Shown piece by piece: positions 1 through 32,457 of a stretch of 32,457 nucleotides of DNA. A program made the position numbers and the translations under genes. Each line of letters begins with the position of its first letter. The stretch's first letter is position 1. Origin of the DNA: Candidatus Uhrbacteria bacterium (GTDB taxonomy: Bacteria > Patescibacteriota > Patescibacteriia > UBA9934 > GWF2-40-263); NCBI GenBank assembly GCA_014239775.1, contig JAAZYG010000040.1:1-32457 (forward strand), read 5' to 3'. The notes under the pieces were generated by a model. The model had not been told where the DNA came from. It ran no database searches and worked only from the letters and a program-made list of their open reading frames with translations.

Positions 1-2679
1 AACTTTAAACAGTCGGACCACCGCCAAATCAACAGGAATTTTAGTTAACGAATTGTATATTGTTCCGAACCCTTTTCGCTTTCTGCGCCAGAAAAATAGA
101 ATTGGTGCAGTAAAAATGTATTGAAGAAAGGGAAGGAAATCAAATGCGATTGTAATCGCAACAACACTTACTCCAGCAGTTATAGCTAGTGTTGGTGTGG
201 CAACATCTGCCACGGATTGTACAGCTTGAATCTCACGAATTGTCTCAAGCGCCTGCTGCACAGACTCAACAACCGGAGTTTCGAGAACGTCCTCGAAGAA
301 CACAGTAGCTGCTCCAAAAAAACCAGCTGGCTTCTCTTCAAGTTTTATTGTTTTGCTGTCACCTGTTGTAGCTTTATCTGTATCCTTGTCAGAATCATCT
401 AAATCCTCCAACACAACAAGAGGAATAAGAGTAACTGACTCGTTTACGATATTGTTATCAACTGTGATCAACTGACTTACATAGGCTTCAAAACCGTCTA
501 ATGAAGCTTCTAATTTGTAAGTACCATTTAGAACATAATATGCGTATGTTCCATTATCAGGAGATGTTTGAGGATTCATTTGTCCATAGAATGACCCGTC
601 CCATGGAATACTTGTATCTCCAAATACCTCGTTTAACTTGATTTGCACACCAGTAAGTGTTGCTTCTTCGCCATCGATGTCCTGTTTAGCGTGAGCACGT
701 TGAACCACGCGCAGGAGAGAAGAAACAGACTCGGATGAACCATCTGCATATTCTGCAGTTAATTCAAAAGTGTACGTCTGAGAAGCAAATGGTGTTAAAA
801 CATCTGCTGTGTAGTACTTGATACTGTTCTTGTTTTCAAGAACCATCAAGTAAGTTTGGGAACCAATCTGTATGTTGACTGTATCAACATTGTTTCTGAG
901 TTTACTTTCAGGTACCTCTACCCTTAGCAATTCAGTTCCTAGCACGTCAACCGTCTTAAACGTACCCGGAGTTAGAACAATGTTTTTATTAGCCACCAGA
1001 AATGCGACGTCACTGAAATCCAGATTTGAAACAACTCCAGCACCCATAGGAATTGAATCGTCTTCTGAACCAGGAATTACGTCTGGCGCATCTGGTAATC
1101 CACCAGCACCTCCCTCATCCGGGATAGCTGGCGCACCTGGAACGTCTGGAGCTGGTACTCCAGGATCGTCAATAGGTGGTAACAGAGGCTCCTCTCCTTC
1201 TGGCCCCTTAGGTACGTCTGTACCCAAAGCACCAGAAGCGAACTGCCCTGCTGTATCATATGAAAAAACTCCATAATAATAACTTGTATTATTGGTTAAG
1301 TCAGAATGCGTAAATGCTTCTAAAAGACCGTTGTAAATTTCATTACAATCCGCATCATCATGTGCATCTGGTAATTCATTTAAACAATAAATTACTTTTA
1401 TACCTGCTAGATCTACATCGATTGGATTTGTCCAACCTAATAGCAACTCTGTATCACCCTCTATGATTCCAAAACTTGAAACATTTGCAGGAGGTAAATC
1501 TTGATTAGTTATAAAACTATTATTTCCAGACACTGATGAATTTGTAGCAGCATCGACTGAAGTAACTCTGAATTGATACTCCTGTCCTTCTATTAGATTG
1601 GTTAATACAATTGCATGCTGTGCAACATAATCACCATTTGATTCACTGCTTCCATAGCCAATATTCACACCGTAGTTAACTAAACTGGTCGAATTTTCAT
1701 CTGTGCTCCACACAACCCTTGCTGTTGTACCTGTTATATTCTCTACTGCAATATCTGAAATTACAGGACCTACTGTGTCAGTTGTTGTAAATGTCTGTAC
1801 TACAGAGTATCCAATATTTCCTACAATATCAGCTGATCTTATTTGAAAGTAATGCTGTGTGCCTGGCTGCAATCCAACCAATTCAATACTATGCACCTGT
1901 TTCATGTTTGGTTCATTTACTGACCCAATTTCTACTACATTTGTTAAACCATAGTAGACCTGACTGTTAGCATTTTCATTTGTATCCCAAGTAATAGTTG
2001 TTGATGTGTCAGTAACATTTGAAACGACTATGTTGGATATTGTTGGAGCTGTAATATCTCCTCCTCCTGCTCCTCCACAACCGCCACCTCCGCAGCCGCC
2101 ACCTATTTGAGTAACAGTAGCACTGATGCCAGCTGTCCCTTGAGAAGAAATTGGTAACGCAATACTTCCAGAATCTGCAAATGTACCTCCAATACTTACA
2201 AAGTACGTGCCTACACTTGCTGGATTTATTATGTGATTAACACCTATACCAGAATCTGATGCTTGACTACCAATATCTATGATTACTTCTGATAATGCTG
2301 CAATTGCACCACCATCACCTGGACATACATTAACCGTTATCACATCTGCTGCTATTGTGACTGATGCATTTTCTGCACCCGAACAATCTGCAGCTGTAGT
2401 TAATGCTGAACCATCATCATTAATATCAACATCATCCTCAGTAATTAACGATGTATCAAATGCTGATGAAAATGTTAGTTGAATGGTTTGCCCTTCTAAA
2501 ACACCATTTAAAGTTGTAAAGACCAATTTGTGATTGGCACTCTGACCAGCAACAAGCGTACTTATGTAATCATTCGCTTTTGTAACTGTTGCTGCATTTA
2601 TTTGAGTAACCACAACAACGGCTGTAAGAAATACCGCCGCTATTGTTGTTTTCCAAATTTTTTGAAGTGATATACACAC
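1..2679 (-). CDS. Large FN3-repeat surface protein (partial, 3' end outside window)
   Basis: An open frame of 893 codons with no stop reaches the left edge of the window. I place the start at a GTG (2677-2679), 12 nt after the stop of the upstream gene, because it opens a good signal peptide: a Lys-containing n-region, a hydrophobic run and an A-type cleavage site near residue 30. Then come a beta-rich domain (about 30-190), a Gly/Cys-rich linker (forward 2060-2110), two clear fibronectin type III-like repeats and a third weaker one (forward about 1220-2040), a Pro/acid-rich linker (1060-1225), another beta domain, and a hydrophobic membrane segment near forward 80-150 followed by Arg/Lys. 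The frame continues after the membrane segment, so more lies outside. Third gene of an exported operon. Probably a cell-surface or adhesion protein; the role is inference. Confident in the reading frame, less in function. Confidence 0.85.
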   Translation of the reverse strand, partial: MCISLQKIWKTTIAAVFLTAVVVVTQINAATVTKANDYISTLVAGQSANHKLVFTTLNGVLEGQTIQLTFSSAFDTSLITEDDVDINDDGSALTTAADCSGAENASVTIAADVITVNVCPGDGGAIAALSEVIIDIGSQASDSGIGVNHIINPASVGTYFVSIGGTFADSGSIALPISSQGTAGISATVTQIGGGCGGGGCGGAGGGDITAPTISNIVVSNVTDTSTTITWDTNENANSQVYYGLTNVVEIGSVNEPNMKQVHSIELVGLQPGTQHYFQIRSADIVGNIGYSVVQTFTTTDTVGPVISDIAVENITGTTARVVWSTDENSTSLVNYGVNIGYGSSESNGDYVAQHAIVLTNLIEGQEYQFRVTSVDAATNSSVSGNNSFITNQDLPPANVSSFGIIEGDTELLLGWTNPIDVDLAGIKVIYCLNELPDAHDDADCNEIYNGLLEAFTHSDLTNNTSYYYGVFSYDTAGQFASGALGTDVPKGPEGEEPLLPPIDDPGVPAPDVPGAPAIPDEGGAGGLPDAPDVIPGSEDDSIPMGAGVVSNLDFSDVAFLVANKNIVLTPGTFKTVDVLGTELLRVEVPESKLRNNVDTVNIQIGSQTYLMVLENKNSIKYYTADVLTPFASQTYTFELTAEYADGSSESVSSLLRVVQRAHAKQDIDGEEATLTGVQIKLNEVFGDTSIPWDGSFYGQMNPQTSPDNGTYAYYVLNGTYKLEASLDGFEAYVSQLITVDNNIVNESVTLIPLVVLEDLDDSDKDTDKATTGDSKTIKLEEKPAGFFGAATVFFEDVLETPVVESVQQALETIREIQAVQSVADVATPTLAITAGVSVVAITIAFDFLPFLQYIFTAPILFFWRRKRKGFGTIYNSLTKIPVDLAVVRLFKV

Positions 2680-2691
2680 ACATGAGTTAAT

Positions 2692-3612
2692 TTACCGCTG
2701 TTTATTAACAGCCTTAGTTATTATTAGCCCCCACACAATTACTAACAAAACAAGTATCATCAACTGCCAAGGCAAATAAATCATTTTAATCTCGTCTACA
2801 ATCTGAGTGTCAGCACCATAATCTAGCTCTAGACCTATTAAAACAGGTCCTATCGCAAAATTTTTCCATTGTTTCTTTATGGTTCCCAATAAACCAACAT
2901 TTTCATTCTCTGTAAAATCAACTGTATATTTTCTAGTTGACCCAGGTAATACACGTCCTTTTTGTGTATTTAGATCTTTAGAAAGAAGTTCTCTGCCAAA
3001 AAAATCTACAATTTTTACTGTTCCTGTTGGTAATAAATGTACATTTCCTTGATTTTGAAGTCTTATATCGAATCTTCCATCAATCCTGAAGTTTACTTCA
3101 CCTAAATCAGAGGTGAAATCCAGCAATCCTGCTTTTTTTACTGTTGCACCTTTAATTGTCATAAGTATCAACATTGCTGTTTTAGCATCAATGATTGCAC
3201 CATTTGTTGCGACAACATCAGATGGAGTAAGTGAAACTGTAATTGCAGCATAGTGACCGCCAGCTTCAGCAAATTGTGGAACATTTATCTTATATGGAAC
3301 ATCTACCCTGCTATTTGCAGGTACAGAAACACTTCTTGAACTAAATGTAATCCACTCTGCAAGACCCTCATGATCTTCATTGTATTGAATGAACCTTGGT
3401 GAACCAGCGTCTTCTTGAGCCTCAAATTTCATGATGTCCAAGTAATAACTCTGTTCCACAGCACTGGCATTGATTATAGAAAAGCTCTTTGAGATGTTTT
3501 CACCCCTTTGTGCGTCAATTTCTGTAACCGACGGGGAAAGAGATGCTGCATCAACTGGATGAGCTATCAATAGCAGTGCAAGGAAACAAAATGTAATTAT
3601 ATTAAACTTCAT
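2692..3612 (-). CDS. Exported membrane-anchored protein, DUF916/WxL-associated-like
   Basis: A 306-residue protein with a signal peptide (hydrophobic run at residues 6-18, cleavage after VDA) and a C-terminal membrane segment (about 280-300) followed by a short basic tail, so most of it lies outside the membrane. The N-terminal part, with a run such as VPANSRVDVPYKINVPQ and then a Gly-Gly-containing AGGHYAAI stretch, resembles the beta-sandwich of DUF916-type proteins that partner surface proteins in Firmicutes; this is resemblance by eye only. It sits one base after the stop of the upstream exported gene and 12 nt before the FN3 protein, so the three are almost certainly one transcript. It may anchor or present the large FN3 protein (inference). 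Confidence 0.8.
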   Translation of the reverse strand: MKFNIITFCFLALLLIAHPVDAASLSPSVTEIDAQRGENISKSFSIINASAVEQSYYLDIMKFEAQEDAGSPRFIQYNEDHEGLAEWITFSSRSVSVPANSRVDVPYKINVPQFAEAGGHYAAITVSLTPSDVVATNGAIIDAKTAMLILMTIKGATVKKAGLLDFTSDLGEVNFRIDGRFDIRLQNQGNVHLLPTGTVKIVDFFGRELLSKDLNTQKGRVLPGSTRKYTVDFTENENVGLLGTIKKQWKNFAIGPVLIGLELDYGADTQIVDEIKMIYLPWQLMILVLLVIVWGLIITKAVNKQR

Positions 3613-3613
3613 A

Positions 3614-4525
3614 TTAGAAATTGCCCGATGCTATAAAGGTTAATGTTTGAGCATAATTTCCAGTAACAGTGTTTGAATCTATTGCAGCTTTTAGAGTAAT
3701 GAAGTTTCTTTCACCATATGCTGCAGTAGTCGTACTTACAACATCCTGTCCATTTACAGTAATTGCTGTATCCTCTGTATCAAACGTAGATGACACAATG
3801 TCTAAATCAGACGATTTTGCACCATATTCTTCTGAACCTGAACTTATTACACCGTCTGAAACATCATCGATTTCTGAAGTTGCTGTGCGAAAATCACCAT
3901 CTTCAATTACTTGAACAACATATCCGTTACTATTCACTGAAGTTACCTCAAAACCTATAACACCCGTCTTTACAAGTGTGGTATCGAGCGAATCAAACGC
4001 CAGTGCATTTCCATCCAACTGATACAAATAGTCATTGGTACCATCAATTATAGGAACTGCACCTGAATTTACCATTGTGTCTAGCGTGATTGTGCCAACA
4101 CCTATGGAAGAAATCCTACCCATAGCCGATATCTGTGCTTGACCAAGATCTTGTACAAACACCACATAATCACCTACAGCCAATCCTGCAGTGTCTGTGG
4201 TAACTGTCTTTCCAGCAAAAGCTGTAACAGGCTTAACAGACGTTGTGTCCTGAATAAAAAGATCGAATGTGATTATTTGGTCAAATATTCCAGCTCTGTA
4301 CCCTGATTGCTCTATGTATGAGGCGCTTGTAGCTTCTTTTCCCGCAGTTGAGGAAATAGAGTCTCTTAATATGTAGGTAGCAGATGATGAAGTATCAGAA
4401 CCCCCGGTAGAGATAGTATCCCACCTTATTTGATAGTTTGTTGAATTCATCTGGGCACTAGCAATGCCCACATATATAAAAAACCCCACAAACGCAAAGG
4501 ATGTAATTAACTTAAATCTTTTCAT
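3614..4525 (-). CDS. Exported protein of unknown function
   Basis: A 303-residue protein starting at ATG 4525, with a clear signal peptide (KRFK, hydrophobic stretch, cleavage near ASA-QM). The mature N-terminus carries a repeated Ser/Thr-rich pattern built on NYQIRWD, SSATYILRDS and SASYIEQSGYRAG, about 20 residues apart. The rest is rich in Thr, Ser, Asp and Val, has no membrane segment and ends in a beta-like LTFIASGNF. I do not recognise a family with certainty. It is first in the exported three-gene operon, with a consensus-like promoter just upstream and a short leader containing AAAGG right before the start. Probably a secreted or surface-assembled structural protein; function unknown. 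Confidence 0.75.
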   Translation of the reverse strand: MKRFKLITSFAFVGFFIYVGIASAQMNSTNYQIRWDTISTGGSDTSSSATYILRDSISSTAGKEATSASYIEQSGYRAGIFDQIITFDLFIQDTTSVKPVTAFAGKTVTTDTAGLAVGDYVVFVQDLGQAQISAMGRISSIGVGTITLDTMVNSGAVPIIDGTNDYLYQLDGNALAFDSLDTTLVKTGVIGFEVTSVNSNGYVVQVIEDGDFRTATSEIDDVSDGVISSGSEEYGAKSSDLDIVSSTFDTEDTAITVNGQDVVSTTTAAYGERNFITLKAAIDSNTVTGNYAQTLTFIASGNF

Positions 4526-4540
4526 ACCTTTACATATATA

Positions 4541-4569
4541 ATTCTACCATGAATACTAAATGTAGTCAA
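4541..4569 (-). promoter_or_regulatory. Promoter of the exported-protein operon
   Basis: On the minus strand TTGACT (4569-4564) and TAGAAT (4546-4541) are separated by exactly 17 bp. The predicted transcription start is near 4534, leaving a leader of only about 9 nt before ATG 4525. Confidence 0.65.
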
Positions 4570-4577
4570 TGTATTAT

Positions 4578-4595
4578 TTCGCTAATCTTAGCGAA
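4578..4595. repeat. 18-bp palindrome, operator-like
   Basis: TTCGCTAA-TC-TTAGCGAA is a perfect inverted repeat centred about 52 bp upstream of the predicted start of the exported operon, just upstream of its -35 box. It shares its layout with the palindrome at 14930-14947, which lies upstream of another minus-strand promoter, suggesting one regulator binds both. Confidence 0.5.
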
Positions 4596-4612
4596 GAAAT
4601 CATGTAAAAAAC

Positions 4613-4677
4613 TGTGTATAAGTACATATTTTTGTATTAAAGTAGTAAAAAAGGTAATTATATAAAAGTTATCCACA
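4613..4677. other. Two DnaA-box-like 9-mers
   Basis: TGTGTATAA at 4613-4621 (reverse of TTATACACA) and TTATCCACA at 4669-4677 both fit the bacterial DnaA-box consensus TTATNCACA. They face each other about 56 bp apart in AT-rich DNA. No dnaA or dnaN lies in the window, so an origin is not supported; they could be titration or regulatory sites. Confidence 0.35.
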
Positions 4678-5018
4678 GATTTGAGATTTTGTCTAGGCAG
4701 GTGTAGACAAACCATATAATTTTCAGTAAAAAATAAAATAAGCTAGCAGCCCTGTGTTAATAATTACAAGGTCTAGACATAACATCTATGAAATTATTTT
4801 AATGAAATAAACAACATATTTAATAAAGGTTTTAGTTGATGTATAAGTAGTACAATAATCCTGTCTTATAAATGTATGTATGCTGTATTAATACACTGAT
4901 ATTTTCTTTGTTAGATTCACATGAAACATAGAGAACTATATATCTGTGTATGTTGTTAGTATAAATATGACTTTGTTGTAGTATCTATCCAGATACCAAA
5001 TGATAATAGATTGGGTTT

Positions 5019-5063
5019 TCTAAATAAATAGTAGTTACATATTGTAACTACTATTTATTTAGA
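5019..5063. repeat. 21-bp perfect inverted repeat with 3-nt centre
   Basis: Positions 5019-5039 are the exact reverse complement of 5043-5063 with TAT between them. The stem is AT-rich and not followed by a clean T-run on either side, so it is not a typical intrinsic terminator. Confidence 0.8.
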
Positions 5064-5159
5064 TTAAATCACTTTAGATTTGTATATTTTCATGCACACA
5101 CCAAAAGAAGCGACAGCTCTTGTGTTTGTGTTTCTTTAATTGCTTATTTATCTCAATTT

Positions 5160-5184
5160 TTATTAGTGTTATTTGCACTAATAA
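5160..5184. repeat. 9-bp inverted repeat with 7-nt loop
   Basis: TTATTAGTG (5160-5168) pairs perfectly with CACTAATAA (5176-5184). It lies in the gene-free gap downstream of the minus-strand small membrane gene and could be part of its 3' end structure. Confidence 0.5.
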
Positions 5185-5410
5185 TTAATATTTTTACTAA
5201 TACCTAGCTTATTTCTTACTAATAGCCACAACACCTTTGAATTGAAACTTGTTTGATATATTAATTCATTCAATTAAACACTTATTATATAAAATATTTT
5301 CAACTCATACTTATCAGCATTAGTAGTTCCATGAGAAACCGTCTATATACAGTAGTGCTCAAAAATTTTGAAACAAAAAAACTGCATATGCAGCATTAAT
5401 GTTTGATAAT

Positions 5411-5653
5411 TTAATATTTTTTCCTTCTAATCAACATAGATAGGGCAATAGCGCCCCAAACTATTTGCAAAGTTAGTGCAGGCCATGCTTGTTGGTAATA
5501 AACATTTATACCAACAAATACCGCACCAAATAAATTCATTGCTTGATAAACTGGACTTATCGCTGATATTTTTTTACGTGTCAGCATGTAATAGGCGAGT
5601 ACTATAAGAACCGTACCTATCCATCCAATTAAATTTGAAGTGCTTATTTGCAT
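5411..5653 (-). CDS. Small membrane protein, CBU_0592-like
   Basis: An 80-residue protein made almost wholly of three membrane segments (residues about 7-25, 38-52 and 57-75) with an internal TRKK turn and a C-terminal RRKKY. The pattern NLIGWIGTVLIVLAYY, later NLFGAVFVGINVYY and then W-containing TM3 matches the CBU_0592-type family of small bacterial membrane proteins, as far as I recall its signature; its function is unknown. It starts 12 nt after the encoded CCA of the tRNA-Arg gene on the same strand, so the two are probably cotranscribed. Confidence 0.75.
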   Translation of the reverse strand: MQISTSNLIGWIGTVLIVLAYYMLTRKKISAISPVYQAMNLFGAVFVGINVYYQQAWPALTLQIVWGAIALSMLIRRKKY

Positions 5654-5665
5654 ATGTTTACACTA

Positions 5666-5740
5666 TGGTGTTCCCGGGAGGAGTCGAACCTCCATCTCAT
5701 CCTTAGGAGGGACGTGTTCTGTCCATTGAACTACAGGAAC
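5666..5740 (-). tRNA. tRNA-Arg (CCU)
   Basis: On the minus strand the acceptor GTTCCTG pairs with CGGGAAC. The D-arm, the anticodon loop CTCCTAA (anticodon CCT) and the T-loop TTCGACT are all intact. The 3' CCA is encoded (5666-5668). Confidence 0.93.
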
Positions 5741-5835
5741 AGATGTGTCGTAAAATAATATATCAGTCTATATAAACATGTTATACTACGCCAACAGCAC
5801 AATAATACGCTTGTTTTAACTCTTGGTCAAAGCCT

Positions 5836-6945
5836 ATGTCATTAGAAATAGTTTTAATTGTATTAATAGTCATACTAGTAATCTCAGTTGTTTTGCTTGT
5901 ATCTAAGAAATCGGGTTCTTCAGAGTTGAATTCTGCTGATTTATCGCAAATGTTAAATGAAATGAGGCGTGAATTACAGGACACAACAAACAACCAAAGA
6001 AAAGAGGTGCACCAAAAATTAGATACTATGAACGAAAGACTTGTTAAAAATATGTCTAGTTCATCTGAAATACTTCAAAAACATTTCAACCATACATCTG
6101 GACTAGTTAATAACGTAACTGAACGTCTAACTGAACTTGGATCTACAAATAAACAAATACTAGACTACAGCGAACAGTTGGGTAGTCTTGAGAATATATT
6201 AAAGAACCCAAAACAGAGAGGAATCCTTGGGGAGTATTGGCTTGAGTCTTTATTAAATCAAGTTTTACCGCCTGGCCAATATCAAATGCAATACAATTTG
6301 GGTGTTGATGAAAAAACTACACAGAAATTAATACCTGACGCTGTAATTTTTATAAAAGACATGATTATTCCAATAGATGCAAAGTTCTCCTTGGATAATT
6401 ACAACAAAATCTCACAAGAACCTGATTCACAAAGACGAGAACAACTTGAAAAACAATTTAAGTCTGATGTAAAAATGCGAATAGATGAAGCATCAAAATA
6501 TATACAGCCGGAAAAGGGTACTACCAACTTTTCTTTTATGTTTATACCAGCAGAGGGTGTGTACCACAATTTAATCACAGCAAACGTTGGTACAGTTAAA
6601 GTTAACAGTAAAAATTTAATAGAGTACGCTTTTGGAAAAGGTGTAATGCTTGTTTCTCCAACATCATTTTTTGCATATCTTCAGACAGTTATTCTTGGCT
6701 TAAAGGCACTTCAAATTGAAGAGTCTGTAAAGGACATACAAAAGCATACAGAAAAGCTTATGCGCCACATGAAGGCCTATGAGGAACATCATAATAGAGT
6801 GGGTAAGCATCTTGAAACCACAGTTCGTGCATACACATCCTCGTCACAGGAGTTGAAAAAAATTGATAAGGATATTTATAAAATAACTGAAGGTGTGGCT
6901 GGAAAAGAACTTGAGCCACTAGACATAGCTAGCTTAGTCGAATAA
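5836..6945 (+). CDS. rmuC: DNA recombination protein RmuC
   Basis: A 369-residue protein of normal RmuC architecture: an N-terminal membrane anchor (residues 3-22), a long coiled coil (about 30-115), then the RmuC nuclease-like domain. The core motifs are visible: GILGEYWLESLL (129-140), PDAVIF with an acidic residue at 168, and IDAKF at 180-184, which fit a PD-(D/E)XK fold. The C-terminus returns to a helical region. RmuC limits DNA inversions and helps process DNA ends in E. coli; its exact reaction is poorly known. It is followed after 2 nt by the Fic gene, so they form an operon. The start ATG 5836 is the first in frame and gives the membrane anchor directly. Confidence 0.92.
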   Translation: MSLEIVLIVLIVILVISVVLLVSKKSGSSELNSADLSQMLNEMRRELQDTTNNQRKEVHQKLDTMNERLVKNMSSSSEILQKHFNHTSGLVNNVTERLTELGSTNKQILDYSEQLGSLENILKNPKQRGILGEYWLESLLNQVLPPGQYQMQYNLGVDEKTTQKLIPDAVIFIKDMIIPIDAKFSLDNYNKISQEPDSQRREQLEKQFKSDVKMRIDEASKYIQPEKGTTNFSFMFIPAEGVYHNLITANVGTVKVNSKNLIEYAFGKGVMLVSPTSFFAYLQTVILGLKALQIEESVKDIQKHTEKLMRHMKAYEEHHNRVGKHLETTVRAYTSSSQELKKIDKDIYKITEGVAGKELEPLDIASLVE

Positions 6946-6947
6946 AT

Positions 6948-7520
6948 ATGGAAAGACGAAAAGAAATTCAAGCAATTGAAAAATATGGCCATCTAAAATT
7001 TCCAGAGGGTTTATCAAAATCTGATAAAGATTTAATTATAAACCAATGTGAGCACCAACAAGCAACAGGTGATCAGGAAATTCTTGGTTTTGCTGTCTCT
7101 TATCTAGAGGCAAAGCAGATTGGACTAGACTCTGAATTAATACAAAATCTCAATTCAAATAAAATTGAATTACTTATTTTGAAATGGGCGTCACAAATGG
7201 AAAAAAGAAATGAAAAAGGATACAGAAAAACACCTGTTCATTTTTCAAATATGACACAAGGCCTTAATCCAGACTCAATCGAAAGAGCAATGTCGTCTTT
7301 TTCTGATGCCTTTGTTGATTTTATTCAAAATACAATAAACTTAAATGATGAAAGAAGATTAACTGCCACAGAATTGTATACGGAATTTGAAAAAATACAC
7401 CCATTTGAGGATGGTAATGGCCGAGTAGGTGATTTGCTGTGGAAAATAGCAAGAACACACGAGTCTGGCTCATGGCCTGAACAATTACCACCAGACGTAT
7501 TTGGTGAGTCAAATGGTTGA
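6948..7520 (+). CDS. Fic-domain protein
   Basis: A 190-residue protein with the full Fic active-site motif HPFEDGNGRVGDLLW at residues 151-165; His151 is the predicted catalytic base and Asp155/Asn157/Arg159 fill the anion and metal positions. Fic enzymes transfer AMP or another phosphate-containing group from a nucleotide to a target hydroxyl. The motif is near the C-terminus and the rest is mainly helical. I see no convincing (S/T)xxxE(G/N) inhibitory helix, so control may need a partner or be absent. No antitoxin-like small gene is adjacent: upstream is rmuC (2-nt gap) and downstream is rpsT. The target is unknown. The stop TGA overlaps the -35 box of rpsT. Confidence 0.88.
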   Translation: MERRKEIQAIEKYGHLKFPEGLSKSDKDLIINQCEHQQATGDQEILGFAVSYLEAKQIGLDSELIQNLNSNKIELLILKWASQMEKRNEKGYRKTPVHFSNMTQGLNPDSIERAMSSFSDAFVDFIQNTINLNDERRLTATELYTEFEKIHPFEDGNGRVGDLLWKIARTHESGSWPEQLPPDVFGESNG

Positions 7521-7544
7521 CATAATGCGTATTTCAGCTATACT
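7517..7544 (+). promoter_or_regulatory. rpsT promoter
   Basis: TTGACA (7517-7522), a 16-bp spacer and TATACT (7539-7544). The -35 box overlaps the fic stop codon. The predicted transcription start is near 7551, giving a leader of about 40 nt. Confidence 0.75.
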
Positions 7545-7590
7545 AACGCTGTCCCAAAAAGTTCTCAAAGGAACTGCTCAAAAAAATATT

Positions 7591-7860
7591 ATGCCAAATT
7601 TAGAAAATGCAAAAAAAGCATTACGACAATCTGAAAAACGTGCAGAGCGAAACAAGCTTGTAAAGGCTGAAATAAAGTCTTTAAGAGTGAAACTACGTAA
7701 AGCTGTTGTTGCAAAAAAACTTGAGGATGCAATTGAAGTAGCAAAAATGGTTTCAAAAAAGCTTGATAAAGCACACGCTAAAGGTGTTATGAAAAAAAAC
7801 ACAGTAGCAAGATACAAATCTCGTTTGATGAAAAAAGTAAACGCTTTAAAAACAAAATAA
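7591..7860 (+). CDS. rpsT: 30S ribosomal protein S20
   Basis: Starting at ATG 7591 gives 89 residues, close to the usual S20 length of about 87, and the expected N-terminus MPNLENAKKALRQSEKR. The protein is very basic and wholly helical, with Lys/Arg-Ala repeats typical of S20, which binds the 5' domain of 16S rRNA. An upstream in-frame start at 7501 would add 30 non-homologous residues, overlap fic and lie before the promoter, so I reject it. It has its own promoter (7517-7544) and an intrinsic terminator right after the stop, so it is an independent unit. Confidence 0.95.
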   Translation: MPNLENAKKALRQSEKRAERNKLVKAEIKSLRVKLRKAVVAKKLEDAIEVAKMVSKKLDKAHAKGVMKKNTVARYKSRLMKKVNALKTK

Positions 7861-7886
7861 AATGGGCTCTTGCCCATTTTTGTTTT
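7861..7886 (+). terminator. Intrinsic terminator of rpsT
   Basis: AATGGGC (7861-7867), TCTT loop, GCCCATT (7872-7878), then a T-rich tail. It begins directly at the rpsT stop. Confidence 0.9.
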
Positions 7887-7903
7887 ATATAAAAAATAAA
7901 AAA

Positions 7904-7922
7904 CCCCTGATCAGATCAAGGG
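7904..7922 (-). terminator. Intrinsic terminator of the transglutaminase-like gene
   Basis: On the minus strand CCCTTGA-TCTGA-TCAGGGG is followed by TTTTTTATTTTTT. It lies 13 nt after the stop of the 7936-9762 gene and back to back with the rpsT terminator. Confidence 0.75.
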
Positions 7923-7935
7923 TAGTTGCTCAAAA

Positions 7936-9762
7936 TTACATCTGAGCTTGAAAATTGATAGGTGGTTTACCATGAGGCTGAAAAATTCGTGGTTTCAAAC
8001 CCTGCTTATTATAGCCAGGATACTGACCAATCCTCCAACGCTCACCAGTTGCTTCACTGTATAACCACGTCTCATTTCCGTAGGTGATACCTTTTCCAGA
8101 ACAACAGCTTGATTCTGCAATAGTTGGTGCTGCATGCCCAGGCATATCTTTGTTCTTATGATTAAAGTACAGAAATCCTGCCTTGTCACCTGCTGTTACA
8201 GCTAATGATACTGTAAATATAGAAGCATCCTCACAATCACCTTCAAGAGAAATCAGAGAATCTTTCGGAGTCTTAGCTGTTCCAAGAACCGTACCCGCTA
8301 TGTACTGAAAACTCTGTACGAAAGCAAGACGTGCACGTGCACGATCGTTTTCATTGTTGTATGGAGCTTCAATATCATGAACAAGACGTTGCATTAAAGG
8401 TCCTGTATCTACATAGGCATCTAAATCTGGTTGAACCATGATTTTTTTACCTTGAACCAAGACTTGTTTTTGAAACTTTACTCCAAGATCTTTTTGATCT
8501 TCAATCTTATTACCTATTGAATCCTCAACAGACCAATAAGTAATCTTTCTGAAAACTTCTCCTGATTTACTGATCAAAGATATAGAACCCTCGGTTAATG
8601 TCATTTGAAGAATTGTTTGATTGTTTCGATCAAAGATCTGAACAGATTCAGTCTTTTCACATGAACCAAACTTATTGAAAACGCAATTACCTTTCCTTCC
8701 ATGAAAGATTAGATTACTACCTTCCCAATACTTCCAGGTTGATCCTTGCTCCTTAAACCTACCACTTACTCGTTGGACAAAAAATTTATCTCGTCTGACT
8801 TGAAGTGGACCATACTTATCAGTCATAAGAGTTCCGTCTGGTAGGACACTTATATCTGCGCTGATGGTAGAATATTTCCTTAGATCCACAGACACTGTGA
8901 CATTACGCTTCTTTCCTAGATGATCTTTGAATTGTTTTTCAATCTCAAAGATTCGTGATATATCCCGAAGCTGCGATGCAGGAATATTCCATTGATCGCC
9001 TTTTTTAACACGCTTCTTTGGATTTGGTGCTGTGTTATTTGAAACAATGGAAAAAAATTCCTTCTGACTCATAGAACTGAGTGCTTGGAATATGTACCGT
9101 CTCTCTTCATCAGTCTTAAGCGTAAACTTAACCTTTGACTGCTTGGTCAAAGTGCGAAAAATTCTTTTAGAATAAAATTCGTAATTATCCAAATAGAATT
9201 TTACAGATACTGTGTCCTTTTTTAAAACCTCAGTATCAATTGGTTTCTTTGGTGCATGCTTATCCTTCTTATTGTCCATGCGATAGAATGCATTGCCATC
9301 GTAGGCAACATCCTTTTTCTTGAAATCCTCAAGAAGGGTACGTATAAACTCTTCATTGATTTTCTCACCCTCATACTGAGCTAGGACATCCTCGTAAACA
9401 TCAGATAGGGGAGTGCCGTACATTGTAAGCAATTCTGGACAGATCTCTTTAAAAAGCTCAATAAACTTATCTTCGGAAACACTAACAAGCTTGCTTCGTT
9501 GCCAAGCACGTTCAGCATTATCTATGACTTGATTAAAGCCTGGAGCTACGTCATCAATTCCTTTCTGGAGATAATCTATGTGCGTAATCCTTAAAACTGC
9601 GTAATTACAGCCTAGTGCACTAATAAAGACTAAGCATAAAAATACAATCAAGTTTATAAATTTATTTATAAACCCAATATCTTTGTCATCTTTACTTGAT
9701 ACGATATTTGTATCTGTTGAACTATTTTCTGTTCCTTCGGGTTTGTCTATGTTGTTCTCCAC
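7936..9762 (-). CDS. Membrane-anchored transglutaminase-like (cysteine protease fold) protein
   Basis: A 608-residue protein from a GTG start with AAGGGA 8 nt upstream. One membrane segment (residues about 32-55) follows a charged, disordered N-terminus, so the rest is probably extracytoplasmic. The middle (about 60-440) is unfamiliar, with a beta-rich second half. The C-terminus holds a transglutaminase-like core: RARLAFVQSFQYIAG, then GDCEDASIF with the nucleophile Cys510, then PGHA with His543, and ETWLYSEATGERWRIG with a likely acidic partner at Glu570. This triad and order match bacterial and archaeal transglutaminase-like proteins, which are proteases or crosslinking enzymes. Substrate unknown. 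It stands alone with its own promoter (9823-9851) and terminator (7904-7922). Confidence 0.78.
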   Translation of the reverse strand: MENNIDKPEGTENSSTDTNIVSSKDDKDIGFINKFINLIVFLCLVFISALGCNYAVLRITHIDYLQKGIDDVAPGFNQVIDNAERAWQRSKLVSVSEDKFIELFKEICPELLTMYGTPLSDVYEDVLAQYEGEKINEEFIRTLLEDFKKKDVAYDGNAFYRMDNKKDKHAPKKPIDTEVLKKDTVSVKFYLDNYEFYSKRIFRTLTKQSKVKFTLKTDEERRYIFQALSSMSQKEFFSIVSNNTAPNPKKRVKKGDQWNIPASQLRDISRIFEIEKQFKDHLGKKRNVTVSVDLRKYSTISADISVLPDGTLMTDKYGPLQVRRDKFFVQRVSGRFKEQGSTWKYWEGSNLIFHGRKGNCVFNKFGSCEKTESVQIFDRNNQTILQMTLTEGSISLISKSGEVFRKITYWSVEDSIGNKIEDQKDLGVKFQKQVLVQGKKIMVQPDLDAYVDTGPLMQRLVHDIEAPYNNENDRARARLAFVQSFQYIAGTVLGTAKTPKDSLISLEGDCEDASIFTVSLAVTAGDKAGFLYFNHKNKDMPGHAAPTIAESSCCSGKGITYGNETWLYSEATGERWRIGQYPGYNKQGLKPRIFQPHGKPPINFQAQM

Positions 9763-9822
9763 GATTATTCCCTTGTAAAGTGCTTTAACTCTTAATAAGC
9801 CACATACTTAAAAGAGCATCTA

Positions 9823-9851
9823 ACATTAAGTAAAAAGTTTATGATTGTCAA
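9823..9851 (-). promoter_or_regulatory. Promoter of the transglutaminase-like gene
   Basis: On the minus strand TTGACA (9851-9846), 17-bp spacer, TAATGT (9828-9823). The leader would be about 55 nt and ends in AAGGGA before the GTG start. Confidence 0.65.
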
Positions 9852-9886
9852 CACCTAAGCTTTTATACTAAAAAGCATATAAACAT

Positions 9887-9912
9887 AAAAGAACCTCTTG
9901 TAAGGTTCTTTT
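9887..9912 (-). terminator. Intrinsic terminator of polA-holA
   Basis: AAAAGAACCT (9887-9896) pairs with AGGTTCTTTT (9903-9912) and reads into TTTTATGTTT on the minus strand. Its arm touches the holA stop codon (9911-9913). Confidence 0.8.
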
Positions 9913-10885
9913 ATTTTATTAATTTGTCTGTCAAAAGATCTACTGCAAGGTCTGGTTTAATTTGACCTGTTTTTATTTTGAAATCAAATTCGTATAAAAG
10001 CTTATGAACCTCTTTTAATCTTTTGTATTCAAATCCAACAGCTTGCTGCATAGCCTTTTGTGCAACAAATGGATGCACATCCATTTCATTCGCCAGATCC
10101 TGTTTACTGGCACGTGGGTTTTCATCCAACAATGATCTTGCTGCTAATAATATTTTAACCTGTCTGCCAAGCATTGTAAGTATGTAATGATCATTGGCAC
10201 CTGAAAACCTCTCTTCTTTTAAAAGACGTACAGCTGTTTTTGTTTGTTTCTTTGAAACAGCATCCATTAATGCAAAAATTTGTCCCTCAAATGATGCACG
10301 CACCATATCTGAAACCATTTCTACAGAAATTACAGCACCATCAGCATATGTAATCAGCTTATCTATTTCATTTGACATATGCCAGAGATCAGGACCAACT
10401 GATGCAACCAAATTCCGTAGTGCAACCCCGTCAATACGACCACCTTTTTGACTAATGCGAGATCCAACCCATTTACTAAGCTCTAAACCTTGTAATTTTG
10501 GATATGTGTATGTGTGTACATCTGGTAGTTTTGTTAAGGCTTTGAATAATGATTTTTTTTCTAGTTTTTTCGTACTACCATTTTCATAAAAAATAACTAT
10601 CGTTGATTCTGGAATCCTTCCAAATCCATCAATCCAAACTTTACTCGCATCTTTATTTGTACCTTCAATCAAACCACCTATAACCACCATTCTTTTGTCT
10701 CCCAAAAAAGGATAGGAACATGCTGCCTGCAAGACTTCACCATGATCCAATTTTTCTTTTCCTGCTTGAGGAAAAATATTTGTATTAATACCTGTTGGAT
10801 CAAATTTTTTTGAAAAAGCATCTTTCATCTGCTTAACCCTTTGCTTTACACGAAATGCATCCTCTCCATAAATAATAATATACAT
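9911..10885 (-). CDS. holA: DNA polymerase III delta subunit
   Basis: A 324-residue protein with the HolA pattern: the N-terminal MYIIIYGEDAFRVKQRVKQ, an early SYPFLGDKRMVVIGG stretch equivalent to the clamp-binding region (residues about 58-72), the AAA+-like central domain without a functional P-loop, and a helical C-terminal collar domain (FDFKIKTGQIKPDLAVDLL). Delta opens the beta sliding clamp as part of the clamp-loader complex. Length fits the family (about 320-345). The gene lies 15 nt after polA on the same strand, forming a replication operon closed by the terminator at 9887-9912. The start at ATG 10885 is the natural one. Confidence 0.93.
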   Translation of the reverse strand: MYIIIYGEDAFRVKQRVKQMKDAFSKKFDPTGINTNIFPQAGKEKLDHGEVLQAACSYPFLGDKRMVVIGGLIEGTNKDASKVWIDGFGRIPESTIVIFYENGSTKKLEKKSLFKALTKLPDVHTYTYPKLQGLELSKWVGSRISQKGGRIDGVALRNLVASVGPDLWHMSNEIDKLITYADGAVISVEMVSDMVRASFEGQIFALMDAVSKKQTKTAVRLLKEERFSGANDHYILTMLGRQVKILLAARSLLDENPRASKQDLANEMDVHPFVAQKAMQQAVGFEYKRLKEVHKLLYEFDFKIKTGQIKPDLAVDLLTDKLIK

Positions 10886-10900
10886 AATCTGTTGCCTCTG

Positions 10901-13537
10901 TTACTTATTCCAAGTTTTCATCTCACCCCAATTGTCTCCATACTCCACGTCAACAACAAGAGGCACGTCAAATGATACAACATCTTCCATTGATTTTTTA
11001 ATGCCTAAAACTGCTTTCTCTACATCTTTTTCACCACACTCAAACACCAATTCATCATGAACCTGCATTAAAACCTTAATATCAAGCCCGCTTTTTTCCA
11101 CCCATTTATCAACCACAACCATTGCCATCTTCATTATATCTGATGCTGCACCTTGAATAGGCATATTAATTGCCATACGCTCTGCTTGTGCAATCAATTG
11201 AGGCATTCCCGAATTTATTTCTGGAAAATATCTTCTTCTACCAAACATTGTGGTCACAAATCCTTCCTCGTGTGCCTTATTTTTTGTTTCATCTAAATAA
11301 TCTTTAATTGAGCTATGTATCTCAAAATATTTTTCAATAAACATCTTTGCTTCTGCAAAAGTCATGTCTGTTGAACGAGAAAGTGACCTTGCACCCATTC
11401 CATATATAATACCGAAATTAATAGCCTTGGCAGAATATCGCTGTTCTTTTGTTATGTCTATTTCATGAATACCCAAAACCTCAGATGCTGTTCTTTTGTG
11501 AATATCAGCCCCTTCATTAAAAGCATCGATAAATGGTTTGTCCTGTGCAACCACAGAAACCAACCTTAATTCTATTTGTGAATAATCTGCTGCAATCAAT
11601 TTTTTACCTTTTGAAGCAATAAATGTATTTCTTATTTTTCTACCAAGCTCTGTTTTAATTGGTATATTTTGTAAATTTGGCTCAGACGAGGAAAGTCTTC
11701 CTGTTGCTGTTACTGTTTGATTATAAGTTGTATGTATTCGACCGTCTGATTCAACCAGTCTTGGCAAAGCATCAACATATGTAGACTGTAATTTTGTAAG
11801 CTCACGATATTTAGAAATTAATGGAATAATTTCATGTTCATCCCATAATTTTTCTAGTTCTGAAGCAGCTGTAGAATAACCTGTTTTTGTTTTTTTAATT
11901 TTTTTTGTTGGCAACCCCATTTTTTCAAATAAAATTTCAGAGAGTTGAAGTGGGGAATTAACATTAAAATCTATCTTTGCTAGATGTCTAATTTTTTTAT
12001 CCAACTTTTCTATTTCGACTTTAAGTTCTTTTGAAAATTTTTCTAAAGATTTTGCATTCAATTCAATTCCAACTTTTTCCATGTTATACAAAATAGTAAC
12101 TAACGGCATTTCCATTTCAATAAATATCTTTAACATCTCAGCATCATTAAGATTATTTATGAGCTTGTTTGATAAATCAGGTAAAATAAAAACACTCTGT
12201 GCAAACTTTTTATAATCTGCATCCTTATTAAAACTCTCTGGAACTTCTTCTATTTTCTTATTAAGTACTTTTTGTGCAACAGAACTTAGATCATATGAAC
12301 GAGAACCTGAGTTGAGTAGGTATGCGGCAATTTTTGTATCAAATGATATGTTTATACCAAACCCAATTTCATGTAGTAAATTCTTTAAATCGTGTGTTAT
12401 AACCTTTTTTACATGGTTTAAATCTTCTTTAATCAAATTAAGATGGTTTTTTGTTGGATTTGGTATAACCATAGTCTTGCATCCATCAGAAATACCTATA
12501 GCAGCCAATGTCCCGCCAAATAAATCAGCTTGCTGCTCAGCAATTAATACACCAACCACATCTTTAGAAAGTGTCTTTATAAATTCTGTAAGTTTTTTTT
12601 CATCACGCACTATCTCAACTATATTTTTATTGGTTTTTATATTCTGAATTTTTTTTTCAACCACTACACCACCATATTTTCTCAGTAATGTTCTAAATTC
12701 TAATTTAGAAAACATTTCAAGTAGTTTTTCTGAATCCCTTCCCTTTAATTTTGTTTTTGAAAAATCTGGATCAAGTTTTATATCTAATATTAACTTAACT
12801 AAATACTTTGAATCCATTGCAGCTTGTTTATTTCCCCTAAGTTTCTTTGCAGTTTTTTCTACAATCTCCTCTTTTTCAAGTGCTTTATATACTCCCTCTA
12901 TTGAACCGTAATCTTTTATTAAATTTGTAGCAGTCTTTTCTCCAACACCTTTAATCCCCGGTATGTTATCAGACGGATCACCTCGCAATGCTTTATAATC
13001 TATCAATTGATCTGGTGTTAATTCATACCTATCAAACACAGCTTGTGTATCATAGGTTTTTGTTACAGAGATTCCTTTTTGAAAAAAAATTATATCAGTA
13101 CTTTTGTTAACAAGTTGAAGTGAATCTAAATCACCTGTAACAATAAGTGTGTGAAAATTATTTTTTTCAGCATCTTTTGCAAGAGTGGCAATAACGTCAT
13201 CCGCCTCAAATCCCTTTGCATCAATTGATACCACACCATACGCTTCTAACAACTCTCTGATGATTGGAATCTGGTCGTATAACTCTTGCTCCTTCTTTTT
13301 TCTGTGACCTTTATATTCTTTATAAAATTCATGACGAAACGTCTTTCCTGGCAAATCCCAAGCAACAGCAATGTTGTCTGGCTTATACTTTTCAAGCATC
13401 TTTTCCATCACCATTGCAAAACCATAAGCAGCGTTAACAACCAGACCATCTTTTGTAATAAGTGGTGGCAAAGCGTGCCAAGCACGGTGCAAAAGAGCAT
13501 TTCCGTCCAGTGCTAAAAATGTTGGTTTTTTTGACAT
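10901..13537 (-). CDS. polA: DNA polymerase I (5' nuclease and polymerase; proofreading domain degenerate)
   Basis: An 878-residue family A polymerase. Residues 1 to about 290 are the 5'-3' nuclease (FLALDGNALLHRAWH at the start, GFEADDVIATLA, TGDLDSLQLV, GDPSDNIPGIKGVGEKTA). Residues about 300-470 have the 3'-5' exonuclease fold but lack its metal-binding acids: where family members carry DxE, this protein reads VGVLIAEQQ, so proofreading is probably absent. The polymerase domain has motif A (AADYSQIELRL), motif B (RYSAKAINFGIIYG) and motif C (HDE at 827-829). It fills gaps and removes RNA primers. It is transcribed with holA. The upstream TATGCT (-10-like) lies so close to the ATG that the mRNA leader is only a few nucleotides. 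Confidence 0.96.
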   Translation of the reverse strand: MSKKPTFLALDGNALLHRAWHALPPLITKDGLVVNAAYGFAMVMEKMLEKYKPDNIAVAWDLPGKTFRHEFYKEYKGHRKKKEQELYDQIPIIRELLEAYGVVSIDAKGFEADDVIATLAKDAEKNNFHTLIVTGDLDSLQLVNKSTDIIFFQKGISVTKTYDTQAVFDRYELTPDQLIDYKALRGDPSDNIPGIKGVGEKTATNLIKDYGSIEGVYKALEKEEIVEKTAKKLRGNKQAAMDSKYLVKLILDIKLDPDFSKTKLKGRDSEKLLEMFSKLEFRTLLRKYGGVVVEKKIQNIKTNKNIVEIVRDEKKLTEFIKTLSKDVVGVLIAEQQADLFGGTLAAIGISDGCKTMVIPNPTKNHLNLIKEDLNHVKKVITHDLKNLLHEIGFGINISFDTKIAAYLLNSGSRSYDLSSVAQKVLNKKIEEVPESFNKDADYKKFAQSVFILPDLSNKLINNLNDAEMLKIFIEMEMPLVTILYNMEKVGIELNAKSLEKFSKELKVEIEKLDKKIRHLAKIDFNVNSPLQLSEILFEKMGLPTKKIKKTKTGYSTAASELEKLWDEHEIIPLISKYRELTKLQSTYVDALPRLVESDGRIHTTYNQTVTATGRLSSSEPNLQNIPIKTELGRKIRNTFIASKGKKLIAADYSQIELRLVSVVAQDKPFIDAFNEGADIHKRTASEVLGIHEIDITKEQRYSAKAINFGIIYGMGARSLSRSTDMTFAEAKMFIEKYFEIHSSIKDYLDETKNKAHEEGFVTTMFGRRRYFPEINSGMPQLIAQAERMAINMPIQGAASDIMKMAMVVVDKWVEKSGLDIKVLMQVHDELVFECGEKDVEKAVLGIKKSMEDVVSFDVPLVVDVEYGDNWGEMKTWNK

Positions 13538-13570
13538 GGAGGTAGTTTAGCATACAGTTACTATTACAGA

Positions 13571-13617
13571 AAAAACAAAAAAAAAGCCGCGCATCATCCT
13601 TACGGAATCTGCGCGGC
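13571..13617 (-). terminator. Strong intrinsic terminator of the high-G+C cassette
   Basis: On the minus strand GCCGCGCA (13617-13610) and TGCGCGGC (13593-13586) form a perfect 8-bp stem with a 16-nt loop, followed by nine T and more T-rich sequence. It is unusually G+C-rich for this window. Confidence 0.9.
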
Positions 13618-13621
13618 AGAA

Positions 13622-13672
13622 ACGTTAGTTTGAAACTAACGAGTTGATTAACAAGCCGTGGCTTGCTAATCA
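13622..13672. repeat. Two tandem hairpins in the cassette 3' region
   Basis: CGTTAGTTT-G-AAACTAACG (13623-13641) and a hairpin at 13645-13672 (TGATTA/TAATCA and CAAGCC/GGCTTG) lie between the stop of the 360-residue gene and its terminator. The second includes the stop codon. Together with the terminator they give three hairpins in a row, which could protect the mRNA 3' end. Confidence 0.7.
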
Positions 13673-14752
13673 GGCATAGGCAACAGCAACATTGTCGGAA
13701 GTGGCAGCGTTTGCCATTTCGGCAAAATAACTACCAAACTTCTCAACCGTGGAAAAAGCAACCACGTTGGAACCGCCGTTCTTGTCGACCTGAGCAACGA
13801 AGCCCTGACCATCAACAGCCTGAACGTTCAAACGAACGATCGGAGCACTATTGTCCTTGACCTTGGTCAAGAGAACGGCCTTATCAATATCGGTGGTCGT
13901 GCTGACAATGTCTCCATTATCATTCCAGCTGAACTGAACCGGAATAAACCGATACTTGCTATCCTCAAGAGTGAGGAGAGTGGAAGCCTTGGCACCATCA
14001 ACAATCGCGATCTCAGAGATATTACCCTCTTCAATCTGGGTTCCATTCCAATCGATCTCCTGAACTTCTCCAGTCAGATAATCAATGATCTGCTTGCTGG
14101 TGGTCGCATAGAGCATGTCGCTCTGATAGGTCGCGATTGCAAAAACCTCAGTACCAATAACGGCAGTACGTGCCTGAACCTCGGAGGTGTCAAACGGCAC
14201 ACTGATGCTCTTGAAGGTCGACGGAACTCCGTCAATCTGAGCAAGAATCGTTCGTTCACCCTCACCGCCATACATAAGCATGGTTTGTGCTTGAGTACGA
14301 CTGCACTTAAGCGTACGATCATTTCGATACAGAGTGTCAAACAGAGTATTGAAAGCCTGCTGTGTAACCTCGGTGAGCTTAACCGCGCCTGCATCAATCA
14401 CAGCCAAATTAAGACTGGTGTCCATCTGTGTGACCATGTGAACGTAGTTGTAGCCATCGAGCTGCAACGAGTTCAACTGATCCTTGTTGATGGTCGTCTT
14501 GACCTGAGCAATGTCCGTCTTGGTGTCGCTGGTGGACAAATAGACCATGTGAAGTCGCGCGTCGTTGTTCTCATCCTCGGAAATTCCGATAGAGATGATA
14601 CGAGCGGGATTCCATGCCTCAAGCTTGATCTGATCAGTGATCGACTCAACAACCTGAGTAAGGTCACCTTCTACGGTATTCAGGTGAACACCGAAGATTC
14701 CGGTCTTGATCTTTGGACTAATTGCCAGCCAATGGTTTTTAATAAGGTTCAT
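13670..14752 (-). CDS. Protein of unknown family in a high-G+C stand-alone cassette
   Basis: A 360-residue, apparently cytoplasmic protein with no signal peptide or membrane segment; predicted mixed alpha/beta. I do not recognise a family. The start ATG 14752 is fixed by a near-perfect Shine-Dalgarno AGGAGGG 4 nt upstream, far stronger than elsewhere in the window. Base composition stands out: positions 14161-14220 are 35 of 60 G or C, while rpsT at 7681-7740 is 20 of 60, and codons favour C- and G-ending forms. It has a consensus promoter, a structured leader of about 115 nt and a strong terminator. Either it is a very highly expressed gene with selected codons or it was acquired by transfer. 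It ends in TGA. The ORF is certain, the function open. Confidence 0.82.
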   Translation of the reverse strand: MNLIKNHWLAISPKIKTGIFGVHLNTVEGDLTQVVESITDQIKLEAWNPARIISIGISEDENNDARLHMVYLSTSDTKTDIAQVKTTINKDQLNSLQLDGYNYVHMVTQMDTSLNLAVIDAGAVKLTEVTQQAFNTLFDTLYRNDRTLKCSRTQAQTMLMYGGEGERTILAQIDGVPSTFKSISVPFDTSEVQARTAVIGTEVFAIATYQSDMLYATTSKQIIDYLTGEVQEIDWNGTQIEEGNISEIAIVDGAKASTLLTLEDSKYRFIPVQFSWNDNGDIVSTTTDIDKAVLLTKVKDNSAPIVRLNVQAVDGQGFVAQVDKNGGSNVVAFSTVEKFGSYFAEMANAATSDNVAVAYA

Positions 14753-14868
14753 TTTTCCCTCCTAAATGGGATTAATGGTTTTAACACCGCCCCAAGTCAC
14801 CACGACTTGGATTGGTACGAATTTTCCGAAGATATTCCGGAGACTCACTCAAAAAATTTAAGTGAACG
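14753..14868 (-). promoter_or_regulatory. Structured 5' leader of the 360-residue gene
   Basis: About 115 nt from the predicted start near 14868 to the ATG. It contains a perfect 7-bp hairpin CCAAGTC/GACTTGG (14792-14810), a weaker CACT/AGTG hairpin near 14847-14864, and the Shine-Dalgarno AGGAGGG at 14763-14757. It could stabilise the mRNA or control translation; no known riboswitch is recognised. Confidence 0.5.
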
Positions 14869-14874
14869 GGCCGA

Positions 14875-14903
14875 AATATACACCCCCCATAAAAACATGT
14901 CAA
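14875..14903 (-). promoter_or_regulatory. Consensus promoter of the 360-residue gene
   Basis: On the minus strand TTGACA (14903-14898), a 17-bp spacer with a G-run, and TATATT (14880-14875). It is the closest match to the sigma-70 consensus in the window. Confidence 0.85.
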
Positions 14904-14929
14904 GGGTGGATAAGTACTAGGTCTAATTA

Positions 14930-14947
14930 TTTACTAAACTTAGTAAA
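14930..14947. repeat. 18-bp palindrome, operator-like
   Basis: TTTACTAA-AC-TTAGTAAA is a perfect inverted repeat centred about 70 bp upstream of the predicted start of the 360-residue gene. It has the same layout as the palindrome at 4578-4595. A one-mismatch DnaA-box-like GGTGGATAA lies at 14905-14914. Confidence 0.5.
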
Positions 14948-15010
14948 ATTATCAACTTTTTTAAATCAAAAATTTATTACAGAAATTATATTATAAAATT
15001 GGTTATAACA

Positions 15011-15038
15011 AAAAAACACCAGCCAAGGCCGGTGTTTT
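15011..15038 (-). terminator. Intrinsic terminator of the DsbA-like gene
   Basis: AAAACACC (15013-15020) pairs with GGTGTTTT (15031-15038), with a GCC/GGC inner stem; the minus strand continues into a run of seven T. It lies 16 nt past the stop. Confidence 0.85.
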
Positions 15039-15053
15039 AATTATAACTAATTT

Positions 15054-15854
15054 TTATAGCAAACTATCAATTGATGATGCTACAGCTGAGTAAGGAAGAG
15101 CTCCCTTAATTGGCACAACTTTTCCATCTTGATTTATTATAAATGAACCAGGTGTTCCGCTTATACCAGCCGCTCCACCAGCTTGTGCTTGCTTTTGCAC
15201 TTTTTCATTATATTTACCTGAATCTACACAATCATTAAATTGACCTGTGTTTAGACCAAGATCTGCAGCAATTTTTTTATACACATCTGAACCTAGAGAA
15301 TCACCTCCTTCAAATATCTTATCTGCAAATTCCCAGAATTTTCCTTGCTCTGCAGCACACTCAGAAGCGTTTGCTGACGGCTCTCCCTCAGGATGAAATG
15401 AAAGAGGAAAGTGTCTGTATACCCATTTAACCTTACCTTCATACTCATCCATTACTTGCAACATTGAAGGATGGAACCTTGAACAGAACGGACATTCAAA
15501 ATCTGAATATTCAATAATTGTAATAGGTGCATCTTTGTCACCACGAACATTATCCTCATCTGTAACTTCTGGAATATCATCTGCATTTACAGTTGGCTCA
15601 GGTGCTTGTGTTGGAACAGGTGTTGGAGCTTGCGCTACAGCACCTCCAGATCCAGAACCTGCATTTAGCGAAAATCCATCTCCACTAATAACCTGGCTTC
15701 CTAGTAATACAAACCCCAGGGTTCCGATACTTAAAATTGCTGTTATAAATCCAAGCCAAAACGCTTGCTTTGAAGGAAGCAGCTCTAGAACATTTTTCAT
15801 CTTCTTAGGTTTTGACGGTGAATGATGGGAATTTCCCATAGGTGTGTGATCCAT
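15054..15854 (-). CDS. DsbA-family thiol-disulfide oxidoreductase, membrane-anchored
   Basis: A 266-residue protein. A His-rich cytoplasmic N-terminus is followed by one membrane segment (about 32-54), a Gly/Pro/Thr stalk (about 60-95) and a thioredoxin-like domain of the DsbA type. The active site CPFC is at 121-124 after the typical SDFE, and the cis-Pro loop is GTPGSFI. Two further Cys (in SECAAEQ and FNDCVD) lie in the helical insert and may form a second disulfide. It probably forms or isomerises disulfides in exported proteins, which fits the Cys-bearing surface protein at the left edge. It is followed by its own terminator and preceded 50 nt upstream by a small membrane protein gene on the same strand. 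Confidence 0.9.
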   Translation of the reverse strand: MDHTPMGNSHHSPSKPKKMKNVLELLPSKQAFWLGFITAILSIGTLGFVLLGSQVISGDGFSLNAGSGSGGAVAQAPTPVPTQAPEPTVNADDIPEVTDEDNVRGDKDAPITIIEYSDFECPFCSRFHPSMLQVMDEYEGKVKWVYRHFPLSFHPEGEPSANASECAAEQGKFWEFADKIFEGGDSLGSDVYKKIAADLGLNTGQFNDCVDSGKYNEKVQKQAQAGGAAGISGTPGSFIINQDGKVVPIKGALPYSAVASSIDSLL

Positions 15855-15904
15855 AATTTTATTTTGTGTTTTATATAATTAAAAAATAAACTAAACAAAA
15901 CAAA

Positions 15905-16276
15905 CTACATTCCATGTGTTGCCACCATATTTGGCAAGAATCTTTTTTTATATGGACCGTAACGTATAAAAATTGGATTAGAAAATAACTTCCAATAACT
16001 TACGTTTATTTTTTTTATAACTGTAATTGCTACAAAAATAACAACCAGCGCAATAAACAATGTATTAGTTGTTCTTTTCAATAAAATTGCAACATGTGAA
16101 TCTGTATTCTCAAACAATGATGGTGCTGATGCATGCTCTGCAGCACAAAACCCACCAATCAATGATTCCCCTTGAATATTTGTATTACAAATTCCAGATT
16201 TTAAGAAAAACAAAGAACATATCGTGAGACTAATTAATATAATCATTGAAATATATTTAAGTGCTCCTTGATTCAT
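15905..16276 (-). CDS. Small two-helix membrane protein of unknown function
   Basis: With the start at ATG 16276 (AGGA 10 nt upstream; a GTG at 16285 is the alternative) this is a 123-residue protein. It has membrane segments at about 8-28 and 72-92, a loop between them with two Cys and a His (GGFCAAEH), and a basic tail. I do not recognise a family. It sits 50 nt upstream of the DsbA-like gene on the same strand, so it could be a partner in thiol chemistry (for example feeding oxidising equivalents), but no CXXC or quinone-binding pattern of DsbB is visible. Function unknown. Confidence 0.65.
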   Translation of the reverse strand: MNQGALKYISMIILISLTICSLFFLKSGICNTNIQGESLIGGFCAAEHASAPSLFENTDSHVAILLKRTTNTLFIALVVIFVAITVIKKINVSYWKLFSNPIFIRYGPYKKRFLPNMVATHGM

Positions 16277-16342
16277 AATGAGCACATCCTAGCATATATG
16301 AGTTTTGAGCAGAAGTGGATTCTTTAAATACAAAATGTGTCG

Positions 16343-16348
16343 TATAAT
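16343..16348 (+). promoter_or_regulatory. -10 box of the recombinase gene, near-leaderless transcript
   Basis: A perfect TATAAT ends only 8 nt before ATG 16357, with only a weak -35 (TTCTTT) at 17 bp. The transcript would start within about 3 nt of the ATG, so translation is probably leaderless. Confidence 0.6.
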
Positions 16349-16356
16349 ACACATGT

Positions 16357-17286
16357 ATGAAGAGAATAAATGCTTATATTACAGATTTTTTAGAATACCT
16401 AGAAATTGACAGAGGAAGATCTGCTAGAACAATTAAAAACTATGATTTTTATTTAAAAAGATTTTCTAATTGGGCAGAAAATCCTAAACCTGACAAGGTA
16501 AACACAGATCTTATTCATAAATACAGATTATATTTAAACAGATTAAAAGAAGGACGAGATGATGAAACTCTAAAAAAATCTACACAAAATTACCACCTTA
16601 TAGCCTTACGTGCATTTTTAAAGTACCTAGCAAAACATGACATCAAAACAATGTCAGCTGAGCAAATCGAACTTGCAAAGCAATCAAAACGCACTGTTGC
16701 ATTTTTAGAAACAGATGAATTAATAAAGCTACTCAAACAACCAATGTTGATTTCAAATGGAATGATTGCATTTAGAGATAAGGCTATTTTAGAACTATTA
16801 TTTTCAACTGGAATGCGGGTTTCTGAGTTAGCAAATCTAAAAATTGATCAAATAAATTTGAAACGTGATGAATTTACAGTTCGTGGAAAGGGAGATAAGC
16901 CAAGAATTGTTTTTTTATCAAAAAAAGCAAAAGAAACAATAAAAGAGTACGTTGGAAAAAGAAGAGACGCATCCCCCTATATATTCATCTCACACGACAG
17001 AGCAAAAAAAGATAGGAAATATTCAGGACCACTCACACCACGTTCTGTTCAAAGAATAGTTGAAAAATATGCTTTGACAGCTGGTATTACAAAAAAGATC
17101 ACACCACACACACTTAGACACACATTTGCTACAGACTTACTTTTATCAGGTGCAGACATAAGAAGTGTACAATCCATGCTCGGACATGAGTCTATTACAA
17201 CAACTCAAATTTATACACACATAACAAATAATCAAATGAAAGAAGTGCATAAAAAGTTTCATGATAAAGGAAGAAATGATTTATGA
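16357..17286 (+). CDS. Tyrosine recombinase, XerC/XerD-type
   Basis: A 309-residue protein with the standard two-domain layout: an N-terminal SAM-like DNA-binding domain (about 5-95) and a catalytic domain. All catalytic residues are present: Arg154 (TGMRVSELANL), Lys178 (RGKGDKPR), His251 and Arg254 (HTLRHTFATDLL), His277 (MLGHESI) and the nucleophile Tyr286 (TQIYTHI). Length fits Xer recombinases (about 300) rather than phage integrases. No att site or phage gene is nearby, so it is most likely the chromosome-dimer resolvase. If it is the only such gene it would act alone, as XerS or XerA does. It overlaps the next gene by 4 bp. Confidence 0.92.
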   Translation: MKRINAYITDFLEYLEIDRGRSARTIKNYDFYLKRFSNWAENPKPDKVNTDLIHKYRLYLNRLKEGRDDETLKKSTQNYHLIALRAFLKYLAKHDIKTMSAEQIELAKQSKRTVAFLETDELIKLLKQPMLISNGMIAFRDKAILELLFSTGMRVSELANLKIDQINLKRDEFTVRGKGDKPRIVFLSKKAKETIKEYVGKRRDASPYIFISHDRAKKDRKYSGPLTPRSVQRIVEKYALTAGITKKITPHTLRHTFATDLLLSGADIRSVQSMLGHESITTTQIYTHITNNQMKEVHKKFHDKGRNDL

Positions 17287-17732
17287 AAACTTACAAACAT
17301 ACACAAATTGGGAAAGACATGATTATTATTTTTACAATATTATTAGCCATATTTTTTTTGTGGAGTAACACAACTGCATATGTTTGGATGGATACAGTTA
17401 TGTTTATTTCAATAATGAGCGTGGTTTTTATTTTACTCCTTTTTGGATCACTAACCGTTTCAGTTAATCAAAGTTTTATAAAAATTAAGTTTGGAATAGG
17501 TCTTATTAGAAAAAAATGGCCAATCACAGAAATTGAAACTGTAAAAGTTGTTAGAAATAAGTGGTGGTATGGACTTGGAATCCACATGACACCGTATGGA
17601 TGGTTGTATAATGTATCTTGTCTAGATGCTTTGCAAGTACAATTAAAAAATGGGGGTATGCTCAGAATAGGAACAAACCAACCACATGAATTGAAGCGTG
17701 CGATCATTGACCAAATAGGTAAAATGGGGTAG
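17283..17732 (+). CDS. Membrane protein with PH-like domain, unknown function
   Basis: A 149-residue protein with two membrane segments (about 13-28 and 36-58) followed by a soluble domain. The pattern of short strands (LTVSVNQSFIKIKFGIGLIRKKWPI, split by turns) with a conserved-looking basic/aromatic stretch KWWYGLGIHM resembles bacterial PH domains. The start ATG overlaps the recombinase stop in an ATGA junction, so the two are translationally coupled. Nothing in the sequence ties it to recombination; the pairing may only be operon convenience. Confidence 0.7.
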   Translation: MKTYKHTQIGKDMIIIFTILLAIFFLWSNTTAYVWMDTVMFISIMSVVFILLLFGSLTVSVNQSFIKIKFGIGLIRKKWPITEIETVKVVRNKWWYGLGIHMTPYGWLYNVSCLDALQVQLKNGGMLRIGTNQPHELKRAIIDQIGKMG

Positions 17733-17807
17733 TATTTTGTACCGAAACTGGTCAACTTTATTTTTAAAGTAACTAGTAATAAATATATTGATATTTAATC
17801 AGTTTTT

Positions 17808-17883
17808 GCCTCGGTAGCTCAATGGATAGAGCAGGAGTGTTCTAAACTCAAGGTTGGGGGTTCGACTCCTCCCCGGGGCACCA
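17808..17883 (+). tRNA. tRNA-Arg (UCU)
   Basis: The acceptor GCCTCGG pairs with CCGGGGC; the D-arm, anticodon loop GTTCTAA (anticodon TCT), a T-loop TTCGACT and an encoded CCA (17881-17883) are present. The outermost anticodon-stem pair is a G-A mismatch. Confidence 0.92.
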
Positions 17884-17911
17884 GTTTAATATCAATCAGA
17901 ACATTAACCAT

Positions 17912-17987
17912 GGCGACCATGGTGAAACGGTTATCACAGCGGTTTGTGGTACCGCTATTACGGGTTCGATTCCCGTTGGTCGCCCCA
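17912..17987 (+). tRNA. tRNA-His (GUG)
   Basis: The anticodon loop TTGTGGT has anticodon GTG. A G at 17912 sits at position -1 opposite C73, the identity mark of tRNA-His, and the acceptor GCGACCA pairs fully with TGGTCGC. CCA is encoded (17985-17987). It is 28 nt after the tRNA-Arg gene. Confidence 0.94.
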
Positions 17988-17988
17988 T

Positions 17989-18023
17989 AAAAAATCTTCT
18001 ACTCTTAAAGTAGAAGATTTTTT
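17989..18023 (+). terminator. Intrinsic terminator after the tRNA pair
   Basis: A 14-bp perfect stem, 17989-18002 with 18010-18023, loop TCTTAAA. Its A-run and T-run ends let it work in both directions, so it could also stop the MFS transcript from the right. Confidence 0.88.
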
Positions 18024-18085
18024 ATTATCTAATTAAAAAAACTCCCACACACAAAGCATGGAAGGTTTTGCTGTATTATTAAATT

Positions 18086-19309
18086 TTATTGCTCCGCATG
18101 ATAATTAACCAGTTGATTCACACCCAAAGACACTACTGCCGCAATAATAAACGAAACACCGATCGAATAATAATACGTAACAAAAATCAATAACAGCAAC
18201 ATTGAAGCACGTCCTATTGTTAATGATATTTCACGCAATAAAGTGTACTCATCAATATAATGACCAGAATCTGCAGCTTGATCATATGACAATACATCAA
18301 TTGGTGTCCTGAGAATTATTGATCCAAGACTATGAAATGTGGATGCTGCAAATACACCAGCAACTGTCTCGACCAGTCCTTTAAACACCCACCCCAAAGC
18401 ATAGACACCACTACCTATCTTAATTAATTTCTTTTTAGAAACACTGTCGGTCTTTCGTCCTATAAATAATTGCAATGCAAGGCTTATCAAAACAATGATC
18501 GATGCAAAACCACCAACGTTGAAATAATTACCTGAAAAAACTATATATAAAAATATTGGCCACACAGTTACACCTACAACATCCTCAGCACCATATGCCA
18601 TCATTGATATGGTCATTGATCTATATTGTTTGGAATAAACCTTCTTAAACGTTTCAATAAAACCGAACTCAAATTTAACTTTATGTTTTGGTAAAAATAA
18701 CAGAGGAACTATAGAAGTAAGCATTAATAAAATCCCTACACCAAAGGATATGTCATACCCATGTTTTGTTATTAAAAAACCTCCTAAAATTGGAGCCAAT
18801 ATGCTAACCAATATCTGTACTGAATAGAATTTTCCAATCTGATCACCTCTTTTATTTTTTTTTGTAAAATCAGCCATGTCTATATTAATTGGCGACCAGT
18901 ACAACACAGACACAAGCATTAAAAAAAATATCGTTGCTCCAATTAATAAATTTTGATTTAAAAGACCAGAATTATTAATCAAATATACGGAAATAAAAAA
19001 ACCAACGTATCAAAATATTCCTATTATCATACTTGGAATTAGACCAATTTTTGAAAAAATTTTTGCACCTACAACAAAAAACGGTAACTTAAACAAGAAA
19101 TTTATAAAATAAAATAACAAAACAAATGTGATCGATGTTCCAAATAACTCATACCAAAAAATAGGCATAAATACACCTACCAGACTAACTGCTGAAAATG
19201 ACAAAACCCTGTGACCAGCCAGCACTGGCAAAATAGCACCATGAGACAATGAATGCCTATTATGCCTGAATGGATGACTAACTTTATCTGGAAAATAATG
19301 TCGTTTCAT
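18086..19309 (-). pseudogene. MFS transporter interrupted by an in-frame TGA
   Basis: One continuous minus-strand frame of 408 codons encodes a major facilitator-type protein with about 12 membrane segments, the expected size. It is broken only at codon 100, a TGA at 19010-19012. The protein reads ...SMIIGIF-stop-YVGFFISVYL..., with the same frame and the same membrane segment continuing, so a TGG to TGA change (Trp) is the simplest explanation. I start it at ATG 19309 because an extended -10 box (TGATATAAT, forward 19320-19328) lies just upstream; an ATG at 19354 would be before the promoter. A TTG at 18982 could restart the last 298 residues. Alternatives are readthrough or an assembly error. 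Substrate unknown. Confidence 0.85.
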
Positions 19310-19457
19310 ATGCAAAATTATTATATCAAATTTTGAATTTTTAACACTTGACAATAATGAGTAATTTAGCTAAATTTAGGCCATAAATATTAATTAGCGT
19401 CATCTTGGTTTTAAGATTAAGCACTTTTACTTGGATGAACGCAGGAAATACGAAATT

Positions 19458-19721
19458 ATGCTTACACAAAAAAAGAAACTTAATGTAATTGAAAAGTTTC
19501 GAACACATAAATCAGACACTGGATCTCCTCAAGTTCAGATTGCGATTTTAACTCTAGAAATTGAAGAGTTAACAAAGCACATGCGAACTCACAAAAAAGA
19601 TCACTCATCTCGTCGTGGACTTATTAAAAAAGTAAATGAACGACGTAAGTTATTAAAATATCTTGAAAGAGAAGATGAAAAACAATTTATAACAATCAAG
19701 AAAGCTCTTGGTTTAAAATAA
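19458..19721 (+). CDS. rpsO: 30S ribosomal protein S15
   Basis: From ATG 19458 the protein is 87 residues, close to the usual 88-89. It carries the S15 signature: DTGSPQVQIAILT, then HKKDHSSRRGL and NERRKLLKYL. S15 binds the 16S rRNA central domain. An upstream in-frame ATG (19431) would add nine residues with no match to S15 and is less likely; AGGAAA lies about 9 nt upstream of ATG 19458. The rpsO gene is followed by its own terminator and then by a NYN gene and pnp, recalling the rpsO-pnp order of many bacteria. Confidence 0.95.
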   Translation: MLTQKKKLNVIEKFRTHKSDTGSPQVQIAILTLEIEELTKHMRTHKKDHSSRRGLIKKVNERRKLLKYLEREDEKQFITIKKALGLK

Positions 19722-19725
19722 CATT

Positions 19726-19752
19726 ACCCCGCCATTGTGCGGGGTGTTAAAT
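19726..19752 (+). terminator. Intrinsic terminator after rpsO
   Basis: ACCCCGC-CATTGT-GCGGGGT (19726-19745) followed by GTTAAATTTTT. The stem is strong but the T-run is imperfect, so some readthrough into the NYN gene is plausible. Confidence 0.8.
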
Positions 19753-19761
19753 TTTTACAAT

Positions 19762-20349
19762 ATGTTTAAACATAAAGATCAGCGTGTTGCAGTTTTTATA
19801 GACACGCAAAATATGTATTATTCGGCTCGCTATCTTTTTAGCCGAAAAGTTAATTTCAAAAATATAGTTGAAGACGCGGTTGCTGGACGAAAATTAGTAA
19901 GAGCGCAAGCTTACGTTGTTAGCACAAAAGGTGCTGAAGAAAGACCTTTCTTTGAAGCACTTCAAAAATCAGGAATTGAGACAAGAGAGAAAAATCTAAT
20001 CGAATATTCATCTGGTCATAAAAAAGCTGACTGGGATGTTGGACTAACAATAGATGTTGTTGGAATGTTAGACATGATTGATGTTGTTGTTCTTGTGTCA
20101 GGTGACGGAGATTACATTCCATTAGTTGAGTACGCACAAAGCAGAGGTAGAAGAGTAGAGGTTATGGCATTTGGTGAAACAACATCGTCTAACCTTATTG
20201 ATTTTGTTGATGACTACACCAACCTATCTGCAAACAAAAGAAGATTTTTAATTGGACCTGCAAAAAAATCAAACAAATCAGAAAAAGAAGAAGATCTTGA
20301 GGAATTAAGCGAATCAAAGGAAGACATGTTTATGAATTCAGACGATTAG
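19762..20349 (+). CDS. NYN-domain protein (LabA/DUF88 family), putative ribonuclease
   Basis: From ATG 19762 the protein is 195 residues. It has the NYN (PIN-like) layout: VAVFIDTQNMYYSAR at the start with the first acid, KKADWDVGLTIDVV in the middle, and VVLVSGDGDYIPLVEYA with the last acids. These acids bind metal in NYN nucleases. A disordered acidic Lys/Glu tail follows (from about 175). An upstream ATG at 19735 lies inside the rpsO terminator and is rejected. Placed between rpsO and pnp, it may act in RNA turnover together with polynucleotide phosphorylase (inference from position and family). Confidence 0.88.
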   Translation: MFKHKDQRVAVFIDTQNMYYSARYLFSRKVNFKNIVEDAVAGRKLVRAQAYVVSTKGAEERPFFEALQKSGIETREKNLIEYSSGHKKADWDVGLTIDVVGMLDMIDVVVLVSGDGDYIPLVEYAQSRGRRVEVMAFGETTSSNLIDFVDDYTNLSANKRRFLIGPAKKSNKSEKEEDLEELSESKEDMFMNSDD

Positions 20350-20394
20350 ATCTTAAAAAATAACTAATAAATTTTACTAATCAGTAACTTAATC

Positions 20395-20456
20395 AATCCT
20401 GTAGAAACAGTGAGATTTCGAACAAAACGTTTGATGTCTTGAGCTTCTACAGGATT
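20395..20456 (+). promoter_or_regulatory. pnp leader hairpin
   Basis: AATCCTGTAGAA (20395-20406) is an exact 12-bp partner of TTCTACAGGATT (20445-20456); an inner TCGAAC/GTTTGA stem closes the top. The hairpin ends 9 nt before the pnp start at 20466. In E. coli the pnp leader also folds into a long stem that RNase III and PNPase use for autoregulation, so a similar role is likely but inferred. Confidence 0.7.
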
Positions 20457-20465
20457 CAAAAAAAT

Positions 20466-22697
20466 ATGAATGAATCAAAAAGATTCGAGACTGTATGGGG
20501 TGATAAAACGCTATCTATTGAGGTGGGTAAGTATGCAAATCAAGCAGGTGGCTCATGCATTGTTCAGTATGGTGAAACTGTACTTTTAGTAACTGCGACC
20601 ATGAGTTCAAGAGAAACACATCTACCATTCTTTCCTTTAATGGTTGATTTTGAGGAAAAACATTATGCAGCAGGCCGAATCAAAGGATCTCGTTTTATGA
20701 AACGTGCAGGTAGACCAACCGATGAAGCGGTTTTAACATCAAGATTCATAGATAGAGCAATTAGACCACTTTTTCCTGAAGGAATGAAAAATGAGGTACA
20801 AGTAATCATCACAAATCTTTCTTTTGATGGTGTAAATCCACCAGATGTACTTGGTTTAATAGGTGCTAGTTGTGCATTGCACATTAGTGACATACCTTGG
20901 AATGGTCCTATTGGTTGTGTACGTATTGGAGAACAAAACAATGAAATGGTATTGAATCCAACATACGAACAACAAGAAACATCTACTCTTGATCTTGCTT
21001 TTGCAGGCACAACTGAAAAGGTAATCATGGTTGAGGCTGGTGGAAAAGAAGTTTTAGAAGATGTGGTTCTTAAAGGCTTCTGGTTTGGACTGGAACAAAT
21101 GGCAGCTCCATTAAAACTAATAGAAGAAGTACGAGCAGCTGTTGGAAAAGAAAAACGTGATGTAATCTCACCAAAAACAGACGAACAAAAACAAATAAAA
21201 GAAGATCGCCTAAAAATAGAGGAACTAGCTAAGCCTTTTATACTTGCGCAAGTAAAAGAGCTTTTCTTTACAACTCCTCAAGCAACAAAATCTGAAAGAA
21301 CTTCTCAAAAATCCGAATTAAAGGAAAGAACAAAAGCTTTCTTGGTTGAAAAAGAGATCGATGACGACATGATCTCTTACGGAACAAATATCGTCTCAGA
21401 TGTGATTGAAGAAGAAGTACATAGAGCAATTGTTGAAGACGGGAAAAGAATTGACGGAAGAGAAATTACTGAAATAAGAGAACTGGTCAGTGAAGTTGCA
21501 CAACTCCCAAGAGTTCATGGAAGTGGTCACTTTATGCGTGGTGAAACACAGGTACTTACAGTTGTAACACTTGGTTCACCCGGAGATCAGCAACTGCTTG
21601 ATGGTATGGAGATTGTTGGTACAAAACGATACTTCCACCATTACAACTTTCCCCCATACTCTGTAGGTGAGGTTAAACCAATGCGCGGACCATCACGTCG
21701 TGACATTGGTCATGGTGGACTTGCTGAAAAAGCTCTTAAAGGAATGCTTCCGTCAAAAGAAGATTTTCCTTATACAGTACAAGCTGTATCTGAAGTGTTT
21801 GGATCAAATGGATCAAGTTCAATGGCATCAACATGTGGATCAACACTTGCTCTTATGGATGCAGGTGTGCCGCTAAAGTCTCCTGTTGCTGGAATAGCAA
21901 TGGGACTTGGTAATTTTGGTGGTAAATGGAAGGTAATAACAGACTTACAAGATCTTGAGGATGGAAAAGGTGGAATGGACTTTAAAATTGCTGGATCCAA
22001 AACAGGTCTTACTGCCATTCAAATGGATACAAAAACAGATGGATTGTCTAAAGAAATAATCGAGCAAACATTCAACCAGGCAAAGGAAGCACGAATACAA
22101 ATCTTAGAATCAATGGCTAAAGCAATTTCAGAACCAAGAAAAGAACTTTCAGAATATGCACCTCGCATAATTTCAGTACAGATAAACCCTGAAAGAATTG
22201 GTGATGTAATTGGACCTGGAGGAAAAATGATAAATGAAATAATTGAAACAACAGGAGTACAAACAATAGACATCGAAGACGATGGCTTGGTATTGATTAC
22301 ATCAATAGGAGGCGATGCTGCAGAAAAAGCAAAACAAATGATAGAACGCCTTACAAAAGAAATAGCTGTAGGTGAAGTTTATAAAGGTAAGGTTGTGAGA
22401 CTAATGGATTTTGGTGCAATAGTTGAATTCCTACCAAAGAAAGATGGAATGGTTCATATTAGCGAAATGGCTCCATGGAGAATTGAAAAAGTTACCGATA
22501 TAGTAAAACTTGGACAGGAAGTGATGATAAAAATAAAAGAAGTTTCAGATGGACGAACCTCTTTATCTATGAAGGATGCTCCTGGAAATACATACCCTGA
22601 ACGCAAGGAACCAACAAAAGACAGCAAACCCACCACATCAAACAAAAGACCCAATGAAAAAAGAAGGCCTCTGGTTGTAAAGAAAAAGGATGATTAA
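20466..22697 (+). CDS. pnp: Polynucleotide phosphorylase
   Basis: From ATG 20466 the protein is 743 residues. It shows two RNase PH-like domains (the first with RFMKRAGRPTDEAVLTSRFIDR split by a loop, the second with ETQVLTVVTLGSP and the catalytic region KDGM...DFKIAGSKTGLTAIQMD), a linking helical domain, a KH domain (NPERIGDVIGPGGKMINEI) and a C-terminal S1 domain (GEVYKGKVVRLMDFGAIVE). It degrades RNA 3' to 5' by phosphorolysis. An in-frame ATG at 20439 lies inside the leader hairpin and would add non-family residues, so 20466 is preferred. The gene is followed within 5 nt by an unknown exported protein. Confidence 0.96.
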   Translation: MNESKRFETVWGDKTLSIEVGKYANQAGGSCIVQYGETVLLVTATMSSRETHLPFFPLMVDFEEKHYAAGRIKGSRFMKRAGRPTDEAVLTSRFIDRAIRPLFPEGMKNEVQVIITNLSFDGVNPPDVLGLIGASCALHISDIPWNGPIGCVRIGEQNNEMVLNPTYEQQETSTLDLAFAGTTEKVIMVEAGGKEVLEDVVLKGFWFGLEQMAAPLKLIEEVRAAVGKEKRDVISPKTDEQKQIKEDRLKIEELAKPFILAQVKELFFTTPQATKSERTSQKSELKERTKAFLVEKEIDDDMISYGTNIVSDVIEEEVHRAIVEDGKRIDGREITEIRELVSEVAQLPRVHGSGHFMRGETQVLTVVTLGSPGDQQLLDGMEIVGTKRYFHHYNFPPYSVGEVKPMRGPSRRDIGHGGLAEKALKGMLPSKEDFPYTVQAVSEVFGSNGSSSMASTCGSTLALMDAGVPLKSPVAGIAMGLGNFGGKWKVITDLQDLEDGKGGMDFKIAGSKTGLTAIQMDTKTDGLSKEIIEQTFNQAKEARIQILESMAKAISEPRKELSEYAPRIISVQINPERIGDVIGPGGKMINEIIETTGVQTIDIEDDGLVLITSIGGDAAEKAKQMIERLTKEIAVGEVYKGKVVRLMDFGAIVEFLPKKDGMVHISEMAPWRIEKVTDIVKLGQEVMIKIKEVSDGRTSLSMKDAPGNTYPERKEPTKDSKPTTSNKRPNEKRRPLVVKKKDD

Positions 22698-22701
22698 AAT
22701 A

Positions 22702-23985
22702 ATGAAAAGACTAAACATACCACTTAGAAGACACTACAGAACAACTCACCAACCAAGGTGGGTTGTTTGGCTATTGGCTGCATTATTTATATCTATATTA
22801 TTTACAACATACACACTGTCCACATTGTGGTTTACAAGACCTTCTTTATTAAAGGCAGCACCAATAAATACAGAGGTGGCTATAAACATAATATCAACGA
22901 AGTCAAATACCACCTCCTTAGTACAATACCTAAATAATATTCCGCTTATATCAAATCGATCTTTAACTATTAATGATCTTAAATCTTATATAAACAGAGG
23001 TTTCGTACTATTCATAAACAAAGACGGTAGTCGTTCTATAGCACTTAATACAAAAATCAATGATTTGCCAATTGCATTATTTGATTCTCATTCTGTTGTA
23101 ATACAAGAAATTGATAAAAATACAGTACTTTTATCTGAACGATTAATGCCAATTGGAGAAATGTTGGTAAAAAAAAACATAAAAAGAGCAATTCCATTCA
23201 TAAACAAGAAGCTTTTAGCAACAATATACACGTCTGATAATAAAACTGGAGTTGTATATAAAACAACAAATTCAATTGAGATTGTTATAAATGACATTAA
23301 GATAGCATCAATAAACAGATCCTTGCCAAACAATACCATTGCCTTTTTGTCTACACCAGTATTGACAAAAAATGATGATTTACTGGAATCTTTATTAGGA
23401 AATACAGACAGTGCAATGAACTCCCTCTCTGTAAAAAAGATTCTTGTTGATATATTAAACTCAAATGGCAACTTTTTAATAACAGAAACTGATAAAAATA
23501 TTGATATTTTAGTAGAATCCGATCTAAATATTGAAGAAAGTGAACGTATTAATCTGATTAAAACGATTGTATCTACTCAAAACCCAATACTTAAGGTTAC
23601 GAAGCTTGATGATGGTACAGAGATGCAAGAACTTATTATTCAACCAGAATTATTGTCAGTAGAAGAAATAACAATGATGGGCCACGAGATAATTAGAATC
23701 TCCAACAAAAATACAGGACCTTATTTTATTAATAAAAATGGTAATTTACTATTTTCAACCAATGAAGCAAATTTACGTTTTTGGCTCAACAAAGATTTGA
23801 ATGAAAGTATGTTGAAGATCTGTGACGCAAATTCAATCGGAATTTTACTAGATCCATTCTTGAAATCAATAAAATCTGAAGTTTCTTCTATAAAACCAAT
23901 AAATTTTTACGATATGCTATCCAAATTTAATAGTATTGGTGTAAAAGCACAAAAAAATAGTGTAAAGATAAGTTTTTGTCTATAA
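22702..23985 (+). CDS. Single-pass anchored protein of unknown function
   Basis: From ATG 22702 the protein is 427 residues; the alternative ATG 22690 overlaps pnp by 8 nt, while AAAAAGG at 22683-22689 is placed better for 22702. A short basic N-terminus (RRHYRTTHQPRW) precedes one membrane segment (about 20-43); the remaining 380 residues are probably outside the membrane. They are rich in Ile, Asn, Lys and Ser, with alternating strands and helices and no catalytic motif or repeat that I recognise. It is the last gene of the rpsO-NYN-pnp group, before a DnaA-box pair. Such proteins of unknown function are common in CPR genomes. Confident as a gene, not in role. Confidence 0.75.
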   Translation: MKRLNIPLRRHYRTTHQPRWVVWLLAALFISILFTTYTLSTLWFTRPSLLKAAPINTEVAINIISTKSNTTSLVQYLNNIPLISNRSLTINDLKSYINRGFVLFINKDGSRSIALNTKINDLPIALFDSHSVVIQEIDKNTVLLSERLMPIGEMLVKKNIKRAIPFINKKLLATIYTSDNKTGVVYKTTNSIEIVINDIKIASINRSLPNNTIAFLSTPVLTKNDDLLESLLGNTDSAMNSLSVKKILVDILNSNGNFLITETDKNIDILVESDLNIEESERINLIKTIVSTQNPILKVTKLDDGTEMQELIIQPELLSVEEITMMGHEIIRISNKNTGPYFINKNGNLLFSTNEANLRFWLNKDLNESMLKICDANSIGILLDPFLKSIKSEVSSIKPINFYDMLSKFNSIGVKAQKNSVKISFCL

Positions 23986-23986
23986 A

Positions 23987-24026
23987 TGTGGATAACTTAT
24001 TTATAAGTACTCTATTTTGTGGATAA
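23987..24026 (-). other. Pair of DnaA-box-like 9-mers
   Basis: TGTGGATAA occurs at 23987-23995 and at 24018-24026, same orientation, 31 bp apart (about three helical turns); both are the exact reverse of TTATCCACA. Between them lies the palindrome ACTTAT-TT-ATAAGT (23995-24008), and AT-rich DNA follows. No dnaA, dnaN or rpmH is near, so an origin is not established. Confidence 0.4.
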
Positions 24027-24109
24027 CTTTTATTTTTATTTGTATACATTGAACACAAAGTTGATCCATTATTATTTTTTTTAGCTAGTGTTAGCCATAT
24101 AATAATAGA

Positions 24110-24138
24110 TTGACTTTAGGGTATTTTTTTGCTATTAT
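24110..24138 (+). promoter_or_regulatory. Promoter of the structured RNA
   Basis: TTGACT (24110-24115), 17-bp spacer, TATTAT (24133-24138). The predicted start near 24145 falls at the base of the first hairpin of the RNA. Confidence 0.8.
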
Positions 24139-24144
24139 AGTTAT

Positions 24145-24550
24145 GCGATCAAATGATCGCTTCGCTCATTCATATCTCACTTAGATTGTTTATTAAATAC
24201 ACTAGCTTGTCGGTGGATGCAATGTGTCCCCCTTAAGTGTACTAATGTAAACATGACCATCTTACTGATCTGATTAAAAGTCAATCAAAACAAAAACAAA
24301 AGCGAAATATCTCGGTTAGCTTGCATCAACAACGCCTAGCAAAGGTGTGCAGCGAGTAAAACCAAAGATCGGTGAACGATGACTTAAGTGCTTGGAATCA
24401 TGAATATGATATTAGCAAAGATGTCGAGTTTTGAAACTCATTATATGAGTTGTAGAACCCGACATCATCTGCTGATAACAGAGATTCCTTCTTAAGGGGC
24501 AAGGCCTATTTATTCTTTAAATAAGAGGTCCTCTGCCCTTCTTTTTTTTT
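24145..24550 (+). ncRNA. Structured RNA of unknown class, about 400 nt (free RNA or 5' leader)
   Basis: No ORF fits this stretch, but it has a good promoter, a terminator and many helices visible by eye: GCGATC/GATCGC with AAAT loop (24145-24160); ACGCC/GGTGT (about 24332-24348); ATCAT-GAAT-ATGAT (about 24398-24411); and a long hairpin with GATGTCG/CGACATC (24420-24426 and 24460-24466) enclosing AACTCA/TGAGTT. Two long-range pairings are possible: GATGCAA (24216) with TTGCATC (24321), and CCCCTTAAG (24229) with CTTAAGGGG (24491); if both form, it is a pseudoknot. I looked for tmRNA, RNase P, SRP and 6S marks and found none. It may be a free RNA or the leader of the dksA-like/lspA genes. Confident that a structured transcript exists; class unknown. 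Confidence 0.7.
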
Positions 24551-24551
24551 T
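24496..24551 (+). terminator. Terminator at the end of the structured RNA
   Basis: GGGCA (24497-24501) pairs with TGCCC (24534-24538) around an inner GGCC/GGTCC and TATTTA/TAAATA stem, followed by a run of ten T. Its lower stem shares bases with the CTTAAGGGG that can pair with 24229-24237, so the two structures may compete. Confidence 0.8.
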
Positions 24552-24589
24552 CCAAAAATGATATGCTATTTTAACTTAAAAAGAAAAAT

Positions 24590-24964
24590 ATGGATAAGAA
24601 ATTAGCAAAAACAATGAAGGATAGGCTTGAAAATGAAAAAAGTCGGCTTGAATCAGAGTTATCAAGGTTTGCACATAGAAATCCAAATTCAGCAGAAACA
24701 GATTTTAATGCAGATTTTCCAAATCTTGGTGATAAGGAGGATGAAAATGCATCAGAGGTTGCTCAGTTCTCAAATAATCTTTCACTTGAAGATGAGTTAG
24801 AAAAGGCATTGCGTGACACAGAAAAAGCACTTATAAACATAGAAGAAGGAACTTACGGTGTTTGTAAATATTGCTCTGAAAATATAGATGCAAAACGATT
24901 GAATATTAGACCGACATCAAGTTCATGTATTAAATGTAAAAAAACACTTACTCAAGAAATGTGA
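24590..24964 (+). CDS. DksA/TraR-type zinc-finger protein
   Basis: A 124-residue protein with an N-terminal helical coiled coil (about 5-85) and a C4 zinc finger at the end: CKYC (92-95) and CIKC (113-116), preceded by EEGTYGVC. This is the DksA/TraR layout; these proteins insert into the RNA polymerase secondary channel or bind other partners. It is shorter than E. coli DksA (151) and lacks the DxxDxA coiled-coil tip (it reads ADFPNLGDKEDENASE there), so its action on polymerase may differ. The stop overlaps the lspA GTG start (ATGTGA), so the two are coupled. A TATGCT just upstream could be a separate -10 box. Confidence 0.85.
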   Translation: MDKKLAKTMKDRLENEKSRLESELSRFAHRNPNSAETDFNADFPNLGDKEDENASEVAQFSNNLSLEDELEKALRDTEKALINIEEGTYGVCKYCSENIDAKRLNIRPTSSSCIKCKKTLTQEM

Positions 24965-25446
24965 TTTATCCGTATAAAAGAATCTTCACCCTTTTGCCAA
25001 TTGTTATTTTTATTGTTATTGCAGATGAATTTTTAAAATACTTTAGCTTAGATAGACTACCTTCTGAAACTGATATTATAGATCCTAATTTTATTGAATT
25101 TGCTATACACAAGAATTTTGGTATGGCATTTGATATTCCATTTAGACTTGGTTTGATTGTTTTATTTTCTGTTATCATTGGTGCTTTTCTTGCTCATATT
25201 GCCTATAAGAATTATAAAAAGCATCCTGACATTAGCTTTTCAGCTCTTGTAATAATAATTGGTGCTGCTGGAAATCTGTATGACAGACTGGCGTATGGGT
25301 TTACTGTTGATTACCTATTAATACTAGGTAAGTCAGCGATAAATCTTTCTGATCTGATAATAATAACTGGAGTTGTTCTTATGCTTATGGCATCTAGAAG
25401 ATCTAGATCACACCATAAAGTGCATCCAAATGAGCCAAAAAGGTAG
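24961..25446 (+). CDS. lspA: Lipoprotein signal peptidase (signal peptidase II)
   Basis: A 161-residue protein from GTG 24961 with four membrane segments. The conserved motifs are KNFGMAF (51-57), GAAGNLYDRLAYGFTVDY with the catalytic Asp117, and NLSD with the second catalytic Asp131. It cleaves the signal peptide of prolipoproteins after diacylglycerol attachment. The N-terminal DEFLKYF agrees with the usual D(Q)xxK element. GTG is favoured because it overlaps the stop of the dksA-like gene in ATGTGA, a coupling arrangement. The C-terminal tail is basic. Confidence 0.92.
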   Translation: MIYPYKRIFTLLPIVIFIVIADEFLKYFSLDRLPSETDIIDPNFIEFAIHKNFGMAFDIPFRLGLIVLFSVIIGAFLAHIAYKNYKKHPDISFSALVIIIGAAGNLYDRLAYGFTVDYLLILGKSAINLSDLIIITGVVLMLMASRRSRSHHKVHPNEPKR

Positions 25447-25451
25447 TTTTT

Positions 25452-25480
25452 TTGACAAAACACAAATAAACTGATAAAAT
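25452..25480 (+). promoter_or_regulatory. comM promoter
   Basis: TTGACA (25452-25457), 17-bp spacer, TAAAAT (25475-25480) with an extended TG. The predicted start near 25487 leaves a leader of about 38 nt that is almost entirely the hairpin at 25497-25523. Confidence 0.8.
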
Positions 25481-25496
25481 ACTTTTATAAATACTG

Positions 25497-25523
25497 AAAC
25501 CTCCCAATTTAATTGGGAGGTTT
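25497..25523 (+). promoter_or_regulatory. Hairpin that buries the comM Shine-Dalgarno
   Basis: CCTCCCAATT (25500-25509) is the exact partner of AATTGGGAGG (25511-25520), flanked by AAA and TTT that extend the stem. GGGAGG is also the ribosome binding site, 4 nt before ATG 25525. The hairpin with its T-tail also looks like a small terminator. Either way comM expression should be restrained unless it opens. Confidence 0.75.
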
Positions 25524-25524
25524 T

Positions 25525-27024
25525 ATGTTTCATGTAACATCATCTGCACTTATTGGAATCAAAGCCGCTCCAATAATAGTTGAGGCTGATATTTCGCGTG
25601 GCCTTAGATCTTTTACTATTGTTGGCTTGCCAGACGCCGCTGTAAAAGAATCTAGAGATAGAATTAGATCAGCAATTAAAAACTCTGGCTTTATTTTTCC
25701 AAGAGGCAGAGTGACAATCAATCTTGCACCTGCAAATATAAAAAAACAGGGGCCTATTTATGATCTTCCTATTGCACTTTCAATACTGCTTGCAAATGGA
25801 GAAATATCAAATGAGAAGATAGGTAATTGTGTTATTGCAGGTGAACTTTCTCTAAATGGAAACGTGAGAAAAATAAGAGGAGTACTTCCAATAGCACTAA
25901 TGGCTGTAAAACAAAAACTTAAAACTATATATATTCCAGAGAATAACAAGCATGAAGCCACAAACCTAGATGACCTTGAAACCATACCTGTAAAGAACCT
26001 GAAATCTATAGTCGAACATTTAAATAATATTACTGTAATTGAACCATCTACATTAAATACATCTATTGAAAATATAAATAAATATGATTTTGATTTTTGT
26101 GATGTAAAAGGTCAATTACTTGCTAAGCGTGGACTTGAAATAGCTGCTGCTGGAATGCACAACATACTACTAAAAGGACCACCAGGAACAGGGAAGACCT
26201 TACTAGCAAAATCACTTCCATCAATACTACCAAACCTGTCTGTACCTGAATCAATTGAAGTGTCTTGCATTAAATCTGTATCTAATTGTGAGCACGATGC
26301 CAAACTAGATACCAAAAGACCTTTTAGAAACCCACACCATTCATCATCTGCAGCTGCACTTGTTGGTGGTGGTACATGGCCTCAACCAGGTGAGATCAGC
26401 CTTGCACATAGAGGTGTATTGTTTTTGGACGAATTACCTGAATTTTCTAGATATGTACTTGAGCACCTAAGACAACCTTTAGAAGATGGTTTTGTAAACA
26501 TATCTCGAGTTACGGGTTCGTATACTTTCCCTGCACAATTTTTATTAATTGCATCAATGAATCCTTGTCCTTGCGGTTATTTAAATGACCCAAAAAGTGC
26601 ATGCATGTGCACATATGCACAAATAAATAAGTATAAAAAAAAGATATCAGGACCTCTTCTTGATAGGTTCGACATTGTAATAGAAGTTCCAAATTTACTA
26701 AGTAAGAATCTTACAAACAACAAAACACCCGAACCTTCAGTCGCAATAAGAAATCGTGTCTGTAAGGCTTTTGAAAAACAAAAAAAGAGGTTCAATAAAA
26801 CCTCAATTAATACAAACAATGACATACCTCCTGGAAAAATATCTACATACTGCAACATGTCAGAATATGCAGAACAAATTTTACATGCAGCTTTTGAAAA
26901 ACAAAAACTATCAGCACGTGGCTATTTTAAAATACAAAAAGTAGCAAGAACAATAGCAGACCTAGACAACGCTGAAATCATTGAAACACAACACATTGCC
27001 GAAGCACTTCAATTCAGACCCTAG
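25525..27024 (+). CDS. comM: Mg-chelatase-like AAA+ protein, ComM/YifB family
   Basis: From ATG 25525 the protein is 499 residues, normal for ComM (about 500). Domains: an N-terminal Lon-protease-like fold (about 1-170: SRDRIRSAIKNSGF, PANIKKQGPIYDLPIALS), an AAA+ domain with Walker A GPPGTGKTLLAKS and Walker B HRGVLFLDELPEF, a Cys-rich insert (NPCPCGY...CMCT) and a C-terminal helical domain. ComM in naturally competent bacteria is a hexameric helicase that promotes branch migration of incoming DNA. ATG 25513 would lie inside the leader hairpin, so 25525 with GGGAGG 4 nt upstream is chosen. It ends in TAG within the palindrome CTAG and overlaps the convergent uppS. Confidence 0.93.
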   Translation: MFHVTSSALIGIKAAPIIVEADISRGLRSFTIVGLPDAAVKESRDRIRSAIKNSGFIFPRGRVTINLAPANIKKQGPIYDLPIALSILLANGEISNEKIGNCVIAGELSLNGNVRKIRGVLPIALMAVKQKLKTIYIPENNKHEATNLDDLETIPVKNLKSIVEHLNNITVIEPSTLNTSIENINKYDFDFCDVKGQLLAKRGLEIAAAGMHNILLKGPPGTGKTLLAKSLPSILPNLSVPESIEVSCIKSVSNCEHDAKLDTKRPFRNPHHSSSAAALVGGGTWPQPGEISLAHRGVLFLDELPEFSRYVLEHLRQPLEDGFVNISRVTGSYTFPAQFLLIASMNPCPCGYLNDPKSACMCTYAQINKYKKKISGPLLDRFDIVIEVPNLLSKNLTNNKTPEPSVAIRNRVCKAFEKQKKRFNKTSINTNNDIPPGKISTYCNMSEYAEQILHAAFEKQKLSARGYFKIQKVARTIADLDNAEIIETQHIAEALQFRP

Positions 27025-27710
27025 GAACCAAATCTTCTTTTTCTTTCTGCAAAATCAGAAATACAATCATCAACATCTTGTGGTGAAAAATCTGGCCAAT
27101 ACTTATTAATAAACTTTATCTCACTATACACACCTTGCCATGTTAAAAATCCTGAAAGACGATGCTCACCAGAAGTCCGAACTATTAAGTCAGGATCTGG
27201 AATACCAGAAGTCCACAATAATTCACTTATTTTTTTCTCGTCCACATCTTCTAATGGAACATTATTTAAAACCAACTCTTTTACAGCATCAATAATCTCT
27301 GCTCGACCTCCATAATTAATACATAAATTCAACTGACCCTTTTTTCCATTTTTAGTTTTTTCTTCTGCGTCTACAATTGCATCTTGAAGTTTTTTAGAAA
27401 GCCCGCCAACTCTTCCTATAACTTTAACTATTATTTCGTGTTTTAAATAAAATTTTAAATCTATTGTTAAGGCATTAAATAATAAATTCATTAAATACGT
27501 CACCTCTTTTTTTGACCTCTTCCAATTCTCTGTTGAAAAAGCAAAAACCGTTAAATACTTAACCCCTTTATTAAAGGCATCCAAACCTATCTTTTCCACA
27601 TTGTCGTATCCCTTTTTGTGCCCCTCAAGACCAGCCAAGCCATTCTCCTTTGCCCAACGACGATTACCATCAAGAATGATTGCTAGGTGTTTTAATTGAT
27701 TCATATCCAA
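27021..27710 (-). CDS. uppS: Undecaprenyl diphosphate synthase
   Basis: A 229-residue cis-prenyltransferase. Signature motifs: HLAIILDGNRRWAK with catalytic Asp14, GHKKGYDNVEKI, FAFSTENWKRS, NLCINYGGRAEI and DLIVRTSGEHRLSGFLTWQ. It makes the C55 lipid carrier for peptidoglycan and other cell-wall polymers. The usual RTSGEQRLSNF is RTSGEHRLSGF here, a modest deviation. Its stop TAG is shared with the comM stop through the palindrome CTAG, and it is transcribed 3 nt after the zinc-ribbon gene upstream, giving an operon with it. Length slightly short but complete. Confidence 0.95.
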   Translation of the reverse strand: MDMNQLKHLAIILDGNRRWAKENGLAGLEGHKKGYDNVEKIGLDAFNKGVKYLTVFAFSTENWKRSKKEVTYLMNLLFNALTIDLKFYLKHEIIVKVIGRVGGLSKKLQDAIVDAEEKTKNGKKGQLNLCINYGGRAEIIDAVKELVLNNVPLEDVDEKKISELLWTSGIPDPDLIVRTSGEHRLSGFLTWQGVYSEIKFINKYWPDFSPQDVDDCISDFAERKRRFGS

Positions 27711-27713
27711 TTT

Positions 27714-28094
27714 CTATTTTTTTGCAGCGAAATAAATAATTACTAATATTGTTACCCAAATGAGTCCAATTGCATCTAGTACTCTCATTCTGTTCTTAAA
27801 CTGATCCCAGTTATCCCAACCTCCATATTTCCACGACCATCGTCGACCAAAAAACAAGCAGGCAAACAATGCAACAAATCCAACCACTGGTACTAGCGAT
27901 AATAAAAACCATACATATACTCTTGCACCAAATGTCCAACCTTGTGTAAATAACAGAGCGCCTAACGAAGGACCTTTTAGGAACCTGGCTTTTTTGTTTT
28001 CATTTGGCTCAAGAACTAATGTAAAACCACACTCTTTACATCGCTTATTCCAAATCTCAACATCTAATTTACATTCTTTACACTCTTTTTTCAT
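27714..28094 (-). CDS. Small zinc-ribbon membrane protein
   Basis: A 126-residue protein starting with a four-Cys zinc ribbon (CKEC at 5-8 and CKEC at 19-22), followed by a Trp-rich region and two membrane segments (about 60-82 and 105-122) with a WSWKYGGWDNWDQF stretch between. The layout of N-terminal zinc ribbon and membrane helices is common in bacterial proteins of unknown function. It is 3 nt upstream of uppS on the same strand and may form an operon with it and with the M23 peptidase gene 47 nt upstream, all involving the envelope (inference). Function unknown. Confidence 0.75.
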   Translation of the reverse strand: MKKECKECKLDVEIWNKRCKECGFTLVLEPNENKKARFLKGPSLGALLFTQGWTFGARVYVWFLLSLVPVVGFVALFACLFFGRRWSWKYGGWDNWDQFKNRMRVLDAIGLIWVTILVIIYFAAKK

Positions 28095-28141
28095 ATAGAC
28101 AAATTATATCATGCAGACCCCCTTGCTTACATTAAAACAAT

Positions 28142-29422
28142 TTATCTTATGTAGTCTAATGGATTCTGGAAACGACCATTTTTAATTACCTCAAAATGAA
28201 TATGTGTTCCAGTTGAACGCCCTGTAGATCCTGTTCTTGCAATCGCATCCCCCGCATTAACAATCTCACCTACTCTAACGAAATTTTTTGAATGATGGGC
28301 ATATCTTGTTACATATCCATCACCGTGATCTATTTCTACAGTCAATCCATAACCACCCCTCCAACCACTATATATAACTCTTCCTTCACGAGACGCATAG
28401 CTGTGTGTTGAATAATCACCATCAACATCAAGGCCTGTATGCTTCCAACCATAATATTGTGTAATAACACGCCAATCTGTAGGCCAAACCCAACCACCAG
28501 AAGGAACATTCTTTGGTGGAGGAACAAAAAGACTCGCAACGGAAGCAGTCCTTCTTACAGAAGAAGATCGTGACGGCGGTTCTCCTCCTGGAATCATAAG
28601 TTCTTTACCGATAGACAACGAATCTGCACTTGCAAGTTTGTTATATTTTTTAACATCTTTACTTTCTACGTTGTACTTACGTGCTATACGTGAAAGAGTA
28701 TCTACTGATTTAACTTTGTGTATTACACCGTCCATTGGAAGCACTTTAATTGAGTCACCTGGTTGAATGGTACTTCTAAAAGATAGGTTGTTTGACCAAA
28801 GTATTGTACTTAAATTTAATCCAAATAACTCAGCAACATGACCTAATGTATCACCCTCCTGAATAACATAAACTTCCGTTTTTTCTCGTTTTGGTATTAG
28901 ACGTTCTTGTATTTCTGGCACACCACCAGTCTTTGACGTAATTTGTTGATCACTTAAAAAATCCAGATCAACATGAGACCTAGAATCAATTTTTATGTCT
29001 GAAAAATAACTGGATGTACTTCCAAGACGAGCAACACCATCTCCAGCTGCAACAATTTCAATGCCTTGTAAATTATCGTCTGCGATTAGTGAATATAATA
29101 TACTTTTTTGACCGAACGTCTCTGCTTTTGCTTCACGTGCATTAAGATTTGTTGAAACAACAATTAATACCAATATGATCATTATAATATGAGCAGAATA
29201 TCTATTGGTTATAATAGTAAGTAGTTTATGTTTTGTTGGTTTTGCAACACGCGCAATCAATCTCTTAATAAGCAAACTTACTCTATAAATAGGAACACCT
29301 ACACTACGAACAAAAAATAACCATGCAATATGCACTGGCTTGTTTATTAATTTTAGAATTGGCCCACCATGACGTTTAATTAAAATCAAACTCCTTAAAA
29401 AAAGGAGTGATGCTCTGACCAA
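28142..29422 (-). CDS. LysM and M23-type peptidoglycan endopeptidase, membrane-anchored
   Basis: A 426-residue protein. A long basic cytoplasmic N-terminus and one membrane segment (about 75-92) are followed by an external part: a linker, two LysM repeats (YVIQEGDTLGHVAELFGLN..., HKVKSVDTLSRIARKYNVE...), and a C-terminal M23 (LytM) domain. The M23 zinc ligands are KHTGLDVDG (His, Asp) and GTHIHFEV, with the catalytic YAHH in between. It should bind and cut peptidoglycan crosslinks. The start is a TTG (29422), the only reasonable codon in a frame that is open further upstream; an upstream start cannot be excluded. Promoter at 29479-29507. It is followed closely by the zinc-ribbon protein and uppS. 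Confidence 0.88.
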   Translation of the reverse strand: MVRASLLFLRSLILIKRHGGPILKLINKPVHIAWLFFVRSVGVPIYRVSLLIKRLIARVAKPTKHKLLTIITNRYSAHIIMIILVLIVVSTNLNAREAKAETFGQKSILYSLIADDNLQGIEIVAAGDGVARLGSTSSYFSDIKIDSRSHVDLDFLSDQQITSKTGGVPEIQERLIPKREKTEVYVIQEGDTLGHVAELFGLNLSTILWSNNLSFRSTIQPGDSIKVLPMDGVIHKVKSVDTLSRIARKYNVESKDVKKYNKLASADSLSIGKELMIPGGEPPSRSSSVRRTASVASLFVPPPKNVPSGGWVWPTDWRVITQYYGWKHTGLDVDGDYSTHSYASREGRVIYSGWRGGYGLTVEIDHGDGYVTRYAHHSKNFVRVGEIVNAGDAIARTGSTGRSTGTHIHFEVIKNGRFQNPLDYIR

Positions 29423-29478
29423 TAATTGTTTTATTAATAACTTTATATAAACAAATATTATAAAATTCTGCGCAAATG

Positions 29479-29507
29479 AGCGTACGTAAAAAACCCTTTA
29501 TTGTCAA
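29479..29507 (-). promoter_or_regulatory. Promoter of the LysM/M23 gene
   Basis: On the minus strand TTGACA (29507-29502), 17-bp spacer, TACGCT (29484-29479). The -35 box begins right after the stop of the cupin gene, so the peptidase can be transcribed separately. Confidence 0.55.
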
Positions 29508-29855
29508 TTAACCAGTACGTCCATAATCATCATCAAATCTCTCTATGTCATCCTCTCCTAAATAGTCCCCCAGCTGCACCTCAATAAAAACAAGCTTATC
29601 TGTGCCTGGATTTTTAACACGATGTTTTACACCTGTTGGAATAATAATAGTATCACCAACATTATAGTCATCAACTTTTTCATCTAATGTAATTTCTGCG
29701 GTTCCAGATACAACAACCCAATATTCTGATCGTTGTTTGTGGCTCTGATATGAAAGTCTTTGAAGTGACTCTACAGCAATTCTCTTTACTTGATATTTAT
29801 CTCCTTTATCCAAAACATCGTAACGTCCCCATGGTCGTATATTTTCTTCATTCAT
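29508..29855 (-). CDS. Cupin-domain protein, type II phosphomannose isomerase-like
   Basis: A 115-residue single-domain cupin. The N-terminal RPWGRYDVLDKGDKYQVKRI and the metal-site pattern HKQRSEYWVVVSG...GVKHRVKN match the C-terminal cupin of ManC/type II mannose-6-phosphate isomerases. Predicted metal ligands are His39, Glu44 and a later His. It is the isomerase part only; no guanylyltransferase domain is fused. It may interconvert mannose- and fructose-6-phosphate or bind a related sugar; this is inferred from the family. It lies 3 nt after rnhB on the same strand. Confidence 0.82.
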   Translation of the reverse strand: MNEENIRPWGRYDVLDKGDKYQVKRIAVESLQRLSYQSHKQRSEYWVVVSGTAEITLDEKVDDYNVGDTIIIPTGVKHRVKNPGTDKLVFIEVQLGDYLGEDDIERFDDDYGRTG

Positions 29856-29858
29856 ATC

Positions 29859-30473
29859 TTAAACTGGTTTAGATTGAAATAATTTATAGCCTATTCTGTG
29901 TATGTCACAAGGTCCAAATTTTTCAATTGCAGCTTTATGTTTTTTTGTAGCATATCCTTTATGCTCATTGAAAAAATATTTTGGATAGTTCTTGTGATAC
30001 TTTAACATGAGACAATCTCTATAAACTTTTGCTATAATTGAAGCTGCTGCAATTGATTTAACTGTTCTGTCACCTTTTATTATACCCCTTTGTTCTATGT
30101 GCACACCAGGTATTGTCCATGCGTCTACCAATATAAAGTCTGCCTCTTTTATTTTTCGCACAGCTCTTTGCATGGCAAGATAAGTAGCTTGTCTTAATCC
30201 CAAACTACAAATCTCTATATGCGACGCTTCTCCAACAGACCATTGTATTGCCACATCCTTTATAGATTCTGCTAAAGAATCCCTCTTTTTTTCTGATAAA
30301 AGTTTGCTATCGTTTATCCCATGAAGTTTAAATTCTTTAGGGAAAACAACAGCACCTGCAACAACAGGCCCTGCCAAAGCACCACACCCAACTTCATCAA
30401 CACCAACAATCATCTTATATCCTTTATTGTATAGTTCTAGTTCATTATCAAAATTTGGTAATTTAACAATCAT
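29859..30473 (-). CDS. rnhB: Ribonuclease HII
   Basis: From ATG 30473 the protein is 204 residues, standard for RNase HII. Motifs: IVGVDEVGCGALAGPVVAGA with the first catalytic Asp-Glu, INDSKLLSEKKR, ILVDA with the next Asp, KGDRTVKSIAAASIIAKVYRD, and NEHKGYATKKH. The family has Arg in DExGRG; here it is Cys, an unusual but possibly tolerated change. It removes RNA from RNA-DNA hybrids and single ribonucleotides. Longer starts (30572, 30503) overlap hppA or its promoter region, and a -10-like TATACT on the minus strand (30509-30504) argues for 30473. It forms an operon with the cupin gene. Confidence 0.93.
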   Translation of the reverse strand: MIVKLPNFDNELELYNKGYKMIVGVDEVGCGALAGPVVAGAVVFPKEFKLHGINDSKLLSEKKRDSLAESIKDVAIQWSVGEASHIEICSLGLRQATYLAMQRAVRKIKEADFILVDAWTIPGVHIEQRGIIKGDRTVKSIAAASIIAKVYRDCLMLKYHKNYPKYFFNEHKGYATKKHKAAIEKFGPCDIHRIGYKLFQSKPV

Positions 30474-30479
30474 AATTAA

Positions 30480-30508
30480 TTGACATTCAACGTTATTTTC
30501 CATAGTAT
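30480..30508 (+). promoter_or_regulatory. hppA promoter
   Basis: TTGACA (30480-30485), 17-bp spacer, TAGTAT (30503-30508). The start would be near 30515, with a leader of about 23 nt. It overlaps the divergent rnhB promoter. Confidence 0.6.
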
Positions 30509-30537
30509 AACATCGTATTTTTCGAAAATAAAACACT

Positions 30538-32457
30538 ATGAATATTACTACATATGCTATAGGTGCAGGCATACTTGCACTAATTTACGGAGCGTTTTTA
30601 ATCAAATGGATTCTAAAGCAACCCGCTGGTGAAGGAAAGATGAAAGGTATTGCACTTGCTATTCAAGAAGGTGCTAGCGCCTACATGGCACGTCAGTATA
30701 AAACAATTGCCATGATTGGTATTATTGTTTTTCTTCTTTTAGGATCATTCTTTAATTGGACAATGGCATTTGGATTCTTGGTTGGTGCTGTTTTATCTGG
30801 AATTGCTGGCTATGTTGGAATGTCAGTTTCAGTGCGTGCAAATGTTCGTACAGCAGAAGCCGCAAAAACAGGACTAGCTGAAGCAATGAATGTTGCTGTT
30901 AGAGGCGGGTCTGTAACAGGACTTTTTGTTGTTGGACTTGCTCTTTTAGGAGTTGCTGGATTTTATGCAGCAACAGGAGATATTCATGCTTTAATAGGAC
31001 TTGGTTTTGGTGGATCATTAATTTCAGTGTTTGCTCGTCTTGGTGGAGGAATTTTTACAAAGGCAGCTGATGTTGGAGCTGATCTTGTTGGTAAGACAGA
31101 AGCAAACATCCCTGAGGATGACCCACGTAATCCAGCAGTAATCGCTGATAATGTAGGTGATAATGTAGGGGACTGTGCTGGAATGGCAGCTGATCTATTT
31201 GAAACATATGCCGTGACATGTGTAGCAACTATGCTGCTTGCATCACTTACATTTGTTGGAAACCAAACAATGATCAACTACCCACTAGCTCTTGGTGCTG
31301 TCGCAATCATTGCTTCAATACTAGGAACCTGGTTTATAAAGATTGGTAAAGATGAAAATATAATGAAAGCCCTTTATAAAGGACTTATTGTTGCTGGAAT
31401 TCTTGCTGCTGTTGGATTTTATTTTGTTACAACAAGATTACTTACAGGAATAGAAGGTGTTGATGTAATGAGTATCTATTATGCATCTCTTATTGGTCTT
31501 GTTGTTACAGGATTAATGATTGTGATAACTGAGTATTACACATCAACTGAGCATAAGCCTGTACAGAATCTTGCTGCTGCATCTAAATCAGGTCATGGAA
31601 CAAATATAATTGCCGGACTTGCACTTTCAATGAAATCAACAGCTCTGCCGGTTTTAACAATTGTTGTTGGAATACTTTCAACATATCAATTAGCAGGACT
31701 ATTTGGTGTTGCAATAGCTGCAATGTCAATGCTTTCTTTGACTGGAATAATTGTTGCAATGGATGCATACGGTCCGATTACAGACAATGCTGGTGGAATA
31801 GCTGAGATGGCTGAATTACCAGAAAAAGTCAGAAATATAACAGACCCCCTTGATGCAGTTGGTAATACAACTAAAGCTGTAACAAAGGCGTATGCAATTG
31901 GATCAGCAGGACTTGCTACACTAGTTTTATTTGGTGATTACGTGCATGCCATAGAAAGCACAGGCACAACTATAGTATTTGAATTGGTTGATCCTTTAGT
32001 AATTGCGGGACTGTTTCTTGGTGGAGTTGTAACTTACCTTTTTGGTGCAATGGCAATGGAAGCAGTTGGTAAAGCTGCGGCAGATGTTGTGATTGAGGTT
32101 AGACGACAATTCAAAGAAATTCCTGGAATCATGCAAGGTACTACAAAACCTGAATATGGAAGAGCTGTGGATCTTGTTACACAATCTGCAATTAAATACA
32201 TGATGTCACCGGCGCTTCTTTCTTTGTTTGCTCCTATTGTAGTTTGGTACCTACTTGGATTTGAAGCCCTTGGGGGATTGTTGATTGGTTCAATAGTAAC
32301 TGGATTATTTATGGCCGTATCAATGACAACTGGTGGTGGAGCTTGGGACAATGCAAAAAAATATATTGAAGATGGTAAATTTGGTGGAAAAGGTTCAGAG
32401 GCTCACAAAGCGGCCGTTACTGGTGATACTGTAGGAGATCCTTACAAAGATACAGCT
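30538..32457 (+). CDS. hppA: Membrane-bound proton pyrophosphatase, K+-independent (partial, 3' end outside window)
   Basis: From ATG 30538, 640 codons are open to the right edge without a stop; the family is usually about 660-700 residues, so only the end is missing. The core catalytic motifs are present: [20 protein letters not shown] followed by [31 protein letters not shown], and [12 protein letters not shown] at the edge. The K+-requirement site reads GNTTKAVTK with Lys446, the mark of the K+-independent, H+-pumping type (K+-dependent forms have Ala there). It couples pyrophosphate hydrolysis to proton pumping across the membrane, so it may be a main energy device in a small genome. It is divergent from rnhB. 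Confidence 0.96.

Follow-up and report, generated by a model that had tools for sequence, protein, structure and literature searches.

The window analysed here, a stretch of 32,457 nucleotides from a Candidatus Uhrbacteria bacterium, contains on its minus strand a 360-codon gene (13670-14752, stop TGA) that is real, undescribed and family-wide, with a surprising codon usage. It is furnished with a promoter of the rRNA class with conserved first transcribed bases, a strong Shine-Dalgarno sequence, a terminator of its own and a push towards G or C at third codon positions, and its protein is under purifying selection and diverges far faster than polA. Searches of the literature yielded no description of the gene. 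A first-pass annotation of this DNA had singled out the region as a stand-alone high-G+C cassette encoding an unrecognised protein, and as the best candidate here for an undescribed element; both descriptions are upheld by our analysis. In the direction of transcription, the cassette and its downstream neighbour consist of the following features:

14875-14903, minus strand: promoter, with the -35 hexamer TTGACA at 14898-14903, a 17-bp spacer and the -10 hexamer TATATT at 14875-14880; homologues show the same spacing.
14864-14874, minus strand: G+C-rich discriminator and first transcribed bases TCGGCCCGTTC, common to the homologues and like those of 16S rRNA promoters.
14753-14868, minus strand: structured 5' leader from a predicted transcription start (MFE -34.2 kcal/mol, z -2.8).
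14757-14763, minus strand: Shine-Dalgarno sequence AGGAGGG, 4 nt upstream of the ATG.
13670-14752, minus strand: ORF of the unrecognised protein, 360 codons, GC3 0.55, stop TGA.
13645-13672, minus strand: hairpin 1, from folding, containing the stop codon.
13623-13641, minus strand: hairpin 2, from folding.
13577-13617, minus strand: hairpin 3 (13586-13617) and a U tract, together an intrinsic terminator, from folding (z -4.95 for this part alone).
10901-13537, minus strand: polA by sequence, the conserved downstream neighbour; a polA cluster is present at 14 of 15 homologue loci.

The promoter and the Shine-Dalgarno sequence are as originally described; the former agrees with the consensus at 11 of 12 bases, and the extended pattern TTGAC-N18-TANNNT-NNNGCNCGTTC finds an exact match at 14864-14903. 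Folding bears out both the structured leader, which is 116 nt long, and the three hairpins at the 3' end of the gene (-45 kcal/mol, z -7.0), the last of which is G+C-rich and followed by the U tract. Hairpin 3 was not among the terminators listed by a simple terminator scan because its stem is interrupted.

The compositional peculiarity of the gene is pronounced within its own genome. The stretch 14161-14220 has 35 G or C in 60 positions, a value reached by 3 of the 540 such bins in the window, and the G+C content of the gene is 0.481 against 0.350 in the remainder of the window. Among 142 ORFs sampled over 203 kb of the 0.87 Mb genome, no other reaches so high a GC3 (0.551; sample mean 0.230, sd 0.044; z 7.3), and its preference for NNG codons exceeds the mean by 4.8 sd. 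In the same sample its GC1 and GC2 lie close to the genome mean, so that what sets the gene apart is its synonymous third position. The sole sampled ORF that approaches it in GC3 (L179, on contig C19 of the genome G000, the window's own) is accompanied by ORFs resembling homoserine kinase and formate dehydrogenase, as read from sequence only; the composition of that contig is unlike that of the genome, and it is probably misbinned.

Homologues were detected in 12 of 60 genomes searched (the window's own included), all 12 in the family of the window genome. An alignment built from these first homologues reached 16 of the 43 genomes of the family, and a larger alignment detected it in 17 of the 73 genomes of the order, all 17 again in this Uhrbacteria family (17/43); in the other 26 family genomes no homologue was detectable with the larger alignment. 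The homologues are about 15-30% identical to the window protein. Scanning genome and viral contigs for patterns taken from the single sequence drew in no relatives, and broad alignments offered no stretch conserved enough for such a scan; a pattern from a narrow alignment recovered four loci, three of them under the name Candidatus Uhrbacteria, and no relative in viral contigs. At 14 of 15 mapped loci the homologue is situated upstream of polA on the same strand. There the cluster of the window ORF at 9911, which we read as holA, usually comes next, and a TrmB-like regulator, recognised by its sequence, often stands in between.

We used polA as a marker to read the upstream region in further genomes. 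Many of these regions contain an ORF of 250-440 codons on the polA strand with a GC3 of 0.76-0.99, most with a similar promoter, and such ORFs also occur in the other three families that make up the order. Profile comparison with these ORFs gave 97.6% for G016, 96.6% for G001, 62.9% for a second ORF of G001, 54.8% for G036 and less than 11% for the others; thus the relationship is visible by this means for only some of them, most being too diverged to align. A single fixed GC3 test at the polA locus was passed by 25 of 48 loci within the order and by 4 of the 17 from elsewhere. The test undercounts, since it misses homologues whose GC3 excess is mild (G017, G021 and G030); nor is it fully specific, as two of the four passing loci outside the order have very high GC3 and belong to one family (G084, G120), and the other two resemble ordinary genes. 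Beyond the family, orthology is suggested by place, composition and promoter. Some members of the family have no ORF of this kind close to polA. Second copies or further members were also observed (L014 563-1243 and 1362-2462; L044 and L086 in G016; L087 in G001; L254 in G025), and the extra copies are in tandem in G017 and G001. The first-pass annotation had held that genome-like codon usage, or homologues at one locus in all relatives with a known housekeeping function, would count against its reading. The codon usage proved unlike that of the genome; relatives do carry the gene at the same locus, albeit not all of them and with no known housekeeping function.

The homologues are GC3 outliers in genomes of very different G+C content, with values from 0.47 to 1.00. 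At the upper extreme, none of the 368 codons of the G015 homologue ends in A or T, while the EF-Tu gene of that genome has T or A at 81% of its four-fold sites; the three homologues named above show only a mild excess. The preference extends to termination: TAG closes 12 of the 15 homologues, compared with 35 of the 167 neighbours (p 7e-6), the TGA of the window gene being one of the exceptions. EF-Tu genes from 13 of these genomes have a GC3 of 0.23-0.68 and the stop TAA. At four-fold sites T or A is favoured by EF-Tu, and in most genomes by ribosomal genes, whereas the polA-side gene favours C and then G. In the A/T-rich window genome T still comes first in the gene (0.43), and the share of C climbs from 0.07 to 0.29. 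In its choice of codons this gene hence differs from the growth genes.

This bears directly on whether the gene is simply optimised for translation, its top rank in expression calling for the best codons. The strong promoter, Shine-Dalgarno sequence and terminator are what such a gene should possess, and the prevalence of C over G at four-fold sites fits Watson-Crick decoding by G34 tRNAs, of which several occur among the tRNAs listed, in part, from small sets of 37 and 34 genes. However, the EF-Tu and ribosomal protein genes mostly end their four-fold codons in T or A, and EF-Tu stops with TAA, both contrary to this gene. In the comparison with ribosomal genes proposed earlier as a check, the codon adaptation (CAI) of the homologues is mostly low and below background, with G031 and G014 as high exceptions. 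We therefore regard simple optimisation as unlikely, although it is the strongest of the alternatives.

The promoters of the homologues have their hexamers 17 bp apart and next bases like TCCGCCCGTTCG. The hexamers alone are not rare, being found within 250 nt of 37 of 289 control genes; the extended pattern, matched 44 times in the 73 genomes where its reversed control scored 6, is both rare and real. In the 16S rRNA promoters of these genomes the hexamers and spacing are identical and the discriminator is likewise G+C-rich, which places the promoter of the polA-side gene in the rRNA class and predicts that it is regulated by growth. The extended promoter with a CGTTC start was also seen before rpsB-, upp- and prfA-like genes, so named from their sequences, and before the gene of an unrecognised 433-aa protein in G018 (the loci of the additional genes are L251, L256, L258-L260, L261 and L263); these could possibly form a growth-linked regulon. 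Separately, a gene for a secreted-looking protein (window 3614-4525, minus strand; L014 10854-11759; L019 15342-16247; L021 near 16183) has a promoter region (TTGACTACATTTAGTATTCATGGTA...) that is near-identical in several Uhrbacteria genomes, a degree of conservation beyond the needs of a consensus promoter.

With regard to the protein, dN/dS is 0.21 and 0.19 in the two closest pairs of homologues, and this, together with nearly normal first and second codon positions, indicates a real, constrained protein with the bias confined to synonymous sites. Arg R167 is invariant in the alignment and Trp W235 nearly so. Sequence searches of Pfam, NCBIfam, PHROGs, PADLOC and PDB returned no convincing family match, in agreement with its original description as unrecognised, and no internal repeats were found. 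We also considered a known phage or anti-phage defence protein and rejected it: the PHROG and PADLOC matches were weak and each confined to one member, and the pattern scan of viral contigs was empty. AlphaFold returned a pLDDT of 46 for the window protein and 71.5 for one relative, whose model is low only at 70-83 and after 285 and has an alpha/beta start and a beta-rich remainder. The nearest solved folds to this model are propellers, at weak scores (TM-scores up to about 0.33, Z up to 8.4) that may reflect just a common arrangement. The C termini of many homologues are Ala-rich (FAA, LAA, AIA, AYA), recalling C-terminal degrons.

A surface or secreted protein, such as an S-layer protein or adhesin, would account for fast evolution combined with strong expression, and the divergence is indeed fast, with a mean pairwise identity over 14 genomes of 0.26 for the gene product against 0.63 for polA; a few candidates also have a short hydrophobic N terminus. 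Nevertheless, by N-terminal hydropathy the window protein, as previously described, and most homologues appear to have neither a signal peptide nor a membrane segment, and no conserved one was seen. We hold a surface location to be rather improbable.

The messages of G000, G018, G021 and G023 are more structured per base than those of sampled neighbours, largely through their G+C content. Against synonymous shuffles the window gene has a z of -5.35, the second lowest of 42 genes, and most relatives fall within the control range, their folding not clearly exceeding that due to codon composition. The lowest value among the controls (z -5.43) belongs to another gene for a secreted-looking protein in the window (2692-3612, minus strand). 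One might suppose that local mutation, or G+C-biased gene conversion, acts on a strongly transcribed unit with no selection on the message. The excess is greatest at synonymous sites, extends to the stop codon (TAG over TAA), lies partly in untranslated parts and is low ahead of the promoter in several members, as such a process would have it. But C clearly exceeds G at four-fold sites, TGA has not been gained alongside TAG, and tuf and the ribosomal operon, which are also strongly transcribed, show no such effect; we accordingly give this explanation still less credence than a surface protein.

Recent acquisition of a foreign gene that retains the G+C of its donor, which the first-pass annotation had entertained, agrees with the gene being a compositional outlier with no family match, but is refuted by one ancestral locus in the family with the same place and strand beside polA at 14 of 15 loci. 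Also against it are relatives that share the promoter and the codon peculiarity although their genomes differ widely in G+C, so that the imprint of a donor ought to have been lost by now, and a composition near normal at GC1 and GC2.

We read the gene as old, vertically inherited and monocistronic, with a fixed place upstream of polA in Uhrbacteria. The mechanism we prefer, tentatively, is strong transcription, with a message kept G+C-rich and an abundant soluble product. The gene would be transcribed at a high, growth-linked rate; the G+C at its synonymous sites would be kept because there is an advantage in a structured, long-lived mRNA or, alternatively, in decoding by G34 tRNAs that are less used by EF-Tu and ribosomal genes. 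The product would be an abundant, soluble, beta-rich cytosolic protein, perhaps propeller-like, with a lineage-specific structural or binding role. High expression is plausible from the signals around the gene; several observations weigh against the combined mechanism. The codons of EF-Tu and ribosomal genes, by which strong expression is commonly judged, are mostly the opposite ones; folding beyond codon composition stands out in the window gene alone; the GC3 excess is mild in three members; 26 of the 43 family genomes yielded no homologue; and the likeness to propellers is weak. A bolder and more doubtful proposal is that the codons of the gene form a set almost complementary to the one used by the growth genes, so that its translation would draw on tRNAs of its own within the pool or on an unusually stable message, with place, promoter and codon set conserved and the protein sequence free to change almost entirely.

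A gene without A/T-ending codons, as in G015, breaks the customary coupling of codon choice to signals of strong expression. Should its message be abundant, these symbiont-like bacteria have a major unrecognised protein; if it is not, another kind of selection acts on their synonymous sites. The gene also offers a way to test how small tRNA sets are employed in uncultured Patescibacteria, and it exemplifies a gene that can be traced by place, promoter and composition once its sequence has diverged past recognition.

Among known systems, beta-propeller proteins (WD40, NHL, TolB) provide the best fold matches of one relative's model; the gene product differs from them in having neither a sequence repeat nor a family match, and the fold scores are weak. 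Growth-regulated rRNA-type sigma-70 promoters (TTGACA-17-TATAAT) resemble the promoter of the gene in hexamers, spacing and G+C-rich discriminator; unlike them, the window promoter drives a single protein-coding gene. With the taxonomically restricted, or orphan, fast-evolving genes of bacteria it shares rapid divergence and the finding of sequence homologues in one family only, and it is distinguished from these by its fixed locus, its conserved promoter and a third-position G/C bias that opposes that of the growth genes.
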